64,000 nucleotides of DNA from positions 310,001 to 374,000 of the forward strand of contig CAJYTY010000008.1 in the NCBI GenBank assembly GCA_913777945.1, in the 5' to 3' direction. The DNA is from an uncultured Acinetobacter sp. (lineage in GTDB: Bacteria; Pseudomonadota; Gammaproteobacteria; Pseudomonadales; Moraxellaceae). The notes below the pieces were generated by a model. It saw only the letters and a list, made by a program, of their open reading frames with translations. It was not told where the DNA came from and ran no database searches. A program made the position numbers and the translations under genes. The stretch's first letter is position 1. The number at the start of each line of letters is the position of its first letter. This document shows positions 1-64,000 of the stretch, in pieces.

Positions 1-393
1 GCATATGGCGGCAACAACCGCTCAGCCATGGTGCGTATTCCGTATGGTCGTATTGAGCTGCGCTTGCCCGATGCAGGCTGCAATCCTTATCTGGTGTCGG
101 CTGCCATTATTGCAGCAGGACTTGACGGAATCGAACGCGAACTGATGCCACCACCGGCCTGTAATGAAAACCTATATAGCCTTGGGCTTGAAGAAATTGC
201 AGCACGTGGCATTCAAACCTTACCGCAGTCGCTTAAAGAAGCCATTGATGCACTCAAAGCAGATCCACTGTTTGCACAGAAAATGGGATCTGAAATTGTG
301 AACGAATTTATTGAACAAAAAAGCATGGAGTGGGTGGAATACTGCCGCCATGTGTCCGACTGGGAAATTCAGCGCTATACAGAGTTTTTCTAA
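1..393 (+). CDS. Glutamine synthetase family protein, C-terminal end (GlnT/GmaS type), partial
   Basis: The open frame enters from the left edge and ends at TAA 391-393, so only about 130 C-terminal residues are present. The visible stretch [10 protein letters not shown], then GRIELRLPD and [18 protein letters not shown], matches the catalytic C-terminal domain of glutamine synthetases (ATP/glutamate-binding region). The three genes that follow are glxBCD-like, and this context is typical of type III GlnT or of gamma-glutamylmethylamide synthetase (GmaS), which ligates methylamine instead of ammonia to glutamate. Sequence in the window cannot separate these two. Likely first gene of a glnT-glxBCD operon, 47 bp upstream of glxB. 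Confidence 0.8.
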
Positions 394-440
394 AGCCTTA
401 AACAACAAACAGATTAAAAATTAAATTTTGGAGACATCCT

Positions 441-1364
441 ATGTGTGGAATCGTTGGTTTATATCTTAAAAATCCTGCGCTTGAATCCCAACTTGGCAAA
501 TTGTTTGAGCCAATGCTGCAAGCCATGACCGGTCGTGGTCCCGATAGCGCAGGATTTGCGATTTATGGTGATGAGGTTCAAGACGGCTGGGTCAAATTAA
601 CCTTGCAAACCACAGATGAAACGTTTAACTGGCAGGCATTTGCACAAAAGCTTCAAGCAAAATTATCTACAGGTTTTGACTGGTTTCAAAATGCAACTGC
701 TGCCGTCGTAAAAGTTGAAGCAGATGAAGAAATAGTGCGTGCAGCAATCGATGAAATTGCCCCTGAACTAAAAATCATGAGTGTTGGACAAAGTATCGAA
801 ATTTTAAAAGGCATGGGCTTACCTGTCGAAATTTCTGAACGCTTTGGCCTTGCCAACATGAAAGGTAGCCACATTATCGGACATACCCGTATGGCCACTG
901 AAAGTGCCGTAACCATGGAGGGAAGTCATCCATTTTCAACAGGTGCCGATTTATGTCTGGTTCACAACGGCTCGTTATCGAATCATGCACGTTTACGTCA
1001 AGAGTTAAAGCGTGAAGGTATTAGCTTTGAAACAGATAACGATACCGAAGTTGCAGCAGGTTATCTCACTTGGCGCTTACAGCAGGGCGATAATCTGGAG
1101 CGGGCGTTGAATCACGCACTCGATGATCTGGATGGTTTCTTTACCTTTGCGATTGGAACCCGTGATGGCTTTGCTGTTATTCGCGATCCGATTGCATGCA
1201 AACCTGCTGTACTGGCCGAAACCGAAGATTACGTTGCGATGGCCTCTGAGTATCAGGCATTGGCTTCTTTACCCAATATCGATCAAGCCAAAGTGTGGGA
1301 ACCCGAACCAGCCACCTTGTATGTATGGGAGCGTTCGTCAGCCAAAACGAACGCAGCGGCATAA
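441..1364 (+). CDS. glxB: GlxB-like class II glutamine amidotransferase
   Basis: 307 residues. The protein starts MCGIVG, so Cys2 is exposed as the N-terminal nucleophile after Met removal, as in class II (Ntn) glutamine amidotransferases. HTRMATES (148-155) and HNGSLSN (175-181) are the usual glutamine-binding segments. It should release ammonia from glutamine and pass it to the partner subunits GlxC and GlxD. It corresponds to the GATase part of glutamate synthase carried as a separate gene; the equivalent subunit in N-methylglutamate synthase is MgsA. GGAGAC lies a few bases upstream of the ATG. Whether the acceptor chemistry makes glutamate or N-methylglutamate is not settled by sequence. 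Confidence 0.82.
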   Translation: MCGIVGLYLKNPALESQLGKLFEPMLQAMTGRGPDSAGFAIYGDEVQDGWVKLTLQTTDETFNWQAFAQKLQAKLSTGFDWFQNATAAVVKVEADEEIVRAAIDEIAPELKIMSVGQSIEILKGMGLPVEISERFGLANMKGSHIIGHTRMATESAVTMEGSHPFSTGADLCLVHNGSLSNHARLRQELKREGISFETDNDTEVAAGYLTWRLQQGDNLERALNHALDDLDGFFTFAIGTRDGFAVIRDPIACKPAVLAETEDYVAMASEYQALASLPNIDQAKVWEPEPATLYVWERSSAKTNAAA

Positions 1365-1395
1365 GTTAAACGGTTAAAAAATCAGGAGCAGCAAT

Positions 1396-2124
1396 ATGAA
1401 CAGCACAGTATTGGCAGACAAAATTGAGCAAACACTTTTAAAAGATACTTACGATTTAAATCTAGATAGCGTACGCGATCTCAATCAGGCATTGCATAGC
1501 AAGGATCTGGTCAATGAAATTGCACATTGGACGGTTAAGAACCCTGCGGGTATACATAATATAGCGGTGGGGATTAAAGCTCCGATTTCGGTCACCATCG
1601 ATGGTCATGCAGGATATTACTGTGCAGGCATGAATCAGGAAGCGGATATTGTCGTAAATGGTAACGTTGGGGTAGGCGTTGCAGAAAACATGATGTCCGG
1701 CTCTGTGCGTATCAAGGGCAATGCCTCTCAGGCTGCGGGTGCAACTGCACATGGAGGATTGCTGGTGATTGAAGGGGATGCAGGCGCACGCTGTGGTATT
1801 TCTATGAAAGGTGTAGATATTGTCGTGGGAGGCAATATCGGTCATATGAGCTGTTTTATGGGGCAAGCGGGCCGTTTGGTCGTCTGTGGTGATGCAGGTG
1901 ATGCACTGGGCGACTCTCTTTATGAAACCCGTATTTATGTGAAAGGAGCCGTAAAATCTTTAGGTTCAGACTGCATTGAAAAAGAAATGCGTGCTGAACA
2001 TCTTGCCGAATTGGCGGAGCTGCTGGCCAAAGCTGGTTTTAACGAATCCCCAACCTCGTTTAAACGCTATGGCTCAGCCCGCCAACTTTATAACTTCAAA
2101 GTAGACAATGCATCTGCTTACTAA
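1396..2124 (+). CDS. glxC: GlxC-like glutamate synthase alpha-subunit C-terminal (GXGXG) protein
   Basis: 242 residues, rich in regularly spaced Gly (VVNGNVGVGVAENM, VVGGNIGHMSC, VVCGDAGDALG). This is the pattern of the right-handed beta-helix (GXGXG) domain that closes the glutamate synthase large subunit. The domain is structural and helps form the ammonia tunnel between the amidotransferase and FMN domains. It sits 31 bp after glxB and 27 bp before glxD, with AGGAGCAGCAAT before the ATG, so the three are co-transcribed. Equivalent to MgsB of N-methylglutamate synthase. Confidence 0.82.
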   Translation: MNSTVLADKIEQTLLKDTYDLNLDSVRDLNQALHSKDLVNEIAHWTVKNPAGIHNIAVGIKAPISVTIDGHAGYYCAGMNQEADIVVNGNVGVGVAENMMSGSVRIKGNASQAAGATAHGGLLVIEGDAGARCGISMKGVDIVVGGNIGHMSCFMGQAGRLVVCGDAGDALGDSLYETRIYVKGAVKSLGSDCIEKEMRAEHLAELAELLAKAGFNESPTSFKRYGSARQLYNFKVDNASAY

Positions 2125-2151
2125 GATCAAACGTAGATCGGAGAAATAACC

Positions 2152-3486
2152 ATGACACAATCAGCTACTCAATTTGAACCAGTACTACGTGAATCGGCTA
2201 CGTTTGATCGTTTGACCATTCAGGAAATTCAACGTGCTGCCGCGACCGGAATCTATGATATTCGCGGTGGTGGTACCAAACGTCATCTGCCACATTTTGA
2301 TGATTTATTATTGCTGGGTGCGAGTATGTCTCGTTATCCGCTAGAAGGGTATCGAGAAAAATGTGGTACCGATGTGGTTTTAGGCACACGCTTTGCCAAA
2401 AAACCGATTCATCTGAAAATTCCTGTGACCATTGCAGGAATGAGCTTCGGTGCGTTATCTGCCAATGCCAAGGAATCTTTAGGCCGTGGCGCGAGTATGG
2501 TCGGTACGTCTACTACCACAGGTGATGGCGGGATGACCCCCGAAGAGCGTGGGCATTCCGAAACGCTGGTATATCAATACTTGCCATCGCGCTATGGTAT
2601 GAACCCAGACGATTTACGTAAAGCCGATGCCATTGAGATTGTCTTGGGGCAAGGGGCCAAACCCGGGGGTGGCGGTATGCTGCTCGGAATGAAAGTGACA
2701 GAGCGTGTGGCGGGAATGCGCACTTTGCCTGTCGGCGTCGATCAACGAAGCGCCTGCCGACATCCAGACTGGACTGGACCAGATGATTTGGCCATCAAAA
2801 TTGCCGAAATCCGCGAGATCACAGACTGGGAAAAACCGATTTATGTCAAAATTGGAGCAAGTCGTCCTTATTATGATGTCAAGCTTGCAGTTAAGGCAGG
2901 TGCAGATGTGATTGTACTCGATGGCATGCAAGGCGGAACAGCCGCGACTCAAGAAGTGTTTATTGAGCATGTGGGAATTCCGATTTTATCTGCCATTCCC
3001 CAAGCGATTCAGGCTCTACAGGAAATGGGCATGCACCGTAAAGTACAACTGATTGTCTCTGGCGGTATCCGCACTGGTGCAGATGTGGCAAAAGCGATGG
3101 CACTCGGTGCCGATGCAGTCGCAATTGGTACTGCTGCCTTGATTGCTTTGGGGGATAACCATCCACGCCTTGATGATGAGCTAAAAAAAATCGGTTCGGC
3201 ATCAGGCTATTATGACGATTGGCAAAATGGCCGTGACCCTGCCGGAATTACCACCCAAGATCCAGAACTTGCTAATCGTCTAGATCCAATTGAGGGTGGT
3301 CGACATTTAGCCAATTACTTGCGCGTATTGGTTTTGGAAGCTCAAACCATGGCGCGTGCTTGTGGTAAATCACATCTACATAACCTCGATCCAGAAGATC
3401 TAGTTGCTCTAACAGTAGAAGCCGCTGCCATGGCACGTGTGCCATTGGCTGGAACCAATTGGGTACCGGGGCAACTCCAATATTAA
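2152..3486 (+). CDS. glxD: GlxD-like FMN-binding glutamate synthase domain protein
   Basis: 444 residues of the glutamate synthase central/FMN-domain family (TIM barrel). Visible marks are GAKPGGGGMLLG (168-179) near the substrate site, LDGMQGGTAATQE (256-268) and the phosphate-binding strand VSGGIRTGADVAKAMALGADAVAIGT (302-327). With GlxB and GlxC it would form a three-part glutamate-synthase-like or N-methylglutamate-synthase-like enzyme (MgsC equivalent). GGAGAAATAACC precedes the start. No NADPH-binding beta subunit is in the window, so the electron donor is unknown. Confidence 0.82.
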   Translation: MTQSATQFEPVLRESATFDRLTIQEIQRAAATGIYDIRGGGTKRHLPHFDDLLLLGASMSRYPLEGYREKCGTDVVLGTRFAKKPIHLKIPVTIAGMSFGALSANAKESLGRGASMVGTSTTTGDGGMTPEERGHSETLVYQYLPSRYGMNPDDLRKADAIEIVLGQGAKPGGGGMLLGMKVTERVAGMRTLPVGVDQRSACRHPDWTGPDDLAIKIAEIREITDWEKPIYVKIGASRPYYDVKLAVKAGADVIVLDGMQGGTAATQEVFIEHVGIPILSAIPQAIQALQEMGMHRKVQLIVSGGIRTGADVAKAMALGADAVAIGTAALIALGDNHPRLDDELKKIGSASGYYDDWQNGRDPAGITTQDPELANRLDPIEGGRHLANYLRVLVLEAQTMARACGKSHLHNLDPEDLVALTVEAAAMARVPLAGTNWVPGQLQY

Positions 3487-3516
3487 GTATCGACCTTGTG
3501 AGCGTTATTTGAGCAT

Positions 3517-3539
3517 AAAGCACCTAAAAAGGGTGCTTT
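3517..3539 (+). terminator. Hairpin after glxD
   Basis: AAAGCACC at 3517-3524 pairs with GGTGCTTT at 3532-3539. There is no T-run after it, so it is a weak terminator or an mRNA-stabilising hairpin. Confidence 0.4.
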
Positions 3540-3637
3540 ACGTGTCGGGTGTTAATTCATTTAAAAATAGAAAAGAACAGGATAATTCAGATATGATGCT
3601 AATCCTTAAGTCACATCGTGGTGTACGGGTTTAGCTA

Positions 3638-4567
3638 ATGAACTTTAAAAGTATTGAAAATTTTTATTGGGTGGCCCGTTTAAATAGTTTTAATAAGGCC
3701 GCAGTTAAACTTAATACCACACAACCTGCGGTGTCTCAGCGTTTAAATACCTTTGAGCAAGAACTTGGAGTCAAGCTTTTAGAGCGGACATCACGCAGCT
3801 TGCAATTGACCGAAAAAGGCCAAATCGTTTACGCCTACGCAGAAAAATATATACAACTCAATCATGAGCTACTCAAAGCATTGTCTGAAAAAACGGCACT
3901 TCAGGCCACCATTCGCTTGGGTGTTGCAGAAACGATTGTACACACTTGGCTGGTCGATTTTATCGAGCAAGTGCAACAAGAGTATCCTGCTGTAACTTTC
4001 GATATTGTGATTAATATTACCCCCATGCTCAAACAAGCGGTTGAAGCGGGTGAACTGGATATGGCGTTTTTACTTGAATCAAGCTGTAATTTTGATTGTG
4101 TAGAAATACCACTATGTCAGTTTCAACACAGTTTTTTAATTGCACCACGTTTCCACAAACGCTTTTTAGAGCGTCAGCTTACTCTCAAGGATGTGTCTAA
4201 TAGCACCATTTTGACTTATCCCAAAATGACCTATCCCTATATGGATTTAAAAAATCAGCTGATGCAGCACGGCTTAAAAGAACCTAAAACCATTACCAGT
4301 TACTCCTTAGCCACTTTAATTAAAATGACCGAAGAAGGTATGGGAATTGGGATTATTCCACATTTATCGGTGATTCACGAACTACGTGAAAAACGGTTAC
4401 AGATTTTGCCCTCTGAGTTGGTATTAAAGCCATTTCGTTTTTCGTGTGTGTATATTGCGGGTAAAGATGATCTGGTAAAACAAAGTTTATCGAAAATTGC
4501 CCAGCAGATTGCACAGCACTCACTACGTAAGCTCAATAACCAGTTTAATGGCGATGATTATCGTTAA
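3638..4567 (+). CDS. LysR-family transcriptional regulator
   Basis: 309 residues. The N-terminal winged HTH (about residues 1-60) includes FNKAAVKLNTTQPAVSQRL and LGVKLLERTSR, classic LysR features. The rest is a periplasmic-binding-like effector domain ending in MTEEGMGIGIIPH. It stands between the glx genes and the transporter/5-oxoprolinase cluster, on the same strand as both. Its likely target is the 4947-11115 cluster, 379 bp downstream, but this rests on position only. Confidence 0.85.
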   Translation: MNFKSIENFYWVARLNSFNKAAVKLNTTQPAVSQRLNTFEQELGVKLLERTSRSLQLTEKGQIVYAYAEKYIQLNHELLKALSEKTALQATIRLGVAETIVHTWLVDFIEQVQQEYPAVTFDIVINITPMLKQAVEAGELDMAFLLESSCNFDCVEIPLCQFQHSFLIAPRFHKRFLERQLTLKDVSNSTILTYPKMTYPYMDLKNQLMQHGLKEPKTITSYSLATLIKMTEEGMGIGIIPHLSVIHELREKRLQILPSELVLKPFRFSCVYIAGKDDLVKQSLSKIAQQIAQHSLRKLNNQFNGDDYR

Positions 4568-4946
4568 ATACATGCTCAACCGCTCTGCATTTGATTAAGA
4601 TGAGTTCTTAAATGAGCTCATTTGGATGTGTCCAGATCAGCGCAAGAAAGTGCGTCATATAAGTGCAGTATGCACCATTAAAGTACTGATTTTTAATATT
4701 TATTTTTTTAGATATAACCGTAGCTAATCGATATCGATAAGCAAAGATTATTAATCATTTTTAAGTCAAAAAAACCATATAAATGAATAAGTTATTTTTT
4801 ATCTTTCGTACTGTGTAAATATTGTTCCAATCCTGTCTGCTGTGTTTAAGTAAATAAGCGCCAATATTAGTGAAGAAACTAAAATCTGTTTCTTGCTCAG
4901 GGCAACGTGATTCCTCCTCAGGCTAAGCAAAGAGCGAATAAATTTT
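4568..4946. other. Intergenic region upstream of the NRAMP-like gene
   Basis: 379 bp, AT-rich, no credible gene. It contains a perfect 12-bp palindrome ATCGATATCGAT (4727-4738) and the small inverted repeat GTGCA-GTA-TGCAC near 4663. It must hold the promoter of the oxoprolinase cluster; the palindromes are possible LysR sites. I see no clear -35/-10 pair. Confidence 0.35.
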
Positions 4947-6173
4947 ATGGACAAAAAGACATTTTTTAGTGAACGGCAGTGGGCGATTGTTGCCTCGATT
5001 TTCTTAATGGCAACATCAGCCATGGGGCCGGGTTTTCTTACCCAAACTGCAACATTTACCGTCAAAATGGGCGCTGCATTCGGGTTTGGTATTTTACTCT
5101 CGATTATTATTGATTATGTGGTACAGCAAAATATCTGGCGCGTGGTCACACTAACACAAAAGCGTGCTCCAGACATTGCCAATATTGCGTTGCCCGGAAG
5201 TGGCTATGTACTTGCAGTGCTGGTTATTTTTGGAGGATTCTTTTTTAATATCGGTAATATTGCCGGGGCGGCGCTCGGATTAAATGCCTTGTTTGGACTC
5301 GATACCAAATGGGGCGGCGTCATTAGTGGTGCTATGGCAATTATGATTTTTGCATCGCGTAAAGCCAGTTTGGTGGTCGATAAGAGCATGATCATTCTGG
5401 GTATTTTAAAAATCGCGATTATTGTCGTGGTGGCTTTTATTGTGGCACCGCCAATGGCCGATGCATTTCATCAAACGATTTTGCCAAGCCATGTCGACTT
5501 TGCCAGTATTACTACCATTGTAGGCGGAACAGTCGGGGGCTACATCTGCTATGCGGGTGCACATCGATTGCTCGATAAAGGTGCCGTGGGTCCTGAGCAC
5601 ATTGCAGAAGTCTCACGTGCTGCAACCAAAGGCATTGTGGTGGTTGGCGTAATGCGCTATGTACTGTTCTTGGCGATTTTAGGTGTAGTGGTCAGTGGCG
5701 CAACCATTGATTTGGCATCGCACAATGCCAACCCAGCTGCTCAAGCCTTTCAATATGCTGCCGGTGAATTCGGATTTAAACTGTTTGGCCTTATTTTTTG
5801 GGCAGCCGGTATCAGTAGTTCAATTGGTGCAGCTTACACTTCAGTTTCGTTCTTTACGGCATTTAAAAAAGACCTTGATCTCAAGCAGCGTAACTTTTGT
5901 ACCATTATTTTTATTGCGCTTGCATTGTTGCTCTATGTCTTGATTGGCGCAACGCCAGCGAGCCTATTGGTATTTGTCGGCGGTTTAAACGGTCTGGTTC
6001 TACCGATTGGTCTGACTATCTTTGTATATGTTGCCGCATGCCGTAAAGATATGCTCGGCGGCTACAACTACCCAATGTGGCTGACCGTTTTAGGCGTACT
6101 GACCTGCTTGCTTACGTGGTACATGGGTTATGTATCGTTTAACACGATTTTTAATTACCTCAAAACTCTATAG
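4947..6173 (+). CDS. NRAMP-family transporter (YcsG-like)
   Basis: 408 residues, about 11 hydrophobic segments. The N-terminus has [16 protein letters not shown], related to the DPGN-containing first helix of NRAMP metal transporters, but the DPGN signature is replaced (MGPGF). This is usual for the YcsG branch, which may not carry metals. In Bacillus subtilis ycsG sits with ycsF, ycsI, kipI and kipA, the same partners found here. Likely an inner-membrane importer of a substrate or ion for 5-oxoprolinase; pyroglutamate uptake is an inference. It lies 11 bp before pxpA. Confidence 0.72.
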
Positions 6174-6184
6174 GACATTCCCAT

Positions 6185-6949
6185 ATGCGTATCGATTTGA
6201 ATAGTGATTTAGGTGAAAGCTACGGATCTTGGAGCATGGGGAATGATGCACAGATTCTACCCATTGTCAGCAGCGCCAATATTGCCTGTGGTTTCCATGC
6301 CGGTGATCCGCTGGGTATTTTTAATACCCTGAAACAGGCAGCACAGTTACAGGTGACGGTCGGGGCACATGTGTCTTATCCAGATCTGGTCGGTTTCGGG
6401 CGCCGTAATATGCAGCTTTCTTACGATGAACTCATGACTGATGTGATGTATCAGATTGCGGCCTTGCAAGGTTTAGCCAAAGCTGCAGGCACCGAAGTGA
6501 AATATGTAAAGCCACATGGCGCGCTGTACAACACCATTGCCACAGATCTGGAGCAGGCCAGAGCCGTAATTGATGCAATCAAAAAGATGGATTCAGACCT
6601 GACGTTGGTGGCACTTGCTGGTTCAAGCTTGATTAAATATGCCCAGCAGCAAGGCCTTCAGGTGGTGGCCGAAGCCTTTGCAGACCGTGCGTACAATGCT
6701 GATGGATCATTGGTATCGCGTCGGTTGCCTGGCGCGGTGCTACATGATGCCGACTTTGTGGCACAACGTGTAGTGACTATGCTCAAAGAAGGAGGTGTTG
6801 TCTCAATTGATGGTCAATTTACACCAATCGATGCACAGAGTATTTGCTTGCACGGCGATACCGAGGGCGCATTGTTGATGGCAGCAGCCATACGTGAGGC
6901 CTTGATTCAAGAGGGTATCGAGATCCGCTCATTTTGTGAGGGCACTTAA
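6185..6949 (+). CDS. pxpA: 5-oxoprolinase subunit A (LamB/YcsF family)
   Basis: 254 residues. It begins [14 protein letters not shown] and has [10 protein letters not shown] and VKPHGALYN, the signature segments of the LamB/YcsF family. PxpA forms with PxpB and PxpC the prokaryotic ATP-dependent 5-oxoprolinase, which opens 5-oxoproline (pyroglutamate) to glutamate. The cyclic-amide hydrolysis step is placed in PxpA. Stop TAA is followed directly by the ATG of the DUF1445 gene, so translation is probably coupled. Confidence 0.85.
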
Positions 6950-7762
6950 ATGAATCAGCTACAATTTGCCCATGGTGAAGCGCTTTATGCTGCAAAGCAA
7001 GCACGCTACGACATTCGTAATGGCTTTGACCTCCCGACGGCTGGCTTGGCGGCGGGCCTAACGCAGGTCAACATGATTTCGGTTCCCAAGGCATGGGCCT
7101 ATGACTTTTTACTGTATAGCCAGCGCAATCCACAAAGCTGCCCTGTACTTGATGTAATTGAAGCTGGCCAGTTTCAAAGCAAACTCATTCAAGAATCTGG
7201 CCATGATATCCGCACCGACTTTCCGCGGTATCGTATTTGGGAACACGGTCAATGTACCGATGAAGTTACCGATGCCACTTCCATCTGGAATCAGCACAAC
7301 GACTTGGTGACGTTTTTAATTGGATGTAGTTTCTCCTTCGAAACAGCTCTGATAGAGGCTGGTATTGAAGTCCGTCATATTCAAGACCAACGAAATGTTC
7401 CGATGTACCTCACCGATATTCAATGTGTTCCCGCAGGACGAATTTCAGGTCGACTGGTCGTCTCTATGCGTCCAATTAAAGCATCACAAGTGAGTCAGGC
7501 CGTACAAATTACTGCAAAAATGCCCAATGTTCATGGGGCGCCAGTGCATATTGGCCACCCAGAAAGCTTGGGAATTTCAGATCTGAACTGTCCAGATTTT
7601 GGCGATGCACCTCGCATATTAAACGATGAAATTCCGGTCTTTTGGGCATGCGGCGTGACGCCACAAGCTGCTGTCATGCAATCAAAAATTCCGTTTGCGA
7701 TCAGTCACGCGCCGGGACATATGCTGATCACCGATGTGCCAGATCGGGCATGGATGCGCTAA
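6950..7762 (+). CDS. Putative hydro-lyase, DUF1445 (YcsI-like)
   Basis: 270 residues of the YcsI/DUF1445 family, recognised by the PTAGLAAG, RNVPMYLT and HAPGHMLITDVP segments. The family is annotated as putative hydro-lyase, related to D-glutamate cyclases of mitochondria. In this operon it could supply 5-oxoproline from D-glutamate or act on a related lactam; that is an inference from context. Starts immediately at the pxpA stop; 19 bp separate it from the next gene. Confidence 0.72.
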   Translation: MNQLQFAHGEALYAAKQARYDIRNGFDLPTAGLAAGLTQVNMISVPKAWAYDFLLYSQRNPQSCPVLDVIEAGQFQSKLIQESGHDIRTDFPRYRIWEHGQCTDEVTDATSIWNQHNDLVTFLIGCSFSFETALIEAGIEVRHIQDQRNVPMYLTDIQCVPAGRISGRLVVSMRPIKASQVSQAVQITAKMPNVHGAPVHIGHPESLGISDLNCPDFGDAPRILNDEIPVFWACGVTPQAAVMQSKIPFAISHAPGHMLITDVPDRAWMR

Positions 7763-7781
7763 GGATAAGGAGAACTTCGAG

Positions 7782-9371
7782 ATGCGATTTCTATCTGTAA
7801 ATAGCGACAGTTTTCTAATCGAACTGGGTGATTTACAACACACCATGCAGTTGTATCGACATTTGCGAGACGCCGCGCATCCGCATATACGTGAAATGGT
7901 ACCTGCCGCAGCGACCATTTTAGTGTATTTCAATCCGCTTCAAATCACTGCCAAAGCACTCATCCATTGGATTAAAGCACAAAAACCAAGTGCCGATATG
8001 CAGTCAAATCATCGTCATATCGAGATAGAAGTTTGCTATGACGGGCCTGATTTACCACATGTGGCTGAACTGCTCAACTTATCAGTAAAAGAAGTGATTG
8101 AGCGGCATACTCAAGCGCCGTGGCAGGTCGCATTTATTGGTTTTGCACCCGGCTTTGGTTATTTAAGCCGTGCAGACCAGCCCTTTGGTAGCGTACCGCG
8201 ACTGGATTCACCACGTAAAAAAATCCAATCCGGTTCGGTGGCACTGGCAGGTGAATATTCTGGGATTTATCCCAAGGATAGTCCTGGCGGTTGGCAACTC
8301 ATTGGGCAAACCACCTGCAAAATGTGGGATCTGACACGCGAGCATCCGGCATTATTACTGCCCGGCGATCAGGTCCGTTTTATCGATGTGACGCATCGGC
8401 CAACCCGTGTGGCTGTACATGATGTGAAGCTTAAAACGGCTGATGTCGCACAGTCTGAGCTTTCGCCTGTTTTAGAGGTATTACAGGCAGGCCTGCAAAC
8501 CCTGATTCAAGACGAAGGCCGCAAGCACGTCGCCGCCATGGGCGTAGGCGCGGCAGGCGCCATGGACCGCGCTGCTTATCATTTGGCTAATCAGATTGTG
8601 GGTAATCGCCCAGATGCGGCGGCACTTGAGGTGCTCAACGGTGGAGTAAAATTCAAAGTATTAGCACCCACTGTTGTCGCTGTGACAGGGGCACAGAGCA
8701 ATATTTGGGTGATTGATCGAAATGCGGTACGTAGTCGTGTTTCTGGTTATACCGCATTGGCACTTGATCCAGAAGACATGCTTCAGATCGATCCACCACA
8801 GGCTGGAATACGCAACTATCTTGCCGTGCGTGGTGGCGTTGCCACTGCACACGTATTAGGAAGCGCAAGTTACGATACTTTGGCTGAGTTAGGGCCAGCC
8901 CCTTTACAGGTACATGACCTGATCTGTGTGGGTAACGCTGCTGTAAGTGCGGTTGAACTTTATGCGCAGGCACCAGAGCAGCTAGCGAAAGTCGGTGAAG
9001 TTATCGAAATCGATGTGGTTTTAGGGCCACGCACCGACTGGTTTGAACCGGAAAGTATTCAGCAGTTTTTTAAGCAGCAGTGGCAGGTCACACACGAAAG
9101 CAACCGCGTGGGATTACGTTTAAAGGCACCACATGGATTAAAGCGACAGATTCAGCAAGAGCTACCCAGCGAGGGAACCTGTACAGGTGCTTTACAAATC
9201 CCGCCCAATGGTCAGCCCGTTTTGTTTATGAATGATCACCCTCTGACTGGCGGTTATCCGGTATTGGCGGCTGTTGCCACACACGATCTGAATAAAGTTG
9301 CGCAAATTCCGCCGGGTGCTTTCATTCAGTTTCGCCAATTTACACATGTTTTAGATTTGGACGCCGAGTAA
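7782..9371 (+). CDS. pxpBC: 5-oxoprolinase subunits B and C fused (KipI-KipA)
   Basis: 529 residues. The longer open frame starts at 7734, but the ATG at 7782 has AAGGATAAGGAG just upstream and gives the family N-terminus MRFLSVNSDSFLIELG. Residues about 1-215 are PxpB/KipI (FIGFAPGFGYL, PRLDSPRKKI, YPKDSPGGWQLIG). Residues about 230-525 are PxpC/KipA (QAGLQTLIQDEGR, GVGAAGAMD, LEVLNGG), homologous to the carboxyltransferase part of urea carboxylase. In most bacteria these are two genes. Here they form one chain, followed after 7 bp by a biotin carboxylase. Confidence 0.85.
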   Translation: MRFLSVNSDSFLIELGDLQHTMQLYRHLRDAAHPHIREMVPAAATILVYFNPLQITAKALIHWIKAQKPSADMQSNHRHIEIEVCYDGPDLPHVAELLNLSVKEVIERHTQAPWQVAFIGFAPGFGYLSRADQPFGSVPRLDSPRKKIQSGSVALAGEYSGIYPKDSPGGWQLIGQTTCKMWDLTREHPALLLPGDQVRFIDVTHRPTRVAVHDVKLKTADVAQSELSPVLEVLQAGLQTLIQDEGRKHVAAMGVGAAGAMDRAAYHLANQIVGNRPDAAALEVLNGGVKFKVLAPTVVAVTGAQSNIWVIDRNAVRSRVSGYTALALDPEDMLQIDPPQAGIRNYLAVRGGVATAHVLGSASYDTLAELGPAPLQVHDLICVGNAAVSAVELYAQAPEQLAKVGEVIEIDVVLGPRTDWFEPESIQQFFKQQWQVTHESNRVGLRLKAPHGLKRQIQQELPSEGTCTGALQIPPNGQPVLFMNDHPLTGGYPVLAAVATHDLNKVAQIPPGAFIQFRQFTHVLDLDAE

Positions 9372-9378
9372 ATAGATA

Positions 9379-11115
9379 ATGGACAAACAACATAAAATTT
9401 TAATTGCCAACCGTGGTGAGATTGCAGTACGTGTCATTCAGGCATGTAAAGATTTAAACATTCCATCTATTGCGGTGTATGCCGATGATGATATTGACAG
9501 TTTGCATGTTCAATATGCCGATGAGGCATGGGCATTGTCTGGCGTTACCGCCAAAGAGACTTACCTGAATATTCCGCGTTTGATTGAAATTGCACAAAAT
9601 GCGCAGGCTACCATGATTCATCCCGGCTATGGCTTTTTATCTGAGCGTGCCGAATTTGCGCAGGCTGTGTTAGATGCCGGCCTGATCTGGATTGGGCCTT
9701 CGCCAGAAAGTATTGAAAAGTTAGGCGACAAGATCGAAGCCAGAAAAATTGCGGCATCGGTGGGTGCTCCGTTGGTTCATGGTACAGCTCAGCCCTTAAA
9801 CAATGCCCAAGAGGCACTTGAATTTGCTCAAACCTATGGCTTACCTATGGCCATTAAGGCCGCATTTGGTGGCGGTGGCCGTGGTTTGAAAGTGGCATGG
9901 CAGCTCGAAGAAGTTGAAGCGTTGTATGAGTCTGCGGTACGTGAAGCCATTGCTGCATTTGGTCGTGGTGAATGTTTTGTCGAGCAATATCTGGATAAAC
10001 CCCGTCATCTGGAAGCGCAGATTATCGCCGATCAGCATGGTCATGTCGTGGTGGTGGGAACCCGTGATTGTTCATTACAGCGACGCAATCAAAAACTGGT
10101 GGAGGAGGCACCTGCACCGTTTATCGATGAACATATACATCAACAAATTCTTAGCTCATCGACCAATATTTGCCGAGCTGCACAATATGTGGGTGCGGGA
10201 ACGGTCGAATATTTACTGAGTCGAGATGGCAAATTATCTTTCTTGGAAGTAAACACCCGCTTACAGGTTGAACATCCAGTCACGGAAATGACCTCAGGCA
10301 TCGATCTGGTTTGTGAACAAATCCAGATTGCATTGGGTCGGCCTTTAAGTATTCAAGACACCCCACAGCCTCAAGGTCATGCAATCGAGTTTCGAATTAA
10401 TGCTGAAGATCCGGCGCGCGGCTTTATTCCAGCTTTTGGGCGTATCGAAAAATTTACCGCACCTTTTGGTCTGGGGGTGCGTCTCGATACTGGTGTACTC
10501 TCGGGCAGTTTGGTGTCTAGTCATTTCGACTCACTGATGGCCAAGCTGATTGTATACGGCCCAACCCGAGAGATTGCATTGCAGCGAGCCCGACGAGCAC
10601 TTGCGACTTTTGAAATTGAAGGCGTTGCATCGGTATTGCCATTTCATCGAGCAGTACTGACACAACCGGATTTCACTGAAAATTTTCAGGCGCATACGCG
10701 CTGGATTGAACAGGACTTTCAGCATAACTTTGATGTTACACCGCGCAGTTCGCTGAGTAGTCAAAGTGGTGTACAGCATTTTATGTTGGAAATTGACGGT
10801 AAGTTACACCGCGTGGGCTTACCGGTTGGCGTGTTTAGCGGCTTTGCAGCCCAGTCTCAACCGAGTCGTGAAAATCTAGTTGAACAAAGCAGCAGCCCAA
10901 ATGATGTGATTGCACCGATTAATGGGGTCATTACTACATGGAAAGTTGTAGAAGGTGCGCAGGTTGCAAAAGGTGAGGTGATTGCGATTATGGAAGCCAT
11001 GAAAATGGAGATTCAAGTAACGGCACATCAAGCTGGTACACTGCAACATCTGGCTCAAACTGGAAAAACCTTGAAGGCAGATGAAAAGATCGCGGAAATC
11101 ATCGCGACTTCTTAA
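9379..11115 (+). CDS. Biotin carboxylase with C-terminal biotin carrier domain
   Basis: 578 residues. The N-terminal half is a biotin carboxylase (ILIANRGEIAVRVI, MIHPGYGFLSE, GGGGRGLKV ATP-grasp loop, EVNTRLQVEHPVTE catalytic segment). The last 67 residues are a biotinyl domain with EAMKMEI, biotin site Lys542. It makes carboxybiotin from bicarbonate and ATP. No separate carboxyltransferase subunit is nearby; the PxpC half of the preceding gene is a carboxyltransferase homologue, so the pair may act together. Could be annotated as AccC, but the fused carrier and the context argue against fatty-acid synthesis. Confidence 0.82.
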   Translation: MDKQHKILIANRGEIAVRVIQACKDLNIPSIAVYADDDIDSLHVQYADEAWALSGVTAKETYLNIPRLIEIAQNAQATMIHPGYGFLSERAEFAQAVLDAGLIWIGPSPESIEKLGDKIEARKIAASVGAPLVHGTAQPLNNAQEALEFAQTYGLPMAIKAAFGGGGRGLKVAWQLEEVEALYESAVREAIAAFGRGECFVEQYLDKPRHLEAQIIADQHGHVVVVGTRDCSLQRRNQKLVEEAPAPFIDEHIHQQILSSSTNICRAAQYVGAGTVEYLLSRDGKLSFLEVNTRLQVEHPVTEMTSGIDLVCEQIQIALGRPLSIQDTPQPQGHAIEFRINAEDPARGFIPAFGRIEKFTAPFGLGVRLDTGVLSGSLVSSHFDSLMAKLIVYGPTREIALQRARRALATFEIEGVASVLPFHRAVLTQPDFTENFQAHTRWIEQDFQHNFDVTPRSSLSSQSGVQHFMLEIDGKLHRVGLPVGVFSGFAAQSQPSRENLVEQSSSPNDVIAPINGVITTWKVVEGAQVAKGEVIAIMEAMKMEIQVTAHQAGTLQHLAQTGKTLKADEKIAEIIATS

Positions 11116-11153
11116 AACGCTGTCTTTTAAATAGCCGATGTGATTATTTAAAC

Positions 11154-11184
11154 ACTCGGGAGATGCGATAGGCAGCCCCCGAGT
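11154..11184. terminator. Hairpin between convergent genes
   Basis: ACTCGGG (11154-11160) pairs with CCCGAGT (11178-11184) in the 77-bp gap between the convergent carboxylase and thiolase genes. No T-run, so weak evidence. Confidence 0.35.
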
Positions 11185-11192
11185 ATCGAGAT

Positions 11193-12371
11193 TTAGTCAA
11201 TCAGTTCAATGGCAATAGCGGTGGCTTCTCCGCCACCAATACACAGCGCCGCAACACCTTTACGCTTGTTCAGACGTTTGAGTGCATGAATTAGCGTTAC
11301 AATAATACGTGAGCCGGAAGATCCAAGTGGATGCCCCAAGGCGCAGGCACCACCATGAATATTGACTTTTTCAGGATCAAGCGCAAAGGCATCAATGGCT
11401 GCCATGGTGACCATCGCAAAAGCTTCATTGATCTCCCAAAGGTCGACTTCCTCAGCCGACCAACCGACTTTTTTCAGTAACTTTTCAATTGCACCCACTG
11501 GTGCGATCGTAAACTCTTCAGGGCGCTGTGAATTCGAGACGTAAGCCTTAATTTCGGCCAATTGAGGCAACTGACGCGTTTTGGCTTCTTGTTCGGACAC
11601 AATCAGCAGTGCAGAGGCGCCATCACTAATTGAACTAGAATTGGCGGCAGTCACTGTTCCATCTTTGGCAAAAGCTGGTTTTAAGCTTGGTATTTTGTCA
11701 ATTTTGGCATTGCCCGGATTTTCATCATGTACAACGGTGATGTCACCTTTACGTGTTTGAACAGTCACAGGCGTAATTTCAGCGTCAAAATATCCTTCGG
11801 CAATGGCTGTTTGTGCCCGCGTTAAAGACCGAATGGCAAAGGCATCCATGGCTTCACGGGTGTAGTTTTTCTGATCGGCCATTTCCTGCGCATAAGAACC
11901 CATCGCGCGGCCAGTGTAGGCATCTTCAAGACCATCTAAAAACATATGATCGAGTACCTGACCATGGCCCATACGATAGCCCGAACGCGCTTTAGGCAAC
12001 AGATATGGCGCATTGGTCATCGATTCCATACCACCCACTACCGCAATCGAAATACTGCCGGCTTGAATGGCGTCGGCTGCAAACATTGCAGCTTTCATAC
12101 CTGAACCACAGACTTTATTAATGGTGGTTGCACCCACATGATCGGGCAGTCCGGCTTTACGCATCGCCTGTCGTGCAGGGCCTTGTTTTAATCCGGCAGG
12201 TAGCACGCAGCCCATAATTACTTCATCAATATCATCGACTGGAAGCTGAGTCTGTTCAACCACGCGTCGAATAACCACGGCACCTAAATCGGGGGCCTGC
12301 AAATCGGAGAGACTGCCTTGAAAACTTCCCATCGGGGTTCGAGTGGCTGCGGCAATGATGACTTTTAACAT
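11193..12371 (-). CDS. atoB: Acetyl-CoA C-acetyltransferase (thiolase)
   Basis: 392 residues from the ATG at 12371, which has AGAAGGA 7 bases upstream (a TTG two codons earlier is also in frame). Thiolase catalytic residues are visible: Cys88 in NKVCGSGM, His347 in GGACALGHPLG and Cys377 in CIGGGEA. It splits acetoacetyl-CoA to two acetyl-CoA, or the reverse. It is the last gene of a minus-strand unit atoD-atoA-atoE-atoB and would finish ketone-body or acetoacetate breakdown. Confidence 0.88.
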   Translation of the reverse strand: MLKVIIAAATRTPMGSFQGSLSDLQAPDLGAVVIRRVVEQTQLPVDDIDEVIMGCVLPAGLKQGPARQAMRKAGLPDHVGATTINKVCGSGMKAAMFAADAIQAGSISIAVVGGMESMTNAPYLLPKARSGYRMGHGQVLDHMFLDGLEDAYTGRAMGSYAQEMADQKNYTREAMDAFAIRSLTRAQTAIAEGYFDAEITPVTVQTRKGDITVVHDENPGNAKIDKIPSLKPAFAKDGTVTAANSSSISDGASALLIVSEQEAKTRQLPQLAEIKAYVSNSQRPEEFTIAPVGAIEKLLKKVGWSAEEVDLWEINEAFAMVTMAAIDAFALDPEKVNIHGGACALGHPLGSSGSRIIVTLIHALKRLNKRKGVAALCIGGGEATAIAIELID

Positions 12372-12426
12372 GTTCAATTCCTTCTTTTGGGGTTTGACAG
12401 ATCGCCATCAAACCCATCATGAAAAT

Positions 12427-13836
12427 TTAAAATACGGGAGGGCTGTAGGTCAGGGTTTTGCCCAAGATCCAAAGTAAAAACATCACCAAAGGCAAATGTA
12501 CCACCAGTTGAGTCACGGTAAATCCAATCACGTCTTTGGCTTTGAGTTTCAAGATTCCCAACATGGGCAGCATAAAAAATGGATTGATTAAGTTTGGTAA
12601 AGCCTCTGCTGCATTGTAGATTTGTACCGACCAACCTAAATGGTACTTTAAGTCGATCGCAGCCTGCATGACATACGGCGCTTCAATGATCCATTTGCCG
12701 CCACCAGAGGGTACAAAAAATCCCAAAATAGCCGAGTAGATTCCCATCACCACAGCAAAGGTGTCATGCGAGGCAATCGAGACAAAAAACTCGGCAATAT
12801 AATGCGACAATGAAAAATCTTGCGCATTCACTGCTTGGGTCATAATAAAGGCAATACTGCCGTAAAGCGGAAATTGAATCAGTACACCCGAAACCGCAGG
12901 TACAGCTTTACTCACGGCATTTAAAAAGTTGCGTGGTGTGCGATGCAGAGCAAGGCCGAGCATCAGAAAAATAAAGTTGTAGGTGTTCAGGCTGGAAATG
13001 GCAATAATCGGATTGTTTTTAGAAAACTCAAGAGCCATCCAGATTAAGCCGAGTACCACCACCAAAATGGTTAAGATTGGAGAGTTTTCAAGCCAGTCTC
13101 CCGGACGATTAGACTTCTCCTCGACTTTTTCATCTTCGTCAAAATCAAGCTGGAAATCTTGCATCGTTTTGACGTTTTGCCCTTTTGGCGCCGACCAGTA
13201 GGCAATCACGATCGAAACAATCACCAGTACCAGTGTCATGACTAAAGATTGCCACAAAAAAATGGTTTCGGTAAATGGAATAACGCCGGTTAGATTATAA
13301 ATCGACTCTGGCAGACTGGCCTTGTTGGCTTGAAGCTGTGCGGCAGATGAGCTAATTCCCAATGCCCATGTGGCGCCCATCCCAATGATTGCAGCAGCCG
13401 CAGCAGCGCGATAATCCATATTGAGTTCTTTACGTTTGGCCAGTGCAATCACCAGTAAGGCCGTCAAAATGGTACTGATCGCCCAGTTGACCAACGACAC
13501 CAGTAAGCTCACTGTCGCGACCAGCACAATTGCACTACGGCCCGAATGTGGAATTCGGGCCATTTTATGAATCAGTTTTTTAATCGGTGCCGACACCGAC
13601 ACCACATAACCGACAATAATCAGCATGGTCATTTGCAGCGTAAAGGGAATCAGGCTCCAAAAACCGTTTCCAAAAGCACCAGCCACATCTTTAACTGGTG
13701 CACCAATAAAGATGGCAGCCACTGAGACAATAATCACGCCCATTAAGGCAAAAATGTAGGAATCGGGGAACCATTTTTCAGACCAGTTACTGACTTTTAG
13801 CGCAAAACGCTCCAATAAAGCGGGTTGTTTATCCAT
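12427..13836 (-). CDS. atoE: AtoE-type short-chain fatty acid / acetoacetate transporter
   Basis: 469 residues from the ATG at 13836 (MDKQPALLERFALK); an upstream in-frame extension to 13872 lacks a better ribosome site, so the start is uncertain by 12 codons. About 12 membrane segments, with FVPSGGGKWIIEAPYV and IGMGATWALGISSSA typical of the AtoE family. It should import acetoacetate or short-chain fatty acids across the inner membrane. Placed between the CoA-transferase genes and the thiolase. Confidence 0.82.
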   Translation of the reverse strand: MDKQPALLERFALKVSNWSEKWFPDSYIFALMGVIIVSVAAIFIGAPVKDVAGAFGNGFWSLIPFTLQMTMLIIVGYVVSVSAPIKKLIHKMARIPHSGRSAIVLVATVSLLVSLVNWAISTILTALLVIALAKRKELNMDYRAAAAAAIIGMGATWALGISSSAAQLQANKASLPESIYNLTGVIPFTETIFLWQSLVMTLVLVIVSIVIAYWSAPKGQNVKTMQDFQLDFDEDEKVEEKSNRPGDWLENSPILTILVVVLGLIWMALEFSKNNPIIAISSLNTYNFIFLMLGLALHRTPRNFLNAVSKAVPAVSGVLIQFPLYGSIAFIMTQAVNAQDFSLSHYIAEFFVSIASHDTFAVVMGIYSAILGFFVPSGGGKWIIEAPYVMQAAIDLKYHLGWSVQIYNAAEALPNLINPFFMLPMLGILKLKAKDVIGFTVTQLVVHLPLVMFLLWILGKTLTYSPPVF

Positions 13837-13870
13837 AATCAACATCCATTTTGTCGTTTTAGATAGATAC

Positions 13871-13900
13871 ACCGAATCGGCATAAGGCTGCGGATTCGGT
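13871..13900. other. Inverted repeat between atoA and atoE
   Basis: ACCGAATC (13871-13878) and GATTCGGT (13893-13900), followed on the plus strand by a T-rich run. In the minus-strand mRNA it is a hairpin between atoA and atoE without a U-run, so it may adjust the expression of the downstream genes. Confidence 0.35.
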
Positions 13901-13954
13901 TTTTTATTTTAAAATTCCGTCATGGAACCGGTTTTTTATCATCAGCAACATTGC

Positions 13955-14596
13955 TTAAGCGGGTGCTGTATTGCGTAGTGTTACACCTGTTGCGGCCTGA
14001 ATGTCTTCGAAACGAACACCGTCGGCCAGTTCAATCAGTTCAATCCCACCGTCGACTACATCCATTACACCCATATCGGTGATAATACGATGCACGACGC
14101 GCTGACCTGTGAGTGGCAAGTTGCAGTTTGGCACTATTTTAGGTGAACCATCTTTTGCGCAGTGCTCCATCAGCACCACAACACGCTGTACACCGACCAC
14201 CAAATCCATGGCACCACCCATACCTTTGACTTTTTTGCCGGGAATCATCCAGTTCGCTAAATCGCCTTGCTCAGAAACTTCCATCGCGCCCAGAATAGCG
14301 ATATTCACATGACCACCTCGAATCATGCCGAAGGATTCACTGCTCGAAAAAAACGCTGCGCCGGATCGGGCAGTCACGGTTTGTTTACCTGCATTGATTA
14401 AATCGGCATCGACGCTGTCTTCTGTTGGAAACTCACCAATACCGAGTAAGCCATTTTCCGATTGCAACCAGACTTCAATATCTTCTGGAATATAATTGGC
14501 CACCAAAGTGGGCAAACCAATGCCTAAATTTACATAAAATCCGTCTTGTAACTCTTTTGCGGCACGTTGTGCCATTTGCTCGCGGGTCCATGCCAT
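13955..14596 (-). CDS. atoA: 3-oxoacid CoA-transferase subunit B
   Basis: 213 residues. [10 protein letters not shown] holds the catalytic Glu47 (ENG motif) that forms the glutamyl-CoA thioester. [13 protein letters not shown] and [19 protein letters not shown] are characteristic of the beta subunit (ScoB/AtoA/PcaJ). With the alpha subunit upstream it activates acetoacetate with CoA from succinyl-CoA or acetyl-CoA. The gap to atoD is 2 bp. Protein families alone do not separate acetoacetate from oxoadipate transferases; the neighbours favour acetoacetate. Confidence 0.85.
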
Positions 14597-14598
14597 GA

Positions 14599-15303
14599 TT
14601 ATGCTTCCTGTGCTTTTAGGGTTTTTTGTTCAATCCGCTTTTGCGGGGTCGCATTGAGCACCACGCGATTGACAAAAATACCGGCCAAATGGATGTCATC
14701 TGGATCTAATGTACCAGTCTCGACAATTTCCTCGACTTCGGCGACGGTGATTTTGCCAGCCATTGCACATTCGGGATTGAAGTTTCGAGCCGTTTTACGA
14801 AAGATTAGGTTGCCGGCTTTATCGGCCTTGTAGGCTTTCACCAGTGCGATATCGGCAGTGAGAGATGACTCTAAAATATAAGTTTTGCCGTCAAATTCTC
14901 GTTGCTCTTTACCTTCTGCAATGAGCGTACCGACACCGGTTTGGGTATAAAATGCAGGAATGCCTGAGCCACCGGCACGTAATTTTTCGGCCAGCGTGCC
15001 TTGAGGGGTGAGTTCGACCTCAAGTTCACCATTGAGATACTGACGTTCGAACTCTTTATTTTCACCCACATACGAAGAAATCATTTTTTTGATTTGACGG
15101 GTTTGCAGTAATAACCCTAAGCCAAAATCGTCGACACCCGCATTGTTGGAAATACAGGTGAGGTGCTTCACTTGCGTATCTTTGAGCGCATTGATTAATG
15201 CTTCTGGTATGCCACATAAACCAAAACCACCAACTGCAATGGTTTGATGATCTTTGACGATGTCCTGAAGTGCATCGGCTGCACTTGAATAAACTTTATT
15301 CAT
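14599..15303 (-). CDS. atoD: 3-oxoacid CoA-transferase subunit A
   Basis: 234 residues. [14 protein letters not shown] near the N-terminus is the CoA-binding GGFG..GIP segment of alpha subunits (ScoA/AtoD). [13 protein letters not shown] and [10 protein letters not shown] follow as in the family. It is the first gene of the minus-strand ato unit and its promoter should lie in 15304-15486, downstream of the LysR gene. Confidence 0.85.
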
Positions 15304-15486
15304 TGTCTTTACTCATAATCCCTTGTTTTTAGTTTTAGCATTTGCAACTTGCTTAAAGAAGTTGAAAATTTTAAAGGTTTAATGAGGAAAACTTATTAAT
15401 GATGCTGATTTAACAATCAAAGACAATGCGATAACGACAATCGCAAATCAAAGGACAAAGCTGAATCCATCATAAAAAGCCCATCA

Positions 15487-16389
15487 TCAGGCGCTTTTTA
15501 AAATCGAGGCATAAGAAAAACGTGTGAGCGCTTCAATAAACTGTAACGAGACATTGGAGAGTTCACCATCTTTTTTATAGACAATCCCGACCGCCTGATG
15601 AACATCGCTGTTTTCGATTTCAAGCAAGACATTGTGTTCTTTATCGATAAAATTTTGAAAATGACGCGGAATGGCACTGACTCCTATATCGAGTGCGACC
15701 AAACTTGAGAGGGTACTGATTTGATGGCACTCAACTTTCAAATCTAAAATTAAGCCGTGTTGTTGTGCATTTTGTTCGAGCAGATGCCGCACAATCGATG
15801 GATGTTGTAGCGTCACAAACGGGCAGGCATATAATTCAGGCCAATGCACGCTATTTTGCTGAGCCAATAGATGATGCTTAGGCACAAGTGCCAAAAAGTC
15901 TTCATCGAAGAGTGGTTTAAATTCAAGCTGTTCGTTCATCACAGGCTCAAAACAAATACCCAGTTCGAATATACCATCCAGAACATTTTCAATAATTCGT
16001 TCGTTGGGAATATCGTGAATGGAAAAACTGAGATTCGGATGTTCACTGGAAAAAATCTTGATCACCTCAGGCAAAATAGCGTGGGTCACAAAGGGCATAG
16101 AGGCGATGCTGAGTGTGCCACGGTGTAATTTAAAACGCTGTTTGACGTCTTTTTCCATGTCTTCCCAGTTGGCCAGCAATTTACGTGCAAATGGAATCAA
16201 GGAGAGGCCTTCTTGGGTCAGCTCGACACGTCGGGTATTGCGCTTAAACAGCTTTCCGCCCAGTTCTTCTTCGAGAGATTTAATGCTTAAGCTCAATGCA
16301 GACTGACTCAAATGTAGCTCAGTTGAGGCACTAGCGTAATTCAACGTTCTTGCGAGTACCAAAAATGCTTTCAGTTGCTTGAGGGTCAT
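15487..16389 (-). CDS. LysR-family transcriptional regulator
   Basis: 300 residues, N-terminal HTH with YASASTELHLSQSALSLSIKSLEEELGGKLFKR, C-terminal effector-binding domain. It is on the minus strand, divergent from the hydroxybutyrate permease across a 484-bp AT-rich gap and upstream of atoDA. This is the classic LysR position, so it probably controls one or both ketone-body units in response to 3-hydroxybutyrate or acetoacetate (inference). Confidence 0.83.
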   Translation of the reverse strand: MTLKQLKAFLVLARTLNYASASTELHLSQSALSLSIKSLEEELGGKLFKRNTRRVELTQEGLSLIPFARKLLANWEDMEKDVKQRFKLHRGTLSIASMPFVTHAILPEVIKIFSSEHPNLSFSIHDIPNERIIENVLDGIFELGICFEPVMNEQLEFKPLFDEDFLALVPKHHLLAQQNSVHWPELYACPFVTLQHPSIVRHLLEQNAQQHGLILDLKVECHQISTLSSLVALDIGVSAIPRHFQNFIDKEHNVLLEIENSDVHQAVGIVYKKDGELSNVSLQFIEALTRFSYASILKSA

Positions 16390-16873
16390 GCGAGGTCATC
16401 CTGATCGATTTTTTGATTTTTGTTATGTAATTATATGGAATTTATCAAGTTTTATGCGGTTATTTTTGTAAAAACAGTGTGTCGTGCTGATCCGTTTTAA
16501 GGGATCTAAAACGTTAAGATTTTTTTGAAATAGATTCATATTAAAATAATGCGACATTTATTTATTAAAATGATTAATGAGTTTTTTAAAATAAACAATT
16601 TGTTTTATAAATAAATGGGGATATTGTTTCTTATAATATTAAAACTATGATTTTTAATGATATAAATTTATTTATTAATAAATTAAAATTAATCTTCTTG
16701 TATTTTTTCTTTTTGTTGATATTTTAAAAAATTAAAGCGGTTTTATATTTTAATGATTGCTTTTTATTTTAAGCAATTGTGTCGAGACAAGGATGAGGTC
16801 GGCCAAAACCCACGTTTAGGCAAGATATGGGGGCTGTACCTGAGATGTATTCTTGGTAATGGAGTAAAAGAAT
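16390..16873. other. AT-rich divergent promoter region
   Basis: 484 bp with no credible gene and very high AT. A hairpin ATTGCTT/AAGCAAT (16756-16777) lies 96 bp before the permease. The region should hold divergent promoters for the LysR gene and the permease. I found no convincing -12/-24 sigma-54 motif. Confidence 0.35.
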
Positions 16874-18289
16874 ATGTGGGAATTATTTGTCATTTTGCTG
16901 TCGTTAGGGCTGCTGATGTATACAGCCTATCGCGGTTTCTCAGTCATTTTAATGGCACCGCTATGTGCCTTATTAGCGGTGATGCTGATCAATCCAGCCA
17001 ATGTTTTACCATTTTATTCGGGTGTATTTATGCCCAAGATGGTTAATTTTATTAAAGATTACTTTTTAGTATTTTTGCTTGGTGCAATTTTCGGAAAAGT
17101 GGTCGAAATGTCTGGTATTGCAGAGTCGATTGCCAAAACCATTGTGAACTTGATTGGGGCCAAAAAAGCCATTTTGACGGTGGTATTACTCGGTGCAATT
17201 CTGACCTACAGCGGTGTGAGCTTGTTTGTGGCAGTATTTGCGATTTATCCGTTTGCCAATCAGTTATTTCAGCAGGCCAATATTCCAAAGCGTCTGATTC
17301 CGGGGACCATTGCACTCGGTGCATTTACGTTTACCATGGATGCATTGCCTGGAACGCCCCAAATTCAAAACGTAATTCCAACCACATTTTTTGGAACCAA
17401 TATTTATGCCGCGCCATTCTTGGGCATTATCGGGGCAATTTTTGTATTGTGCATGGGTTTGGCTTATCTGGAGTGGCGTCGCCGTGTGGCTGCAAAAGCA
17501 GGTGAAGGCTATGCCGGTTTTGATCAAGCAGATCTAGTGGCGGCGAGCACCGTGGTCGATGCTAAAAATAATGGCTCGGCTGGGCGTCAATTATTGGCAT
17601 TTGTCCCCCTGATTTTGGTTGCAGTCATGAACAAGTATTTGTCGGGTGCCATCAAAACATGGTATCCCAACGGATTCGATTTCAATGCGATTGGCCTTGC
17701 AAATTACACGGTCGATGTTGCAAAAACCGGTGCCATCTGGGCTGTTGGTCTGGCACTCATCGTCGGGATTATCGCGGCCGTTCTGTTTGATTATCAACGC
17801 GTAGTGAGTCAGTTTAAAGAGGGGGTTAATGCCAGTATCGGTGGGTCTTTGCTTGCGGTCATGAATACCGCATCGGAGTACGGATTCGGTGCCATTATTG
17901 CAGCCTTGCCGGGTTTTGCATTAATTAGCCATGCCTTGAGTAATACCTTTACCAATCCATTGGTCAATGGCGCGATTACCACCACCACGCTGGCCGGGAT
18001 TACCGGATCTGCATCGGGTGGTATGAGTATTGCGCTCAGTGCCATGGCCGAACAATACAACGCTGCGATCTTGGCTGCGGGCATACCGCCTGAAGTGATG
18101 CACCGCGTGGTAGCCATGGCATCGGGTGGTATGGATACGTTACCGCATAATGGCGCTGTCATTACCTTGTTGGCCGTGACGGGATTAACACATAAGCAAT
18201 CGTATAAAGATATTTTTGCAGTCACGATAATCAAAACCATGGCCGTATTTGTGGTGATTGCCGCATTTACATGGTTCGGTATTGTCTAA
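16874..18289 (+). CDS. GntP-family permease, probably 3-hydroxybutyrate transporter
   Basis: 471 residues with about 12 hydrophobic segments. TFTMDALPGTPQIQN and ASGGMDTLPHNGAVITL are conserved segments of the GntP (gluconate:H+ symporter) superfamily. The next gene encodes 3-hydroxybutyrate dehydrogenase, 75 bp downstream, so the substrate is more likely D-3-hydroxybutyrate than gluconate. GGAGTAAAAGAAT precedes the ATG. Inner-membrane proton-coupled uptake. Confidence 0.78.
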   Translation: MWELFVILLSLGLLMYTAYRGFSVILMAPLCALLAVMLINPANVLPFYSGVFMPKMVNFIKDYFLVFLLGAIFGKVVEMSGIAESIAKTIVNLIGAKKAILTVVLLGAILTYSGVSLFVAVFAIYPFANQLFQQANIPKRLIPGTIALGAFTFTMDALPGTPQIQNVIPTTFFGTNIYAAPFLGIIGAIFVLCMGLAYLEWRRRVAAKAGEGYAGFDQADLVAASTVVDAKNNGSAGRQLLAFVPLILVAVMNKYLSGAIKTWYPNGFDFNAIGLANYTVDVAKTGAIWAVGLALIVGIIAAVLFDYQRVVSQFKEGVNASIGGSLLAVMNTASEYGFGAIIAALPGFALISHALSNTFTNPLVNGAITTTTLAGITGSASGGMSIALSAMAEQYNAAILAAGIPPEVMHRVVAMASGGMDTLPHNGAVITLLAVTGLTHKQSYKDIFAVTIIKTMAVFVVIAAFTWFGIV

Positions 18290-18364
18290 CTCATATTAAA
18301 GGTGTACACGCGCAATCGTTATGCGTTGTACACCACTTACCGCATGAAAAATAGGAGAGCGCAA

Positions 18365-19150
18365 GTGACTCAACAACTCGAAGCAAAAGTTGCGTTTATT
18401 ACAGGTTCTGCCAGTGGTATAGGGCTGGAAATTGCAAAGAAATTTGCCCAAGAAGGCGCAAAAGTCGTTATATCAGATGTCAATGTACAAAAGTGTGATG
18501 AGGCTGTGCAACAGCTTAAAAATGAAGGATTTGAAGCACTGGCTGCACCTTGTGACGTTACCGACGAAGCCGCATTCCAAGCTGCGCTGCAACAGACCAA
18601 AAGCGAGTTTGGAACCATTGATATCTTGATTAACAATGCTGGCTTTCAGCATGTTGCGGCCATTGAAGACTTCCCAACCGATGTGTTTCAAAAGCTGGTT
18701 GGGGTCATGCTGACGGGTGCTTTTATCGGAATCAAGCATGTTTTCCCGATCATGAAAGCGCAGCAATCGGGGCGCATTATCAATATGGCGTCTATTAATG
18801 GTGTGATTGGTTTTGCAGGTAAAGCGGGCTACAACAGTGCCAAACACGGCGTGATCGGGCTGACGAAAGTCGCTGCGCTGGAAGCTGCCAAAGAGGGTAT
18901 TACGGTAAATGCTTTATGCCCGGGCTATGTCGACACGCCACTGGTACGAGGGCAAATTGCCGATCTGGCCAAAAACCGAAATGTAAGTGAATCCACTGCA
19001 CTTGAAGATGTGATTTTGGCAATGGTGCCGCAAAAGCGCTTACTGTCTGTTGAAGAAATTGCCAATTACGCGATTTTCCTGTGTAGCGATAAAGCCGCAG
19101 GCGTGACGGGTCAGGCGGTGCTCATTGATGGTGGTTACACTGCACAATAA
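18365..19150 (+). CDS. 3-hydroxybutyrate dehydrogenase (SDR family)
   Basis: 261 residues from the GTG at 18365, chosen because AGGAGA lies 7 bases before it and it gives the family length; the open frame extends to 18302. TGSASGIG (13-20) binds NAD, NNAG is present, and the catalytic Ser143, Tyr156 and Lys160 are in ASINGVIGFAGKAGYNSAK. It oxidises 3-hydroxybutyrate to acetoacetate, feeding the CoA-transferase and thiolase encoded across the LysR gene. Confidence 0.87.
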   Translation: MTQQLEAKVAFITGSASGIGLEIAKKFAQEGAKVVISDVNVQKCDEAVQQLKNEGFEALAAPCDVTDEAAFQAALQQTKSEFGTIDILINNAGFQHVAAIEDFPTDVFQKLVGVMLTGAFIGIKHVFPIMKAQQSGRIINMASINGVIGFAGKAGYNSAKHGVIGLTKVAALEAAKEGITVNALCPGYVDTPLVRGQIADLAKNRNVSESTALEDVILAMVPQKRLLSVEEIANYAIFLCSDKAAGVTGQAVLIDGGYTAQ

Positions 19151-19161
19151 TCACTTGCAAT

Positions 19162-19191
19162 AAAAAAGACGGTACAAGTACCGTCTTTTTT
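19162..19191. terminator. Bidirectional intrinsic terminator
   Basis: A-run, GACGGTAC, a short loop, GTACCGTC and a T-run form a near-perfect palindrome between the convergent dehydrogenase and dipeptidase genes. It serves both strands and overlaps the dipeptidase stop codon. Confidence 0.85.
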
Positions 19192-20260
19192 ATTGCGTTG
19201 ATTTTAATTGTGAGTTGCCGCCATGCCAGACGCGATCGAGAGCATTAAGCCAGTTATCTAAACATAATTTATGTTGCATTTCCTTTGAGTAACCACGCGT
19301 CTCGAAGGCCTGTTGTAAGGCAGTCAAGCCCCTAACATCTTGAAGCTGATCCGAAATAAATCCGCCATCGAAATCTGAACCTAAAGCCACATGGTCTTCG
19401 CCCAGATGCTGCATCAAATACTCAATATGATCCAGAATGATATCTAACGATGTTGCCTTGTTACGCTGTCCATCAGATCGTAAAAAAGCCGTATCAAAAT
19501 TTACACCCACACAGCCGCGGCTTGTTTTGATTGCATTAAGCTGATGGTCGGTCAGATTACGTGCTTGCGGACAGAGCTGATGTGCATTGGAATGCGTGGC
19601 AATCAGGGGTAACTGACTCAGCTTGGCGGTATCCCAAAAGGCCTGTTCGTTCATGTGCGATACGTCAATCAGGATTCGGCGTTCTGAGCAGTACTGAATC
19701 AGTGCTTGGCCCAGTTCGGTCAAGCCTGCGCCTGTATCGGGCGAATGTGGAAAGTTGGCCTGCAAACCATGCCCAAACTGATTGGGCGTATTCCAGAGTG
19801 GCCCAAGGCTTCTTAAGCCGCGCGTATAGAAGTAATTCAGCCGTTCGAAGTTGGCATCTAAAACATCAGCGCCTTCCATATGAATCACGACTGCCAATTG
19901 ATTCTGCTCTAAGGCATTACGAATAGCAGGCACATCACCACAAATCTGAATTTGCCCCGAAGAGCGCGAGGCAAGCTGTTCAATGTAGCTCAGCTGAGTC
20001 TCTATAATGTCACTGATCTCTGTTGCATCAAAAGCCGTTTGCTGCGTATGTTTGAGCTTATCAGGATGGTGCTTTTGTACGTAATCGAAAGGTGGTACAA
20101 ACAGTGCAAACAGCCCACCTGCAAAAGGGCTGGCCTGACAGCGTTTAAGATCGAGATGTCCGGGTAATCCAGTCTCTAAAAATGCAGCAACAGGATCTGG
20201 CGCATTACTGAGCCACATACGGGCCAGTACATCGTTATGCCCATCAAATACCTTCATCAT
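19190..20260 (-). CDS. Membrane-dipeptidase family (peptidase M19) protein
   Basis: 356 residues. HNDVLA near the N-terminus, [35 protein letters not shown] and ALGSDFDGG are the metal-binding and structural segments of family M19 (renal-dipeptidase-like, binuclear zinc). No signal peptide is seen, so it is probably cytoplasmic. The start overlaps the pqqE stop in an ATGATGA arrangement, so it is translationally coupled to the pqq operon. A role in clearing PqqA peptide fragments is possible but is inference. Confidence 0.83.
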
Positions 20261-21414
20261 GGTGTATCCGATAGATTAACTGTTTTAAAAAACAGTTTAG
20301 AGTTTCTGCTGTTGCGTAATACCAAATCTTGGGTGGTTGGTTGCTGCTCATCGGCATCTGCACGAGCGGCCTCGATCTGATAATGCTCAGGTGATTTACT
20401 GCACACCGGATCGGTGGCATACATGTTTTGTGTCATCATGTATGCTTGACAGCGGCATCCACCCAAATCCTTTTCTTTGTCTGGGCATGAACGACATGGT
20501 TCTTGCATCCAGTCAGTGCCCCGAAAGGCATTAAAGGCGAAGGCTTCGTTCCAAATCGTTTTGAGGGACTGATCGGCAACATTGGGAAAGTCTAAAGGCA
20601 GATCTTTGGCGCTCTGACAGGGCAGTACCGTTCCGTCAGGGCTGACGGTAATAAAAATTTGTCCCCAGCCGCCAATACACTTTTTAGGACGCGTTTGATG
20701 AAAGTCGGGAGCAACCAGCATCAACTTGGTTTTTAAGCCCTGTTGATCGATCTGCGCTCGGTAGGCCTTTACTCTGGATTGTACATAAGCAATCTGTGTG
20801 GAAGTCGGCAAAAGAGCGGCCTGATTCAGTTTGGCCCAACCGTAAAACTGGCAAGTGGCCAGTTCAACATAATCGGCACCCAGTTCAAGGCTCAATTCAA
20901 TCATCTGCTCGATCTGCTCGATATTAAAGCGATGAATCACAAAGTTGAGCACCATCGGATAGCGGTGCTTTTTTACCGCACGTGCGATTTGCTGCTTTTT
21001 TTCGAAGGCTTTACGTGACCCAGACAGCAGTTCACTCAGCACTGGATCACTGGCCTGAAAACTGATCTGGATATGATCCAGACCTGCCTCGCTAAACGCT
21101 GCAATTTTGTCTTCAGTCAGCCCGATTCCTGACGTAATCAGGTTGGTATAAAAGCCCAACCGATGGGCATGCTGAATCAGCTCGGGTAAATCTGGCCGCA
21201 GTAAAGGCTCTCCACCAGAAAATCCAAGTTGTACACTGCCCAAGGCGCGTGCCTGATCAAAAACCTGTTTCCATTGTGCCGTACTCAGTTCATTTTTTAC
21301 TGCGGCGTAGTCCAATGGATTAGAACAATAGGCACATTGTAATGGACAACGATACGTCAGCTCGGCCAGCAACCACAATGGCGGCTTGATCTGCGGCACT
21401 ACCGGAATATTCAT
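20257..21414 (-). CDS. pqqE: PqqA peptide cyclase PqqE (radical SAM)
   Basis: 385 residues. The radical-SAM CX3CX2C is Cys23, Cys27 and Cys30 (RCPLQCAYC), followed by FSGGEPLL. The C-terminal SPASM region has [18 protein letters not shown] and [16 protein letters not shown] for auxiliary iron-sulfur clusters. It links Glu and Tyr of PqqA in the first PQQ-forming step, with PqqD as peptide carrier. The start overlaps the pqqD stop by 4 bp. Confidence 0.93.
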
Positions 21415-21686
21415 GACAGATCAATCCACTGCCGCGATTCAGCCTGCCGTAAAAAGTCGATCACATCCTGATCGAGACCATCGGCATCTGGAAACTGTGC
21501 CTGCAAAAGCTGAATAATCTCCGTAACGCGACGTGAACCATCAATCTGCTTTAAAATCAGGGTGGCTGTATCATTTAAACGCACCAGACCTTCGGGATAC
21601 AAGATCACATAACTTTGCTGTGCTTCTTCCCACTGAAAACGATAGCCTCGATTAAACACAGGGGTATGGTTGCTGATATCCTTCAT
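21411..21686 (-). CDS. pqqD: PQQ biosynthesis chaperone PqqD
   Basis: 91 residues from the ATG at 21686 (AAAGGATTATTAAC before it); the longer open frame to 21788 is within pqqC in another frame and is rejected. [20 protein letters not shown] and [15 protein letters not shown] match the PqqD fold, which binds PqqA and delivers it to PqqE. ATGA overlaps with both pqqC and pqqE show tight coupling. Confidence 0.92.
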
Positions 21687-22438
21687 GTTAATAATCCTTT
21701 TTGGTGCCATGCGATATCCTGAGTGACCGTATGATACGGCGCACGATGCAGCACATAGGCCATGGTCATGCCATCGAGCAGTGTCCATAAGATATCGAGC
21801 TTAAACTGTAAAATATTGAGCATACGCTGCTGACGCTCGATCGTCGTGCAATACTCAAGTGCCAGTGCCAGACCATGTTCAACATCACGATTGGCCTGAC
21901 CCAAACGGCTTTTGAAATAAGCATAGCCTTCAGCATCAATCCAAGGATAATGATTTGGCCATGTATCTAGCCGTGACTGGTGAATCGCCGGTGCAAACAT
22001 CTCGGTGAGCGAGCTACAGGCCGCTTCTTGCCAGCACGCACGGCGGGCAAAATTGACATAGGCATCCACTGCAAAGCGTACACTTGGCAACACCATTTTT
22101 TCAGACAAAATTGTGTCGCGGTCAAGCCCGACTGCTTCACCTAACCTTAACCATGCTTCAATACCGCCATGATCATCGTGCTGTCCATCATGATCCAAAA
22201 TGCGCTGCACCCACTTTCGACGCGTTGCAGGGTCGGGGCAGTTGGCCATAATGGCGGCATCTTTTAGCGGGATATTGACCTGATAATAAAAACGGTTGGC
22301 CACCCAGCCCTGAATCTGTTCTTTGGTGGCTTCACCTTGATTCATCATGATGTGATACGGATGATGAATATGATAGTAGCAGCCCTTATCACGCAGTGCC
22401 TGCTCAAACTCGGTTGGGCTTAAAAGTGATGTAGCCAT
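21683..22438 (-). CDS. pqqC: Pyrroloquinoline-quinone synthase PqqC
   Basis: 251 residues from the ATG at 22438 with GAGG before it (a TTG four codons earlier is the alternative). [29 protein letters not shown] and [16 protein letters not shown] are family segments with the conserved His residues that hold the PQQ precursor. The enzyme performs the last ring closure and eight-electron oxidation using O2, without metal. Length matches the Acinetobacter protein known to me. Confidence 0.93.
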
Positions 22439-22439
22439 A

Positions 22440-23354
22440 TTAAACCTCAATCAGCATGCCGTCATAACTCACTTCGATCTCAAGCTGTTTGAGTGTTGCG
22501 TGTTCGACAGACTGTTCATTTAAAATTGGATTGGTGTTGTTGATGTGGATCAGCACTTTGCGCTGTTGCGGAAATTGCGCCAGCAAATGAATCAAGCCGC
22601 GCTCTTCTTGCAAGGCCAGATGACCCATATCCTGACCAGTGTTGTGACCAACACCGAGTAAGGCCAGTTCCTGATCTTTCCATAGCGTACCATCAACCAG
22701 CAAACAGTTTGAGCGCTGCATGTAGCTTAAAATCTGCTCATCCATTTGTCCAAGACCGGGCGCATAAAACAGCGAATGTCCAGTGCGGGTATCTTCGATC
22801 CAAAGCGCAATATTATGACCTGGTAGCGGTCGGTGACGATATGGCGAGTAGGGCGGAGCATTGCTTAAAATAGGCACTGGCGTAAAGCGAATAGACGGAC
22901 ATACAGCCACCTGAAACGGAGTCTGGATATCAATTGGATGATGTACCAATCCACCATTCCAATGCTTGAGCATATTAAAAATTGGAAATCCGGTGCTGAG
23001 ATCTTCGTGTACTTCAGGCGTGGCCCAGACCTGATGCGGACAACCCTCTCTTAGATTGAGCAAACCGGTGGTGTGATCAATTTGGCTGTCGGTCAAAATA
23101 ATCGAACCGATCGAGGTACCGCGGCGAACCGATGCTGGCGCCTGCAATTCGGGATTGTGGGCAATTTGCTGTGCAATATCGGGTGATGCATTGCACAAGA
23201 TCCAGTCTGTACCGTTATCGCTAATCGCAATAGAAGACTGGGTACGCGCACGTGCCTGAAGCGTTCCCTGTTTAAGACCAAGACAGTTTTCACAATTACA
23301 GTTCCATTGTGGAAAACCGCCACCCGCGGCAGAACCTAAGATTTTTATCAGCAT
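22440..23354 (-). CDS. pqqB: PqqB, metallo-beta-lactamase-fold hydroxylase
   Basis: 304 residues. The N-terminus [19 protein letters not shown] and CENC are typical of PqqB, and [17 protein letters not shown] carries the metal-binding His/Asp of this fold. It acts on the Tyr-derived part of the cross-linked Glu-Tyr product. It lies 72 bp after the pqqA stop, with a strong hairpin in between, and its stop overlaps the pqqC ribosome site. Confidence 0.92.
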
Positions 23355-23385
23355 GAATGTTTAAAAATTGATAAGTTAAAATGAA

Positions 23386-23411
23386 AAACATCCACAAGGT
23401 TGTGGATGTTT
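23386..23411 (-). terminator. Intrinsic terminator/attenuator between pqqA and pqqB
   Basis: A perfect 12-bp stem (AAACATCCACAA with TTGTGGATGTTT, 2-base loop) is followed on the minus strand by TTC and a T-rich stretch. It lies between pqqA and pqqB, where partial termination would give more pqqA transcript than the enzyme genes. Confidence 0.8.
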
Positions 23412-23426
23412 CGACGCGCAATCAAA

Positions 23427-23501
<75 letters not shown>

Positions 23502-23734
23502 AAAATCTCCATTTTAGAAATCATCTCGAATGCAGAAGCATATATTATTTTTATTTAACAAAAGCTATTTTTTGACATAAAACACATAAATTTTGTGCGC
23601 TCATCGTATCAACTGCTGCAGTTTTACTTAATAACTTACATTCGCCATACAAACAAAATCTTATTTAAAGTAATTGAAATAGCAAACGGGCGGTTTAATT
23701 TTTTAACCGCCCGAAAATTTTTACACCACGAGAT

Positions 23735-25351
23735 TTATTTATCTAGCGTTTTACACAATGAGCAAATGGTGCCGTGATGCTTGTGAGAGAACAGTACATC
23801 TGGGCGTTCATATGGCTGATCACACACGACGCACTCATAAATGGTTGCCACAGGCGTACCTTCGGCATCAAAACGAGGCTCTTGAATGCCGTCGTGCGCT
23901 TGCTTGATGTAGTATTTGCCTTTGGTCAAAATGCCCATCAATGGCGTCATTACAAACGCAACCACCAGCGCGATGATGGGTGAGTAAGCGGCCAAAAAGC
24001 TGCCAAATAATCCAAAGAATGCAGCAATTGATAGTCCTGCTGCGGCCAAAAATGCCACCAAACCCACAGGATTAATATTGTGCAGCATATCGCGGCGATA
24101 TTCTGGCTCTTTTGGAGAAAGCTTTAAGAGATATTTATTGATAGAAATATCGGTTGCAACCACCACCACCCAAGCGATGGCAAAGTTAGAATAAAAGCCC
24201 AGAATTTTGCCCAGCACTGCAAACATGTTGCCTTCCATTAGTGCCAGAGCAATGACCAGATTAACCATCACAAACACGATACGACCCGGATAATGTTTGG
24301 TCACGCGCGTATAGGCACTGGTCCATGCCAATGAGCCTGAGTAAGCATTGGTCACATTAATCTTGATTTGTGAGATCACCACTAAAATCACGGCCAGAGA
24401 GAGTGCCAACCAGCCCGGCAGCATGTCATGAAATGCGGCATTAAACTGTTGTACAGGTTCTGTCGAGTTAATGCCGGGTACTTTGGTCAGTAAGTAAAAA
24501 CCCAAAAATGCCCCGATAATTTGTTTAATCGCACCCAAGATCACCCAGCCCGGACCCGCCGAAATCACGGCTGCCCACCATTGTTTGCTGTTTTGTTTGG
24601 TTTTGGCAGGCATAAAGCGTAAGTAATCAATCTGCTCACCGATTTGCATAATCAACGACAAACATACACCGGCACCCAGCATAATCGCGGCCATATCCAT
24701 CGGTGCGAAGCCTTCTGCACCGGTGTAACTGGCAAATTGACCCACCAGATTAGGCTCTTTGTGAATCAGGTATGCCACAGGGCCAATCATCAGAATCAGC
24801 CAGATCGGTGTCGTCCAGACCTGTAAGGTACTTAGGGCCTTCATGCCATAAATCACCAGTGGAATCACCATCACCGTAGAGATGAGATAACCCAGCCATA
24901 ACGGAATACCTAAGCCGAGCAACAGCCCTTGTGCCATGATCGAGCCTTCAAGGGCAAAGAAAATAAAGGTAAAGCTGGCAAAAATGATACTGGTCAGCAC
25001 TGAACCAATATAGCCAAAACCGGCACCGCGGGTGATCAGATCCAGATCAATGTTATAGCGCGCAGCGTAATAGGCCAGTGGAATACCGGTTAAAAAGATA
25101 ATTAGCGCTGCAAATAAAATTGAAAAAACGGCGTTGGTGGTGCCATAGGCCATACCAATACTGGCACCAATTGAAAAGTCGGCCAGATAGGCAATGCCGC
25201 CCAATGCTGTAATGGCCACCACTTTAGGGCTCCAGCGGCGAAAACTGTGCGGTGCATAGCGCAGTGTGTAATCTTCGAGGGTTTCATTCACGGCTTTACG
25301 TGAATCGGCGTCGTCGACGGTACCAATAGTTGAATGCTCGGATGCGCGCAT
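23735..25351 (-). CDS. NCS1-family nucleobase/cation symporter with Cys-rich tail
   Basis: 538 residues with about 12 membrane segments. RGAGFGYIGSVLTSIIFASFTFIFFALEGS and QIKINVTNAYSGSLAWT are signature parts of NCS1 (CodB-like) permeases for cytosine, purines or related compounds. The cytoplasmic tail (about 500-538) carries CVVC, then H and CSLC, a possible zinc site. GGGGAGATC precedes the ATG. It is divergent from a histidine kinase whose sensor domain is a close paralogue of this protein, including the tail. Confidence 0.83.
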   Translation of the reverse strand: MRASEHSTIGTVDDADSRKAVNETLEDYTLRYAPHSFRRWSPKVVAITALGGIAYLADFSIGASIGMAYGTTNAVFSILFAALIIFLTGIPLAYYAARYNIDLDLITRGAGFGYIGSVLTSIIFASFTFIFFALEGSIMAQGLLLGLGIPLWLGYLISTVMVIPLVIYGMKALSTLQVWTTPIWLILMIGPVAYLIHKEPNLVGQFASYTGAEGFAPMDMAAIMLGAGVCLSLIMQIGEQIDYLRFMPAKTKQNSKQWWAAVISAGPGWVILGAIKQIIGAFLGFYLLTKVPGINSTEPVQQFNAAFHDMLPGWLALSLAVILVVISQIKINVTNAYSGSLAWTSAYTRVTKHYPGRIVFVMVNLVIALALMEGNMFAVLGKILGFYSNFAIAWVVVVATDISINKYLLKLSPKEPEYRRDMLHNINPVGLVAFLAAAGLSIAAFFGLFGSFLAAYSPIIALVVAFVMTPLMGILTKGKYYIKQAHDGIQEPRFDAEGTPVATIYECVVCDQPYERPDVLFSHKHHGTICSLCKTLDK

Positions 25352-25540
25352 AAGCTGGATCTCCCCACAGAACGAATAACGGCAATATTGGATTGCTTGA
25401 TGTAGAGGAGTCTGTCGGGTTAGGGCAAAATTGGAAATACGTTATTTTGCGTATACGTGCGCATGCAATAAGCATAGCAATCTGCGTCAAGATTTGGCAA
25501 AGTGACCATATAGCCTAAGTTTGCCCAGCCATTGCTCGCC

Positions 25541-28500
25541 ATGTCAAATTCTTCAAAAACTCCGCACGCACCACAACGTGTGATTAAAACACGTCGTGAC
25601 TATAATCTTTGGGTGGCCGACCAGAGTATCGAAGATTTTGCGCTGCGCTATGCACCAGCGTCGGTACGCAAATGGTCGCCGTGGACAGTCACCAATACTG
25701 CCATCTCGACGGTCAGTTTTTTAGCCATGGAAGCCATTGGTGCGACCATGCTGTGGCAATACGGTTTTAGCAATGCCATTTGGGCGGCGATTGTGGTGTG
25801 TCTGATCATTTTTCTGACCAGTTGGCCGATCAGTTACTATGCAGCGAAATATAATGTCGATGTCGATTTACTCACGCGAGGCGCAGGCTTTGGTTATATC
25901 GGCTCGACCATCACTTCACTGATATACGCCAGCTTTACCTTTATTTTACTGGCATTTGAAGCAGCCATTATGGCGATGGCGCTGGAACTGGCACTGAATA
26001 TTCCGCTGAGTATTGGCTACTTAATTTCTGCACTGGTCATTTTACCTTTGGTGGTGAAAGGCATAGGGTTTATCAATAAAGTACAAGCCTATACTCAGCC
26101 GTTATGGCTGATCTTGTTGGTGCTACCGTGGATCGTGGTGCTTTGGAAACAACCACATTTGCTCAGTGACAGCATTCATTTTGCCGGTGCAGTATCGGCC
26201 TCAAGCGATTTTAACCTGTATTATTTTGGCGCTGCCTGCACGCTGATTTTTGTGTTTGTGATTCAGATTGGCGAACAAGCCGACTACTTGCGTTTTTTGC
26301 CACAACAGCAACAAGCCAAGCGTTCGTGGCACCTTGCAGTATTTTTGGGTGGCCCATCATGGATTTTGGCGGGTTTTCTTAAAGTTTGCATGGGGATGTT
26401 GCTCATGCTGTTGGCTTATCAATTACTGGTTCCGATTGCTGAATTAGATAACCCGACCTACCTCTACTGGATGGCTTATCAGCAGTTTATTCCATCGCCG
26501 CAAATCGCCTTGTTACTCACGCTGTTACTGGTTTGTCTGGCGCAAATCAAGATCAATGTCACCAATGCCTATGCGGGCTCGCTGGCGTGGTCAAACTTTT
26601 TTGCGCGTTTAACACATAGTCATCCCGGCCGAATTGTGTGGTTGATTTTTAATGTGCTGATTGCAGTGGTACTCATGGAGATGGGAATTATCCATGCGGT
26701 CGAGCGAATTTTAGGGCTATATAGCAATCTGGCGCTGGCATGGATTGGCGCTGTGGTGGCAGATCTAATGATTTGCAAACCGCTTGGGCTAAGTCCCAAA
26801 GGGATTGAGTTTCGACGTGCTTACTTGTACGACATCAACCCGGTAGGCGTGGGTGCACTGGTGATTGCATCATGTGTCTCAATGCTATGCTATTTGGGAG
26901 TGTTTGGCCTTACGGCAAAAGGCTTGGCCAGTTTTATTGCACTCGGTACGTCTATGCTCTGTGTGCCGCTCATTGCATTACTTACCCGTGGCAAATACTA
27001 CCTTGCTCGCCCACCTGAACAGATTGCCTCAACTCCTGTAGCCACTTGCGTGGTGTGTGAGCGTGATTATGAAGTAGCCGATATGGCAGTGTGTCCAGCT
27101 TATCAGCACTCAATTTGCTCACTCTGCTGCTCACTCGAAGCACGCTGTCATGATTTATGTAAGCCGCATGCCCGCTGGACAGTACAGCTTAAAACATGGA
27201 TCGAGCGCTATTTACCCAAAGCATGGTCACAGCGGTTAAATACTCGCCTGAGCCAATATTTACTGTTAATGCTCTCGCTGGGGCTCATTTTGGCGGTGTG
27301 TTTAAGCTTGGTGTATTTACAAGAAAAAACCTATTTGGAAGCAGTCAATGAGCAAGCCATCCAGCAGTTATTTACTTTATTTTTAAAAATCTACACCATT
27401 TTATTTCTACTGATCAGTGTCGCGGCGTGGTGGTTGGTGCTTAATGATCAAAGCCGCCGTAAAGCTGAGCAGGAGACGCATCAGCAAACCCATTTGCTCA
27501 TAGAAGAAATTGCAGCACATGAGCAAACCTCACAGCATCTTTACGATGCCCGTATTCAGGCCGAGCGTGCCAATGAAGCCAAAAGTCGTTATGTGGTGGG
27601 CATTAGCCACGAACTCAGAACGCCACTCAACAGTATTTTAGGTTACAGCCAGTTATTACAAAAACAGGAGCAACTTTCGCCACAAGGCCAGACGGCACTG
27701 GGTGTGATTAGTCGGAGTGGTCAGCATCTGACCTCACTCATCGATGGTTTACTGGATTTATCGCGCATCGAAACCGGTAAGATCAGTCTGAATATGGTCG
27801 ATGTACATTTTCCTCATTTTATCGAACAAATGATTCAGATGTTTCAGCCGCAAATCGAGCAGAAACGGCTACATTTTATTTGTGAGGTGAGTGAGCATTT
27901 ACCTGAATATGTCCGAACTGACAAAAAAAGACTGGAACAAATTTTAATCAATTTGCTGGGGAATGCGCTTAAATTTACCACCAAAGGCGAAATCCATTTG
28001 AAACTGGAATATCGTTTTCAAACGGCCTATTTTGAAATTCGAGACACCGGATGCGGTATTGCAACGCAAGATCTTGAGCGGATTTTTAACCCATTCGAGC
28101 GTGGCAGTAATGTGGTGCAGGGCGGGTTTACCGGAACCGGGCTTGGACTACCGATTGTGAAATTACTGGTCGATTTGCTTGGTGGTCAGCTCTCGGTAAC
28201 AAGCGAGCTAAATCAGGGCTCATGCTTTAAAGTTAAATTGTACTTGCCTTCTAAGGCACTGGTACATCCTATTTCAAATGTACAATCGAATCAGATCACG
28301 GGCTATATCGGTGAACAAAAACGGATTTTAGTGGTCGATAATGAAGCCGTCGATCGAGGTTTGGTGGCGAATTTTTTACGCCCACTTGGTTTTATTATTC
28401 AGGAAGCAGAATCTGGTATCGATTGTTTAAGACAGGTACCAGTGTTTCAGCCCGATCTGATTTTAATGGATTTAAATATGCCCATGATGGGCGGCTGGGA

Positions 28501-28999
28501 AACGGCACATTTACTACGTCAAAATAATATTACCAACGTCCCGATCTTGATTATATCGGCGAATGTGAATGAGCGTGAGGGTAATCCGCAAGATGCCGTA
28601 TTAAGTGAAGACTTTATGCTTAAACCGATCGATCTGAATTTACTTTTAAATAAAATTGGCGATAAATTGGGGCTTACGTGGATTGATCAGTCTATAACTT
28701 CAACCACACAAGCCTCCCTAGCAGCGCCAACATCAAAACCGATTTCTGCTCAGCAATCGACGACCACAGCGGTCGTAAATGAGCCTCAACCTACTCATAC
28801 ACAGTCGATGACGTTTGATCAGGCTTTGAATCATCTAGAGCAACTGATTGCGCAGGGCTATATACGCGGTATTCAGCGCGCCGTGCAACAGTATCAACAT
28901 GATTTTCCAGAATATAACGAACTATGGGGACAACTGAATCAATCTGTGCAAAAATTTGACTTAAAACACGCACGCCAATTACTTCAGGACGCACGATGA
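25541..28999 (+). CDS. Hybrid sensor histidine kinase with NCS1-transporter-like sensor domain
   Basis: About 1152 residues from ATG 25541 (a TTG at 25532 is also in frame). Residues 1-490 are an NCS1 permease domain (RGAGFGYIGSTITSLIYASF, QIKINVTNAYAGSLAW). Then comes a Cys cluster (CVVC, CSLCC, C), two further membrane segments (about 575-640), HisKA with His690 (GISHELRTPLNS), HATPase (NLLGNALKF, DTGCGIA, GTGLGLPIV) and a receiver with Asp977 (LMDLNMPMMGG). The C-terminal 70 residues are not a recognisable Hpt. It probably senses a solute by transporting or binding it, as CbrA-type kinases do with an SSS domain. Its partner follows with an ATGA overlap. Confidence 0.85.
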   Translation: MSNSSKTPHAPQRVIKTRRDYNLWVADQSIEDFALRYAPASVRKWSPWTVTNTAISTVSFLAMEAIGATMLWQYGFSNAIWAAIVVCLIIFLTSWPISYYAAKYNVDVDLLTRGAGFGYIGSTITSLIYASFTFILLAFEAAIMAMALELALNIPLSIGYLISALVILPLVVKGIGFINKVQAYTQPLWLILLVLPWIVVLWKQPHLLSDSIHFAGAVSASSDFNLYYFGAACTLIFVFVIQIGEQADYLRFLPQQQQAKRSWHLAVFLGGPSWILAGFLKVCMGMLLMLLAYQLLVPIAELDNPTYLYWMAYQQFIPSPQIALLLTLLLVCLAQIKINVTNAYAGSLAWSNFFARLTHSHPGRIVWLIFNVLIAVVLMEMGIIHAVERILGLYSNLALAWIGAVVADLMICKPLGLSPKGIEFRRAYLYDINPVGVGALVIASCVSMLCYLGVFGLTAKGLASFIALGTSMLCVPLIALLTRGKYYLARPPEQIASTPVATCVVCERDYEVADMAVCPAYQHSICSLCCSLEARCHDLCKPHARWTVQLKTWIERYLPKAWSQRLNTRLSQYLLLMLSLGLILAVCLSLVYLQEKTYLEAVNEQAIQQLFTLFLKIYTILFLLISVAAWWLVLNDQSRRKAEQETHQQTHLLIEEIAAHEQTSQHLYDARIQAERANEAKSRYVVGISHELRTPLNSILGYSQLLQKQEQLSPQGQTALGVISRSGQHLTSLIDGLLDLSRIETGKISLNMVDVHFPHFIEQMIQMFQPQIEQKRLHFICEVSEHLPEYVRTDKKRLEQILINLLGNALKFTTKGEIHLKLEYRFQTAYFEIRDTGCGIATQDLERIFNPFERGSNVVQGGFTGTGLGLPIVKLLVDLLGGQLSVTSELNQGSCFKVKLYLPSKALVHPISNVQSNQITGYIGEQKRILVVDNEAVDRGLVANFLRPLGFIIQEAESGIDCLRQVPVFQPDLILMDLNMPMMGGWETAHLLRQNNITNVPILIISANVNEREGNPQDAVLSEDFMLKPIDLNLLLNKIGDKLGLTWIDQSITSTTQASLAAPTSKPISAQQSTTTAVVNEPQPTHTQSMTFDQALNHLEQLIAQGYIRGIQRAVQQYQHDFPEYNELWGQLNQSVQKFDLKHARQLLQDAR

Positions 29000-29958
29000 G
29001 TCAGGACATTGCTTCGATTTCTCCATTTCGCCCGCACGATCAGGCGGTGATTTTAATTGTGGATGATGTGCCTGAAAATCTGGGATTATTGCACGAAAGT
29101 TTGGATCAGGCAGGTTATCAGGTATTGGTCACCACAGATGGTTTAAGTGCCATTGAAATTGCGCACCGCTGTCAGCCAGATATGATTTTACTCGATGGCA
29201 ATATGCCACATATGGATGGTTTTGAAAGTTGCTTACAGCTTAAAGCCAGCCCAATTACGCATTTTATTCCCGTCATTTTTATGACCGGATTGTCTGAAAC
29301 CGAACATATTGTCCGTGGCTTTCAAGTGGGTGGCGTCGACTATGTCACCAAACCACTCAATATTGAAGAAGTTCTGGCGCGGGTAAAAACACATCTGGCG
29401 CATGCGCAGCTTTTACGTCAGCAAAAGCAGGTAATTGATGCCACTGAAGTCGCGATTTTGGCACTCGATCAGCTCGGGAAAATTGCATGGACCACAGAAA
29501 AAGCCAATATTTTGCTGAACCAGTATTTGCAAGATCGTGAACGCTTTGAAACTGGTTTAACACAGTGGTTTGCCGAAATTAAATGCGATAAAGACAATAA
29601 AAAGAAAATGAGTTGCACCTATTCTAGTGCATCACATCAACTGCAACTTATTTTACTTACTCCATGGCACGATCAACCCGTGGGTCACGCCACTTATCTG
29701 GTGCAAATTAAAATGTCTGCTCCGGCTTTGGGCGTTGAGGAGATTTTAAAATATTGCCCGCAACTGACCCAGCGAGAGGCGGAAGTTTCGCATTGGCTGG
29801 CACTGGGTAAAACCAATAAAGATATTGCCGAGATATTAGAGCTCAGCCCAAGAACTGTAAATAAACATCTTGAGCATATTTTTGAAAAACTCTGTGTGGA
29901 AAACCGTACAGCGGCCGTGGCTTATATGAATAGTTTGGTGCAGGAAAATACCATGTGA
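28996..29958 (+). CDS. LuxR-type response regulator
   Basis: 320 residues: receiver (about 17-135) with acidic pair Asp23/Asp24, phospho-acceptor Asp67 (MILLDGNMP) and Lys119 (YVTKP); a middle region of unknown fold (about 140-245); and a C-terminal LuxR HTH from residue 257 (LTQREAEVSHWLALGKTNKDIAEIL, RTVNKHL). It overlaps the hybrid kinase gene by 4 bp, so the two form a two-component pair. Targets may be the divergent permease or the PQQ-related genes nearby (inference). Its stop codon is only 18 bp from the distal end of the CRISPR array. Confidence 0.87.
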   Translation: MSQDIASISPFRPHDQAVILIVDDVPENLGLLHESLDQAGYQVLVTTDGLSAIEIAHRCQPDMILLDGNMPHMDGFESCLQLKASPITHFIPVIFMTGLSETEHIVRGFQVGGVDYVTKPLNIEEVLARVKTHLAHAQLLRQQKQVIDATEVAILALDQLGKIAWTTEKANILLNQYLQDRERFETGLTQWFAEIKCDKDNKKKMSCTYSSASHQLQLILLTPWHDQPVGHATYLVQIKMSAPALGVEEILKYCPQLTQREAEVSHWLALGKTNKDIAEILELSPRTVNKHLEHIFEKLCVENRTAAVAYMNSLVQENTM

Positions 29959-29976
29959 GGAGGGGTATTTTTAGCC

Positions 29977-32900
29977 TTTCTAAATCATCTATGCGATGAC
30001 GAACGGAGCTTCGACGCCCGACTAAGCCCGTGCAAATTTCTAAATCATCTATGCGATGACGAACGTGAGCCGCCTGTGCGTTAAGACCACCGCATCTTTC
30101 TAAATCATCTATGCGATGACGAACTCTTTCAAGAACCGGTATTGTGTCATGTGCATTTTCTAAATCATCTATGCGATGACGAACTCACCCACTTTGAAAT
30201 CCCGATCATTGAATCGTTTCTAAATCATCTATGCGATGACGAACTCTATCAACTGATGATGATGGCAGGCGCGGGATTTCTAAATCATCTATGCGATGAC
30301 GAACTTCCATTTCCAGATGGTGATATGGATGCTAAATTTCTAAATCATCTATGCGATGACGAACAGCAAAAGTAGAAATGGAAATTGTGACAACTGTTTC
30401 TAAATCATCTATGCGATGACGAACTAGTGTTGGCTGGAACGGCGATAGGATTTGCATTTCTAAATCATCTATGCGATGACGAACATACAAGTCGATTGCT
30501 AGGAACAGTGCTAAACTTTCTAAATCATCTATGCGATGACGAACTTACAATCAGCCCAAGCCCCAGTGCTTAATAATTTCTAAATCATCTATGCGATGAC
30601 GAACAAACTTGATCAGCAATCGTCATGCTGATGTTTTTTCTAAATCATCTATGCGATGACGAACATGCGTATTCAACAGCACCAGCTAGCAGCTCATTTC
30701 TAAATCATCTATGCGATGACGAACTGAATAATATAATTATGCCTTGCCGTGATAATTTTCTAAATCATCTATGCGATGACGAACGGATCATTTTCTTGAA
30801 GTTTAAAATTAGAGAATTTCTAAATCATCTATGCGATGACGAACATGACATGCCCGCTGACGCTCTCCAGATGATGTTTCTAAATCATCTATGCGATGAC
30901 GAACAAGGCTCCAATACTTTTCCTCGATTTTATAATTTTCTAAATCATCTATGCGATGACGAACTAATAAATGGCAAGCTTAATAGCGAAGTTTCATTTC
31001 TAAATCATCTATGCGATGACGAACCATCGAATGCAATGTCGACACGGTTAAGCTTTTTTCTAAATCATCTATGCGATGACGAACTGGCATCACCGATTGA
31101 TAACTCTACTTGTTCTTTTCTAAATCATCTATGCGATGACGAACGACGCTCTGTATCTCCCGGAGAAAATCAAACGTTTCTAAATCATCTATGCGATGAC
31201 GAACATTTGAAGTCCAGAGCAATGAGTTGAGCTACTTTTCTAAATCATCTATGCGATGACGAACAGTGTCGAATCTTTGCTAATTCAATGATGATATTTC
31301 TAAATCATCTATGCGATGACGAACATCCGCCTGCCGACTGGAGAACAGCGCCTCTATTTCTAAATCATCTATGCGATGACGAACATGTGTAAGTAAAAAC
31401 TGGGCCGTGAGGGAGTTTTCTAAATCATCTATGCGATGACGAACAGGACGTGCTGAGGGTGATCCAAACGACAATTTTTCTAAATCATCTATGCGATGAC
31501 GAACCACGATAAGGCTTGCCTGTGATTACGTTTCTTTTTCTAAATCATCTATGCGATGACGAACCACTACAGGCCCTTTTAATTTGTGGTTATAAATTTC
31601 TAAATCATCTATGCGATGACGAACTAGTCTGGAGTCGTGGACTAAAAAAACTGTGTTTTCTAAATCATCTATGCGATGACGAACAAGCTAAATCATCAGA
31701 ACCACTCGTACTTCATTTTCTAAATCATCTATGCGATGACGAACGGTTAGAGAAATATTCCTGATAATGGAAAATATTTCTAAATCATCTATGCGATGAC
31801 GAACCTATCCTTTAGTCTTTGCATCGAATTGCATTGTTTCTAAATCATCTATGCGATGACGAACGCCATCGGCTGCAAAGGCTGTGGCGGTAGTAATTTC
31901 TAAATCATCTATGCGATGACGAACACCTGTACTACACGCATGGCAGATTTATTATTTTTCTAAATCATCTATGCGATGACGAACAGGACGTGCTGAGGGT
32001 GATCCAAACGACAATTTTTCTAAATCATCTATGCGATGACGAACCTTCAAAATCTATAGAGCCTGCGATGCCCAAATTTCTAAATCATCTATGCGATGAC
32101 GAACTTGTTTTATTGATTAGTGGTTGTGCATCTAATTTTCTAAATCATCTATGCGATGACGAACAGCGTCAACAACTGGAATACCAGCATTAGCCATTTC
32201 TAAATCATCTATGCGATGACGAACTAGCCTTTCTTTCCGGTGCTCTCATCGTTATATTTCTAAATCATCTATGCGATGACGAACTCATTAATCATAATGC
32301 ATGTGCTCCATTTATCTTTCTAAATCATCTATGCGATGACGAACAATAGAGAATACCTGTGGGTTTTTTTTTGTACATTTCTAAATCATCTATGCGATGA
32401 CGAACTTTTGATTATGGCTTACGTGATCTCCAAGGGCTTTCTAAATCATCTATGCGATGACGAACCAGCAAGTAATACAAAGGTGACAAGTTTTTTATTT
32501 CTAAATCATCTATGCGATGACGAACGTAGTTGGTATCGGTATCACTCTTTTGATTATTTTCTAAATCATCTATGCGATGACGAACCATTTCTTGAATTCC
32601 TACTTAATTTCTTTGCGTTTCTAAATCATCTATGCGATGACGAACTCAGAGGAGTTGGACGTTTGTTTCTGGTTATTTTTCTAAATCATCTATGCGATGA
32701 CGAACGAAATACTCAATATGGTTCAATCGGTGTCATTTTTCTAAATCATCTATGCGATGACGAACATGAAGTACTCAGATATAGACAGGAAGTTCTTTTT
32801 CTAAATCATCTATGCGATGACGAACTGTTGATGATGTATTAGAAAGTCCAGACGACTTTTCTAAATCATCTATGCGATGACGAACGCACGCACCGCACCG

Positions 32901-35165
32901 CTCCTTTTTCACATCTGTTTCTAAATCATCTATGCGATGACGAACGCTGCTAATGATGATTCATCATCACTCGCATCTTTCTAAATCATCTATGCGATGA
33001 CGAACTTTACAGAATCGTACAAGATCTAATTTCTTGCTTTCTAAATCATCTATGCGATGACGAACCTGTTGCCGTTTTCATCATGACATTGAATGCATTT
33101 CTAAATCATCTATGCGATGACGAACCAACATGGTAGCTGACGGTCGAGCTGTCGAATTTTCTAAATCATCTATGCGATGACGAACCCAGTTGTTAAGTCA
33201 ATTGTCGTATCGCCATCTTTCTAAATCATCTATGCGATGACGAACCCGGATAAAAAAAAGTCCACCATCTCTGGAGTTTTCTAAATCATCTATGCGATGA
33301 CGAACTTGATAACGGATGAGTTGAAATAAATTGGTAGTTTCTAAATCATCTATGCGATGACGAACTGCAGGCTTTATATCTTTTAGTACTGGTTTTGTTT
33401 CTAAATCATCTATGCGATGACGAACTAATACTGGTGCGATGGATCATTGTAGGATGATTTCTAAATCATCTATGCGATGACGAACAATTCGGATTCTGCT
33501 ACAGATCCATCAGGATTTTTCTAAATCATCTATGCGATGACGAACGTCTTCATCATTGATAAATTTGCGGAACTGGCTTTCTAAATCATCTATGCGACGA
33601 CGAACTATAAATATTTCCATTTCTTTAATCCTAAGAATTTCTAAATCATCTATGCGATGACGAACATGAAGGTCGCATCGTCTACACAAATATTGTTTTT
33701 CTAAATCATCTATGCGATGACGAACTTGTTGATGTTTTCTCAAACTGATTGATAATTTTTCTAAATCATCTATGCGATGACGAACTTTCGGCATCGATGA
33801 TATTTACTTGGGTGCAATTTCTAAATCATCTATGCGATGACGAACACTGTATGTCCAACCGCCAATTGTGCCAGCATTTTCTAAATCATCTATGCGATGA
33901 CGAACGTGGCTCTGGATATGTTTCAGGTTCATTTAATTTTCTAAATCATCTATGCGATGACGAACTTTCCAAAGATGATGAAGGGAAGACAACAACATTT
34001 CTAAATCATCTATGCGATGACGAACCTAGCTGCTTATGACAATCAGCCAGAGAAAAATTTCTAAATCATCTATGCGATGACGAACTGGTCATTTTGCAAG
34101 TGTGCATATCGTTCAGTTTTCTAAATCATCTATGCGATGACGAACTAACAGCAGCATGTGAAAAATTTAGACGTTTGTTTCTAAATCATCTATGCGATGA
34201 CGAACTATGCTTGTAGATTTGATTGATCGTGCTAGGTTTTCTAAATCATCTATGCGATGACGAACCAGACTGGTTGATACGGCATGTCTAATGTGTATTT
34301 CTAAATCATCTATGCGATGACGAACGTATGAATCATAGTGCATGTGCTCCATTGATCTTTCTAAATCATCTATGCGATGACGAACAAAGAAGATGGCTTA
34401 ACTGTATTTCTATACAATTTCTAAATCATCTATGCGATGACGAACGAAGCGATGTATATTAAGCCTTTGATTGTGCATTTCTAAATCATCTATGCGATGA
34501 CGAACATACACCTAAACTTACTAGGGCATAGCTCTAATTTCTAAATCATCTATGCGATGACGAACTAGATGACTGCACAGCAACAACCGTAATAAACTTT
34601 CTAAATCATCTATGCGATGACGAACATTATGCGCAAAAGTTAAAACGGTCTCAGGTTTTTCTAAATCATCTATGCGATGACGAACTGGCTCAAAGAGTCA
34701 TTGATAATGCTGCAACATTTCTAAATCATCTATGCGATGACGAACTAGCAGTATCGGTTTTTGTGGTTGATTCTTCATTTCTAAATCATCTATGCGATGA
34801 CGAACGACGTTTCCATAGCTACTGGATGATGCACCTTTTTCTAAATCATCTATGCGATGACGAACGTAAATTGTAGTTTTTTTGAAGTAATCGTCTGTTT
34901 CTAAATCATCTATGCGATGACGAACTAAATTAATGGACGTGAATATGGAATTTTACATTTCTAAATCATCTATGCGATGACGAACGAGTTGCTTTATACA
35001 CTGTTCGCGATCTGCTTTTTCTAAATCATCTATGCGATGACGAACTGGTTTTTTGTCGATCAAATACTTCAACTAATTTTCTAAATCATCTATGCGATGA
35101 CGAACGTACAAATATCTCTTGGATAGAAGTTTCAGAATTTCTAAATCATCTATGCGATGACGAAC
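29977..35165 (-). CRISPR. Type I-F CRISPR array, 87 repeats and 86 spacers
   Basis: 28-bp repeat, starting GTTCGTC and ending TTTAGAAA on the minus strand, with hairpin TCATC-GCATA-GATGA, at a strict 60-bp period (32-nt spacers). The one exception is a 33-nt spacer at 32345-32377. I counted 40 repeats from 29977 to 32344 and 47 from 32378 to 35165. All repeats are identical by eye except 33578-33605, which has one T-to-C change (plus strand). The leader is on the right, beside cas1, so spacers at 35106 are the newest and those at 30005 the oldest. The distal repeat is not degenerate. One spacer occurs twice (31445-31476 and 31985-32016). Confidence 0.98.
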
Positions 35166-35262
35166 TAGAGTTAAGTCAAAACAAAACCCTTAATATCAAT
35201 TATATAAGCTTTTAATGAGTAAAAATACTTCATTATGAACCACTTGACTTAATTGTATGATT
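35166..35262 (-). promoter_or_regulatory. CRISPR leader with promoter
   Basis: 97-bp AT-rich leader between the cas1 stop and the first repeat. On the minus strand TATAAT is at 35204-35199, about 34 bp from the first repeat; a good -35 is missing. A 9-bp inverted repeat TTAAGTCAA (35171-35179) / TTGACTTAA (35244-35252) brackets the leader, and an imperfect hairpin (35213-35235) follows cas1. Confidence 0.55.
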
Positions 35263-36216
35263 TTATTTGATTTTGCTACAAATGTCTGTAATGAAGCTAA
35301 ACATGTAATCTAGAAGATCTTGGTCTTGGCATATTTCTATAAGTTGCATTCGGAATTCTTTTTGATTTAATCCTTTTGATGCGCATATAAAAGCAGTTGG
35401 CATCACAAAAGCATCTTTCACTAAGTCGGCAAGATCAAATACTAAACCTCCGCGGCGTGTTTTGCCATGTAAGATAGGTAATGCAAAACTAATTCCCATG
35501 CCATTTAAAGCAACTGCCGCATAGCCATAGGCAATATAATTTCCGTGATCTAAATAGTTATTCGCGATATCGGTAAGATTATCGTGTGAGTTTTTGCCTT
35601 CATCTCGTTTAAAGTCAATATTAAATCCTTTGGCCAATTCTTTATACAGTGCTTTGGCCCAACGTCCTTCGGCTGCAAGTAATTCTTGTTGATTTTCGGA
35701 TCGATCAATATCTTGTTTAAACGTATTTAAAGCGTTGTCATCAATATAAATACCGTGCTGAATCAAATCTAAATTCTTCTTCCATGATTGTGAAACGAGC
35801 ACAATACGTTCAAGTAATAAAATTTTAGCCATAAGCAAGCGTGCATTGTCATCTAACCATGCCTTCATCCAAATTTGCATATATTCAGTGGGTCGGTATT
35901 CGCTTTGAGGTGCTAAAAATGTTAAATCTAATGATGAAAATAAAGGGGAACCACCAGAGCCACAAAACCCAACCATCACATTAGATTCTGCTAAACGTCT
36001 GGCAGCCGCATCTGTTAATGAACTACCTTTGCCAAGGAGTAAAAAGGCAGTGTTTTTCTCTGGAATATTATAAAAATATTCCACAGGCTGAGAGTTATCC
36101 GTCAAGTAAACAATTCGATCATCTTTTAAAACGACACGAACTTTTTCCAGATAAAATACGCAAGCACGCTTTGATAGCATCACTGGGCGGCTGCGTTCTT
36201 GACGGAGTTGACTCAT
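35263..36216 (-). CDS. cas1: CRISPR integrase Cas1 (type I-F)
   Basis: 317 residues. Metal-binding residues are Glu183 (LLAAEGRWAKALYKE), His250 (LPILHGKTRRGG) and Asp261/Asp264 (VFDLADLVKD), spaced like type I-F Cas1. It inserts new spacers at the leader end with the Cas2 part of Cas2-3. It is the last gene of the minus operon, 11 bp after cas6f and next to the leader. In the usual I-F order cas1 precedes cas2-3, so here it has moved to the other end of the csy operon. Confidence 0.95.
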   Translation of the reverse strand: MSQLRQERSRPVMLSKRACVFYLEKVRVVLKDDRIVYLTDNSQPVEYFYNIPEKNTAFLLLGKGSSLTDAAARRLAESNVMVGFCGSGGSPLFSSLDLTFLAPQSEYRPTEYMQIWMKAWLDDNARLLMAKILLLERIVLVSQSWKKNLDLIQHGIYIDDNALNTFKQDIDRSENQQELLAAEGRWAKALYKELAKGFNIDFKRDEGKNSHDNLTDIANNYLDHGNYIAYGYAAVALNGMGISFALPILHGKTRRGGLVFDLADLVKDAFVMPTAFICASKGLNQKEFRMQLIEICQDQDLLDYMFSFITDICSKIK

Positions 36217-36227
36217 ACTATATTTCC

Positions 36228-36839
36228 TTAAAAAACGGGAAGAGCAAAAGGGCTTTCCTTACGGGCAAGACCGTAGCTATCTGGCAGCCCGTATCCAGCG
36301 TTTTCACTTTCCTGAACATCAATGATGACTGTAAAACCTTGACCTGTACTTTGGCTTATCACCTGAAAAAAGGGCATTCCTTTGGCGGTTTTTAAACGTC
36401 TATCTCTCAAAGGTTCATTCTGATGAGAAAGTTTTGTACGTTCAGCTTTCTGAGTCGGAATACGAAACTTTCGATAACTTTTCCAGCCCGAAATTTTGGC
36501 AGTGGGAACAGCAATTGCCACACCTAAAACAGTATAGTCACGAATTTTCCAGTGTCCTTTAATTGCTTCTATTAATTCATCTAACTCATCCTGTTTTTCT
36601 GCAAAAATCCGCAAAATATCAAAGTTAGGTTTAGCTGAACGGCCATGTTTTTTTTCAAAAAATTCCTGTTTCGCAATCAATTTATCGGACATCTCCAATG
36701 CAAGAGCATAATGCGCAGGCAGTTTTCGAAATGCGCCATGAATGACACTGTAAATTTGATTACGAATATGACCCAGTTTTAAATCCGTATCATCTGATGA
36801 TTCAAGAACACGGATATCCAGATAGTAATTGGCATCCAT
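36228..36839 (-). CDS. cas6f: Cas6f/Csy4 pre-crRNA endoribonuclease
   Basis: 203 residues starting MDANYYLDIRVLESS. His34 in IYSVIHGAFRK corresponds to the catalytic His of Csy4. It cuts each repeat at the 3' base of the 5-bp hairpin, leaving the 8-nt 5' handle UUUAGAAA, and stays on the crRNA 3' hairpin. It should also process the hairpin-bearing repeat copies in the mini-array at 40725-40809. Two bp after csy3. Confidence 0.95.
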   Translation of the reverse strand: MDANYYLDIRVLESSDDTDLKLGHIRNQIYSVIHGAFRKLPAHYALALEMSDKLIAKQEFFEKKHGRSAKPNFDILRIFAEKQDELDELIEAIKGHWKIRDYTVLGVAIAVPTAKISGWKSYRKFRIPTQKAERTKLSHQNEPLRDRRLKTAKGMPFFQVISQSTGQGFTVIIDVQESENAGYGLPDSYGLARKESPFALPVF

Positions 36840-36841
36840 GA

Positions 36842-37903
36842 TTATTCACCCTCGGAGTACACGCCGCCACGAATTAAACACGCAATCAGGAACATACCTT
36901 TTTCACTGTTTACATCTAGTTCATCAATTTCTTTTAAAATATCAAATGCAGAAACTTTATCTTTGCCTACACGATAGAAAATCTGACCTTCTAGGTTGGC
37001 ACCGTTAGGTTCTACAGCAATTGGCTTTTCATCATTTTCTCTGAACGATGGATACCAAGTATCAATTGTTCTTAGTGCATTTCCGATTTTTTGGTCACGT
37101 AAAGCAGCTTGCCCTAGATATTGGTTGTCATTTGCTTTGTGATCTGGTTTTTTCGGTGTTAATTGATATAAAGATCGAGAGAAACCTTTTGGTTTCTCTT
37201 CTAAATAATTTTGAGAAGGGAAAACCTCTACACCGCCCATACCGAAGTCAACAATCGCCTCAATATGTAAGGCAGCACTTGTTGATTCGCCTGTAATTCC
37301 TTTTAACAAAATGTCTGCTAGTTTTTGTTCTTGTTCAGACGGTTCGGCAAAACTCTTAAGGTTGTAAGAAAGTGCATCAAAGCTAAATGTTTCGGGGTGG
37401 TCTTGAGCAGTCACTTGAATGGTAATACTTTCAGCGACAATACGGTTACGCCATAACCAACGACCATTCACGATATTACGTACATAACGGCGCACAACTT
37501 CTTTAAGTCCATCGCTTTCTTTGGCGCGATTTACAAAATTTAAGAAAGCTTGACGGAAGTTGTATTCTTCGGTTTTATCTGCACCTGCCTTAGACGCACT
37601 TGCAAATAGTACATAGCTCAGGTCAATAAAACGGAAGTCCCATTTCACTAAAAGTTTCGCTTTAGGCTGTAGTTTTGCAGATTCTGTCAACTGAATATTG
37701 GTGACTTCACGAGCCAGAGAATTACCTGTTGCTGCGCCTTTTTCTTTATTTCCTGCGACATTTTGAGTCCCTCGAATACCGTGATACATCACGGGTAAAG
37801 GTTCTTGTTTGCCATCTTCAAATAAATTAAAAAACGCCCCGTCACTCACTACTGTACCGCGTTGTAAAGAAAGGCTACCCGGTAATTTCTTAAAAATTGT
37901 CAT
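36842..37903 (-). CDS. csy3: Cas7f/Csy3 Cascade backbone subunit
   Basis: 353 residues. LPGSLSLQRGTVVSDGAFF at the N-terminus and WLWRNRIVAESITIQV are typical of Csy3, six copies of which coat the guide part of the crRNA and flip out every sixth base. It lies between csy2 (29 bp gap) and cas6f (2 bp gap), in the Cascade operon. Confidence 0.95.
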   Translation of the reverse strand: MTIFKKLPGSLSLQRGTVVSDGAFFNLFEDGKQEPLPVMYHGIRGTQNVAGNKEKGAATGNSLAREVTNIQLTESAKLQPKAKLLVKWDFRFIDLSYVLFASASKAGADKTEEYNFRQAFLNFVNRAKESDGLKEVVRRYVRNIVNGRWLWRNRIVAESITIQVTAQDHPETFSFDALSYNLKSFAEPSEQEQKLADILLKGITGESTSAALHIEAIVDFGMGGVEVFPSQNYLEEKPKGFSRSLYQLTPKKPDHKANDNQYLGQAALRDQKIGNALRTIDTWYPSFRENDEKPIAVEPNGANLEGQIFYRVGKDKVSAFDILKEIDELDVNSEKGMFLIACLIRGGVYSEGE

Positions 37904-37932
37904 GTAAAAAATTCCTTATGTTTAAAAATGAG

Positions 37933-38817
37933 TTATGCATGAATGCAATTTTGTTTTAAAAGAAAAATGTCGTCTTGTGGCCATTGATAGGTCCACAATA
38001 ATTTTTGCAAGTTATGCCAAGTGTCATCCTCAGCCTCAGTATTTTTTCTCAGAATTTCACCTAAAGAAAAATATTGAACGATACCTGTAAGTGGTTCTGC
38101 ATAGGCATGTGCTGTCGTTTCTTGATCTTGTGCTTGGCGAATACCAGCTCGTTGGTCTGTGAGTGGCTCAAGTAGGGCATAACCCAAATTAGTTGCCGAT
38201 ATCCAACTTAAATTTTGATCATTAAAGAACGTTCTAAGCGCATCTGCTTTTAATGCCAACAGTTGGGTAAATGCCTGAACTCGATTAATTTGTTTACGTT
38301 GCTGATATTCAATAAGCAAATCTTGTCGATCTAAAATGGCAAATCCAGTTTTGATTTTCTTTAGGGCTGTTTCTAATTCATTTTCGGCATGTGTCGTAAT
38401 TTCTAAAAACTCGATAATTTGTCCACCAGCAAAACGGCTACGTTTAAGTATGTTTGTTAGTTTTTCTGGACTAATCCGAGAGCTAGAAAATTTGATTACA
38501 AGGCTAAACTCTAAATGACAAGATGCGGTTGGTTGTAAAGACAACGCATATTTATTTTTAGAAGAATAGTCCTTTTTACCAATAAACACGGCACCACGAC
38601 GTTGAGCAGGTGTAAAGCGGCCGTAGGCTTGCCCACCTAAACGTTGTTGGTCATGATGAATATAAATAATGCCTTCATCTGTTGTACCAAGTTGCCTTGC
38701 CAAATGATGTGCAAACATATTGGCTGCAAATAAAGGTACACCGCCTAATAACAGACCATTAGTTTGCATATTTGCATTTTGTATTCGCATACGTGGAATC
38801 ACGACATAACGACTCAT
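37933..38817 (-). CDS. csy2: Cas5f/Csy2 Cascade subunit
   Basis: 294 residues. YVVIPRMRIQNANMQTNGLLLGGVPLFAANMFAHHLAR is the conserved Csy2 N-terminus. It pairs with Csy1 and holds the 5' handle of the crRNA, contributing to recognition of the CC PAM. Its ATG overlaps the csy1 stop (ATGA). Confidence 0.94.
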   Translation of the reverse strand: MSRYVVIPRMRIQNANMQTNGLLLGGVPLFAANMFAHHLARQLGTTDEGIIYIHHDQQRLGGQAYGRFTPAQRRGAVFIGKKDYSSKNKYALSLQPTASCHLEFSLVIKFSSSRISPEKLTNILKRSRFAGGQIIEFLEITTHAENELETALKKIKTGFAILDRQDLLIEYQQRKQINRVQAFTQLLALKADALRTFFNDQNLSWISATNLGYALLEPLTDQRAGIRQAQDQETTAHAYAEPLTGIVQYFSLGEILRKNTEAEDDTWHNLQKLLWTYQWPQDDIFLLKQNCIHA

Positions 38818-39980
38818 CGAACAATCTCCCGTAAGCGGCGGGCGATATAACCTCCTGAATTACTATCTAGGCTAATTGATACAGTTTCATTATTTATTTC
38901 TATATCAAACGTTTCATTGGTAATTTTTCTAGCCAGATAATCTGAGAACTTTATTCTCCAGTGATCATCTCTTAGTTCTGGATCAATCAAACCGTGTAAA
39001 ACAAACGAAAGGCTCGGATGAACCCAAAATGAAGGGCGCTCAATCTCTTCCATACTTGGTAGAATTGCTTCAGCTTCTTCTAAAATATTTTTTTGGAAAG
39101 TCGCTTGTCTTAATACATCTTTAGCAAGGATATTCAGGAAAATAACTTCCTGATCTCGAACATCCCGATTAGTAGAAGGAGCGAAAATCTCGAGGTCATG
39201 CCAATTTTGAATGGTATTCGTTGCAGTAATAACAAGTTGGCGATTTAAAATTTCTGACCATTCTTTAATCGCTTCTTTTGCCCGTTTAGTTCCATTAAGC
39301 AGTTTTATCTTGCGGGATAGTCGTATCGTAAATCCGTTATAGAAAATAGCTAATGCTTGGCGTACTTTTTCACTTGCTTGAGGAGCGTCCACTGTTATAG
39401 GGCGTTGCATGGAACGAACGAGGCTTCCGACATTTTGTGGATTGGCTCCGCCTATACCAAAAATAGCAGTTTGAATGCGGTTAAATTCACTGTCTTTTTC
39501 CTTGCGTAATTCATTTACAGCATCAACTTCTTGATTCACGAGATAATTAACACCTGCAGCAGTAAGTGGGCTTACTGAGACATATTCCCCATTTTTTGGA
39601 ATTAAAAGCTGACGCATACGTATATCAATGTTTTCTGTACCAGCTTGATAGGGCTCATTAAAAACAGATGAAATGGATGGCTTGAGTTGTTCAACTTGCT
39701 GTTGGAAGTCGAAATCTTCTTCACTAGTATCATGATTAATCATAGCTGCTTTTACGACTTTAAAAATAGAAGCCGTTTTACCTGCATTTGCCTGATAGTC
39801 AGTGGGAATAAGGAAGTCTTCATTTAATAAAGTTCGAGCACTGAGATAAGGTAAATCAAGTGCTTGTTGCTTACTTAAACGAATTCCACCTTTTTCAATA
39901 TTGGAATTAATCGTCTTTAAACTAAAGTGTACCGATTCTTCTAAAGCGTTTATAAAAATATCAGTTTGTGGTTCAGGCAT
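38814..39980 (-). CDS. csy1: Cas8f/Csy1 Cascade large subunit
   Basis: 388 residues, shorter than the Pseudomonas protein (about 430). IFGIGGANPQNVGSLV matches the conserved GG.NPQNxS motif of Csy1, and FWVHPSLSFVLHGLIDP is near the C-terminus. It recognises the PAM and recruits Cas2-3. First gene of the minus-strand operon csy1-csy2-csy3-cas6f-cas1; GGGGAAGATA precedes the ATG. Confidence 0.92.
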   Translation of the reverse strand: MPEPQTDIFINALEESVHFSLKTINSNIEKGGIRLSKQQALDLPYLSARTLLNEDFLIPTDYQANAGKTASIFKVVKAAMINHDTSEEDFDFQQQVEQLKPSISSVFNEPYQAGTENIDIRMRQLLIPKNGEYVSVSPLTAAGVNYLVNQEVDAVNELRKEKDSEFNRIQTAIFGIGGANPQNVGSLVRSMQRPITVDAPQASEKVRQALAIFYNGFTIRLSRKIKLLNGTKRAKEAIKEWSEILNRQLVITATNTIQNWHDLEIFAPSTNRDVRDQEVIFLNILAKDVLRQATFQKNILEEAEAILPSMEEIERPSFWVHPSLSFVLHGLIDPELRDDHWRIKFSDYLARKITNETFDIEINNETVSISLDSNSGGYIARRLREIVR

Positions 39981-40046
39981 TATCTTCCCCGTTTTTGTTA
40001 TCTAGCCAATTTTTAACACATTATTTGGAAAATGAAAGTGTTGAAG

Positions 40047-40081
40047 AAACACTTGGCGTCATAAATTGTCGCCAAGTGTTT
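40047..40081. other. Perfect 12-bp inverted repeat upstream of csy1
   Basis: AAACACTTGGCG (40047-40058) and CGCCAAGTGTTT (40070-40081) with an 11-nt loop, 67 bp upstream of the csy1 start. Neither strand has a long T-run after it. It could be a terminator for the 72-residue gene, an operator for the cas operon, or both. Confidence 0.6.
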
Positions 40082-40114
40082 TGAACATTAAAGTGACTGG
40101 TAATTAATTTAAGT

Positions 40115-40145
40115 AAAGCCGACATTATTCATAAATATCGGCTTT
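40115..40145 (-). terminator. Probable terminator of the 72-residue gene
   Basis: AAAGCCGA (40115-40122) and TCGGCTTT (40138-40145) form a stem 10 bp beyond the stop codon of the minus-strand gene; the following T content is modest. Confidence 0.5.
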
Positions 40146-40155
40146 AAATAGAGTT

Positions 40156-40374
40156 CTAGCTGGTATGACATGCATTACAACAGTAATAACATCCGTTGAT
40201 TCGAGCGTTAGGCCATCTTTGTTTTGCTGTTAAGACTGCGCTAAAACAATTTAAATGTTCACCTAGATCTACTCTATTTTGAGGATATGGCATGAATGAG
40301 CAACCTGTTGTTAGGTTATGAACTTCATAATCGCCATTTGCTTGAATATTTTGATTGATAATGAATTTAGCCAT
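40156..40374 (-). CDS. Small conserved Cys/His-rich protein of unknown function
   Basis: 72 residues. I recognise the sequence type (MAKFIINQNIQANGDYEVH start, C..., CYYCCNACHTS end) as a small protein found in various gamma-proteobacteria, without a known function. The Cys and His residues suggest a metal site or redox role. GAGGAATAAGAGCT precedes the ATG. It follows a 29-codon ORF by 5 bp and shares its promoter. Position between csy1 and cas2-3 is unusual; it may be a passenger of the CRISPR region or of the CreTA-like module. Confidence 0.75.
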   Translation of the reverse strand: MAKFIINQNIQANGDYEVHNLTTGCSFMPYPQNRVDLGEHLNCFSAVLTAKQRWPNARINGCYYCCNACHTS

Positions 40375-40379
40375 AGCTC

Positions 40380-40469
40380 TTATTCCTCACAAATCATAAT
40401 GATTGTAGGTCGATCTATGCTTTGTTGTGTAGCATGATGAGACAAAAGTTTGAAATTTTGTGCTATCAT
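40380..40469 (-). CDS. Short ORF, 29 residues, upstream of the Cys-rich gene
   Basis: Not a recognised family. ATG at 40469 is preceded by a perfect GGAGGA (40483-40478) with 8-nt spacing, and the frame runs to TAA at 40382-40380, 5 bp before the next start. The peptide begins MIAQNFKLLSHH and ends ICEE. Likely a leader peptide or small protein translated together with the 72-residue gene. Confidence 0.65.
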   Translation of the reverse strand: MIAQNFKLLSHHATQQSIDRPTIIMICEE

Positions 40470-40516
40470 TCAGATAGTCCTCCGTAGTAATTGAACGCTG
40501 TGGAAATGGACATAAG

Positions 40517-40556
40517 GCAGGTATGAAGTTTGGTCACGGAATACCTGCTTTTTTTT
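40517..40556 (+). terminator. Strong plus-strand intrinsic terminator
   Basis: GCAGGTAT (40517-40524) pairs with ATACCTGC (40541-40548), followed by eight T. It has no plus-strand gene upstream, so it either ends a small RNA antisense to the 29-codon ORF or insulates the creT candidate from read-through. In the minus-strand mRNA the same sequence is a 5' UTR hairpin. Confidence 0.75.
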
Positions 40557-40573
40557 ATGCCTTTTCATAAATT

Positions 40574-40602
40574 AAGATATATTTGTCCAAAATTCTTGTC
40601 AA
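40574..40602 (-). promoter_or_regulatory. Minus-strand promoter for the 29- and 72-residue genes
   Basis: Perfect -35 TTGACA (40602-40597), 17-bp spacer, -10 TATCTT (40579-40574). Expected start near 40567, giving a leader of about 100 nt before the GGAGGA site. Its -35 overlaps the -35 of the divergent creT promoter. Confidence 0.6.
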
Positions 40603-40626
40603 GCATTATTTTTAGTCAAATAAAAT
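40596..40626 (+). promoter_or_regulatory. Candidate creT promoter
   Basis: -35 TTGTCA (40596-40601) and -10 TAAAAT (40621-40626) with a 19-bp spacer, or AATAAA (40619-40624) with 17 bp. Expected start about 40632, inside the protospacer matched by the mini-array guide. Confidence 0.5.
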
Positions 40627-40656
40627 TTTTCTATCAATCATACCTAAGTATTAAGG
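40626..40656 (-). promoter_or_regulatory. Protospacer with CC PAM matched by the creA guide
   Basis: On the minus strand CC at 40656-40655 is followed by a sequence matching the guide at 40753-40781 at 19 of its first 23 positions. Mismatches are at 6, 12, 13 and 14; positions 6 and 12 are flipped out of the heteroduplex in type I-F. Seed 1-5 and 7-11 are perfect. The site covers the predicted start of creT. Confidence 0.8.
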
Positions 40657-40725
40657 GTGTTAATTTTTTAAATGAATTTCAAGTATTCCTTATTAGGATT
40701 TGTTATAATAAAATTCCTTACATAG
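40632..40725 (+). ncRNA. creT: Candidate creT toxin RNA
   Basis: Boundaries are estimates. A transcript starting near 40632 would hold AAGGG (40653-40657) and a 17-codon ORF, ATG 40672 to TAG 40725, beginning MNFKYSLLGF and containing two consecutive rare Ile ATA codons. CreT RNAs described for other CRISPR loci are toxic through short ORFs with tandem rare codons that sequester a tRNA; the AUA pair fits that idea. The gap from AAGGG to ATG (14 nt) is long, so the translated part is uncertain. Toxicity is inference. Confidence 0.5.
40701..40709 (+). promoter_or_regulatory. Extended -10 promoter of the mini-array
   Basis: TGTTATAAT (40701-40709) is a perfect extended -10 (TGnTATAAT). Expected start near 40716, 9 bp before the first repeat-like copy. 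No good -35 is needed for this class and none is seen. Confidence 0.65.
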
Positions 40726-40866
40726 TTCGCTATCGAATAGATAGTTGAGAAATTAATGCTTAGCATTGATTGATATGTGATTTTTGCCATCGCATAGATG
40801 GTTTAGAATATAGGGCTATTCTAATCTTAAGTTTTAACATTCGCTACTAACTAAAAGATTCAGAAA
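40716..40866 (+). ncRNA. creA: creA-like mini-CRISPR antitoxin RNA
   Basis: Three repeat-like copies on the plus strand at an exact 57-bp period. The copy at 40725-40752 matches 22 of 28 bases of the array repeat, 40782-40809 matches 23, and 40839-40866 matches 17. In the first two the 5-bp Cas6f hairpin is intact although bases changed: pair 6-20 is C-G instead of T-A in both, and in the first copy pair 7-19 is T-A instead of C-G. The third has lost the hairpin. Guide 1 is 40753-40781 (29 nt), with handle UUGAGAAA; guide 2 is 40810-40838. Guide 1 matches the creT promoter. It should be bound by Csy1-3/Cas6f and repress creT. Confidence 0.8.
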
Positions 40867-40898
40867 GCCTTATTTCTTCTTTAAAAGTAATTTTGAAA

Positions 40899-40926
40899 GT
40901 TGCTCATCATGTAGACCATTTATAAA
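40899..40926 (+). repeat. Decayed CRISPR repeat copy
   Basis: Matches 20 of 28 bases of the array repeat, exactly 60 bp after the copy at 40839 (so a canonical 32-nt spacer at 40867-40898). Stem pairs 7-19 and 8-18 are broken, so Cas6f cleavage is unlikely. It indicates that the mini-array is the remnant of a normal CRISPR array. Confidence 0.6.
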
Positions 40927-41049
40927 AGTCCATCCAATGCTTAAGGCGACATATTTTGTCGTTAAAAAACAGTATTAAGCTGATCAAAACTTTCTCTTTT
41001 TAAAACAAAAGATTATATTTTTACTATATTTAAAATTAAATCATAAACT
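40927..41049 (+). promoter_or_regulatory. Region upstream of cas2-3
   Basis: 123 bp, AT-rich, should hold the cas2-3 promoter. Late AT-rich segments such as TATATT (41024) are possible -10 elements. No clear ribosome site precedes the ATG at 41050. Confidence 0.35.
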
Positions 41050-44000
41050 ATGCATGTCATTTTCATCTCGGCTTGTGAAAAAAGAGCTTTAAAGAAAACT
41101 CGAGCGATTTTGGATAGCTATGCTATTCGTACAGGACATTTGTCTTGGCAAGCACCAATGACAATGGACGGCTTAAAAGAAATTCGTAGCGCATTAAAAA
41201 AGGTAGCCACCCGACAAACTGCTGTAGCCGCTTACATTAATTTTGGTGTACGCAGAATGAAGCTTGCATGGGTTGTTGGAGCAAAACATAAATTTGCCCA
41301 TAACGGTGCATATCCAGTTGCATCAACTAAAAAACAGCAAAAACTACTGATGCTAGATGAATGGGTCAAAGCAAGTAGCTTGTTGGCGGGTGCAGCAGGA
41401 GACATGCATGATATTGGTAAGGCATCCCAACATTTTCAGAAGAAATTAAGCCCAGAAATGGCAGGACAAAAAATTAGAGATGATATTCGACATGAATGGT
41501 TGTCTTTAAAACTATTACAACAACTCAGAAAAAATGGATGGGACTGGCAGCTTGCTTGGAAAAATTTAGATAAAGGGTTAGATAAATTTACTTTAGGTGA
41601 TCGACAAGAAATAGAGCAGGGAATTCAAAACGAATTAGAAGCAGTGGATTATTTGGTTGTTACGCATCATGGTTTATTAGGAGTCGAAGAGGCTTTAAAA
41701 AATGATCCACTTGCATTACCCAATTATGAAAATCATGTTCGTACATTAGTTCCAAGTTTAGAACAAATGAGCTGTGCAGGTGAGTTGCCAGACTCTATTT
41801 TTAAAAGTCATCAAAAACGTATGCAGCGTTTAACTGAATTATTATCACAACAAAAAACAGATCAGCTTTTATATTGGAAAGCTTTAGTACTGCATTCACG
41901 AGCAGCATTGATTCATGCTGATCATATTGTCTCTGCACAGCAGTATTCTGTACAAAAGCCTGAAAATATTACATTATTTGCAAATACAAAACTTAAAACT
42001 ATAGACCATGATAAGAAAGCCAAATTACAAGATCAGCCACTAGAATGGCATTTACACCAAGTTGGAGATCGGGCTTCACGTATTGCAGTTCAAATGATGA
42101 CTGATTTGAGTTTATCAGGGCTTTGTGAGCAAACAGTTGAATATATTTGTCAGCCCACCACTCATCCGCATTTTCAATGGCAGAACATTGCAGCAAATGC
42201 ATTGCAAAAAAATATACAGAAGCACCCTGAAACACCAGCACTCATACTCAACATAGCAGGAACTGGAAGCGGTAAAACGCGTATGAATTTGCGTGCTGCT
42301 AGCACTTTACGGCCAGATGATACAAGACTAGCAATTGCGCTTAATTTGCGCTCTCTCACTTTACAGACTGGACACGCGCTTAAAACATCAATGAATCTGT
42401 CTGATGATGAAATTGCTGTGATTATTGGCGACACGATCACACAGACTTTATTTGATCAAAGTAAAGAAAAAATTGAGTTCGTTGATGAAGATGAAAATCG
42501 TCCTGAACCTATTTTCGACGCATGGGGTGAAGACTGTAATTTACCAGATTGGCTACATCCATTATTTACAATTGAAAAAAATGGACGCAAAGTTTTAGAT
42601 CAAAAAGAAACAACCATTCTGGCTTCGCCATTACTGGTTTCAACCATTGATTATCTGATTGCAGCAGGTGAGCCACATCAACAAGGACATCATGTTAAGG
42701 CATTACTTAGGATAATGACTAGTGATTTGATTTTAGATGAGGTAGATGGCTATGAGCCTAAAGCACTGATTGCAGTATTGCGCTTAGTTCAGCTCGCTGC
42801 ATTCTACGGTCGGAACGTAATTTGTTCATCGGCAACCTTATCACTGACGGTTGCCAAAACAATTCATCGGGCGTTTGAGTCAGGGATGCAAATGCGTGCG
42901 GCTCTCTATGGAAATGAGAAGAAATCAATCATTGCAATTATTGATAACGAGCTTAAACCACAAGTTTGGTTAGAGCAGTCAAATCAAAACTCAGAATTTG
43001 AGACTCGCTACCAAAATCATTTGGATAGCTTGCAAATTCAATTACTTTATAAACCTACTTATCGATTGGCTCAGCTGTTTTCATTGCCTGAAACTACAGT
43101 GTTATCTTGGAAACAGTCGGTATTGGAAGGAGTAAAGCAACTTCATCAAGCGCATGCATGGCATTTTAAAAAGACCGAAAAGAAAATTTCTTTGGGGCTT
43201 ATACGAGTAGCGAATATCAAACATGCAATTCGTCTTGCCCAATTTTTATCAGATCATTTATCTGAGGCAAAAATCGCTTGTTACCATGCAAATGACTGGC
43301 TTATCTCAAGATTTTATAAAGAGCAACGTCTAGATCAGCTTTTGACTCGTCATAAAGATGGAAAAAAAAGAAAAACTGGTAATGAGCAGATCGAGCAAGA
43401 TGATGAAATTATTGATCTCATTCAAAAATCTAGTTCTTTAAATATTCCATTTATTGTGATTGCAACACCAGTGGAAGAAGTCGGGCGAGATCATGATTTT
43501 GATTGGGCTATTATTGATGCATCAAGCGTACAATCAATTGTACAAACGGCTGGTCGAGTGAATCGTCATCGATTAGAGAAAGTAAATCAGCCCAATATTA
43601 TGATTCCTGAGTGGAATTATCGTTATTGCGAGCAACATGATATCGAAAAACGAAAGCAGAAAAGCAAACAACGTCATCCAGTCTTTATATATCCTGGTTA
43701 TGAGGGATATGGTGTATCTGCAACTTCAACGTATTCATCTCAAACTTTAAGCGAACTTTTACCGTGGGATCATCAATCTCAATTAATTATTAATGCTCGA
43801 TTACGTTTTGATCAAGTGAGTTGTCTATTTGCTAAGTTAGATGATGAGCAAATCAAGAACTTTTGTAAAAACTATTTTAATGATCAAGGAGAACAGTTAT
43901 TTTCTCGGTCAGATGTCGATGCAAGTATCATGACAGAAAACATTTATAAGATGACGCCTTTACGTGATCGTAATTATCAAGAAACTTATGTGTTTGAGTG

Positions 44001-44286
44001 GTCTGATTGCTTAATTGTAAAAAAGCAAGTGTATGGTTTTGATGAAAAAGCCACAAAAACTTTAAAGTATCCAAAATATGGTTTGGTATGGAACCAAGTG
44101 AAGTTTGAAGAAATTCCTCCAAAACCTCAAGCATGGTTATCACTTACGCCGCAACAAATGGAAGATTATTGTTTCAAGCATCAAATCACCAATGAACAAG
44201 GCTGCCGTATATCCTTAACACCTTATAGTAGGGATGATGTGACAACTTGGTCCTATGATTATGGTTTTGGCGTTTTTGCACATTAA
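41050..44286 (+). CDS. cas3: Cas2-3 fusion helicase-nuclease (type I-F)
   Basis: 1078 residues. Residues about 1-90 are the Cas2 domain that type I-F fuses to Cas3. The HD nuclease has H120-D121 (MHDIGK), HH in VVTHHGLLG and HADH. The helicase has TGSGKT (405-410), DEVD (563-566), SSATL and the GRVNRH motif VI (835-840). It degrades DNA opened by Cascade and, with Cas1, acquires spacers. It is transcribed away from the csy-cas1 operon, with the CreTA-like module between. A bidirectional terminator follows. Confidence 0.95.
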   Translation: MHVIFISACEKRALKKTRAILDSYAIRTGHLSWQAPMTMDGLKEIRSALKKVATRQTAVAAYINFGVRRMKLAWVVGAKHKFAHNGAYPVASTKKQQKLLMLDEWVKASSLLAGAAGDMHDIGKASQHFQKKLSPEMAGQKIRDDIRHEWLSLKLLQQLRKNGWDWQLAWKNLDKGLDKFTLGDRQEIEQGIQNELEAVDYLVVTHHGLLGVEEALKNDPLALPNYENHVRTLVPSLEQMSCAGELPDSIFKSHQKRMQRLTELLSQQKTDQLLYWKALVLHSRAALIHADHIVSAQQYSVQKPENITLFANTKLKTIDHDKKAKLQDQPLEWHLHQVGDRASRIAVQMMTDLSLSGLCEQTVEYICQPTTHPHFQWQNIAANALQKNIQKHPETPALILNIAGTGSGKTRMNLRAASTLRPDDTRLAIALNLRSLTLQTGHALKTSMNLSDDEIAVIIGDTITQTLFDQSKEKIEFVDEDENRPEPIFDAWGEDCNLPDWLHPLFTIEKNGRKVLDQKETTILASPLLVSTIDYLIAAGEPHQQGHHVKALLRIMTSDLILDEVDGYEPKALIAVLRLVQLAAFYGRNVICSSATLSLTVAKTIHRAFESGMQMRAALYGNEKKSIIAIIDNELKPQVWLEQSNQNSEFETRYQNHLDSLQIQLLYKPTYRLAQLFSLPETTVLSWKQSVLEGVKQLHQAHAWHFKKTEKKISLGLIRVANIKHAIRLAQFLSDHLSEAKIACYHANDWLISRFYKEQRLDQLLTRHKDGKKRKTGNEQIEQDDEIIDLIQKSSSLNIPFIVIATPVEEVGRDHDFDWAIIDASSVQSIVQTAGRVNRHRLEKVNQPNIMIPEWNYRYCEQHDIEKRKQKSKQRHPVFIYPGYEGYGVSATSTYSSQTLSELLPWDHQSQLIINARLRFDQVSCLFAKLDDEQIKNFCKNYFNDQGEQLFSRSDVDASIMTENIYKMTPLRDRNYQETYVFEWSDCLIVKKQVYGFDEKATKTLKYPKYGLVWNQVKFEEIPPKPQAWLSLTPQQMEDYCFKHQITNEQGCRISLTPYSRDDVTTWSYDYGFGVFAH

Positions 44287-44288
44287 GA

Positions 44289-44320
44289 AAAAACGCTGCT
44301 TCTTACGAAACAGCGTTTTT
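44289..44320. terminator. Bidirectional intrinsic terminator
   Basis: AAAAACGCTG (44289-44298) and CAGCGTTTTT (44311-44320) between the convergent cas2-3 and pirin genes; T-runs on both strands. Confidence 0.85.
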
Positions 44321-44335
44321 CAGATCCAACTTCAA

Positions 44336-45025
44336 TCAAGCGGGTAAATCAAACCAAATCATTTCACTGTCTTCAAGCGCATTAATCGCTGTTTTTTCAT
44401 TAAACAGCAGCGCATCTCCCGCTTTTACAATTTGGTCTTCAATCATAATTTGACCCGATACCACATGCACAAAATTATGTTTTTTGGTGGTCGCAATTTC
44501 AAGTGATTGTCCAGCCTCAAGCACCGCAGCTTTAACCTCAGCATTCTGACGAATAAACATCGGTGCAGTATCATCTGGGCCTACAATCAAATGCCACTGA
44601 TTCGGTGCAGCATGCGGGTCAAGCTTGATTTGCTGATAACTCGGCTCGGCATTACGGACATTTGGTTGAATCCAGATTTGAAACAAATGTACCGGTTCAT
44701 CCGTGTTATTGATTTCACTGTGCTGAACACCCGTACCTGCACTCATCAATTGCCATTCACCCGCATGGATGTACTCTTCGTTGCCCATACTGTCGCGATG
44801 CGTTAAACGGCCATGCGTGACATAGGTCAGAATTTCCATATTGTCATGTGGGTGAGTACCAAATCCGTTATTTGCGGCAATGGTATCGTCATTAATCACA
44901 CGAAGTGGCCCAACTCCCATATATTTCGGGTTGTACCAGCTACCAAATGAAAAGCTGTGATAGGTATTTAGCCAACCAGCTTGGACATGACCACGGTTTT
45001 CACTGCGATGTAGATAAGCATTCAT
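44336..45025 (-). CDS. Pirin family protein
   Basis: 229 residues from the ATG at 45025, which has GGGAGA upstream; the open frame extends to 45073. Bicupin protein with the pirin metal ligands in THPHDNMEI and GVQHSE. Some pirins are quercetinases or stress-related regulators; the substrate cannot be told from sequence. Stands alone on the minus strand. Confidence 0.85.
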   Translation of the reverse strand: MNAYLHRSENRGHVQAGWLNTYHSFSFGSWYNPKYMGVGPLRVINDDTIAANNGFGTHPHDNMEILTYVTHGRLTHRDSMGNEEYIHAGEWQLMSAGTGVQHSEINNTDEPVHLFQIWIQPNVRNAEPSYQQIKLDPHAAPNQWHLIVGPDDTAPMFIRQNAEVKAAVLEAGQSLEIATTKKHNFVHVVSGQIMIEDQIVKAGDALLFNEKTAINALEDSEMIWFDLPA

Positions 45026-45190
45026 GCGGTATCTCCCAAATATTGTCGTTCTTTCATGAGAGTAGATTAACAAGATTGAATATCGCCAAAAACCATAGAA
45101 TCAGAACAAATTGTCCTAAATTTAGTACGGTATTCTGCCAACGTATAAACATACATTAATTATAGGACAATTTATTTTTATCTCGAAAAT

Positions 45191-45218
45191 AAAAAAGCCT
45201 GCACGTGCAGGCTTTTTT
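45191..45218. terminator. Bidirectional intrinsic terminator
   Basis: Perfect 28-bp palindrome: six A, GCCTGCAC, GTGCAGGC, six T. It lies 12 bp past the stop of the minus-strand L,D-transpeptidase gene. Confidence 0.85.
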
Positions 45219-45229
45219 AAGAAGCAAAA

Positions 45230-46567
45230 TTATTCTAAGAAACGAACAGTTACACCACTACGCACCTTGTTACCCAAGTCGTTGGCATCCCAGTTGGTTA
45301 AACGGATACATCCGTGAGATGCAGTTTTAGAAATAGCAGATGGATTAGGTGTACCATGAATACCAAATGATTTCTTGCTCAAGCCAATCCAGATATTCCC
45401 TACAGGGCCATTCGGGCCTGGTGGTAAAGAAAGTGGCTTTAAGTTATTGCCTTGAACAAAGTTACTTGGCGAGTAGCTATACCACGGATTACGTGCCACA
45501 CCCACCACTTTGTAAGTACCTGCTGGTGACGGTGTATCGCTACTACCAATCGTTGCAGGGAAAGAGGCAATCATCTGGTTGCGGCTATTAAAGAGATACA
45601 ACTGACGTGCGCCTTTGTGCGCAATAATCAAGTGAATGTCTTCTGGTAAATCGTTGCGCACATTCGCCACAATGATTTTTTCGCCGGCCTTTTTAAAGGT
45701 TGCCTTTGGATTTAACTTTTTCAAAAAGTCTTCATCCATATGGAATTTTTCACCCAGCATTTCGGTCACACGTACATAGTACAAACCTTTCATTTTGGCT
45801 TGTTGTGCGTAATCGTGCGGAATAGACGCCGCATACGGACCTTTCAAGTCATCTTCAGTCAGGGTGTATTCAACATAAGCCGGTTTGTTTTGTTTGGCCA
45901 ATAATGCATCCCACGTTTCTTTGGTGAGTTCGCCTGTGGCTTTTAAACCGTTCATTTGTTGAAACGAAGACAACGCCTTTAATGTATTCATGCCGCTGGT
46001 ACCATCAATAGCACCTGGAGAAGCATGAGTATTATTTAGCATGACTTGCGCGCGTGCATAGACTGGAAATTGACCACGGCCGATATTTTCATACCAGTCG
46101 GCATTATTGAGGCTGTCTAGCGTCCAGGTCACTTTTGCGGGTGCCTGAGCAGTCTTGCTGCTTGCTGCTGTTTTTGCCGCTGGTGCGCTTGAAGGAGCTG
46201 CACCTGTGTCGGCTTGCTTATCTTCTGTGCTTTCAAGACGCTGTAACGTTGCCGACGCTTGATTCAGATCTTTTTCTTCTTGCGCTGTAATAGGTGCGCT
46301 ATCTGGAGCAGATGCCGCAACTGGTGCAGAAGCAGCAGCCGGGCTCGATGCCGCAGATGCATTACGCGCAGCAGTCACAGGCTTATAATTGACTGTGTTG
46401 CTAGATTTGGTCGATGCATCTACAGCAAGTGGATCAATCGGATCTTGAACTAAATCTGTACTACGAACGACTTTAGGATGCAACGGTTGCTCAACCGTTG
46501 AAGCCGCGAAAACTGTACCGCTAATGATGCAGCTTAGACTCAATGCGAGTAAAGAGCGAACAAACAT
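45230..46567 (-). CDS. L,D-transpeptidase (YkuD) with peptidoglycan-binding domain
   Basis: 445 residues from the ATG at 46567 (AAGG 9 bases upstream). An N-terminal signal peptide ends at about VFAAS. A low-complexity Ala/Ser/Pro-rich linker (about 65-145) leads to a peptidoglycan-binding domain (about 170-235) and the C-terminal YkuD domain with FGIHGTP and SHGCIR, nucleophile Cys420. It forms 3-3 cross-links or attaches molecules to peptidoglycan in the periplasm. Divergent from hemE. Confidence 0.9.
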   Translation of the reverse strand: MFVRSLLALSLSCIISGTVFAASTVEQPLHPKVVRSTDLVQDPIDPLAVDASTKSSNTVNYKPVTAARNASAASSPAAASAPVAASAPDSAPITAQEEKDLNQASATLQRLESTEDKQADTGAAPSSAPAAKTAASSKTAQAPAKVTWTLDSLNNADWYENIGRGQFPVYARAQVMLNNTHASPGAIDGTSGMNTLKALSSFQQMNGLKATGELTKETWDALLAKQNKPAYVEYTLTEDDLKGPYAASIPHDYAQQAKMKGLYYVRVTEMLGEKFHMDEDFLKKLNPKATFKKAGEKIIVANVRNDLPEDIHLIIAHKGARQLYLFNSRNQMIASFPATIGSSDTPSPAGTYKVVGVARNPWYSYSPSNFVQGNNLKPLSLPPGPNGPVGNIWIGLSKKSFGIHGTPNPSAISKTASHGCIRLTNWDANDLGNKVRSGVTVRFLE

Positions 46568-46769
46568 GCACTTCAACCTTAAGAATTATTCATATTTCAG
46601 GGTATAAAACATTGCAAGTATTACAGAAATTAATTGGCGATGCAGTATTTGTTTTGTGTAAATCCTGCTTTCCCGAGTGTTTGTATAATTTCTCGGATTT
46701 TGCCCTTATTCATGGCCAATTCTTTTTGTTATTATGCGATCAAGATAAGTATTTAGATTGAGAAAGTAA

Positions 46770-47843
46770 ATGACGGCTTTAAAAAATGATCGTTTTCTAC
46801 GTGCTTTATTGCAGGAGCCCGTCGATACCACACCAGTCTGGATGATGCGTCAGGCAGGTCGTTATTTACCAGAATATCGTCAAACACGCGCTCAGGCGGG
46901 TGACTTTTTATCGCTTTGCAAAAATACCGAATTCGCTTGTGAAGTGACTTTACAACCTTTACGTCGCTACGATCTCGATGCCGCAATTTTATTCTCCGAT
47001 ATTCTTACCATTCCCGATGCATTGGGGCTTGGGCTTTATTTCGAAGCGGGTGAAGGGCCAAAATTTAAAAAAACCATCCGTAGTGAACAAGATGTGCTGG
47101 CATTGCCAAATTTCAATGCTGCATCCGATTTAGACTATGTCATGAATGCGGTATCAACCATCCGTTCGGCACTGGGCGGGCAAGTGCCGTTGATTGGTTT
47201 TTCTGGTAGCCCGTGGACATTGGCCACCTATATGGTCGAAGGCGGATCAAGTAAGGATTTTCGTTACACCAAATACATGATGTATGCGCAGCCAGAAGTG
47301 TTGCATGCTTTACTCGACCGACTTGCTGTGGCAGTAATTGATTACTTAAATGCTCAAATCGATGCAGGTGCACAGGCAGTTCAGATTTTTGACAGTTGGG
47401 GCGGCGCTCTGGCACATCGTGAATACCATGAGTTTTCGCTTAATTACATGCGTAAAATCGTGGCTGGTCTAAAGCGTGAAAATGATGGTCGTCGTGTTCC
47501 GGTGATTATATTCACTAAAGGCGGCGGTCAGTGGCTTGAGCCGATGGTGGCATCTGGCGCAGATGCTTTAGGTCTCGACTGGACCACGCCATTAAATGTG
47601 GCGCGTCAAACCGTGGCAGGGCGGGTGGCTTTACAAGGTAATCTCGATCCGGCTGTACTGTATGGTAACGCCGAGAGTATTCAAAAATCGGTGAAAGCCA
47701 TGCTCGATGATGCCTATGCCAATGGTGAAAAAACTGGCTATGTGGCCAATCTTGGTCATGGTATTACGCAATGGGTCAATCCAGATCAACCCAAAATCTT
47801 TGTCGATACCGTACATGAGTACAGCGCGAAATATTTAGGATAA
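46770..47843 (+). CDS. hemE: Uroporphyrinogen decarboxylase
   Basis: 357 residues, full length. Signature segments are [16 protein letters not shown] at the N-terminus, [13 protein letters not shown] with the catalytic Asp, and [17 protein letters not shown]. It converts uroporphyrinogen III to coproporphyrinogen III in heme synthesis. The next gene follows after 7 bp. Confidence 0.95.
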
Positions 47844-47850
47844 GCCACTC

Positions 47851-48672
47851 GTGTACCCACTCAAACTCACGTGTTTATTTGGATTTAAGGCAGCTTCGGC
47901 TGCCTTGTTTGGTTTATTGCTCTTGATTGCATTTGCGCTCACTGCGCCCATGGGCAGTCGGGAGTACTACGGTTTTTTTCGTTATGACTATTTGCTGTTT
48001 TATGCGGTTATTATTCAGATCTGCCTGATTTACCTCAAGTTAGAGTCGTGGGCAGAAGTACGTGTGATCGCATTATTTCATCTCATGGCGATGGTCATGG
48101 AGATATTTCTAACGCATCCTGCAATTGCTTCATGGCAGTATCCACAGCCCGCAGTATTCCGGCTCTGGACGGTTCCGCTGTTTGCGGGCTTTATGTACTC
48201 TGCGGTAGGGAGTTTTTTTGCACGTTCGCTACGCTTGTACTCGGTATCTTTCACAAGGTTGCCTACATTTGGCCTGATGATCGGTTTAGCGGTGTTGTCT
48301 TATTTGAATTTCATGACCAAATTTTTTGTGCCCGATATCCGCTACGTTCTTTTTGCGGTCAGTGTGGTCATGTTTTGGAAAACGCGTTTAAGCTTTCAGC
48401 TCGATCAAAAACGATTTAATTTGCCGATGTTACCTGTCTTGATTTTGCTGGCCTTTCTCATTTGGATAGCAGAGAACATCAGTACATTTTATAAGATCTG
48501 GCTTTACCCCAGTCAGGTCGATGCGTGGCATATGGTGGGCTGGGGCAAGCTCGGATCGTGGTACTTATTACTCTTATTAAGTCTGGTGCTTGTCCTCAAG
48601 ATACTGGGTCAGCGCAGTGCCAACGGTTCGTGGCAGTTGCATGCTCAGCATCAAGCAAACGCAAATCGTTAA
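47851..48672 (+). CDS. DUF817 integral membrane protein
   Basis: 273 residues from a GTG (AGGA 10 bases upstream). Seven or eight hydrophobic segments, with FLTHPAIASWQYPQPAVFRLWTVPLFAGFMYSAVGS and FWKTRLSF typical of the DUF817 (YoaT-like) family, which has no known function. Possibly co-transcribed with hemE; nothing links it to heme. Confidence 0.75.
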   Translation: MYPLKLTCLFGFKAASAALFGLLLLIAFALTAPMGSREYYGFFRYDYLLFYAVIIQICLIYLKLESWAEVRVIALFHLMAMVMEIFLTHPAIASWQYPQPAVFRLWTVPLFAGFMYSAVGSFFARSLRLYSVSFTRLPTFGLMIGLAVLSYLNFMTKFFVPDIRYVLFAVSVVMFWKTRLSFQLDQKRFNLPMLPVLILLAFLIWIAENISTFYKIWLYPSQVDAWHMVGWGKLGSWYLLLLLSLVLVLKILGQRSANGSWQLHAQHQANANR

Positions 48673-48676
48673 GCAT

Positions 48677-48708
48677 GTTGCTGCACTATAAAGTACAAGT
48701 GCAGCAAC
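48677..48708. terminator. Hairpin between convergent genes
   Basis: GTTGCTGCACT (48677-48687) and AGTGCAGCAAC (48698-48708), 11-bp perfect stem, between the DUF817 and dedA genes. No T-run. Confidence 0.5.
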
Positions 48709-48714
48709 CACTGG

Positions 48715-49266
48715 TTAGTCAATATCACCAATCATCATGACGGTATGGCCCAGTAAATAACCTGCCGTCACCAAAATTGCAATCCAGATAAATGCACCAA
48801 TCACGTTATAAATTGAAAACACGGTATAGTTCATACCGCTAGAACCCGCCGCAAAGGGTGCAAATGAACGTGCAAATGGAATAAAGCGCGCGATCAAAAT
48901 GGTAATGGCGCCATGGCGACGAAAGTAATCGTGGGTTTTTAACAGATATTCATGTTTGATAAAGCGGGATTTGACTTCAAAAACACGTACGCCCATTCGG
49001 CGTCCAATATGATAATTGACAATATAGCCCAAGGTTGCCGCAAGAAATAACAAGAAAATAATAAAGCCCAGATTCATAATCGCTGTGGTGGCACACAAGG
49101 CACCCACCGCCAGTAACAGACTGTCACCGGGCAAAAAGAACATAAAAATAAAAGCAGTTTCTGCAAAAATAATCAAAAATAAGATGGCATAAATCCACAA
49201 TCCATATTCTTGGATCAGGATAGGTAAATAATTTTCAAATCCAATCAAGAAATCAAAAAATTCCAT
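48715..49266 (-). CDS. DedA-family membrane protein
   Basis: 183 residues, short DedA member. FMFFLPGDSLLLAVGALCA and IARFIPFARSFAPFAAGSS carry the conserved E/F-xxx-R-x3-P and G motifs of the family. Inner membrane; related proteins are lipid scramblases or flippases (undecaprenyl phosphate, phosphatidylethanolamine). Specific lipid unknown. Confidence 0.85.
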   Translation of the reverse strand: MEFFDFLIGFENYLPILIQEYGLWIYAILFLIIFAETAFIFMFFLPGDSLLLAVGALCATTAIMNLGFIIFLLFLAATLGYIVNYHIGRRMGVRVFEVKSRFIKHEYLLKTHDYFRRHGAITILIARFIPFARSFAPFAAGSSGMNYTVFSIYNVIGAFIWIAILVTAGYLLGHTVMMIGDID

Positions 49267-49367
49267 TAATTATCTACCTTCACTACGTTTTTACCTCTTC
49301 GTTAATGTATTAACCCAAGATACCACTGACTCAGATAGACACTCAACGCACATCAAACGTCAGCTCA

Positions 49368-49922
49368 TTAATAGCTTTCAGGTACTGCGCTTAAAAATTC
49401 GCGTCTTGCTTCCTTGTCAGTTTTAAAATCGCCAATAAAAGAAACGGTCCGTGTTGTCGATTCTTGCTTGCCTACACCTCGCATCATCATGCACATATGC
49501 GCTGAATCAATCATCACCGCCACACCACGTGCTTTGGTCACTTCTTCAACAGCCTGTGCGATTTGCTGGGTTAAATTCTCCTGAATTTGTAGACGTCGAG
49601 CAAACATTTCTGTAATGCGCGCAAATTTAGAAAGTCCGAGCACTTGGCCTTCAGGAAGATATGCAATGTGCACACGTCCATAGAATGGCAGTAAATGGTG
49701 TTCACATAAAGAATAGAATTCAATATTTTTAACCAAAACCATTTCATGGTTATCTGAAGGAAATACGGCATTGTTGGTCACTTCTTCCAAACTTTTGCCA
49801 TAGCCCGAGGTTAAAAACGAAAATGCCTTGGCAGCGCGGATTGGCGTATCTTTAAGCCCAGGACGATTTAAATCTTCGCCCACTGCGGTCAGGATATTGG
49901 CATAGGATTGCTGCATTGACAT
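49368..49922 (-). CDS. folE: GTP cyclohydrolase I
   Basis: 184 residues from the ATG at 49922, the usual family length; an in-frame ATG at 49961 would add 13 residues and no ribosome site decides between them. Zinc ligands in [11 protein letters not shown] and [11 protein letters not shown]-binding segments LGLSKFARI and TRTVSFIG. First step of tetrahydrofolate synthesis. Confidence 0.92.
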
Positions 49923-49961
49923 AAGACGTTTTGACTTAACTTTACTAAACAAGCTCGGCAT

Positions 49962-50317
49962 TGTATCAGAACATGCTCAGATGTTCATATCTTGTCGCGC
50001 TATATTTATACGCTTCTGGTGCCGATGCATAAAAGATGCTGCGTTTTCATGAAAAAAATGTGCAATTTAGAGCGCTTTGCCTCGCTTTCGACTCGTTTTA
50101 TCGGCTGCTTTATGATACACCTGATCATAACAGTTTCTTTTTTTCTATCGAGATCGGGCCGTTTTGAGGCGTCATTTATTTGGATATTCAGTTTATATTC
50201 TAAATCAAATAATGATTATTCAAAGTCATTCAGATCAACAAGATAGCGTTTTAATGGCACTTAACTTGCTGTTTATCAGCATGCTTAAAGTCATGATGTA
50301 AAATTCAAGGATAAAAC
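49962..50317. other. Divergent promoter region folE-xdhA
   Basis: 356 bp with no credible gene. It should carry both promoters; I saw no palindrome or riboswitch-like structure that stands out. AAGGATAAAAC directly before 50318 is the xdhA ribosome site. Confidence 0.35.
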
Positions 50318-51817
50318 ATGTCGGAACGTCCAATTACTTTCTTTTTTCGCGGACAAACGCAGCAGGTCCAAGGTGTTTCACCTGTCATGACGGTTTTGCA
50401 GTTTTTACGTGAACATGGATTGGCTCAACAGGGTCGTCAAACCGGCACCAAAGAAGGCTGTGCCGAGGGCGATTGTGGTGCATGTACGGTGGTCATTGGT
50501 GAGTTGGTCAATCAGCAGTTGCAGTTACGTAGCGTCAATGCCTGTATTCAGTTTTTACCTACACTAGACGGCAAAGCGTTATTTACCGTAGAAGATTTAA
50601 AACAGTTGTCGATGTCTGAAGATCAGCCCTTACATCCGGTTCAGCAGGCCATGGTCGAATTACATGGCTCACAGTGTGGCTTTTGTACGCCAGGCTTTAT
50701 TATGTCGCTTTGGGCCATGTATGAAAATGAGCCGAATGCGCCGTCTAAAGATACCGTTCATGACTATTTATCTGGCAATTTGTGCCGCTGCACAGGCTAC
50801 CGCCCAATTTTGGATGCTGCACAAAAAGCCTATGATTACCCAACCATCCGTTTAGCACGCCAAAACATTATTGAGGTACTCAAACAGCTACAGCAGTTAC
50901 CGGCACTTGAGTTTCGTCATGCGTCCGCGCAGTTTTTTGCACCGAAAAGCTTAGATGCATTTGCTGATTTGCGCGTGCAATATCCGCAGGCTCGTTTAGT
51001 GGCAGGCAGTACCGATGTGGGGCTGTGGGTGACCAAACAAGGTCGTCAATTGGGCGATATGCTCTATATTGGGCAGGTTGAAGCACTAAAACATGTCAAT
51101 CTTCAAGAGGGTCAGCTCTGTATTGGTGCAAATGTCACCTTAACCGATGCCCTAACTCATATTTCTACTATTTATCCAGAACTGGCCGAATTACAGCGCC
51201 GCTTTGCTTCGATGCCCATTAAAAATGCAGGTACGCTAGGTGGAAATATTGCCAATGGCTCACCAATTGGCGATTCCATGCCTGTGCTAATGACTTTAAA
51301 TACGCGTCTGCGCTTACGCTGTGGCCAGCAAACACGTGAAATTGCATTAGAAGACTTTTATCTGGATTATCAAAAAACAGACCTTCAACAAGGCGAATTT
51401 GTAGAAGCCATCTTAGTGCCTGTACGTGCTAAAGATTCAGCGCTTAAAGTGGCCACATATAAAATTTCCAAGCGTTTTGAGCAGGATATTTCTGCTGTAT
51501 GTGCTGCACTCAGTTGCGAGCTCGATGAGTATCATGTGGTGCAATCCATCAAAATCGCTTTTGGTGGAATGGCGGCGATTCCAAAACGTGCTGTTCATAC
51601 CGAAGCGGTTTTGCTTGGTCAGCCTTTTGATATGGCTTTACTGCGTGAGGCACAAGTAGCCATGGAGCAAGACTACCAGCCACTGAATGACGGGCGTGCC
51701 AGCGCTGCGTATCGTTTGCAAGTGGCAAAGAACTGTTTAGAACGTTTTTTTGTTGAACATATTCATCCACAATCGATCACGCGTATCGATAATCTGATTA
51801 CGATGGTGGAGGCATAA
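50318..51817 (+). CDS. xdhA: Xanthine dehydrogenase small subunit (Fe-S/FAD)
   Basis: 499 residues. The N-terminal 2Fe-2S domain has CAEGDCGACTVV, the second cluster has CGFCTPGF and CRCTGYRPI. The central FAD domain (about 205-380) has VAGSTDVGL and NAGTLGGNIANGSPIGDS. It takes electrons from the molybdenum subunit to NAD+. First gene of xdhABC, 3 bp before xdhB. Confidence 0.93.
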   Translation: MSERPITFFFRGQTQQVQGVSPVMTVLQFLREHGLAQQGRQTGTKEGCAEGDCGACTVVIGELVNQQLQLRSVNACIQFLPTLDGKALFTVEDLKQLSMSEDQPLHPVQQAMVELHGSQCGFCTPGFIMSLWAMYENEPNAPSKDTVHDYLSGNLCRCTGYRPILDAAQKAYDYPTIRLARQNIIEVLKQLQQLPALEFRHASAQFFAPKSLDAFADLRVQYPQARLVAGSTDVGLWVTKQGRQLGDMLYIGQVEALKHVNLQEGQLCIGANVTLTDALTHISTIYPELAELQRRFASMPIKNAGTLGGNIANGSPIGDSMPVLMTLNTRLRLRCGQQTREIALEDFYLDYQKTDLQQGEFVEAILVPVRAKDSALKVATYKISKRFEQDISAVCAALSCELDEYHVVQSIKIAFGGMAAIPKRAVHTEAVLLGQPFDMALLREAQVAMEQDYQPLNDGRASAAYRLQVAKNCLERFFVEHIHPQSITRIDNLITMVEA

Positions 51818-51820
51818 AAG

Positions 51821-54199
51821 ATGAATCATTCAATTGACCTGAATCCTCGTCAGCGTTCTGCCAAAGCAGGACAGTCTATTGCGCATGAAAGTGCTCATTT
51901 GCACGTGACGGGTGAGGCGGTGTATATCGATGATATGCCCGAACTTGCAAATACCTTGCACTTGGCCGTCGGCTTTTCAAAATGTGCCAAAGGCAAGATC
52001 ACAGCATTTGACCTAGAGGCTGTACGCGCTGCACAGGGCGTATACGCAGTGTATACCGCAGCAGACATCCAGATCGAAAACAACTGGGGGCCAATTGTCA
52101 AAGATGATCCTATTTTTGCCGATGGAGAAGTGGAGTTTTATGGTCAAGCCTTGTTTGTGGTGGCTGCCGATACCTATCAGCATGCTCGCCAAGCAGTACG
52201 TTTAGCCAAAATTGAGTACGCCGCAGAAACCCCTATTTTAAGTATTCAAGATGCAATCGAGCAGCAATCTTGGGTGTTGCCACCCGTCGAGTTTTCGCAT
52301 GGTGAGGTCGATGCCGCCTTTGAGCATGCACCTCATCAATTAAGTGGTTCAATCGATTTGGGTGGGCAAGAGCATTTTTATCTCGAGGGGCAGATCTCTT
52401 ATGCAGTGCCTTTGGAAGATCAGAGCTTAAAAGTTTATTGCTCCACACAGCATCCGACCGAAATGCAACTGTTGATTTGCCATGCACTGGGCCTACATAT
52501 GCATCAGGTCAGTGTTGAAGCACGCCGTATGGGTGGTGGTTTTGGTGGTAAAGAATCGCAGTCGGCGCAGTGGGCCTGCATTGCATCCTTGGCAGCGCAG
52601 CACTCGGGCCGTCCGTGTAAGCTACGTTTAGACCGTGACGACGACATGACGTCAACCGGCAAACGTCATGGTTTTGCCTATGAGTGGTCGGTGGCCTTCG
52701 ATCAGGACGGTTTGTTGCATGGTCTTAAAGTTCAATTGGCATCCAATTGTGGCTTTTCTGCCGATTTATCTGGCCCAGTCAACGAGCGAGCCATTTGTCA
52801 TCTTGGAAATGCCTATTATTTGAATGCGGTGCAAATTCGAAACCTACGCTGCAAAACCAATACCGTTTCAAATACGGCTTATCGTGGCTTTGGTGGCCCG
52901 CAGGGCATGTTTGTGATTGAAAATATCCTCGATGATATTGCCCGCTATTTAAACTGCGATCCGGTACATATTCGGCAAAAGAATTTTTTTGCGGAAAAAC
53001 CGGGGCAAGGCCGTGACCGTATGCATTACGGTGCCGAAGTGCGAGACAATGTCGCACCAAAAATTGTCGAAGAGCTACTGGTTTCAAGTCGTTATTTCGA
53101 GCGAAAAGCCGAAATTGAGCAGTTCAATCGTGACAACAGCATCATCAAACGGGGTCTGGCATTGACTCCGCTGATGTTTGGTATTTCATTCAATGCGGTG
53201 CATTACAATCAGGCGGGTGCCTTGGTTTATGTGTACATGGATGGAACAGTGGCCATTACCCATGGCGGTACTGAGATGGGGCAAGGCTTATATACCAAAG
53301 TACGTCAGGTCGCTGCACATGAACTTGGACTATCGATTGAAAAAGTGCGTTTAATTGCCACCGATACGTCGCGTGTACCAAATACCTCAGCCACTGCTGC
53401 ATCGAGTGGTGCAGACCTAAACGGTAAAGCTGTGCAAAATGCCTGTATTAAGATTCGTGAGCGCTTAAGCCAGTTAGCTGCCGAAATCAGCCAGACAGAA
53501 GCATCGACTGTACATTTTGAAAATAATACCGTGAGCACGCAAAGCGGTTTGTCTTGGCCATTTGATGAACTGGTGCATCGTGCTTATATGGCCCGCGTAC
53601 AACTCTGGGACAGTGGATTTTATAAAACGCCTGAAATTCACTATGATCAGGTCAACCATTTAGGCCGGCCATTCTTTTATTATGCCTACGGGGCAGCGGC
53701 GAGCGAAGTTGCGATTGATACTTTAACTGGCGAAATGAAAGTACTTCGTGCAGATATTTTGCATGATGTCGGCCGTTCGATTAATCCTGCAATCGATATT
53801 GGTCAAATTGAAGGTGGCTTTATACAAGGTATGGGCTGGCTGACCACAGAAGAGCTGTGCTGGCAACCCCAAGGGCCGCATGCAGGCCGTTTGTTCACGC
53901 ATGCACCGTCAACCTATAAAATCCCGACCAGTCTGGATATACCGCCGGTATTTCATGTGAAACTGTTTGATAACAGCAACGAGGCCGATACCATTTACCG
54001 TTCAAAAGCGGTCGGTGAGCCGCCGTTTATGCTCGGGCTTTCAGTGTTTTCTGCCATTCGGCAAGCTGTGCAGTCAGCCATTCCAAAGGATGCGCCACTG
54101 GTACTTAATGCGCCGGCCACAGCCGAAGAAATCTTACGCGCAATTGCAATTGGTCGCGGTCAAGCGCTTGCAGAACGTCCTCAACCGCGTTTGAAATAA
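51821..54199 (+). CDS. xdhB: Xanthine dehydrogenase large subunit (molybdopterin)
   Basis: 792 residues. N-terminal domain with GEAVYIDDMPEL, then molybdopterin-binding segments RRMGGGFGGKE, AYRGFGGPQG and GTEMGQGLYTK. The catalytic Glu is in the C-terminal KAVGEPPFMLGL. It hydroxylates hypoxanthine and xanthine to urate in purine breakdown. Three bp separate it from xdhC. Confidence 0.93.
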   Translation: MNHSIDLNPRQRSAKAGQSIAHESAHLHVTGEAVYIDDMPELANTLHLAVGFSKCAKGKITAFDLEAVRAAQGVYAVYTAADIQIENNWGPIVKDDPIFADGEVEFYGQALFVVAADTYQHARQAVRLAKIEYAAETPILSIQDAIEQQSWVLPPVEFSHGEVDAAFEHAPHQLSGSIDLGGQEHFYLEGQISYAVPLEDQSLKVYCSTQHPTEMQLLICHALGLHMHQVSVEARRMGGGFGGKESQSAQWACIASLAAQHSGRPCKLRLDRDDDMTSTGKRHGFAYEWSVAFDQDGLLHGLKVQLASNCGFSADLSGPVNERAICHLGNAYYLNAVQIRNLRCKTNTVSNTAYRGFGGPQGMFVIENILDDIARYLNCDPVHIRQKNFFAEKPGQGRDRMHYGAEVRDNVAPKIVEELLVSSRYFERKAEIEQFNRDNSIIKRGLALTPLMFGISFNAVHYNQAGALVYVYMDGTVAITHGGTEMGQGLYTKVRQVAAHELGLSIEKVRLIATDTSRVPNTSATAASSGADLNGKAVQNACIKIRERLSQLAAEISQTEASTVHFENNTVSTQSGLSWPFDELVHRAYMARVQLWDSGFYKTPEIHYDQVNHLGRPFFYYAYGAAASEVAIDTLTGEMKVLRADILHDVGRSINPAIDIGQIEGGFIQGMGWLTTEELCWQPQGPHAGRLFTHAPSTYKIPTSLDIPPVFHVKLFDNSNEADTIYRSKAVGEPPFMLGLSVFSAIRQAVQSAIPKDAPLVLNAPATAEEILRAIAIGRGQALAERPQPRLK

Positions 54200-54202
54200 G
54201 CC

Positions 54203-55195
54203 ATGCAACAACATTTACAGTGGTGGCATGATTTGGCACACGTTTCACTACATGGTTGTGCTGAATCATCGCCCGTGGTTTTGGTGACCGTGGTTCGTGC
54301 TGACGGATCCACTCCGCGTGAAGTGGGTGCAACGATGCTGCTCGGCTTGCGCGACGATCAGGTTTACCAGTCCGATACCATCGGTGGCGGGCATCTTGAG
54401 TTTCAGGCCTTCGATATTGCGCAAGCCATGCTGAAAGGTACCGATAAGCGAACGCTTTTTGTCGAACGTTTTAATTTAAGTGCACGGCTGGGGCAGTGTT
54501 GTGGCGGTGTGATGTGGTTGCTGTTTGAAAAACTCCAGCCACGAGAGCATGCTTCAATGCTGGCATCAGCTTATGCTGCGTGGCGATCAGGACAATCTAT
54601 CGAGCGGCAAGTACATGAAAATGGGCATTCGACCTGGCAAGTGACTCCAACACAGGTGCCATCTACCGCTATTTTTGAAAGAGATGAAACCGGTTGGCGC
54701 TGGCAACAGTGTGTTCAACCCTATGCTATGAAGGTTTTATTATTTGGTGCAGGACATGTCGGGGAGGCGATCGTACGGTGTTTACAACCAATCGGGGTGC
54801 AAGTGACATGGGTCGATAGCCGTGACAATATTTTTCCACCAGATTTACTTAAACAGGTCAATTGTGTTTGTACTGATGTACCAGAGGCGGAAATTGTGCG
54901 GTTTGATCCGCAAGGTGCAATTCTGATTTTGACTCATGATCATCAGCAAGATTTGCAGTTGTGCATGGAGGCGCTTAAATCTTCACAATCACGCTTTGCT
55001 TATGTCGGAATGATTGGTTCTAAAAGTAAACGTGCCATTTTTGAAAAACGTATGCAGGCGAGGGGCTATGAGCAGACCCAATTACAGCGTTTGGTCTGTC
55101 CAATTGGTATTACAGGCATTAGTTCGAAGCAACCTGCCATCATCGCCGTTTCGGTAGTGGCAGAGCTACTTCAAATCTTCGATCAAAAGAAATGA
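54203..55195 (+). CDS. xdhC: XdhC molybdenum cofactor insertion protein
   Basis: 330 residues. N-terminal VRADGSTPREVGATMLL, and a C-terminal Rossmann part VLLFGAGHVGEAIVR then YVGMIGSKSKRAIF. It binds and sulfurates the molybdenum cofactor and delivers it to XdhB. Last gene of xdhABC. Confidence 0.92.
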   Translation: MQQHLQWWHDLAHVSLHGCAESSPVVLVTVVRADGSTPREVGATMLLGLRDDQVYQSDTIGGGHLEFQAFDIAQAMLKGTDKRTLFVERFNLSARLGQCCGGVMWLLFEKLQPREHASMLASAYAAWRSGQSIERQVHENGHSTWQVTPTQVPSTAIFERDETGWRWQQCVQPYAMKVLLFGAGHVGEAIVRCLQPIGVQVTWVDSRDNIFPPDLLKQVNCVCTDVPEAEIVRFDPQGAILILTHDHQQDLQLCMEALKSSQSRFAYVGMIGSKSKRAIFEKRMQARGYEQTQLQRLVCPIGITGISSKQPAIIAVSVVAELLQIFDQKK

Positions 55196-55205
55196 TGCTG
55201 TCGCA

Positions 55206-55910
55206 TCATTTCTTGGTTTCATATTTTGGATTTTTCTCAGCACGTTTGAGCAAGACCAAAACAGCGCCTGTACCCCCTTGATTTTCTGGGGCACTCACAA
55301 AAGCCAGAACATCACGGTGCTGGCGCAGCCAACCATTCACGTAAGTCTTCAAAATGGCTTCTGGCCCTTTACCATGCACGATCTTAATCACGTTTTGGTT
55401 TTCGGTCTTGGCCATCTGAATAATTTGCAAGACCGCAGCACGCGCTTGTTCAACAGTACAGCCGTGCAGATCGACTGCTTCAAACCAGCGCATTTTTCCA
55501 GCTTTTAGGTCTTCAAAGACTTTATGCTGTAGCGTCGCAATGCGATAACTCAAACTGGCTTGGCTTGCGACAGGATTTAATGCCGCCTGCGTATCCGAAA
55601 GCTCAGCGAGTTCACTTTCGATCGCACCTTCAGCCGCCGCCCGTTTTGCTAAAATCTGAGCATCTACTTTTTTGCTGCGCTTGGGTTTGATATCTGCAAC
55701 ATTGCCATGATCAATCGGCTTGACACCTTGCAGCGCTTTTTTAAACAAATCTAGCTCTTCAGCCTCACGATTCACTGGCTGATCGGCACTGTTTGTTGCA
55801 TGCTCACTACGATTTTCAATGGCGTGTGAATGCGGCTGACTGATCTGCTTTTTAAACTGCTTTAATAATTTTTGCTGTTCTTTAGACAGCGCAGAATCTT
55901 TATTACTCAT
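55206..55910 (-). CDS. Smr-domain protein
   Basis: 234 residues from the ATG at 55910 (the longer frame to 55943 would overlap trpC). A charged N-terminal half is followed by a C-terminal Smr domain with VDLHGCTVEQAR and IVHGKGPEAIL, then GGTGAVLVLL. Free-standing Smr proteins (YdaL/SmrA type) are nucleases; SmrB is linked to ribosome rescue. Which type this is cannot be fixed here. Confidence 0.83.
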   Translation of the reverse strand: MSNKDSALSKEQQKLLKQFKKQISQPHSHAIENRSEHATNSADQPVNREAEELDLFKKALQGVKPIDHGNVADIKPKRSKKVDAQILAKRAAAEGAIESELAELSDTQAALNPVASQASLSYRIATLQHKVFEDLKAGKMRWFEAVDLHGCTVEQARAAVLQIIQMAKTENQNVIKIVHGKGPEAILKTYVNGWLRQHRDVLAFVSAPENQGGTGAVLVLLKRAEKNPKYETKK

Positions 55911-55920
55911 AGGACTCGTT

Positions 55921-56727
55921 TTAAATCGTAGCAGGGTGGCCAAACAATGCCGTAAAGGCCTGATCAGGTCGAGGTTGTTTCATAAAACTTTCACCCACCA
56001 AGAACGCATGAATATCATGTTCCTGCATCATTGCAATATCGGCCGGAGTGGCGATACCACTTTCGGTTACCAATAAACGTGACGGATCAAGTAAACGCTT
56101 CAAGCGTAAACTGGTGTTTAAGTCTACATCGAAGGTTTTCAAATTACGATTGTTGACGCCAAGAATACATTTTTCGGAAAGTCTGAGCGCACGCTCAAGT
56201 TCTTCTTCGTCATGTACTTCAACCAATACATCCAGATTGTACTCAAATGCTGTTTTTGACATCTCTTCGAGTTGCTGATCAGACAAGCATGCCACAATCA
56301 GCAAAATACAGTCGGCATGGAGGGCACGTGCTTCAATCACATTATATGGATCGACCAAAAAGTCTTTACGCAGTGCAGGTAGCTGACAATTGTTGCGCGC
56401 AATCGCGATATTGTCATCATGACCTTGAAAGAAATCGACATCAGTCAATACCGACAAGCACGCTGCACCCGCCTGCTCATATTGCGCTGCAATTTCAGCA
56501 GGGTTAAAGTCGGCTCGAATCACACCTTTGGAGGGTGATGCTTTTTTAATTTCAGCAATCACGCCAGGGCGCTTAGCATTTAATGCACGTGCAAAGCCAC
56601 GCACAGGTGAGGCCGCTTGTGCCAGCGCTTCGATATCTTGAAGGCTAAGTTGCTGTAAACGCGCTGCAAGTTCTTCATGTTTGCGATCGACAATTTTACC
56701 CAAGATGGTATTTTGAATTTGAATCAT
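55921..56727 (-). CDS. trpC: Indole-3-glycerol phosphate synthase
   Basis: 268 residues from the ATG at 56727, with GAGG 9 bases upstream; the longer frame would overlap trpD. VIAEIKKASPSKG, LRKDFLVDPY, GVNNRNLKTF and VTESGI are the catalytic and phosphate-binding segments of the TIM barrel. Not fused to TrpF. Third gene of trpGDC. Confidence 0.94.
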   Translation of the reverse strand: MIQIQNTILGKIVDRKHEELAARLQQLSLQDIEALAQAASPVRGFARALNAKRPGVIAEIKKASPSKGVIRADFNPAEIAAQYEQAGAACLSVLTDVDFFQGHDDNIAIARNNCQLPALRKDFLVDPYNVIEARALHADCILLIVACLSDQQLEEMSKTAFEYNLDVLVEVHDEEELERALRLSEKCILGVNNRNLKTFDVDLNTSLRLKRLLDPSRLLVTESGIATPADIAMMQEHDIHAFLVGESFMKQPRPDQAFTALFGHPATI

Positions 56728-56738
56728 TTTGGATAACC

Positions 56739-57788
56739 TCACGTGTTCGAATAGTGTTTGAGTGCTTTGGTAAACTCAGACAAAATACTCATTTTTTCGA
56801 GGGCCTGACCCCCATAAATAATATCATGTGCCAAGGCCACACCTTGCTTGTAACTGGTACTTAAGCCAGAAACATAGATGCCAGCACCTGCGTTTAATGC
56901 AATCATATTGGCTGCTTTTTCGCCGAGGTCAGATTTGTTACGCCCAAGTGCGTCTTTAATCAGCTTGAGGCTTTCATTCGAATCGGCCACAATCAAACCC
57001 GATAACGTTTGTGAGGGAATTCCCACATCTTCGGGGTTTAAAACCCATTCGGTGATTTCATTATTTTTAAGTTCAGCCACATGGGTTGCCGAGGCCAGGC
57101 TGATTTCATCTAGGCCATCTTTAGAATGCACCACCATCACATGCTCGGCACCGAGTTGTCTCATGACCTCAGCAATCGGACGGCACAATTCATCTGAAAA
57201 TACCCCAAGCACAAAGCGCTTTACCCCAGCCGGATTCGTAAGCGGGCCAAGAAGGTTGAAAATACTTCGTATGCCCAATTCACGACGAGGCGCAACTGCG
57301 TATTTCATGGCTTTATGATGATTGGGAGCAAATAGAAAACCCACACCCATTTCACGGATGCATCGCTCTGTTTGCTGCATATCTAAATCAAGATTAATTC
57401 CGGCCTGTTCAAGCAAATCTGAAGAGCCAGATTTGCTTGATACACCACGGTTACCATGTTTGGCAATGGTTGCGCCTGCTGCTGCAATGACGAAGCTTGA
57501 AGCAGTTGAGACATTAAACAGATTTTGACCATCTCCACCTGTTCCCACGATATCGACCAAATGTGGGATATCACTGACATCAATTTTAATGGCCAGTTCA
57601 CGCATGACGCGTGCAGCGGCAGTAATTTCATCAATGCTTTCACCTTTCATGCGAAGGCCCATCATCAGCGCACCAATTTGTGCGTCTGTCGCTTCACCTT
57701 GCATGATGCTGCGCATCACATCTTCCATTTGCGGCTGAGTCAAATGAATGTTTTTGGTAATGTGGTTTAATGCTTGTTGAATATTCAT
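56739..57788 (-). CDS. trpD: Anthranilate phosphoribosyltransferase
   Basis: 349 residues. [28 protein letters not shown] is the PRPP-binding region, and [18 protein letters not shown] follows as in the family. Transfers phosphoribose to anthranilate. Its ATG directly follows the trpG stop. Confidence 0.94.
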
Positions 57789-58373
57789 TTATGCATAAAT
57801 CTCTAAAAAATTCTTGAAGATTTGATGTCCGTGCTGGCTCAAAATCGATTCTGGGTGAAACTGCACACCTTCTACAGGCAGTGTCTTATGCTTTACACCC
57901 ATGATTTCTTCGATTGAACCATCGTTCTGATTGGTCCAGCAGGTCACTTCCAGACACTCAGGCAAGGTCTCCTGTTCGATCACCAAAGAGTGATAGCGTG
58001 TCGCAGAAAATGGTGAAGGCAGGTTGCTAAAGATTCCTTTATCAGAATGATACATATCCGACAAACGACCATGCATCACGGTTTTCGCGCGAATGACCTG
58101 TCCACCAAAGGCTTGTCCAATTGCTTGATGCCCCAAACACACACCGAGCAATGGAATTTTGCCGGCAAAGTGATGAATGGCAGGAATTGAAATTCCTGCT
58201 TCAGTTGGAGAACAAGGGCCAGGACCCACCACCAAATACTTCGGCTGCCATCGTTCAATGTCCTCAAGAGTGACTTGGTCATTGCGAACCACTTTAACGT
58301 CTTGATTTAACTCGCCAAAATATTGGACGATGTTATACGTAAAGGAGTCGTAATTGTCGATCATGAGAAGCAT
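57789..58373 (-). CDS. trpG: Anthranilate synthase glutamine amidotransferase subunit
   Basis: 194 residues. [14 protein letters not shown] at the start, nucleophile Cys79 in [11 protein letters not shown], and His173/Glu175 in QFHPESIL. It supplies ammonia to TrpE, which is not in the window; in Acinetobacter trpGDC is known to be separate from trpE, and TrpG is also used for p-aminobenzoate. Its upstream region is cut short by prophage DNA. Confidence 0.94.
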
Positions 58374-58483
58374 TTTGTAAGCAACCTATTGATTCATAGA
58401 TAAATATTAAACAAGCGATTTTATGTTACTCACAATGTTACTCACATATCGTAAAGTGTTGAATTGTGAATAGAAAAAAGCCG
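58374..58483. other. Boundary between trpG and prophage, with tandem repeat
   Basis: 110 bp. A perfect tandem 12-mer ATGTTACTCACA occupies 58423-58434 and 58435-58446. It may be arm-type recombinase sites or part of an attachment site; no integrase gene is near. The trpG promoter must lie here or in phage DNA. Confidence 0.45.
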
Positions 58484-58499
58484 CTATGTGTTAGCGGCT
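58474..58499 (-). terminator. Intrinsic terminator
   Basis: AGCCGCTA and TAGCGGCT with a 5-nt loop (58479-58499), followed on the minus strand by six T. It overlaps the end of the small DNA-binding protein gene and closes the phage early operon. Confidence 0.85.
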
Positions 58500-58762
58500 A
58501 CTTTATCAGAATTTATTGTCTTTGTGACAACCTTGTTCACATACGAATTTAAGTAGTAACTATAACGACCATCTTTGAGTGGAGGGTCAATTTCTCCTTT
58601 CTTAATTCTGTCGTAAAAAGTCACTTCTGTCATTTTCATACGTTGAGCGAACTCTTTGATCGAAACCCGGCGCTCATCAGTTATCGAAACCTGACGTTTG
58701 ATCTGCTGAAGTTCATCAAGAATTCTATCAAGCATATTTTGTTCAATAATTATTTTGCTCAC
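58484..58762 (-). CDS. Small phage protein with HTH, possible excisionase
   Basis: 92 residues from the GTG at 58762, chosen for AAGGAG with 6-nt spacing. An N-terminal helical part (DRILDELQQIKRQ) is followed by VSIKEFAQRMKMTEVTFYDRIKKGEIDPP, the form of AlpA/excisionase-like winged HTH. The position beside the phage end supports excisionase, but no integrase is next to it. Confidence 0.6.
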   Translation of the reverse strand: MSKIIIEQNMLDRILDELQQIKRQVSITDERRVSIKEFAQRMKMTEVTFYDRIKKGEIDPPLKDGRYSYYLNSYVNKVVTKTINSDKVAANT

Positions 58763-58763
58763 A

Positions 58764-59012
58764 TCAATCTCCTTCAGCTTCAATCGAAGTGCCTTCATAA
58801 GTTCCATCGCCACCACAGTTTAGGCAGTGCGTGTAAACACCCAAACCATCTTCTTCTTCATCTGGACTAAAGTTTTCAGGAATCTCACCAGTGAAGACAG
58901 TTCCATCAATTGGTTTTGTGTGCACATGCGGTGCAAGGCCGTAGTAAGGAAAAACACATCCATCGTTACCATCGTCACAAATTTCACAGTTCTTAACTTG
59001 TAGTTCGGTCAT
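58764..59012 (-). CDS. Small phage protein with Cys pairs
   Basis: 82 residues from the ATG at 59012. CEIC, then HVH and CLNCGGDGTYEG near the end suggest a zinc ribbon. Acidic; no function assigned. Ends 1 bp before the next start. Confidence 0.6.
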   Translation of the reverse strand: MTELQVKNCEICDDGNDGCVFPYYGLAPHVHTKPIDGTVFTGEIPENFSPDEEEDGLGVYTHCLNCGGDGTYEGTSIEAEGD

Positions 59013-59020
59013 TGCTAGGC

Positions 59021-59485
59021 TCACTTCAAAATTGGCACAATATTTTCTTGGTACCAAATTTTAAATTTGGCGTTATCTTCATCAAAAATGGCGTTTTGCT
59101 TTTCAATGTTCTGCCGATGCTCTGATACAGATTCGGGAAACGGTAGGCTTTTACGATCAAAGAATGCTTGAGCATCTTTATACATTTGATATGTAGGATC
59201 ATCTGCCTGTTCAAAAGTATTCAATAACCATTCATTACGCATTTCATCATCTTGCTCAATTAATGCCGAGCCAATCGCTGTCATGGCATTGTTATGCATT
59301 GCTATCATTTGGCAGTGCTTGAGCTCAGTTAGATCATTCATGAACATGAAGCATTCTGATAGTTCTGCAGTTAATTCTACTTTGACGCCATTCTTGGCAG
59401 CATCACGCAAGATTTGCTTTTGACGTTCATACCAATCCCAGCGCTCCTGGGGTTTCATGTCGTTTAGTTGTTTTGGGAATATCAT
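59021..59485 (-). CDS. Phage hypothetical protein
   Basis: 154 residues, mostly helical, acidic, no recognised domain. GAGG 9 bases before the ATG. Part of the minus-strand early operon. Confidence 0.6.
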   Translation of the reverse strand: MIFPKQLNDMKPQERWDWYERQKQILRDAAKNGVKVELTAELSECFMFMNDLTELKHCQMIAMHNNAMTAIGSALIEQDDEMRNEWLLNTFEQADDPTYQMYKDAQAFFDRKSLPFPESVSEHRQNIEKQNAIFDEDNAKFKIWYQENIVPILK

Positions 59486-59494
59486 CGCATTGCC

Positions 59495-59665
59495 TCACAA
59501 ATCATCATATTCAGGATATTCATCATAGAAAGCTGATACTGGATCTTTTCCCTGTTCCCAATCTTCTAGCCAAGCCTCTTAATCAAAATGGCTATTTCCT
59601 GTATGTGCATCAAATAAACCGCTAAGAATTGATAGAAAATCTTCTTTAGACATTTTGCTTTTCAT
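59495..59665 (-). pseudogene. Small phage gene broken by an in-frame stop
   Basis: ATG 59665, with AAGGTGAAGTT before it, reads 28 codons to TAA (59581-59579). The same frame then continues for 27 coding-like codons (EAWLEDWEQGKDPVSAFYDE...) to TGA at 59497-59495. The TAA differs by one base from TAT/TAC (Tyr), so a nonsense mutation in a 56-residue protein is the simplest reading. Confidence 0.6.
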
Positions 59666-59687
59666 AACTTCACCTTTTGAGAATAAT

Positions 59688-59726
59688 TTTGCGCATAAAC
59701 ATGATTTATTTGAATTTATGCGCAAA
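59688..59726. repeat. Perfect 12-bp inverted repeat
   Basis: TTTGCGCATAAA (59688-59699) and TTTATGCGCAAA (59715-59726), 15-nt loop, just upstream of the broken small gene. In mRNA it would hide the region before its ribosome site, or it is a protein-binding site. Confidence 0.65.
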
Positions 59727-59733
59727 TAGTTGC

Positions 59734-59877
59734 TCATTTTCTCCAACGTGCTTCTTTAAATTTTGCATCGCAAATCAATGATTCGATTTCAGATGCATTC
59801 ACATTTTCAAAGATGTGATCCATTTTGCTGCCGTATACAATCAGTGTCCGGCATTGCGACGAGTATCTAAATTTCAT
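59734..59877 (-). CDS. Small phage ORF, 47 residues
   Basis: Start ATG 59877 overlaps the stop of the 318-residue gene (ATGA), with GAGG 7 bases upstream. It reads MKFRYSSQCRTL to ARWRK and ends at TGA 59736-59734. The SKMDHIFENVNASEIESLI part resembles small phage proteins in general, but I cannot name a family. Confidence 0.6.
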   Translation of the reverse strand: MKFRYSSQCRTLIVYGSKMDHIFENVNASEIESLICDAKFKEARWRK

Positions 59878-60830
59878 GGGAATGCCTCATCTATTAGATC
59901 GATGGGCGCTTCAAGCTGATTACGACGTTTGTAAACTTCGGCCATTAGAGTCGGTTGGATTCGTTCATCACGTGCTGATACATCAATCTCAAGTGCATCA
60001 AGTTCAGTTAGATCCGCTGCCTTCTGAATACGGACCAGCAGTGAAGGTGGTTCTTTAGCTTCGGGCTGAGGTAATTCAGAGAGACGACGACTAACAGCAG
60101 CATGCAAAGGGGCAGACTGTTCTTGTGTCCAGCCCTTTGTATACTTAAACAATGCATTGGCTTCTGCCGGAGATTGGGCAATTGAAGCACGTTCGATCAA
60201 ATCAGCTAGGATTGATTCAAAGTCTTCGCTGGCTTGCTCAGAACTTGGTTCACTGATTAAGGTGTCTTCAACAACATTTACAGGGCCTTGGCTTGTAATC
60301 GTAATTTCTGACTTCGTTTCTGATACAGTTTCTTCAGTTTTAGTTTCTGCATGAACTTCGGCAGTTTTCTTGCGAGTACGTTGCTTTTTCGGTTCTTCGC
60401 CCAAACGTGAGATTTTGATCTCTTCACTGATTTCGCGACCAAGTGCTTTGGATATAGCTACCAGTTGAAGTTTTGCGTTTTCAGCATCACGCTGTACAAA
60501 GCCACTTTCGATAGATTCAATAAGTGCAGCAGTTTTAAAATTAAAAACATAAATTGAAGGTGAATAGGTGCTTAGAACATAAACCTCTTGACCTTCAATG
60601 TATTCTTCAAGAGTCATCGGCTTAGCAAAGGTAATACCTGCCAATTCCATGGTTTCGATTTTGATGCAGAACTCATAGTGTGGCATCACGAACACTGTAG
60701 CTGGCATTTGATCAAGTGAACTGAAGTCTTTATCACCCGGCAATATGCCGTTACCGGCGTAACGACAAAGCACAGTTTTACGGTTTTGAAGCGCTTCAAA
60801 CGCTTCTTTAGCATTTAAAATAGTGTTCAT
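59874..60830 (-). CDS. Phage hypothetical protein
   Basis: 318 residues. N-terminal folded part (about 1-140), a Lys/Thr/Glu-rich linker (about 145-200), and a helical C-terminal part with repeat-like segments. Encoded next to an ExoX-like nuclease and a RecA/Sak4-like ATPase, so a role in phage recombination is possible; not shown by sequence. Confidence 0.6.
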   Translation of the reverse strand: MNTILNAKEAFEALQNRKTVLCRYAGNGILPGDKDFSSLDQMPATVFVMPHYEFCIKIETMELAGITFAKPMTLEEYIEGQEVYVLSTYSPSIYVFNFKTAALIESIESGFVQRDAENAKLQLVAISKALGREISEEIKISRLGEEPKKQRTRKKTAEVHAETKTEETVSETKSEITITSQGPVNVVEDTLISEPSSEQASEDFESILADLIERASIAQSPAEANALFKYTKGWTQEQSAPLHAAVSRRLSELPQPEAKEPPSLLVRIQKAADLTELDALEIDVSARDERIQPTLMAEVYKRRNQLEAPIDLIDEAFP

Positions 60831-60834
60831 TTTT

Positions 60835-61509
60835 TTATCCTTTTATCAGTGCTTTTTTAAGATATGGATCTAAGTCGGGTTGCTTCAAAAGCCAACTCAC
60901 GTAATCCGATGGAATGTCTTTAATCGCAGTGCCTTTGTATTTTCCAAAAGTGATATGAGTCGGTATGCGTGCTTGTTCAGAAAACAAATAAAGCGCTTGC
61001 AAATCTTTAATGCCGAGTCTTAAGCAAATATCCTTAAGCACAAATGCAGTCAGTAAAACGTCTTGTTTAGCGTTATGCGCGTTACGGATACTTTCTCTGG
61101 CTTTTTCAGACCCGCTAGTGAGCATATAAACTAAGGCTGAAATATTGTGTGCTTGGTCTGGGTAAACCATGCGAGCTAATGCAAGTGTGCAAATGGCTTT
61201 AGCTTTAAATTCAGGATCAGCTTTTCGAATGGCTTCAATGTCATAATCAATGTTATGACCAATGATGTACTCGCATGCCGGGGCACGGAACGTTTCAAAA
61301 CTTGGCTTTCCGGCAATGTCACTCTCAAGAATGTGGTGCACTGCCATCGCGCCGTATGAAATTGGTTCAGGACATGAGAAATACTCGTCATAGACCGCCT
61401 GTTTATCGACAGTCAGAAGACCGTCGATAAAAGAGCAGGGAATGTAGGCAATCTCAATCGGATAGCCTTTCATGTCATTCGTTTCGGTATCTAAAATGAT
61501 TGCACTCAT
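60835..61509 (-). CDS. ExoX-like 3'-5' exonuclease
   Basis: 224 residues. Exo I motif with Asp7 and Glu9 (ILDTETND), Exo II GHNIDYD, Exo III HNAKQDVLLTA, the DEDDh family pattern. The C-terminus TFGKYKGTAIKDIPSDYVSWLL is a small extra domain common in phage and ExoX-like proteins. Its ATG overlaps the stop of the ATPase gene. Confidence 0.82.
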   Translation of the reverse strand: MSAIILDTETNDMKGYPIEIAYIPCSFIDGLLTVDKQAVYDEYFSCPEPISYGAMAVHHILESDIAGKPSFETFRAPACEYIIGHNIDYDIEAIRKADPEFKAKAICTLALARMVYPDQAHNISALVYMLTSGSEKARESIRNAHNAKQDVLLTAFVLKDICLRLGIKDLQALYLFSEQARIPTHITFGKYKGTAIKDIPSDYVSWLLKQPDLDPYLKKALIKG

Positions 61510-62666
61510 GCTTTAATTTCCTGCTTAGCCAAATTTTCAATATCTGCGTGAACAGCTTGAAGCTGTGAAACTTCAATTTGCATGAGTGAATCGATTCCTA
61601 AGTGCTCACACACAGTACGTGTATCAAGACCACGCTCAGCAATAAAATCTTGAAGCTGGTCGCGCTGAGCGTCAGAGATCCCTTTGAATTCAGGAGGGTT
61701 GATCCATTTGTTACGCTCTTTGTCGAAAGTACACTTCATAGATTCAGCTTGCGCTTTTAACGCTTGGCGCATGCTTTGATAGTAGGCGTGCTCTTTATCT
61801 AATGACTCGGTGAGTTGGTTCAAATCACCAGCGTGATTGGCTTCTAAACAAGATTGCTTAAAATTGTTCAATTCTGCTTGTGCTTTGATTTCAGCAGCTT
61901 GAACAGGTGTCAGTGTGTTGATGTGGTCTTTAGCCTGCTTGAGTAAATCAGCTAAAAAAGTGGGTGAGCGTAAAAGTTCAGGAACAGGTACCTGTCCCGT
62001 GCAGATATCTTCACTGTCATCAATTTTCTGGATAAAGCCGAGACGGCCCGAGTTCTTACCATGGTGTGTTGGTGATGGATTAAACAAAATCGTACGTATT
62101 GAATCTCCATTTTGGTCTGTTGTGGAGTGGAGATATCCCATCACATCAGCCATACGATAAAGTAAGTTTCTGTTTTTGCCCGCAAGATCCGGGCGATAAA
62201 CTTTTAATTTTTCCTTGCCGGCTTCTTCTTCAACAGCATGTGCGATAAAAACAACGTCTTTACCCAGCGATTGCCATTTACGAACCATGTTCATAAATTT
62301 GGTACCAGCTAGGCCCTGTGCTTTTAAAGTTAGGGTTTTATCACGCTGTAGATTGTCACTATTTTTGGAAAGCTGATCCTTGATTGAATCCAGCATAGCG
62401 CCTACGGTGTCAGCGACTATTGTGTTGAACTCTGAATAAAAGTCATCTTTTAAGTTCTCAAGATCAAACCAGCTATCCATACGGATGATTGTTCCGCGTC
62501 GCAATTCCGCAGCTACACGATGTTGACCTTTATCAAAATCAAAAATTACGGGCTTGTTTGCTGTATGTGCAATCGCGCTTTTACCTAGACCAGGATCGGT
62601 ATATAGATAACAAATCACGCTTTCAACGAGTAATGTTTTTTCAGGGGTAAATACTTGAATAGCCAT
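61506..62666 (-). CDS. Phage RecA/Sak4-like ATPase (AAA_24)
   Basis: 386 residues from the ATG at 62666 with AAGGAG upstream; the frame extends to 62750 but this part overlaps the previous gene. Walker A DPGLGKS (24-30), Walker B-like FNTIVADTVGAM, and VVFIAHAVEEE. Such ATPases are single-strand annealing or recombinase partners in phages. C-terminal part is helical. Confidence 0.78.
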   Translation of the reverse strand: MAIQVFTPEKTLLVESVICYLYTDPGLGKSAIAHTANKPVIFDFDKGQHRVAAELRRGTIIRMDSWFDLENLKDDFYSEFNTIVADTVGAMLDSIKDQLSKNSDNLQRDKTLTLKAQGLAGTKFMNMVRKWQSLGKDVVFIAHAVEEEAGKEKLKVYRPDLAGKNRNLLYRMADVMGYLHSTTDQNGDSIRTILFNPSPTHHGKNSGRLGFIQKIDDSEDICTGQVPVPELLRSPTFLADLLKQAKDHINTLTPVQAAEIKAQAELNNFKQSCLEANHAGDLNQLTESLDKEHAYYQSMRQALKAQAESMKCTFDKERNKWINPPEFKGISDAQRDQLQDFIAERGLDTRTVCEHLGIDSLMQIEVSQLQAVHADIENLAKQEIKA

Positions 62667-62676
62667 TTTGTTCTCC

Positions 62677-62991
62677 TTATCTCGCACCAACAAAACCGCG
62701 TGTATGTTTATATGCACGACGTTCAGGTGAAGGAATATGTGTGCGCTCAAGTACCTGAGCTAGTTGCTTTTTTCTTTGGAAACGAATCTCTTGTTCAAGA
62801 TTTTTCATAATCCAAGGCTTTTCGAGCATCATTTCTGGTTGAACTGGTGTACCGCCGTGCTCAGACTCGATTCGAATATCTGAGAAGTTCAGATCAGTCG
62901 AAAATGTCTGAGGGCCTAAACGCACGTGATAACGGCCTTGCTCATCGCGTTTGATGAATTCGCGGAACGGAGTTGTATAGCGCTTTTGCAT
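62677..62991 (-). CDS. Phage hypothetical protein
   Basis: 104 residues, basic, no recognised domain. The ATG at 62991 overlaps the preceding stop, with GGGGGTG before it. Early operon member. Confidence 0.6.
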   Translation of the reverse strand: MQKRYTTPFREFIKRDEQGRYHVRLGPQTFSTDLNFSDIRIESEHGGTPVQPEMMLEKPWIMKNLEQEIRFQRKKQLAQVLERTHIPSPERRAYKHTRGFVGAR

Positions 62992-63437
62992 CACACACCC
63001 CCTAAGTGATTTTTCTCAATGTGGGTTTCAATGAGAGTGTTGATATTTCGATGATCTTCACTGACAGTGAAGTCGTGGTACTCATGACCGTTGATAGACG
63101 TAATACGATCAATGGCGAGATTTGTGATTTCTACAACTTCGCGTGATGAACCTGGTACGCCAAAATCATCATTGTGTGTTGCAAAATCAAAGCTTGTGTA
63201 AACAAAGAAGCCGTCTAACTTGATGACTGCTTTACCCGAGTGTTTGCTATCAAGCGTGATTGCAGCTATACCGTAATTAGAAGGCTGGGTAATTGGGAAA
63301 GTAGTGCGAGGCTCTTCTTTTTCAGTGACTAATGCATACGCACCAGACAAGCCGAACAATAGGGCAGAACCCACAGCAACATGCTTTAAACGAAGCTGTA
63401 TGCTCGGTGTGTTGTGATTTATTGTGTTTTGTTCCAT
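62991..63437 (-). CDS. Phage membrane-anchored hypothetical protein
   Basis: 148 residues from the ATG at 63437 (GGAG 7 bases upstream). One hydrophobic segment near residues 20-40 (VAVGSALLFGLSGAYAL), then a soluble part. First gene after the early promoter. Function unknown. Confidence 0.6.
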   Translation of the reverse strand: MEQNTINHNTPSIQLRLKHVAVGSALLFGLSGAYALVTEKEEPRTTFPITQPSNYGIAAITLDSKHSGKAVIKLDGFFVYTSFDFATHNDDFGVPGSSREVVEITNLAIDRITSINGHEYHDFTVSEDHRNINTLIETHIEKNHLGGV

Positions 63438-63453
63438 AATGAACTCCATCGTG

Positions 63454-63491
63454 AAAAGCCCTGATCGCCGTGGAAAGTTGTCAGGGCTTTT
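63454..63491. other. Leader hairpin of the phage early operon
   Basis: AAAAGCCCTGA (63454-63464) and TCAGGGCTTTT (63481-63491), 16-nt loop, between the early promoter and its first gene. It resembles a terminator in the plus direction; in the early transcript it may attenuate. Confidence 0.5.
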
Positions 63492-63509
63492 TGTTGTCTT
63501 GATGGAATC

Positions 63510-63538
63510 ATAGTAAACACAGCGTTTACTTTAGTCAA
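63510..63538 (-). promoter_or_regulatory. Phage early promoter with palindromic operator
   Basis: -35 TTGACT (63538-63533), 17-bp spacer, -10 TACTAT (63515-63510). The spacer and -10 contain AGTAAAC-5 nt-GTTTACT (63512-63530), a likely repressor site. A related weaker site is around 63546-63565. Confidence 0.65.
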
Positions 63539-63593
63539 GAATAATAGTACACAAATGTTTATTATTTTGTTTTCTTGATATTAAACATATACA

Positions 63594-63620
63594 TAAAAAA
63601 AGGCCACTTTTAGTGACCTT
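63594..63620 (-). terminator. Terminator of the repressor gene
   Basis: AAGGTCAC / GTGGCCTT stem (one G-T pair) with a T-run on the minus strand, just beyond the repressor stop. Confidence 0.75.
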
Positions 63621-63623
63621 AGA

Positions 63624-63636
63624 AAACATAGTGTTT
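63624..63636. promoter_or_regulatory. Small palindrome after the repressor stop
   Basis: AAACA-TAG-TGTTT, 13 bp; possibly another operator half-site cluster, or chance. Confidence 0.3.
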
Positions 63637-63640
63637 ATTT

Positions 63641-64000
63641 TTATGGTAGGGGATTTTGAACATTGAAAGCATAAGCCACAACACAAAAATCCTGCTCCAT
63701 TATGTCTTCAGCAGTTAAAACTTCCTCTGGATATTCTTCCTTATTGGCACTAACAATTCTCACACCACCTTTCGGCATTCTGTATAAATATTTGAATTTA
63801 AATAGCCCACCGTGATTAATAGCGTAAATCTTTCCATCAATTATGTTGGTTCGACCTACATCTACATAGACGGTTGCTCCGTTATTAATTATAGGTGTCA
63901 TTGAGTCGCCAAATGCTGTTAATGCATAAGCATTTGATGGATCAACACTATACTGTCTCAAAGTCGCTTTGCTTAATCTAAGCTTCCGTGTCTCATTACT
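63641..64000 (-). CDS. Phage S24/LexA-type repressor, C-terminal part
   Basis: The frame is open to the window edge, so the N-terminal HTH is missing; about 119 residues are seen. AFGDSMTP holds the catalytic Ser and FKFKYLYR the Lys of the S24 self-cleaving peptidase domain; VRIVSANKEEYPE follows as in CI/LexA-like repressors. Likely the lysogeny repressor, inactivated by RecA. It is on the same strand as the early operon, separated by a terminator and the operator region. Confidence 0.83.
   Translation of the reverse strand, partial: SNETRKLRLSKATLRQYSVDPSNAYALTAFGDSMTPIINNGATVYVDVGRTNIIDGKIYAINHGGLFKFKYLYRMPKGGVRIVSANKEEYPEEVLTAEDIMEQDFCVVAYAFNVQNPLP

What the first reader, a model, noticed from the sequence alone, without database searches (positions are those of the whole stretch)
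40725..40809. Mini-CRISPR with hairpins kept by compensatory changes, a creA-like guide RNA gene inside the cas locus
Seen: two copies of the array repeat on the strand opposite to the array's transcription, 57 bp apart, matching 22/28 and 23/28. Changed stem bases are paired changes (6-20 and 7-19), so the Cas6f hairpin survives. A perfect extended -10 (40701-40709) sits 15 bp upstream. This encodes a complete crRNA: handle UUGAGAAA, 29-nt guide, hairpin. Known: CreA RNAs are crRNA-like antitoxins with degenerate repeats located between cas genes, and CreTA modules have been reported in type I-F systems of Acinetobacter. Inference: this is the creA of this locus.
Basis: partly seen in the sequence, partly recalled or inferred. 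Interest (0 to 1): 0.95.

Follow-up and report, generated by a model that had tools for sequence, protein, structure and literature searches.

The report
CRISPR-guarded toxin switch, new cargo
Two decayed CRISPR repeats between the cas genes of an Acinetobacter enclose a short guide that partly matches, beside the correct CC motif, a DNA site upstream of a small cysteine-rich protein gene, so the CRISPR machinery likely holds that gene, a predicted toxin from a huge unstudied family, switched off for as long as CRISPR works.

Summary
In detail: two degenerate type I-F repeats (40725-40752, 40782-40809, +) with compensated stems lie between csy1 and cas3. (1) The 29-nt guide has a CC-flanked target at 40626-40656 (-): 19 of the first 23 bases match, and 0 of 2000 shuffled guides do as well. 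(2) Relatives agree: 11 of 19 readable csy1-cas3 gaps hold a mini-array, each with a CC-flanked cognate site (L037 weak), and in two species guide and target differ together. (3) Behind the target lies a - strand unit ending in a 72-residue Cys-rich protein gene (40156-40374) under purifying selection, from a family of 5,914 protein clusters; orf72 has no Pfam match. It lacks the motif of the published I-F CreT. In sister loci the slot holds a KilAC protein, another small protein, or an intact CRISPR array; the window keeps a relic of such an array's end. A conserved structured antisense RNA probably overlies the leader. Verdict: a real creA-like guide gene and a new cargo variant of CRISPR-repressed toxin modules. 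Transcription, processing, repression and toxicity are untested.

The parts
40725..40752 (+). R1, degenerate repeat; 3' handle TTGAGAAA
   Evidence: 22/28 to array repeat; 6/6 stem pairs, two compensated
40753..40781 (+). guide S1 (29 nt)
   Evidence: CC-flanked target, 15 of 17 scored positions, 0 of 2000 shuffles
40782..40809 (+). R2, degenerate repeat, hairpin kept
   Evidence: 23/28, 6/6 pairs, one compensated
40745..40801 (+). predicted mature CreA-like RNA (57 nt)
   Evidence: inferred from Cas6f cutting 3' of the stem; coordinates
40701..40709 (+). extended -10 TGTTATAAT, possible creA promoter
   Evidence: only match in the window, 3.1 expected by chance; the six - strand creA relatives have TGTATAAT 7 nt before R1
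40839..40866 (+). R3, decayed repeat relic
   Evidence: 17/28, exactly 57 bp after R2, no hairpin
40899..40926 (+). R4, decayed repeat relic, probably the terminal repeat of a former second array
   Evidence: 20/28; 151 bp from cas3, against 152 bp for the last repeat of the intact second arrays in L023 and L072
40626..40656 (-). target of the guide: PAM CC (40655-40656) and 29-nt protospacer
40574..40602 (-). best predicted promoter of the repressed unit (TTGACA-17-TATCTT)
   Evidence: 10/12 match, but the number of promoter-like sites in the region is not above chance; TTGACA kept in 4 of 5 orf72 loci
40514..40556 (+). terminator-like hairpin plus T run, end of a predicted antisense RNA
   Evidence: the plain terminator scan found none (its loop limit is 8)
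40461..40469 (+). extended -10 TGCTATCAT of the predicted antisense RNA (about 40475-40556)
   Evidence: conserved in 5 of 5 orf72 loci; the promoter role is inference
40380..40469 (-). leader mini-ORF (29 aa) with GGAGGA Shine-Dalgarno (40478-40483) and start-codon hairpin
   Evidence: start region conserved, peptide not
40156..40374 (-). orf72: 72-aa Cys-rich protein, candidate CRISPR-repressed effector
   Evidence: purifying selection; PHROG 4298; 5,914 protein clusters; AF2 pLDDT 96
38814..39980 (-). csy1
   Evidence: weak, sub-threshold Pfam Cas_Csy1 match; position and homologs next to csy2
41050..44286 (+). cas3f (Cas2-3 fusion)
   Evidence: TIGR02562, 1538.8 bits

Best explanation
The mini-array at 40725-40809 is a creA-like guide gene: its RNA is predicted to be cut by Cas6f, to load the Csy complex, and to bring that complex to a CC-flanked partial match at 40626-40656, where it would block transcription of a - strand unit ending in the 72-residue Cys-rich gene orf72, a likely toxin or other harmful effector. 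Shown by sequence: repeats, compensated stems, guide-target match with PAM, co-variation of guide and target among species, selection on the orf72 protein. Inferred: transcription, processing, repression, toxicity. When Csy is lost or blocked by an anti-CRISPR, orf72 would be switched on and would punish the cell or stop the invader. A conserved antisense RNA over the leader likely gives a second lock.
For: Target with CC PAM, 0/2000 shuffles; PAM+seed CCTTAATNCTTAG once in 2.49 Mb of the own genome, at this place. A CC-flanked cognate site in each of the 11 mini-arrays found, beating 2000 shuffles in eight, with 1/2000 in L029 and L073. Guide and target differ together in L027 (positions 7, 8) and L028 (position 11). 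Mismatch at position 6, a position not used in CreA pairing (PMC8501985). R1 stem: 72 of 72 cells paired, 16 double changes, covariation score not reached in 500 shuffles. orf72 dN/dS 0.05-0.2 over ten pairs, the leader peptide about 0.8-3 over the six pairs of the four close loci. The one close locus with orf72 but no creA or array seen (L030) has an in-frame stop in orf72. KilAC proteins, a phage-derived class akin by name to the published protein toxin CreP, sit in the same slot in four sister loci. CC is the working PAM of this subtype in A. baylyi (PMC7192602). [quoted passage not shown]
Against: No expression or toxicity data. orf72 homologs exist in many genomes, phages and plasmids, while the leader was found only in the cas gap, so most of the family is not under this control and its toxicity is unknown. 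The best predicted promoter has its -35 box 23 bp beyond the protospacer, and promoter-like sites there are at chance level. In one search the reversed control pattern also occurs once in the own genome, so a single occurrence is not rare in itself, and the assembly is 64% complete. The stop in L030 is a single case. The eleven loci are related, so counts are not independent; L037 alone is weak (40/2000). In one search the number of pairs with double changes (4) was reached by 22 of 500 shuffles.
Confidence: 0.62

Rival explanations
1. The toxin is the leader RNA, not orf72: the strong Shine-Dalgarno, the start-codon hairpin and AUG-AUA of the mini-ORF would poison translation like published CreT RNAs, and orf72 merely follows.
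For: GGACTATCnnAATGATAGCACA is among the best conserved non-coding blocks and the peptide behind it is not conserved. A CreT with two AUA codons sequesters tRNA-Ile in H. hubeiense (PMC8501985, section read). The I-F CreT needs Shine-Dalgarno, start codon and a hairpin (PMC10097628).
Against: Only one AUA codon; the same block read from the other strand fits a promoter and an antisense RNA with better-kept pairs. orf72 itself is under purifying selection. The published CreT motif is absent from all 95 loci.
Confidence: 0.15
2. The guide guards a defence gene rather than an addiction toxin: orf72 would be an anti-phage effector released when Csy is inhibited (a CRISPR-suppressed immune system).
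For: orf72 matches a phage protein family and relatives occur in 8 phage and 15 plasmid records; of the two phage neighbourhoods looked at, one is a prophage control region next to an antirepressor gene and one an inovirus. CRISPR-suppressed defence systems between cas genes are reported (passage in PMC12409349).
Against: No PADLOC match for orf72; no phage data.
Confidence: 0.15
3. CreR-type autoregulation: the mini-CRISPR represses the cas genes themselves.
For: It lies between the two divergent cas genes, and CreR RNAs are described for other systems.
Against: The only good CC-flanked site for S1 is 645 bp from the csy1 start and about 393 bp from the cas3 start; S2 and S3 have no good site in 39881-41150 (best 10 of 17).
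Confidence: 0.04
4. A dying CRISPR array without function.
For: Four degenerate repeats; L023 and L072 keep intact arrays at the same place, and R3 and R4 are decayed.
Against: R1 and R2 keep stems by compensation while R3 and R4 do not; the guide keeps its target in relatives.
Confidence: 0.04

Closest known systems
CreTA of Acinetobacter sp. WCHA45 and kin (type I-F; PMC10097628)
   Same: creA in the cas3-csy1 gap, two degenerate repeats with hairpins, partial match to a CC-flanked site, mismatch at position 6, toxin unit divergent from creA
   Different: no 33-bp CreT mini-ORF of the WCHA45 motif; guide 29 nt instead of 20; the gene behind the target codes for a conserved 72-aa protein; gap 1069 bp instead of about 400
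CrePA (protein toxin with a KilA-type domain and CreA; Shu et al. 2025 Nat Chem Biol, not held, known to me only through passages of PMC12737573 and PMC13131331)
   Same: a crRNA-like guide represses a phage-related protein gene; four sister loci carry a KilAC protein in this very slot
   Different: orf72 has no KilA-type domain; it belongs to PHROG 4298, function unknown
Cascade-repressed toxin of Citrobacter rodentium (type I-E; PMC12055562)
   Same: gap between cas3 and the effector operon; CreA upstream and on the opposite strand; [quoted passage not shown] the toxin must be translated
   Different: a 96-bp ORF without known homologs; type I-E
CRISPR-suppressed immune systems (CRISIS; bioRxiv 2024.12.27.630466, not held, seen only as a passage in PMC12409349)
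   Same: accessory genes between cas genes kept off by the CRISPR effector
   Different: published cargoes could not be compared here

Membership tests
creA (CRISPR-derived guide gene) | two degenerate repeats of the linked array flanking a short spacer | tested here: met
   22/28 and 23/28; no other position outside the array and the gap's repeats reaches 18/28
creA (CRISPR-derived guide gene) | Cas6f hairpin kept | tested here: met
   6/6 pairs in R1 and R2 of the window; 72/72 cells in R1 of 11 loci plus the array repeat
creA (CRISPR-derived guide gene) | partial match to a nearby PAM-flanked site, seed positions 1-5 and 7-11 | tested here: met
   seed 10/10 with CC PAM; 0/2000 shuffles
creA (CRISPR-derived guide gene) | RNA processed by Cas6f and loaded on Csy | not testable with these tools
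   needs small-RNA sequencing
CreTA of the WCHA45 type | 33-bp CreT mini-ORF, ATG TTT AGC NNG CAT hairpin | tested here: not met
   no exact match in 95 loci; in the window 24 inexact hits against 30.6 expected; motif assembled by me from the paper's text
CreTA (RNA toxin) | toxicity lies in an RNA | not testable with these tools
   the peptide of the mini-ORF is not conserved, its start region is
CrePA | a protein-coding gene under selection behind the CreA target | tested here: met
   orf72 dN/dS 0.05-0.2
CrePA | the protein is toxic and repressed by CreA and the effector | not testable with these tools
   needs expression tests
CrePA | KilA-type domain | tested here: not met
   no Pfam family for orf72 at E up to 1, while the L022, L025, L026 and L073 proteins have ANT/KilAC at 6e-11 or better
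CreR | target in the promoter of the cas genes | tested here: not met
   only good site is 645 bp from csy1 and about 393 bp from cas3
CRISPR array for immunity | near-identical repeats and regular 32-nt spacers | tested here: not met
   repeats 17-23/28, spacers 29, 29, 32

The most novel reading that the evidence does not exclude
The csy1-cas3 gap of Acinetobacter I-F loci is an exchangeable toxin slot under a double lock: a CRISPR-derived guide holds the promoter and a conserved antisense RNA holds the leader, while the cargo is swapped between KilAC, an acidic small protein and orf72. orf72 would be the first assigned function, a CRISPR-repressed toxin or defence effector, for an uncharacterised protein family of 5,914 clusters with members in phages, plasmids and chromosomes.
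Probability: 0.42. Interest if true: 0.78.

Novelty: new variant of a known kind. Interest (0 to 1): 0.62.

Why it matters
CRISPR-repressed toxins explain how a costly immune system is kept and how cells answer anti-CRISPR proteins, but few cargoes are known. This locus names a precise new candidate cargo with its guide, target and leader, and it makes the function of a very large unstudied protein family testable in a harmless laboratory Acinetobacter. The side-by-side loci (intact second array, relic of an array plus creA, creA plus three cargoes) also offer a way to study how creA genes and spare arrays come and go at one site.

Full report
THE OBSERVATION. The window carries a type I-F locus: cas1, csy4, csy3, csy2 and csy1 on the - strand, an array of 87 repeats (GTTCGTCATCGCATAGATGATTTAGAAA, one with a single change) oriented on the - strand, and cas3f on the + strand. 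This resembles the arrangement called I-Fa in A. baylyi, with cas1 last in the operon (PMC7192602, passages seen). csy1 itself has only a sub-threshold Pfam match and is named by position and by its homologs next to csy2. In the 1069-bp gap between csy1 and cas3, R1 (40725-40752) matches the array repeat in 22 and R2 (40782-40809) in 23 of 28 bases; of 116,622 other position-strands scored outside the array and this spot none reaches 18. R1 has two compensated stem pairs and R2 one.

First, two more decayed repeats follow in register: R3 at +57 (17/28) and R4 at a further +60 (20/28), both without the hairpin. So the right-hand part of the window's gap is most likely the relic of such an array, beside which R1 and R2 alone kept their stems. 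Second, the guide has a target. On the - strand CC|TTAATACTTAGGTATGATTGATA (40656 downwards) matches guide TTAATGCTTAGCATTGATTGATA at 19 of 23 positions with mismatches at 6, 12, 13 and 14; over the whole 29 nt it is 20. Scored on the 17 positions among the first 20 that are not multiples of six, it reaches 15; none of 2000 dinucleotide-shuffled guides found an equal CC-flanked site in the gap (mean best 9.6). The PAM plus seed CCTTAATNCTTAG occurs once in the 2.49 Mb of the held genome, at this place. As a caution, the reversed control pattern also occurs once, and that assembly is only 64% complete; in the 64-kb window, with one mismatch allowed, one match is found against 0.23 expected. CC is the working PAM of the A. 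baylyi system (PMC7192602).

RELATIVES. Of 175 genomes of the genus 18, the window's own included, have a csy1 match; two plasmids add two loci (its other two hits, Allochromatium and Pseudomonas, were not followed). Of these 20 loci one (L038) lacks cas3 on its contig. Of the 19 readable gaps, 11 hold a mini-array (window, L022, L024-L029, L033, L037, L073), 2 an intact array (L023, L072), 1 an R1-like remnant only (L035), and 5 none that I could see (L030, L031, L032 with one lone 18/28 match, L034, L036); more degenerate ones could have been missed. 15BJ (L026), A. calcoaceticus DSM 30006 (L027), A. modestus (L028), A. venetianus RAG-1 (L029), A. stercoris (L033), an uncultured Acinetobacter MAG (L037) and plasmid pANC7974.1 (L073). 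Each of the 11 mini-arrays has its best CC-flanked site on the - strand, upstream of the small gene: shuffles that do as well number 0 of 2000 in eight loci, 1 in L029, 1 in L073 and 40 in L037, which is weak. There are four seed families: TTAATnCTTAG and its variants, GAGACTAGATT, GCGATnCTTC and GATGTATAC. Within the first, L027 has guide TTAATCTATAG against target TTAATATATAG and L028 TTAATGCTTAT against TTAATACTTAT, so three positions differ in guide and target alike. Loci are related, so these counts are not independent events. The handle is TTGAGAAA in eight mini-arrays against TTTAGAAA in the array; the pattern that found these eight demanded GTT[GA]AGAAA, so the informative count is that 8 of 10 close loci have it followed by an R2. 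Over 11 R1 plus the array repeat all 72 stem cells are paired, with 16 double changes and a covariation score of 0.70 (both reached by 0 of 500 shuffles); the number of pairs with a double change, 4, was reached by 22 of 500, and the number of pair types, 7, by all 500.

THE REPRESSED UNIT. To the left of the target, on the - strand, the five orf72 loci share a hairpin, a block GGACTATCnnAATGATAGCACA that follows or holds a Shine-Dalgarno sequence and the start of a mini-ORF, and orf72, which begins about 250 bp beyond the target. The mini-ORF peptide is not conserved: dN/dS about 0.8 to 3 over the six pairs of the window, L024, L027 and L028, and saturated against L029. orf72 is: dN/dS 0.05 to 0.2 over all ten pairs, for instance window against L024 dN 0.02, dS 0.28, and against L029 dN 0.16, dS 1.74. 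orf72 has 72 residues with invariant C25, C43, C62, C65, C69 and H70 in 78 aligned sequences, which suggests a metal site (inference). It matches PHROG 4298, function unknown (1.8e-20), no Pfam family, and a profile finds 5,914 protein clusters; the 120 that were listed carry no Pfam domain. The model has pLDDT 96. Homologs occur in 44 of 175 genus genomes, 15 plasmid records and 8 phage records; of the latter I looked at two neighbourhoods, a streptococcal prophage control region and a Vibrio inovirus. In L030, which has orf72 in the gap but neither creA nor array that I could find, orf72 has an in-frame TGA; this is what a toxin without its antitoxin would show, but it is one case, and homologs outside the gap have stops in some genomes too. 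Three proteins in the database that start like L024 orf72 end early or in another frame (P0039, P0042, P0047), which may mean the same or nothing.

THE LEADER. The hairpin is followed by a T run on the + strand and has stem pairs changed on both sides (2 of 13 pairs, seven loci). Taken as + strand RNA, the five orf72 leaders fold into two conserved stem-loops (consensus -20.7, 103 of 105 cells paired, 15 of them G-U); as - strand RNA the consensus is -12.8 with 79 of 85 paired and one G-U. That asymmetry, the T run and the extended -10 TGCTATCAT at 40461-40469 point to a + strand antisense RNA of about 80 nt that covers the Shine-Dalgarno region; the window's own piece folds with z -3.0. By DNA similarity the leader occurs in 6 of 175 genus genomes, each time in the csy1-cas3 gap (4 candidates per genome were scored), although orf72 homologs occur elsewhere. 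L073 has the same hairpin in front of a KilAC protein, and L037 in front of an acidic small protein that begins with nearly the same 13 residues; L033 has a similar hairpin with the loop the other way round (by eye). L022, L025, L026 and L073 carry KilAC proteins (Pfam ANT, 4.1e-13, 5.2e-13, 5.7e-11 and 2.6e-17); the first three have the guide GAGACTAGATT and its own target.

MECHANISM. The most likely reading: creA RNA, perhaps from the promoter at 40701-40709, is cut by Cas6f, loads Csy, and Csy binds the target. The best - strand promoter (TTGACA-17-TATCTT, 40602-40574) has its -35 box 23 bp beyond the 29-nt protospacer, so the bound complex would cover the UP-element region, as described for C. 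rodentium (PMC12055562, section read). In L022 and L026 a -35-like TTGATA lies inside the protospacer (by eye). The number of promoter-like sites in this AT-rich region is not above chance (7 found, 6.8 expected), so the geometry is inferred. Loss or inhibition of Csy would then release orf72.

KNOWN OR NEW. CreTA in type I-F Acinetobacter is published (PMC10097628; sections 6, 8, 9, 10, 11 and 15 read), including the place between cas3 and csy1. What differs is the cargo: the published CreT motif is absent from all 95 loci. Protein cargoes (CrePA, with a KilA-type domain) and CRISPR-suppressed defence systems are known to me only through passages of other papers; their own papers are not held. 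In the searches I ran I saw no report of an orf72-like cargo, of this leader RNA, or of cargo exchange at this site; since the key papers were not held and the supplementary lists of PMC10097628 (19 more modules) could not be read, some of these loci may be listed there.

Noticed in passing
window 40057-40071 and 40947-40961: A palindrome of the form CGACAnnnnnTGTCG (window: CGTCATAAATTGTCG and CGACATATTTTGTCG) lies 77 bp before csy1 in 8 of 10 close gaps and about 95-104 bp before cas3 in 10 of 10, exact or nearly so, and in some distant gaps: a likely operator of an unknown regulator of both cas promoters.
   Followed up: partly
L023 (IGR 279-1386) and L072 (IGR 278-2706): An intact second CRISPR array of 19 and 41 repeats fills the csy1-cas3 gap where relatives have the toxin slot.
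   Followed up: partly
L029, IGR 940-1500: A. venetianus RAG-1 has, besides the creA-orf72 module, two further + strand ORFs in the gap that look like a Phd-Doc (Fic) toxin-antitoxin pair (by eye).
   Followed up: no
window 40755-40767: The guide contains an inverted repeat AATGC-TTA-GCATT; in L029 it is AATAC-TTA-GTATT, so guide positions 6 and 12, which need not pair with the target, changed together.
   Followed up: no
L037, IGR about 770-1700: An insertion sequence (transposase-like ORF) sits between the mini-array and cas3.
   Followed up: no
close loci L022, L024-L028 against window and L029: The creA element lies on the - strand (in line with the cargo) in six loci and on the + strand (divergent from it) in the window and L029, with similar repeats and guides: it has probably been turned round at least once.
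   Followed up: partly
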